DNA from: Pseudomonadota bacterium
Lineage (GTDB): Bacteria > Pseudomonadota > Alphaproteobacteria > Rhizobiales > Beijerinckiaceae
Direction of reading: 5' to 3'
DNA length: 7,531 nucleotides
NCBI GenBank assembly: GCA_023452965.1
Contig: JAEXUU010000820.1
Coordinates: 1-7,531 of the forward strand
In this document: piece after piece, positions 1 to 7,531 of the stretch
Layout of the letters: each line of letters begins with the position of its first letter
Position numbering within the stretch: the first letter of the stretch is position 1
Notes under the pieces: model-generated
What the model was told of the DNA's origin: nothing
What the model saw: only the letters and a program-made list of their open reading frames with translations
Database searches by the model: none
Made by a program: the position numbers and the translations under genes

Positions 1-5
1 TTCAG

Positions 6-50
6 CCATGCCGCATTGCCTCGGCTTCCAATCGAGGCAATGCGGCATGG
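6..50. repeat. Perfect 18-bp inverted repeat (long hairpin)
   Basis: Positions 6-23 are the exact reverse complement of 33-50, with a 9-nt loop at 24-32. The 18-bp stem has no mismatch and would form a very stable hairpin in RNA from either strand. There is no run of T after it on either side within the window, so it is not a textbook intrinsic terminator. It may end the transcript of a gene to the left of the window, protect an mRNA 3' end, or be a dispersed palindromic element. No coding region covers it. Confidence 0.7.
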
Positions 51-111
51 GCACGCGAAATTGTGGCGGGAATGTGCAGCCGATTGATCCCGGAGCCCCG
101 CTGCTCTAAGG

Positions 112-126
112 TTAATCATTCCTTAA
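112..126 (+). promoter_or_regulatory. CtrA-type binding box TTAA-N7-TTAA
   Basis: TTAATCATTCCTTAA matches the full CtrA consensus TTAA-N7-TTAA, and the following C also fits TTAAC. CtrA is the alphaproteobacterial cell-cycle response regulator. The box lies inside a slightly larger inverted repeat (AGGTTAA at 109-115, TTAACCT at 123-129). It ends 19 bp before the ATG of the pentapeptide-repeat gene. That is close for an activator of a leadered promoter, so repression, or activation of a near-leaderless transcript, is possible. The match is seen in the sequence; its use by CtrA is inferred. Confidence 0.55.
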
Positions 127-145
127 CCTGGATTTTCAACCCGCC

Positions 146-1084
146 ATGGCCGACCTGCTCCGGCTCGCGTCCCGTACTCGCTCCGAGCTCCTGCAGGCCA
201 GCCCCTGGGCGTGGCCGCATGAAGCCGCGCTCACCTCGGCCGAGGGACCGCCGCAGCACGGCTCGGACGAGCTTCGCGCGATCCACGCGGCGCGGCGCGA
301 GGCGACCTTGCGCCGCCTTGGAGCCGGGGGCGCGGCCTGGAACGCCTGGGCGGCGACCATGACGAGCCTGCGTCGCAAGGCGGGCGACGATCCGGCCCTG
401 GCCCGGCTCTGGCAGCTGCTCGCCGGTGTCGAGCTGGTCGACGAGACCTTCGACGGTGAATTCGACGTCGCCGGCTTCCACTTCCCGGGTGCGGCACGCT
501 TCGCCGGCTCCGCCTTTGGCAGCGATGCCTGGTTCACCGATGCGAGGTTCTCCGGGCCCGTCGATTTCCGCGACGCGACTTTCGGGCGCGATGCCTTCTT
601 CGAGCGTGCGCGGTTCGCGACGGGGGCCGATTTCGGCGGGGTGCATTTCAAGCGCAGCGCGGAGTTTCGCGAACTCTCCTGCGCCGGGACGCTCGGCTTC
701 GTCGAGGCCGAGTTCTCCGGCAGTGTCTGGTTCCGCAGCTCGTTCTTCGAGGGGCCGGTGCGCTTCCGCGGCGCGCGGTTCGGCTGGGAGGCGGGGCTGG
801 GCGATTGCCGCTATCGCGGTCCGGCGGATTTCGCCGAAGTCGACTTTGCCGACAATGCCGGCTTCGAGAACGCGATCTTCGAGCAGAGCGCGACCTTCGC
901 AGATACCCGCTTCTGCCAGGCGGCCTGGTTCAGCGGGGTGCAGTTCCGCGGCGAGGCGGTGTTCGACCGCACCCGCTTCCTCGGCCGCCGGCATTTCGAC
1001 GGCATCGCTGTGTCAGTGCCCCAGACCCCGGTGGCGACGCAGGCTGCGGTCCTCGAAAGGCTGCGCGCGGCCTTTTCAGGCTGA
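146..1084 (+). CDS. Pentapeptide-repeat protein (312 aa)
   Basis: The protein has two parts. Residues 1 to about 95 are helical and rich in Ala, Arg and Leu, with no motif I recognise. Residues 97 to 284 are a solenoid with Phe (rarely Leu, Val, Tyr or Cys) at alternating steps of 5 and 6 residues, for example ARFSGPVDFRDATF at 133-146. This is typical of the Pentapeptide_3 type, which forms a right-handed quadrilateral beta-helix. The register is unbroken from 97 to 284. There is no signal peptide or membrane segment, so it is probably cytoplasmic. Such proteins often act in protein binding, and some mimic DNA to protect gyrase, but nothing here shows a target. The start at 146 is the first ATG in frame; no clear Shine-Dalgarno precedes it. 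An ATG at codon 72 would remove most of the N-terminal part. The CtrA-like box suggests cell-cycle control. It converges with the GST gene. Confidence 0.85.
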   Translation: MADLLRLASRTRSELLQASPWAWPHEAALTSAEGPPQHGSDELRAIHAARREATLRRLGAGGAAWNAWAATMTSLRRKAGDDPALARLWQLLAGVELVDETFDGEFDVAGFHFPGAARFAGSAFGSDAWFTDARFSGPVDFRDATFGRDAFFERARFATGADFGGVHFKRSAEFRELSCAGTLGFVEAEFSGSVWFRSSFFEGPVRFRGARFGWEAGLGDCRYRGPADFAEVDFADNAGFENAIFEQSATFADTRFCQAAWFSGVQFRGEAVFDRTRFLGRRHFDGIAVSVPQTPVATQAAVLERLRAAFSG

Positions 1085-1089
1085 GCAGG

Positions 1090-1112
1090 CGCTGCCGGTC
1101 AGACCGGCAGCG
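1090..1112. terminator. Hairpin between convergent genes, spanning the GST stop codon
   Basis: Positions 1090-1100 and 1102-1112 are perfectly complementary around a single central base. The palindrome fills the short gap between the stop of the pentapeptide gene (1084) and the stop of the GST gene (1099-1101, minus strand). The GST stop codon lies at the centre of the hairpin. There is no T-run on either side, so an intrinsic terminator is uncertain. A second, weaker hairpin, AAAGGC (1056-1061) with GCCTTT (1070-1075) followed by TC, sits in the last codons of the pentapeptide gene and may add to bidirectional termination. Confidence 0.35.
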
Positions 1113-1704
1113 TATCGTCCTTGGCGATGGTCTGCTGCAAGGCGGGCCGTGTCAGCATCCGCTCCATATAGGCCTCGAAGACGGGCAGGCGCGGCAGGGC
1201 GCCGATGATGTTCATGCCGAAATGGATGCCGCTGCCGAGCTGGGTGTCGGCGGCGGTGAAGCGCTCGCCGGCGGCATAGGGGTGGGCGGTCAGCCGCTTC
1301 TCGAGATTGGCGACGGTGTCGGCGTGCGAGCCGAAGGAGAAGCCGCGCGCCTCATAGGCGAAGTTGTGCACCTTGGCGGCGATGATCGGGTCGAGCACCG
1401 CGTCGGTGTAGACCAGCGCGGTCAGGAAGGCGGCGCGGTCGGCATCGCCGATCGCGGGGGCGAGCCCGGCCTCGGGAAACCGCTCGGTGAGATAGAGGCA
1501 GATCGCGGCGCGCTCGGTGACGACCGTGCCGTCATGGACGATCGCCGGCACTTTCTTGTGCGGCTGGATGCTGCGGTAGCTTTCCGGCGCGCCATCCTTC
1601 GCGCGGATGTCGACCAGTTTCATCTCATAGGGCTGGCCGAGTTCCTCGAGCAGCCAGAGGATGGAGAAGGAGCGCGACTGCGGCGAATGATAGAAGGTCA
1701 GCAT
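1099..1704 (-). CDS. Glutathione S-transferase family protein (201 aa)
   Basis: This is a cytosolic two-domain GST of usual length. Residues 1 to about 77 form the thioredoxin-like glutathione-binding domain: strand-helix start LTFYHSPQSRSFS, the cis-proline motif VPAIV at 52-56, and the glutathione-binding turn TERAAICLYL at 63-72 (E64 in the usual acidic/Ser position). The C-terminal helical domain carries the capping-box region FTAADTQLG at 149-157 with D153. The catalytic Ser, Cys or Tyr near residue 7-12 cannot be fixed by eye: S7, S10 and S12 are candidates and there is no Cys there. Expected activity is glutathione conjugation or glutathione-dependent reduction, substrate unknown. The start is supported by AAGGGA (complement of 1712-1717), 7 nt from the ATG. 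The gene follows the methyltransferase on the same strand after 152 bp and probably has its own promoter near the direct repeat at 1761-1777. Confidence 0.9.
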   Translation of the reverse strand: MLTFYHSPQSRSFSILWLLEELGQPYEMKLVDIRAKDGAPESYRSIQPHKKVPAIVHDGTVVTERAAICLYLTERFPEAGLAPAIGDADRAAFLTALVYTDAVLDPIIAAKVHNFAYEARGFSFGSHADTVANLEKRLTAHPYAAGERFTAADTQLGSGIHFGMNIIGALPRLPVFEAYMERMLTRPALQQTIAKDDTLPV

Positions 1705-1760
1705 GGCGATGTCCCTTTCGGCGTTTCCTCAAGCCATGGACGCGCTGATAGGGGTGCCAT

Positions 1761-1777
1761 GTGTCAGTAGGTGTCAG
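1761..1777. promoter_or_regulatory. Direct repeat GTGTCAG-TAG-GTGTCAG, candidate operator upstream of the GST gene
   Basis: Two identical 7-mers, GTGTCAG at 1761-1767 and 1771-1777, are separated by 3 bp. This gives a 10-bp period, so both fall on the same face of the helix. The near edge is 57 bp upstream of the GST ATG, a usual place for a regulator of that gene. It resembles the Pho box (CTGTCAT repeats), but that has an 11-bp period, so PhoB is not a good match. The regulator is not identified. I could not place a convincing -35/-10 pair around it. Confidence 0.4.
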
Positions 1778-1856
1778 GATTGACCGAGCCCGCCAAAGCG
1801 TCGGAACCGAAACGCGAGTGGGCAGGGATTGCTCCCTTCGGCATCGGCTGAGGAGG

Positions 1857-2492
1857 CTATTTCCTGCGCGCCACGATGAAGGGACGGCTGTCCTTCCCCT
1901 TGCTCGCATGGCGTTCCACGCTCAGCACTTCGAAGCCTGCGGCCGTGATGCGAGCGCTGAGGTCCTCCGCACTGAAGACGCCGGCATAGGGCGCCTGTCC
2001 GATCATCTGCATGACGGGCAGGACAAGTCGGATCAGCGGGTTCATGTCGCCAAGGCAGGGAGTCTTGGAGACGAACAGCCCGCCCGGCGCGAGCAGTGCA
2101 TGGATGCTGCGCAGCGCGCCACCGAGGTCACGGACCAGATGGAGGTAATTGAAGGCAAGGACGGCATCGAAGCGAGCGCCCTCGGATGCAACGGCCTCCG
2201 CCGTCGCTGCGCGGAAGGCGAGACCGGGAACCGGGCCGGCGGTGCGCTTCTCGTCGGCGATCGCGATCATCCCGGCGGATATGTCCGTCGCGAGGTAGGA
2301 TCCGACACCGTCGGCCAGTCGCAGCGCCGTCGTTCCCGTTCCGCAACCGAGCTCCAGTACCGTGTTGCCGGGCTTCAACAGGGCGCGAACCCGCTCCAGC
2401 GTGCGCTCGTATCCGGCCTGATCCGAAATGCGCGACCTCGCATAGCGTCTTGAAGATCGGTCCCAGAAGCGGGCATCGCTCGCCGTGCTCAT
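1857..2492 (-). CDS. Class I SAM-dependent methyltransferase (211 aa)
   Basis: A Rossmann-fold methyltransferase of the UbiE/Methyltransf_11-25 type, complete at the usual length. Motif I is VLELGCGTGTT at 45-55 (glycine-rich SAM loop). The acidic residue ending strand 2 is D70 (ATDIS). FDAVLAFNYLHLV at 108-120 is the strand-4 motif, and LLAPGGLF at 133-140 is the post-motif turn. The N-terminal FWDRSSRRYA is common in small-molecule methyltransferases of this group. The substrate cannot be told from the sequence; a lipid, quinone or other small metabolite is likelier than protein or nucleic acid. There is no membrane segment. The ATG at 2492 is preceded by GAGGGAGA (complement of 2498-2505), 5 nt away. 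It is divergent from the L,D-transpeptidase gene (171 bp between starts) and upstream of the GST gene on the same strand, but the 152-bp gap makes a shared operon uncertain. Confidence 0.88.
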   Translation of the reverse strand: MSTASDARFWDRSSRRYARSRISDQAGYERTLERVRALLKPGNTVLELGCGTGTTALRLADGVGSYLATDISAGMIAIADEKRTAGPVPGLAFRAATAEAVASEGARFDAVLAFNYLHLVRDLGGALRSIHALLAPGGLFVSKTPCLGDMNPLIRLVLPVMQMIGQAPYAGVFSAEDLSARITAAGFEVLSVERHASKGKDSRPFIVARRK

Positions 2493-2605
2493 GCGTCTCT
2501 CCCTCGCGATGCGCGGCTTAGCACAGCTGCCGCTAAAGGCTCATGGTTTCCGACTGCGCTATCCCGTCGTCGCACGCTGCCGTCGGCGCTTGGGGGGAGC
2601 CAGGG

Positions 2606-2635
2606 TTGACCCGGCTTTCCCAAGTCCGGTTAAAT
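2606..2635 (+). promoter_or_regulatory. Candidate sigma70-type promoter for the L,D-transpeptidase gene
   Basis: TTGACC at 2606-2611 and TTAAAT at 2630-2635 are separated by 18 bp, about 30 bp upstream of the start codon. The -35 is good (5 of 6) and the -10 is partial. It is the best match in the divergent gap 2493-2657. No counterpart was found for the methyltransferase on the other strand. Confidence 0.4.
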
Positions 2636-2663
2636 CGCGGCGGGGGGCGTTGCAGGGATGATC

Positions 2664-3221
2664 ATGCTGCGCGCCATTGTCTTGACTGCCGCCGCTCTCG
2701 CTTTCGCTACGCCTGCGTCGGCCTATTCCAACCCGATCAGCCGCGGGCTAGCGGACTTCCTCAACATCTTCAGCGAGCAGCCGGTGCCGCGCCAGGTCGT
2801 CCCCTGGAACGGCAAGCAGGCGCCCGGCACGGTCGTGGTCTCGACCAGCCAGAGCCGGCTCTACTACGTGCTCGGCCGGGGGCAAGCGATCCGCTATGGG
2901 GTCGGTGTCGGCCGGCAGGGTTTCAGCTGGTCGGGCACGAAGACCGTTTCGCGCAAGCGCGAATGGCCGGACTGGCGTCCGCCCGCGGCGATGCTGAAGC
3001 GCCGGCCCGACCTGCCGCGCTACATGGCGGGCGGGATGGAGAACCCGCTTGGCGCGCGGGCGATCTATCTGGGATCGAGCCTCTACCGGATCCACGGCTC
3101 GAACGAGCCTGACACGATCGGAGCTGCGGTCTCCTCGGGCTGCATCCGGATGACCAATCGCGACGTGATGGACCTCTATGATCGCGTCAGGCCTGGGACC
3201 AAGGTCATCGTACAGCGCTAG
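2664..3221 (+). CDS. L,D-transpeptidase, YkuD domain, exported (185 aa)
   Basis: The protein has an N-terminal signal peptide (LRAIVLTAAALAFATPASA, cleavage expected after ASA) and then one YkuD (ErfK/YbiS) catalytic domain to the end. The catalytic signature is present: HGSN with H144, and SSGCIRM with the nucleophile C160 and R162. Enzymes of this family act in the periplasm on peptidoglycan, either making 3-3 cross-links between diaminopimelate residues or attaching proteins to the wall. Which of these applies is not visible. There is no LysM or other binding domain. Start choice: AGGG at 2654-2657 is 6 nt before the ATG at 2664 but directly touches the in-frame ATG at 2658, so I prefer 2664; starting at 2658 adds only Met-Ile. 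The stop TAG lies in the palindromic repeat at 3218-3271. A candidate promoter is at 2606-2635. Confidence 0.92.
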   Translation: MLRAIVLTAAALAFATPASAYSNPISRGLADFLNIFSEQPVPRQVVPWNGKQAPGTVVVSTSQSRLYYVLGRGQAIRYGVGVGRQGFSWSGTKTVSRKREWPDWRPPAAMLKRRPDLPRYMAGGMENPLGARAIYLGSSLYRIHGSNEPDTIGAAVSSGCIRMTNRDVMDLYDRVRPGTKVIVQR

Positions 3222-3271
3222 AGCATCTTCGAGCGAAGCGGGTACCGGCTCGCGTGAAGAAAATGCTCTAG
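3218..3271. repeat. Imperfect palindromic intergenic repeat, carrying the stop codons of both flanking genes
   Basis: The outer arms CTAGAGCAT (3218-3226) and ATGCTCTAG (3263-3271) pair perfectly. Inside, CGAGC (3230-3234) pairs with GCTCG (3248-3252), and GGTACC (3241-3246) lies near the centre. The overall form, AGAGCAT..TTCGAGCGAAG..GGTACCGG..GTGAAGAAAATGCTCT, matches a class of short dispersed palindromes that I know from Hyphomicrobiales genomes, recalled and not searched. It fills the whole space between two convergent genes and could act as a bidirectional transcript end, though there is no T-run. It supplies TAG to the L,D-transpeptidase (3219-3221) and TAG on the minus strand to the DUF3422 gene (3268-3270). 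Confidence 0.75.
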
Positions 3272-4563
3272 CCGTCGCTATGGCCGCGCCTGATGCGGCG
3301 GACCATGCTCCAGACTCCGAAGAGCGCGAAGGGGACGAAGAGCGCGGTGGCGATGCCGACATCGACCGGCAGATAGCCGGCATCCTTGGCGCCCTTGGCG
3401 AGGTAGCCGAACAGGCTGACGACGTAATAGCCGATGGCGGCGACGGAGAGTCCCTCGACCGTTTGCTGCAGGAGCAGCTGCATGCGGGCGCGCTCGTTCA
3501 TCGCTGCCAGCAGGTCGCGGTTCTGCTGCTCGAGCGCGACGTCGACGCGGGTGCGCAGCAGGTTGGCGGCGCGGGCGAGCTTGCGCGACAGATCGGCCTG
3601 GCGCTCCTGCAGCATCTGGCAGGTGCGCATCGCCGGCGCCATGCGCCGGGAGAGGAAGGCGGCGATGGTCGGCCAGCCGCCATAGGCGACCTCGTCGATC
3701 GCCGTCAGGCGCTGGTGGACGATGTTGTCATAGGCGCGGCTGGCGCCGAAGCGGTAGTTCGACGAGGCGGCCTCCGACTCCATCGGCGCGGCGAGCGCTG
3801 TCATCTCGTCGAGCAGGGCATTGTCGGCCGCGAGGCCGTCGGTCTGCGTCATCGTGCCGGCGATGCGCACCAGGGCCTCCTCCGTCGCGCGCACGGAAGG
3901 GGCGAGGCGCTGCGCCTCGGGCAGGCCGAGCAAAGCCAGGACCCGGTAGGTCTCGATCTCGAGCAGGCGCTGCGCCAGCGCGCCCGCGCGTGAGGGCGTC
4001 AGCGCCCGGTCGAGCACGAGGATGCGCACGAACCCGTCCGGGCAGGGCCGGAAATCGGGCGCGGCGAGCCCGGCCTCGCCATCGACGAGCGAGGCGGCGA
4101 GGCTCGCCGGGTCGAAGATCTCTTCGAGCGGCGGAGCTGCTCGCTGCGGCAGGAGATGCAGGTCGACCGCGACGAGATGCGGCCCCGGCTGCGGCAGCTC
4201 CAGCATGTGATGCGGCAGCGCGTTGCTGCCCGGCGTGAAGGGCGTGCTGCCATTGCCCGGCAGCTCCCAGCTATAGGTGGTGAACTCGCTGTGCTGCTCC
4301 CAGCGCAGGCCGATCTCGCCGAGCCGGGCGCGGTGATGCTTGGTGCCGTCGGCCGGACCGGCGACGCCGCGCCCCTCGCAGAAGCGGGCAAGTGCCTCGC
4401 GATCGGTATTCGCCTGCGCCTGATCGGTCATGAAGGCGAAGTGCAGCAGGCGCCGAGGCGTCTCCAGCGGCGCGAAGGGGCGGGCATGGATCTCGGCGAG
4501 GATGGCGCCGCGCGAGGGATGCGCGCTCAGCGTCGGGGCCGGCCTTGCGTCGGTGCGATCCAT
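3268..4563 (-). CDS. DUF3422 family membrane-anchored protein (431 aa)
   Basis: The sequence matches the DUF3422 family of proteobacterial proteins in length and pattern: near the N-terminus HPSRGAILAEIHARPF, then a mixed domain with HSEFTTYSWE, HHMLELP and RILVLDRALTPSRAGALAQR. About residues 307-372 are a long, probably coiled-coil helix rich in Leu, Gln, Arg and Glu. The C-terminus has two membrane helices (about 372-388 and 401-421) and a basic tail (RRIRRGH). The layout suggests a large cytoplasmic domain on a hairpin anchor in the inner membrane. The function is unknown. The ATG at 4563 gives the expected length. The reading frame stays open to 4857, but the extra 98 residues are low-complexity Arg/Ala and would overlap the start of the divergent gene, so I reject them. 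The Shine-Dalgarno is weak (GGGGG about 8 nt away). The stop is inside the palindromic repeat. Confidence 0.85.
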   Translation of the reverse strand: MDRTDARPAPTLSAHPSRGAILAEIHARPFAPLETPRRLLHFAFMTDQAQANTDREALARFCEGRGVAGPADGTKHHRARLGEIGLRWEQHSEFTTYSWELPGNGSTPFTPGSNALPHHMLELPQPGPHLVAVDLHLLPQRAAPPLEEIFDPASLAASLVDGEAGLAAPDFRPCPDGFVRILVLDRALTPSRAGALAQRLLEIETYRVLALLGLPEAQRLAPSVRATEEALVRIAGTMTQTDGLAADNALLDEMTALAAPMESEAASSNYRFGASRAYDNIVHQRLTAIDEVAYGGWPTIAAFLSRRMAPAMRTCQMLQERQADLSRKLARAANLLRTRVDVALEQQNRDLLAAMNERARMQLLLQQTVEGLSVAAIGYYVVSLFGYLAKGAKDAGYLPVDVGIATALFVPFALFGVWSMVRRIRRGHSDG

Positions 4564-4844
4564 GCGATGTGCCCCCGCAGCGGCGGCTCTGCGGCCGAAC
4601 TCCGCTTCCGTGGTCGAGCTTGCCGCAAAGCCCCGGGGACGAAAAGATCGCCATGGCGTCGCATGCCCGGCCGGGCTGGCTCCGGCCATGGCTGCGCGGT
4701 ATCGTCCTGCAGCCAGCTGGGGACGTCCGCCATGACCTCGCGAATCTGGCCTTCGGGCATGCGCACGCGCTGCTGCTGACGCGATCCGGCGGCGACCGGA
4801 ATAGGTTCGCAGCCACCATCTTCGCTCATCCATCAGGAGCGCCC
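4564..4844. other. Divergent intergenic region with a doubtful small ORF on the minus strand
   Basis: This gap lies between the start codons of the DUF3422 gene (minus) and the 208-residue gene (plus) and should hold promoters for both, but I see no convincing -35/-10 pair. On the minus strand an ORF from an ATG at 4829 to a stop at 4527 encodes 100 residues; its first 50 or so look fairly protein-like (for example GQIREVMADVPSWLQDD). It lacks a clear Shine-Dalgarno, has lower third-position GC than the neighbouring genes, becomes Arg/Pro-rich later, and overlaps the first 37 bp of DUF3422 in another frame. I do not call it a gene, but it cannot be excluded. Confidence 0.4.
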
Positions 4845-5471
4845 GTGCCCCTGCCAAACCGCATCCGCCCCGATGGTTCGCTGTTCGCCGATCCGGCGCG
4901 CGGCACGCTGTTCGGCAATCGCGGCGGCAAGTTCCACGATCAGGCGACGCAGGCGCTGCCGCAGCGCCTCTATGCGACCAGGCAGTGGATCTGCTGCGTG
5001 CTCTCCTTCAAGGGCCGGCAGCGCGAGGTCTGGGGCCGCTACTACACCGAGCTGTTCTTCTGCGACGAGGTCACCGCCCTGGCGGCCGGGCACCGGCCCT
5101 GCATGGAATGCCGGCGCAAGGATGCGCTCGCCTATCGCGACGCCCTGGTCGCCGGGCTCGGCCTGAAGGAGCTGCCGCTCTTTCCCGAGATCGACGAGCG
5201 GCTCGACGGTGAAAGGCGCGACGGCCGGGAGAAGCGCCTGCACGAGCTGCAGGCCGAGGGGCTTCCGGACGGGGCGATGCTCGCCACGGCCGAGGGCGAG
5301 TTCCTCGCCTTGCGCGGCTCGAAGGCGCTGCTCTGGTCGCCGGGAGGTTATCTCGCGGCGCGGCCGCGGCCGGCTGGGCCGGTCGCCGTCCTGACGCCGC
5401 CTGCGTCGCTGGCGGCGCTTGTGAACGGCTATCAACCTCTCTGGCACCCAAGCGCCGCCAAACTGGCCTGA
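4845..5471 (+). CDS. Uncharacterised protein with an Ada-like CxxC motif (208 aa)
   Basis: I recognise this as a conserved-type hypothetical protein but cannot name it. Residues about 43-100 contain C50, C51, C73 and the pair C86/C89 in AAGHRPCMECRRKDALAYR. The stretch YYTELFFCDEVTALAAGHRPCMEC resembles the second half of the zinc-binding domain of Ada-type DNA repair regulators (RFFDTPEEAEAAGFRPCKRC). The first Ada cysteine pair is not clearly present. The rest, about 133-208, looks beta-rich (LPDGAMLATAEGEFLAL, LLWSPGGYL, VAVLTPPASLAALVNGY). There is no signal peptide or membrane segment. The start is GTG at 4845, chosen because AGGAG at 4835-4839 lies 5 nt upstream and the conserved-looking sequence begins there; the frame is open further upstream to 4545 but those codons run antisense across the DUF3422 start. 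The next gene follows on the same strand after 107 bp. Zinc binding is an inference. Confidence 0.75.
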   Translation: MPLPNRIRPDGSLFADPARGTLFGNRGGKFHDQATQALPQRLYATRQWICCVLSFKGRQREVWGRYYTELFFCDEVTALAAGHRPCMECRRKDALAYRDALVAGLGLKELPLFPEIDERLDGERRDGREKRLHELQAEGLPDGAMLATAEGEFLALRGSKALLWSPGGYLAARPRPAGPVAVLTPPASLAALVNGYQPLWHPSAAKLA

Positions 5472-5578
5472 AACGCGGTTTCCCTCCCTTGTCATTCGCC
5501 TCCGTTGCCGCAACGTCGCGCCCGTGGATCGCCGACAGCGAAGGCGCGTGCTCGGTCGATCCGGGGGAGGAGATATCC

Positions 5579-6079
5579 ATGTTGCGCAAGACCGTCTGGG
5601 CGCTCGCATTCCTGCTCGCCGGCTTCGGCGGGGGGCCGGCCATGGCCGGGGCGCTCTCGATCACCGATGCCGATCCGGTGGCGGTCGTGACCATTCCCGA
5701 TGCCTGGACGAGCAGCAAGATCGCCCGCGGGGTCGAGATCAAGACGCCGGACGACGAGATCTATCTCTGGTTCGAGCTGGTCGCGCCGGGCGAGATCGAC
5801 ACGGTCCAGAAGGAGCACAACGGCTATTTCGACAAGGAGGGCGTCAGCATCACCGGCGCCTCCGAGACGATGAAGCAGGAGGTCAACGGCAAGGCTTGGT
5901 CCTTCACCGAGCTCAAGGCCAAGAGCAAGGATGGCGACTCGATCATCCGCTACGTCGCGATCAATCCGAACGTGCCGAGCGGCAAGATCATCATGATGAC
6001 CTATTGGGCCTCGCTCGACGGCCACAAGGAGCACGACGCGGCGATGAAGAAGCTGATCGACAGCCTCGCCTTCAAATAG
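5579..6079 (+). CDS. Exported protein of unknown function, possibly PsbP/DcrB-like (166 aa)
   Basis: The N-terminus is a clear signal peptide (MLRKTVWALAFLLAGF... with PAMA at 20-23, cleavage expected before G24), so the mature protein of about 143 residues is probably periplasmic. It has no cysteine and no lipobox. The mature part alternates short beta segments (VAVVTIPDAW, DEIYLWFELV, AWSFTELKA, SIIRYVAIN, KIIMMTYWAS) and ends with a helix, AAMKKLIDSLAF. This order, with a late phrase of the 'I..SL.F' kind, resembles PsbP/DcrB (DUF1795-like) folds, but the match is by eye and weak. The ATG at 5579 follows a strong Shine-Dalgarno, AGGAG at 5568-5572, 6 nt away. An in-frame upstream extension to 5489 lacks a Shine-Dalgarno and would bury the signal peptide. 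I see no promoter in the 107 bp upstream, so co-transcription with the 208-residue gene is possible. Confidence 0.82.
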   Translation: MLRKTVWALAFLLAGFGGGPAMAGALSITDADPVAVVTIPDAWTSSKIARGVEIKTPDDEIYLWFELVAPGEIDTVQKEHNGYFDKEGVSITGASETMKQEVNGKAWSFTELKAKSKDGDSIIRYVAINPNVPSGKIIMMTYWASLDGHKEHDAAMKKLIDSLAFK

Positions 6080-6140
6080 GCGTCGGGCCGTAAGCGCGCG
6101 CACCTCAGCTTCCGCGCGGCCCGCCGTTCCTGAGCGGCCG

Positions 6141-6166
6141 GGAACCTTCAGGGGGCCTGCGACGTT
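6141..6166 (+). promoter_or_regulatory. EcfG-type general stress promoter GGAAC-N17-CGTT
   Basis: GGAAC at 6141-6145 and CGTT at 6163-6166 are separated by exactly 17 bp. This fits the consensus GGAAC-N16/17-CGTT of the alphaproteobacterial general stress sigma factor EcfG, whose activity is set by PhyR and NepR. Transcription would begin near 6172-6175 and give a leader of about 33 nt to the 24-codon gene at 6207. The other GGAAC motifs checked in the window (1803, 2807, 6298) have no CGTT at the right distance, which makes this pairing stand out. Stress control is inferred from the motif. Confidence 0.7.
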
Positions 6167-6206
6167 GTCCCGCCATCATCACCGATGGCAATCAAGGGGG
6201 CAAATC

Positions 6207-6281
6207 ATGCGCTCGATCGCATTGTGGCTGCTTGGGATTCCGATCCCGATCATCATCCTGATCTGGCTCTTCGTCCGCTGA
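6207..6281 (+). CDS. 24-residue single-pass membrane peptide
   Basis: The ORF starts MRSIALWLLG and continues IPIPIIILIWLFVR before TGA. After the first Arg almost every residue is hydrophobic, so it should form one short transmembrane helix with a probable kink at the two prolines and a terminal Arg at the far end. The Shine-Dalgarno AAGGGGG (6194-6200) is 6 nt before the ATG, better than for most genes here. An EcfG-type promoter lies upstream (6141-6166) and an intrinsic terminator downstream (6320-6351), so promoter, leader, ORF and terminator make a complete unit of about 180 nt. The function is unknown; stress-induced peptides of this kind often bind and modulate membrane proteins. Translation is inferred from the signals around it. 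Confidence 0.65.
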   Translation: MRSIALWLLGIPIPIIILIWLFVR

Positions 6282-6308
6282 CCTTGGTCCGCTGACAGGA
6301 ACTGACAG
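6273..6308 (+). repeat. Short overlapping direct repeats after the micropeptide ORF
   Basis: GTCCGCTGAC occurs at 6273-6282 and again at 6287-6296 (14-bp period); the first copy covers the stop codon of the 24-residue ORF. The second copy runs into a further pair, CTGACAG at 6292-6298 and 6302-6308 (10-bp period). On the other strand this last pair reads CTGTCAG-TTC-CTGTCAG, close to the GTGTCAG-TAG-GTGTCAG repeat at 1761-1777. It may be a chance duplication or an operator. Confidence 0.5.
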
Positions 6309-6319
6309 AATAAATTGCT

Positions 6320-6351
6320 ATGGCCGGGCGCGTCCCGGCCATATTCTTTTG
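6320..6351 (+). terminator. Rho-independent terminator after the micropeptide gene
   Basis: A 10-bp perfect stem (6320-6329 with 6335-6344, core ATGGCCGGG / CCCGGCCAT) closes a 5-nt loop, CGCGT, and is followed by TTCTTTT at 6345-6351. This is the only hairpin in the window with a proper T-rich tail. It lies 38 bp after the stop of the 24-codon ORF and insulates the ABC transporter genes downstream. Confidence 0.85.
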
Positions 6352-6431
6352 CAGGAAGAGTCGCGCAGGCTGGGCGGAGCTGCGTGACATCGCCTCCACC
6401 GATTGTCCTGTCTCTCCAACAGCGTTCCGCC

Positions 6432-7531
<1,100 letters not shown>

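Follow-up and report, generated by a model that had tools for sequence, protein, structure and literature searches.

Several single-helix small proteins act as partners of larger membrane proteins in bacteria (e.g., CydX, KdpF, AcrZ, and MgtS), and the kind of molecule described here, a single-helix small membrane protein, is a known one. Like these, the 24-aa micropeptide of the present locus has fewer than 50 residues and one hydrophobic stretch and is, in its family, often encoded beside a large membrane protein; unlike them, the family has no NCBIfam or Pfam match, its candidate partner (hereafter PLP) is uncharacterised, and the two are often encoded apart. A possible relative is SEP6 of Sinorhizobium meliloti, a protein of less than 30 aa with a predicted transmembrane helix that is reported to be conserved in Hyphomicrobiales and whose tagged form was recovered in the P100 fraction (PMC10117765); as far as the available portion of that paper describes it, the likeness to our micropeptide is one of description only, and identity is a lead. 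The second system to compare with is the sigma-EcfG (PhyR-NepR-EcfG) regulon, for which the accessible parts of two studies give the motifs GGAAC-N16-CGTT (sigma-EcfG1 of Rhizobium etli, PMC3892343) and GGAAC-N17-20-GTT (EcfG of Sphingomonas melonis, PMC6599016), alike in sequence and spacing to the element found here. The portions of text consulted from the sigma-EcfG literature, regulon tables aside, name no peptide of such a kind, and the part of the literature retrieved with peptide strings of the family held no relevant match (GIPIPI led to work on human CD97). What is unusual in comparison with the described systems is the class-wide stress-type control, the presence of two unrelated kinds of micropeptide next to members of a single membrane protein family, and the occurrence of the micropeptide as a lone cassette.

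The cassette and its genomic setting

The window, i.e., the whole stretch of 7,531 nt that was analysed, is Bosea-like: the protein encoded by the gene upstream of the cassette is 98% identical to its counterpart in Bosea sp. WAO, and the locus of that strain shares 94–95% identity with the window DNA over three long stretches. This upstream gene, which has no Pfam match, flanks the cassette on one side and the gene of an ABC-transporter ATPase (PF00005) on the other. The cassette consists of the following parts:

6141..6166, + strand: EcfG-type promoter element GGAAC-N17-CGTT (GGAAC 6141–6145, CGTT 6163–6166), found once per Bosea-type sequence in 15/15
6194..6200, + strand: Shine-Dalgarno-like AAGGGGG, followed after 6 nt by the ATG at 6207; taken from the sequence and from the Shine-Dalgarno matches in the family
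6207..6281, + strand: ORF of the 24-aa predicted single-helix micropeptide MRSIALWLLGIPIPIIILIWLFVR; open frame in the Bosea-type loci and pS/pN
6319..6352, + strand: hairpin (10 pairs, 6319–6343) with a T-rich tail, a probable intrinsic terminator; taken from the scan, one per Bosea-type sequence in 15/15

All four parts had been proposed in an original prediction made from the letters of the window. The promoter element is present as described there, and the 24-codon frame does encode a single hydrophobic stretch (best 19-residue mean Kyte-Doolittle value of MRSIALWLLGIPIPIIILIWLFVR, 2.6). The Shine-Dalgarno sequence, said to be strong, lies 6 nt ahead of the ATG but is a 4-nt exact match in the scan, which makes it fair. 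The hairpin at 6319–6343, said to be the best intrinsic terminator of the window, is the sole terminator-like place in the scan (counted once per strand), but the number of such places does not exceed chance (2 in the window vs. 3.2 ± 1.8 in shuffles). A structured RNA was rejected for the cassette, which has no Rfam match at the gathering score and an ordinary fold (z-score – 1.57; 16 of 200 shuffles were equally stable).

Three further observations concern the rest of the window. The Walker A motif of the ABC-transporter ATPase (6537–6575) has a Cys in place of a Gly, while 14/14 related loci read LLGPNGAGKTTLI; a mutation in this strain or an error in sequencing could account for it. A perfect inverted repeat with 16-nt arms and a loop of 9 nt (ATGCCGCATTGCCTCG / CGAGGCAATGCGGCAT) is located at 8–48, and a short one (GAGCATCTTC...GAAGAAAATGCTC) at 3221–3270, after the L,D-transpeptidase gene; elements similar to the latter are presumably dispersed in related genomes.

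Conservation in Bosea-type loci

Fourteen loci found via a related upstream gene form, together with the window, a Bosea-type set of 15 sequences (179 kb). In each of the 15, GGAAC-N16/17-CGTT and the GGCCGGG..CCCGGCC hairpin occur just once, both at the cassette, and the order of GGAAC-N17-CGTT, ORF, and hairpin is constant in 15/15, which bears out the earlier claim that chance would not easily place the parts in this way. The cassette-to-upstream-gene distance is 87–130 nt in 13 loci and the window and 928 nt in L013, so the cassette behaves as one unit.

The micropeptide ORF is open in 14/14 loci, and frameshifts or stops within conserved flanks, sought as refuting evidence, were limited to a stop one codon earlier in L010. 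The peptide reads MRSI(A/I)LWL(L/V)G(I/V)PIP(I/V)I... in 13/14 loci, and that of L012, a MAG, is MRSMALWLLDVPIPIIVLLWFFMR, with G10D. Among 14 distinct Bosea coding sequences, pS was 0.351 and pN 0.088 in the forward reading frame, i.e., the synonymous-biased substitution of a coding frame under purifying selection that the original prediction had named as a check, while the other forward frames gave pS/pN of 0.155/0.149 and 0.066/0.183, and the reverse frames 0.201/0.147, 0.306/0.117, and 0.054/0.184. Reverse frame 1 (0.306/0.117) is the nearest rival, and the amino-acid conservation across the family (described below) favours the forward frame. Judged by these comparisons, it is nearly certain that a real coding gene lies at 6207–6281. 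A chance ORF amid chance signals, for which the terminator-like count that does not rise above the shuffles might be cited, can practically be dismissed, since conservation extends to 15/15 Bosea-type sequences as well as to the 192 loci treated next; open frames in 14 loci, the pS/pN values, and the conservation of motif and hairpin in 15/15 all contradict it.

A family of micropeptides in Alphaproteobacteria and Pseudomonas

A search for homologues, proposed together with the original prediction, showed how far the family reaches: a model built from seven Bosea-type peptides matched 172 of the 397 genomes sampled from the order (E ≤ 0.1), and wider models matched 59/385 genomes of the class and 69/398 of the phylum at E ≤ 0.01. 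Relatives recognised by their sequence are present in many Alphaproteobacteria and in Pseudomonas, usually with one copy per genome among the matches listed in the order search, and by the same comparison the cassette peptide belongs to a large family, in which some members have an EcfG-type element and others lack it. The better-scoring matches, a part of all matches, supplied 210 loci with one best match per fetched locus, and leaving out those that shared the same 190-nt context resulted in 192 distinct loci, in which relatives are not independent.

The start codon is ATG in 186/192 loci and a Shine-Dalgarno match of at least 4 nt precedes it in 182/192. Peptide lengths are 22–29 aa, bar one truncated row, a K or R stands within the first five residues of 183/192 members, and the mean Kyte-Doolittle value is > 1.2 in 192/192. 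The consensus is roughly M(G)RxILLWLxGxPIPIIILLxLF, with G-x-P kept in 190/192 and W..G.P in 177/192 members, and the codon-position entropy is 0.97/0.32/1.50 (185 aligned members).

The suspicion that such an ORF could be unannotated proved justified, as the micropeptide is near-absent from gene catalogues: a 40-residue query containing the peptide retrieved three proteins from 5.8 billion, all overlong calls of 41–52 aa, in a search limited to relatives that have exact words in common with the Bosea peptide. Pfam returned no match at E ≤ 0.1 and NCBIfam none above the cut-off (sole match PsbM, 10.2 bits vs. a cut-off of 35.05). CydX, KdpF, or another named small-subunit family was accordingly rejected by sequence, no curated family model in Pfam or NCBIfam matching. 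A tblastn search with one family peptide against plasmids gave no match, perhaps due to the low-complexity filter.

Being very hydrophobic, 22–29 aa long, and behind a stress-type promoter, the peptide could be imagined as toxin-like, depolarising the membrane and slowing growth under stress. Such a role is unlikely for a family in which specific residues are kept class-wide (G-x-P and W..G.P, as above), one copy per genome is usual among the matches listed, and the gene is often paired with that of PLP.

Promoter element and linkage to the general stress response

Conservation of the upstream GGAAC/CGTT pair, seen in 15/15 Bosea-type sequences, extends to 93/192 family loci, where GGAAC-N16/17-CGTT stands ≤ 130 nt ahead of the start, mostly at 49–72 nt; the count rises to 106/192 if the base before GTT is allowed to be C, G, or T. 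About half of the 192 loci are without GGAAC-N16/17-CGTT, and in terms of sequence the EcfG-type motif belongs to part of the family. A set of 299 permuted motifs averaged 0.41 loci, compared to 93 for the true motif, and the two top permuted motifs (23 and 19 loci) correspond to the true motif displaced by a single base. Controls within the same loci gave 1/191 at – 250 to – 131, 8 on the other strand, and 7 downstream.

For co-occurrence within the class we used 37 of the 59 positive genomes (E ≤ 5e−7, G001 left out) and 43 of the 326 negative ones. NepR was found at E ≤ 1e−3 in 23/37 micropeptide-positive vs. 5/43 negative genomes, over the family cut-off in 21/37 vs. 4/43, and, in genomes of at least 3 Mb, in 20/28 vs. 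5/18. Some family members also sit at the ecfG/nepR/phyR locus, a likeness to the sigma-EcfG regulon: in L170 (827–2789) a divergent EcfG-like sigma gene and phyR enclose a member (start 1468) that has its own motif (1396). In six genomes the distance between a member and a NepR match is 0.4–4.2 kb, one of these matches being below the cut-off. Judging by motif and gene neighbourhood, the cassette is likely to be under EcfG control. The original prediction of a stress-induced membrane micropeptide of unknown target holds in so far as the EcfG-type element exceeds chance, but a candidate target, PLP, has since come forward.

PLP, a candidate partner protein

Clustering of the ORFs that neighbour the micropeptide brought out PLP, a multi-helix membrane protein of ~300 aa. 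It has 5549 relatives at E ≤ 0.001 among the candidates scored, and within the best 120 of the 5549 listed, a few UniRef relatives are called "PhnA-like protein" and most are hypothetical. Seven PLP proteins had no Pfam or NCBIfam match at E ≤ 0.01, and the predicted structure is weak (pLDDT 64.9; best PDB match E 0.76). A "PhnA-like protein" is also listed for phiLM21-like prophages of S. meliloti in the available part of PMC12429752. The IMG/VR contigs L082 and L083 encode members of the micropeptide family, with no PLP in the stretch examined.

The PLP model matched within 1.5 kb in 62/192 loci; in 58 of them PLP shares the strand of the micropeptide, which it follows in 41 and precedes in 17. 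With a stricter motif, 50 pairs were obtained: 35 micropeptide-first, whose gap is exactly 9 nt in 18/35 (range – 10 to 30 nt), and 15 PLP-first, with gaps of 12 to 51 nt. Pairs in both gene orders, with gaps mostly of 9–15 nt, occur in Hyphomicrobiales and Pseudomonas-like genomes, and for one PLP-first example the relatives carrying a name are Pseudomonas, among the matches listed. In the PLP-first loci the motif was found neither ahead of the micropeptide (0/17) nor, in its strict form, near the PLP start. Plasmid records with the pair belong to Ensifer adhaerens, Mesorhizobium sp. AR02, and Agrobacterium larrymoorei; where the record is annotated (two cases), PLP is given as hypothetical and the micropeptide is missing from the gene table, which is known to be incomplete.

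The two gene orders also bear on the suggestion of a leader peptide, or chiefly of a small regulatory RNA with an incidental ORF, which could draw on the ORF just ahead of PLP in 41 loci and on a short transcript with a hairpin end. We consider it highly improbable, given that the micropeptide follows PLP in 17 loci, that a conserved hairpin parts it from the next gene in 15/15 Bosea-type sequences, that selection acts on codons (pS 0.351, pN 0.088), and that the fold z-score is – 1.57 with no Rfam match at the gathering score. The leader peptide or attenuator in particular was set aside because in Bosea the hairpin precedes the next gene and because other loci have the two genes in reverse order.

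Seen from the side of PLP, 38/72 loci have an adjoining, Shine-Dalgarno-preceded hydrophobic ORF of 20–30 aa, compared to 1/253 other large ORFs; the 72 include fragments and derive for the most part from genomes selected because they carry the micropeptide, and from the control candidate peptides with family motifs were dropped to avoid counting the micropeptides themselves. Beside the PLP of L217, L218, and L222 a peptide of the second kind described below is visible by eye, yet these loci are outside the filter used for the 38/72 count.

In the class sample PLP was present in 25/37 micropeptide-positive vs. 2/43 negative genomes, and in 20/28 vs. 1/18 of those with at least 3 Mb, with G418 counted as negative, though a G-x-P-type peptide adjoins its PLP. 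In Hyphomicrobiales a PLP match was found in 22/40 micropeptide genomes vs. 1/20 negatives; 39 of the 40 have a lone micropeptide, and without G302, which has an adjoining PLP, the counts are 21/39 vs. 1/20. As genomes and loci are related, Fisher tests on these counts are not independent.

No PLP lies nearby in 130/192 loci, although in 182/192 the sequence extends ≥ 1.1 kb to either side. Lone cassettes are more frequent than pairs in the sample, and a PLP match is absent from 12/37 positive class genomes and 18/40 Hyphomicrobiales genomes. Such numbers would suit a stress-induced single-helix regulator of another membrane complex (a transporter, a protease, or a respiratory enzyme), with PLP being just a frequent neighbour and regulon mate. 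We find this less likely in view of the tight pairing with PLP in both gene orders in Hyphomicrobiales as well as in Pseudomonas-like genomes, and of the co-occurrence of the two across genomes. In several lone-micropeptide genomes the PLP located elsewhere has its own micropeptide. In nine genomes with a lone, motif-bearing micropeptide and a PLP that has no micropeptide of its own (L261–L269) the DNA examined around PLP contains no EcfG-type motif; joint control therefore fails there, which slightly lowers the odds of a partnership. On the pattern of pairing and co-occurrence, we put the chances of a micropeptide/PLP partnership at better than even.

PLP in Bosea and a second kind of micropeptide

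PLP occurs elsewhere in 8/9 Bosea-type genomes, at 17 loci in total. At five loci, one in each of five of these genomes, a close PLP has no micropeptide beside it, and GGAAC..GTT stands ~95–101 nt before the MTDY start; in 4/5 the element ends in AGTT, a weaker match. Of the remaining Bosea-type genomes, three have only PLP with another micropeptide and one has no PLP, at least three of the four being MAGs. A reading of Bosea as having split partners is plausible.

At twelve Bosea PLP loci a different 24-aa hydrophobic peptide stands in front, itself behind GGAAC..GTT. The consensus of this second kind (type-B) is M(D/N)xIIYLVGLVVVVxAILSFxGLR, and in L223 both kinds are arranged back to back, with a motif for each. 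This unrelated 24-aa micropeptide was observed directly before PLP in L216–L227, L239–L241, L243–L246, L250, L275, L277–L281, and L284.

In most Bosea type-B operons the motif-to-PLP distance is 148–156 nt. In Table 1 of PMC6599016, transcript #1930 of Sphingomonas melonis Fr1 is EcfG-dependent, is assigned to a hypothetical protein, and has its motif 154 nt ahead of the annotated start. By analogy, the leader of transcript #1930 may hold an unannotated micropeptide.

Discussion

The reading that we favour, with modest confidence, is that 6141–6352 constitutes a stand-alone general-stress gene, transcribed by EcfG, whose membrane peptide is most likely a partner of PLP. RNA polymerase with the stress sigma factor EcfG would start a ~180-nt transcript near 6172 and transcription would end at the hairpin at 6319–6343. 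We infer that the 24-aa peptide is translated and inserts one helix into the inner membrane, with its N-terminus probably inside according to the positive-inside rule. There it would contact PLP, most likely as its small partner, and stabilise, assemble, or gate it under stress. In many relatives the two are encoded as a tight gene pair, and in Bosea the micropeptide has a separate cassette, with the closest PLP encoded elsewhere behind its own GGAAC..GTT.

A broader and more tentative proposal, which we regard as possible but somewhat less than probable, is that the PLP proteins of Alphaproteobacteria and Pseudomonas make up a stress membrane complex of a new class, with a single-helix micropeptide as a subunit. 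This subunit would be of two unrelated kinds (the G-x-P-I-P kind and type-B), and the alphaproteobacterial genes would be controlled largely by the general stress sigma factor. The micropeptide would also be separable as a cassette of its own, as in Bosea.

Because stress regulons are compiled from annotated genes, a conserved target of 24 codons is invisible to them. The family occurs in roughly two fifths of the sampled genomes of the order (172/397). With this breadth, a promoter that predicts when the peptide is made, and a candidate partner, it becomes possible to test the peptide together with a large protein family whose function is unknown. Gene calling that leaves out the shortest ORFs misses genes that are kept across a whole class.
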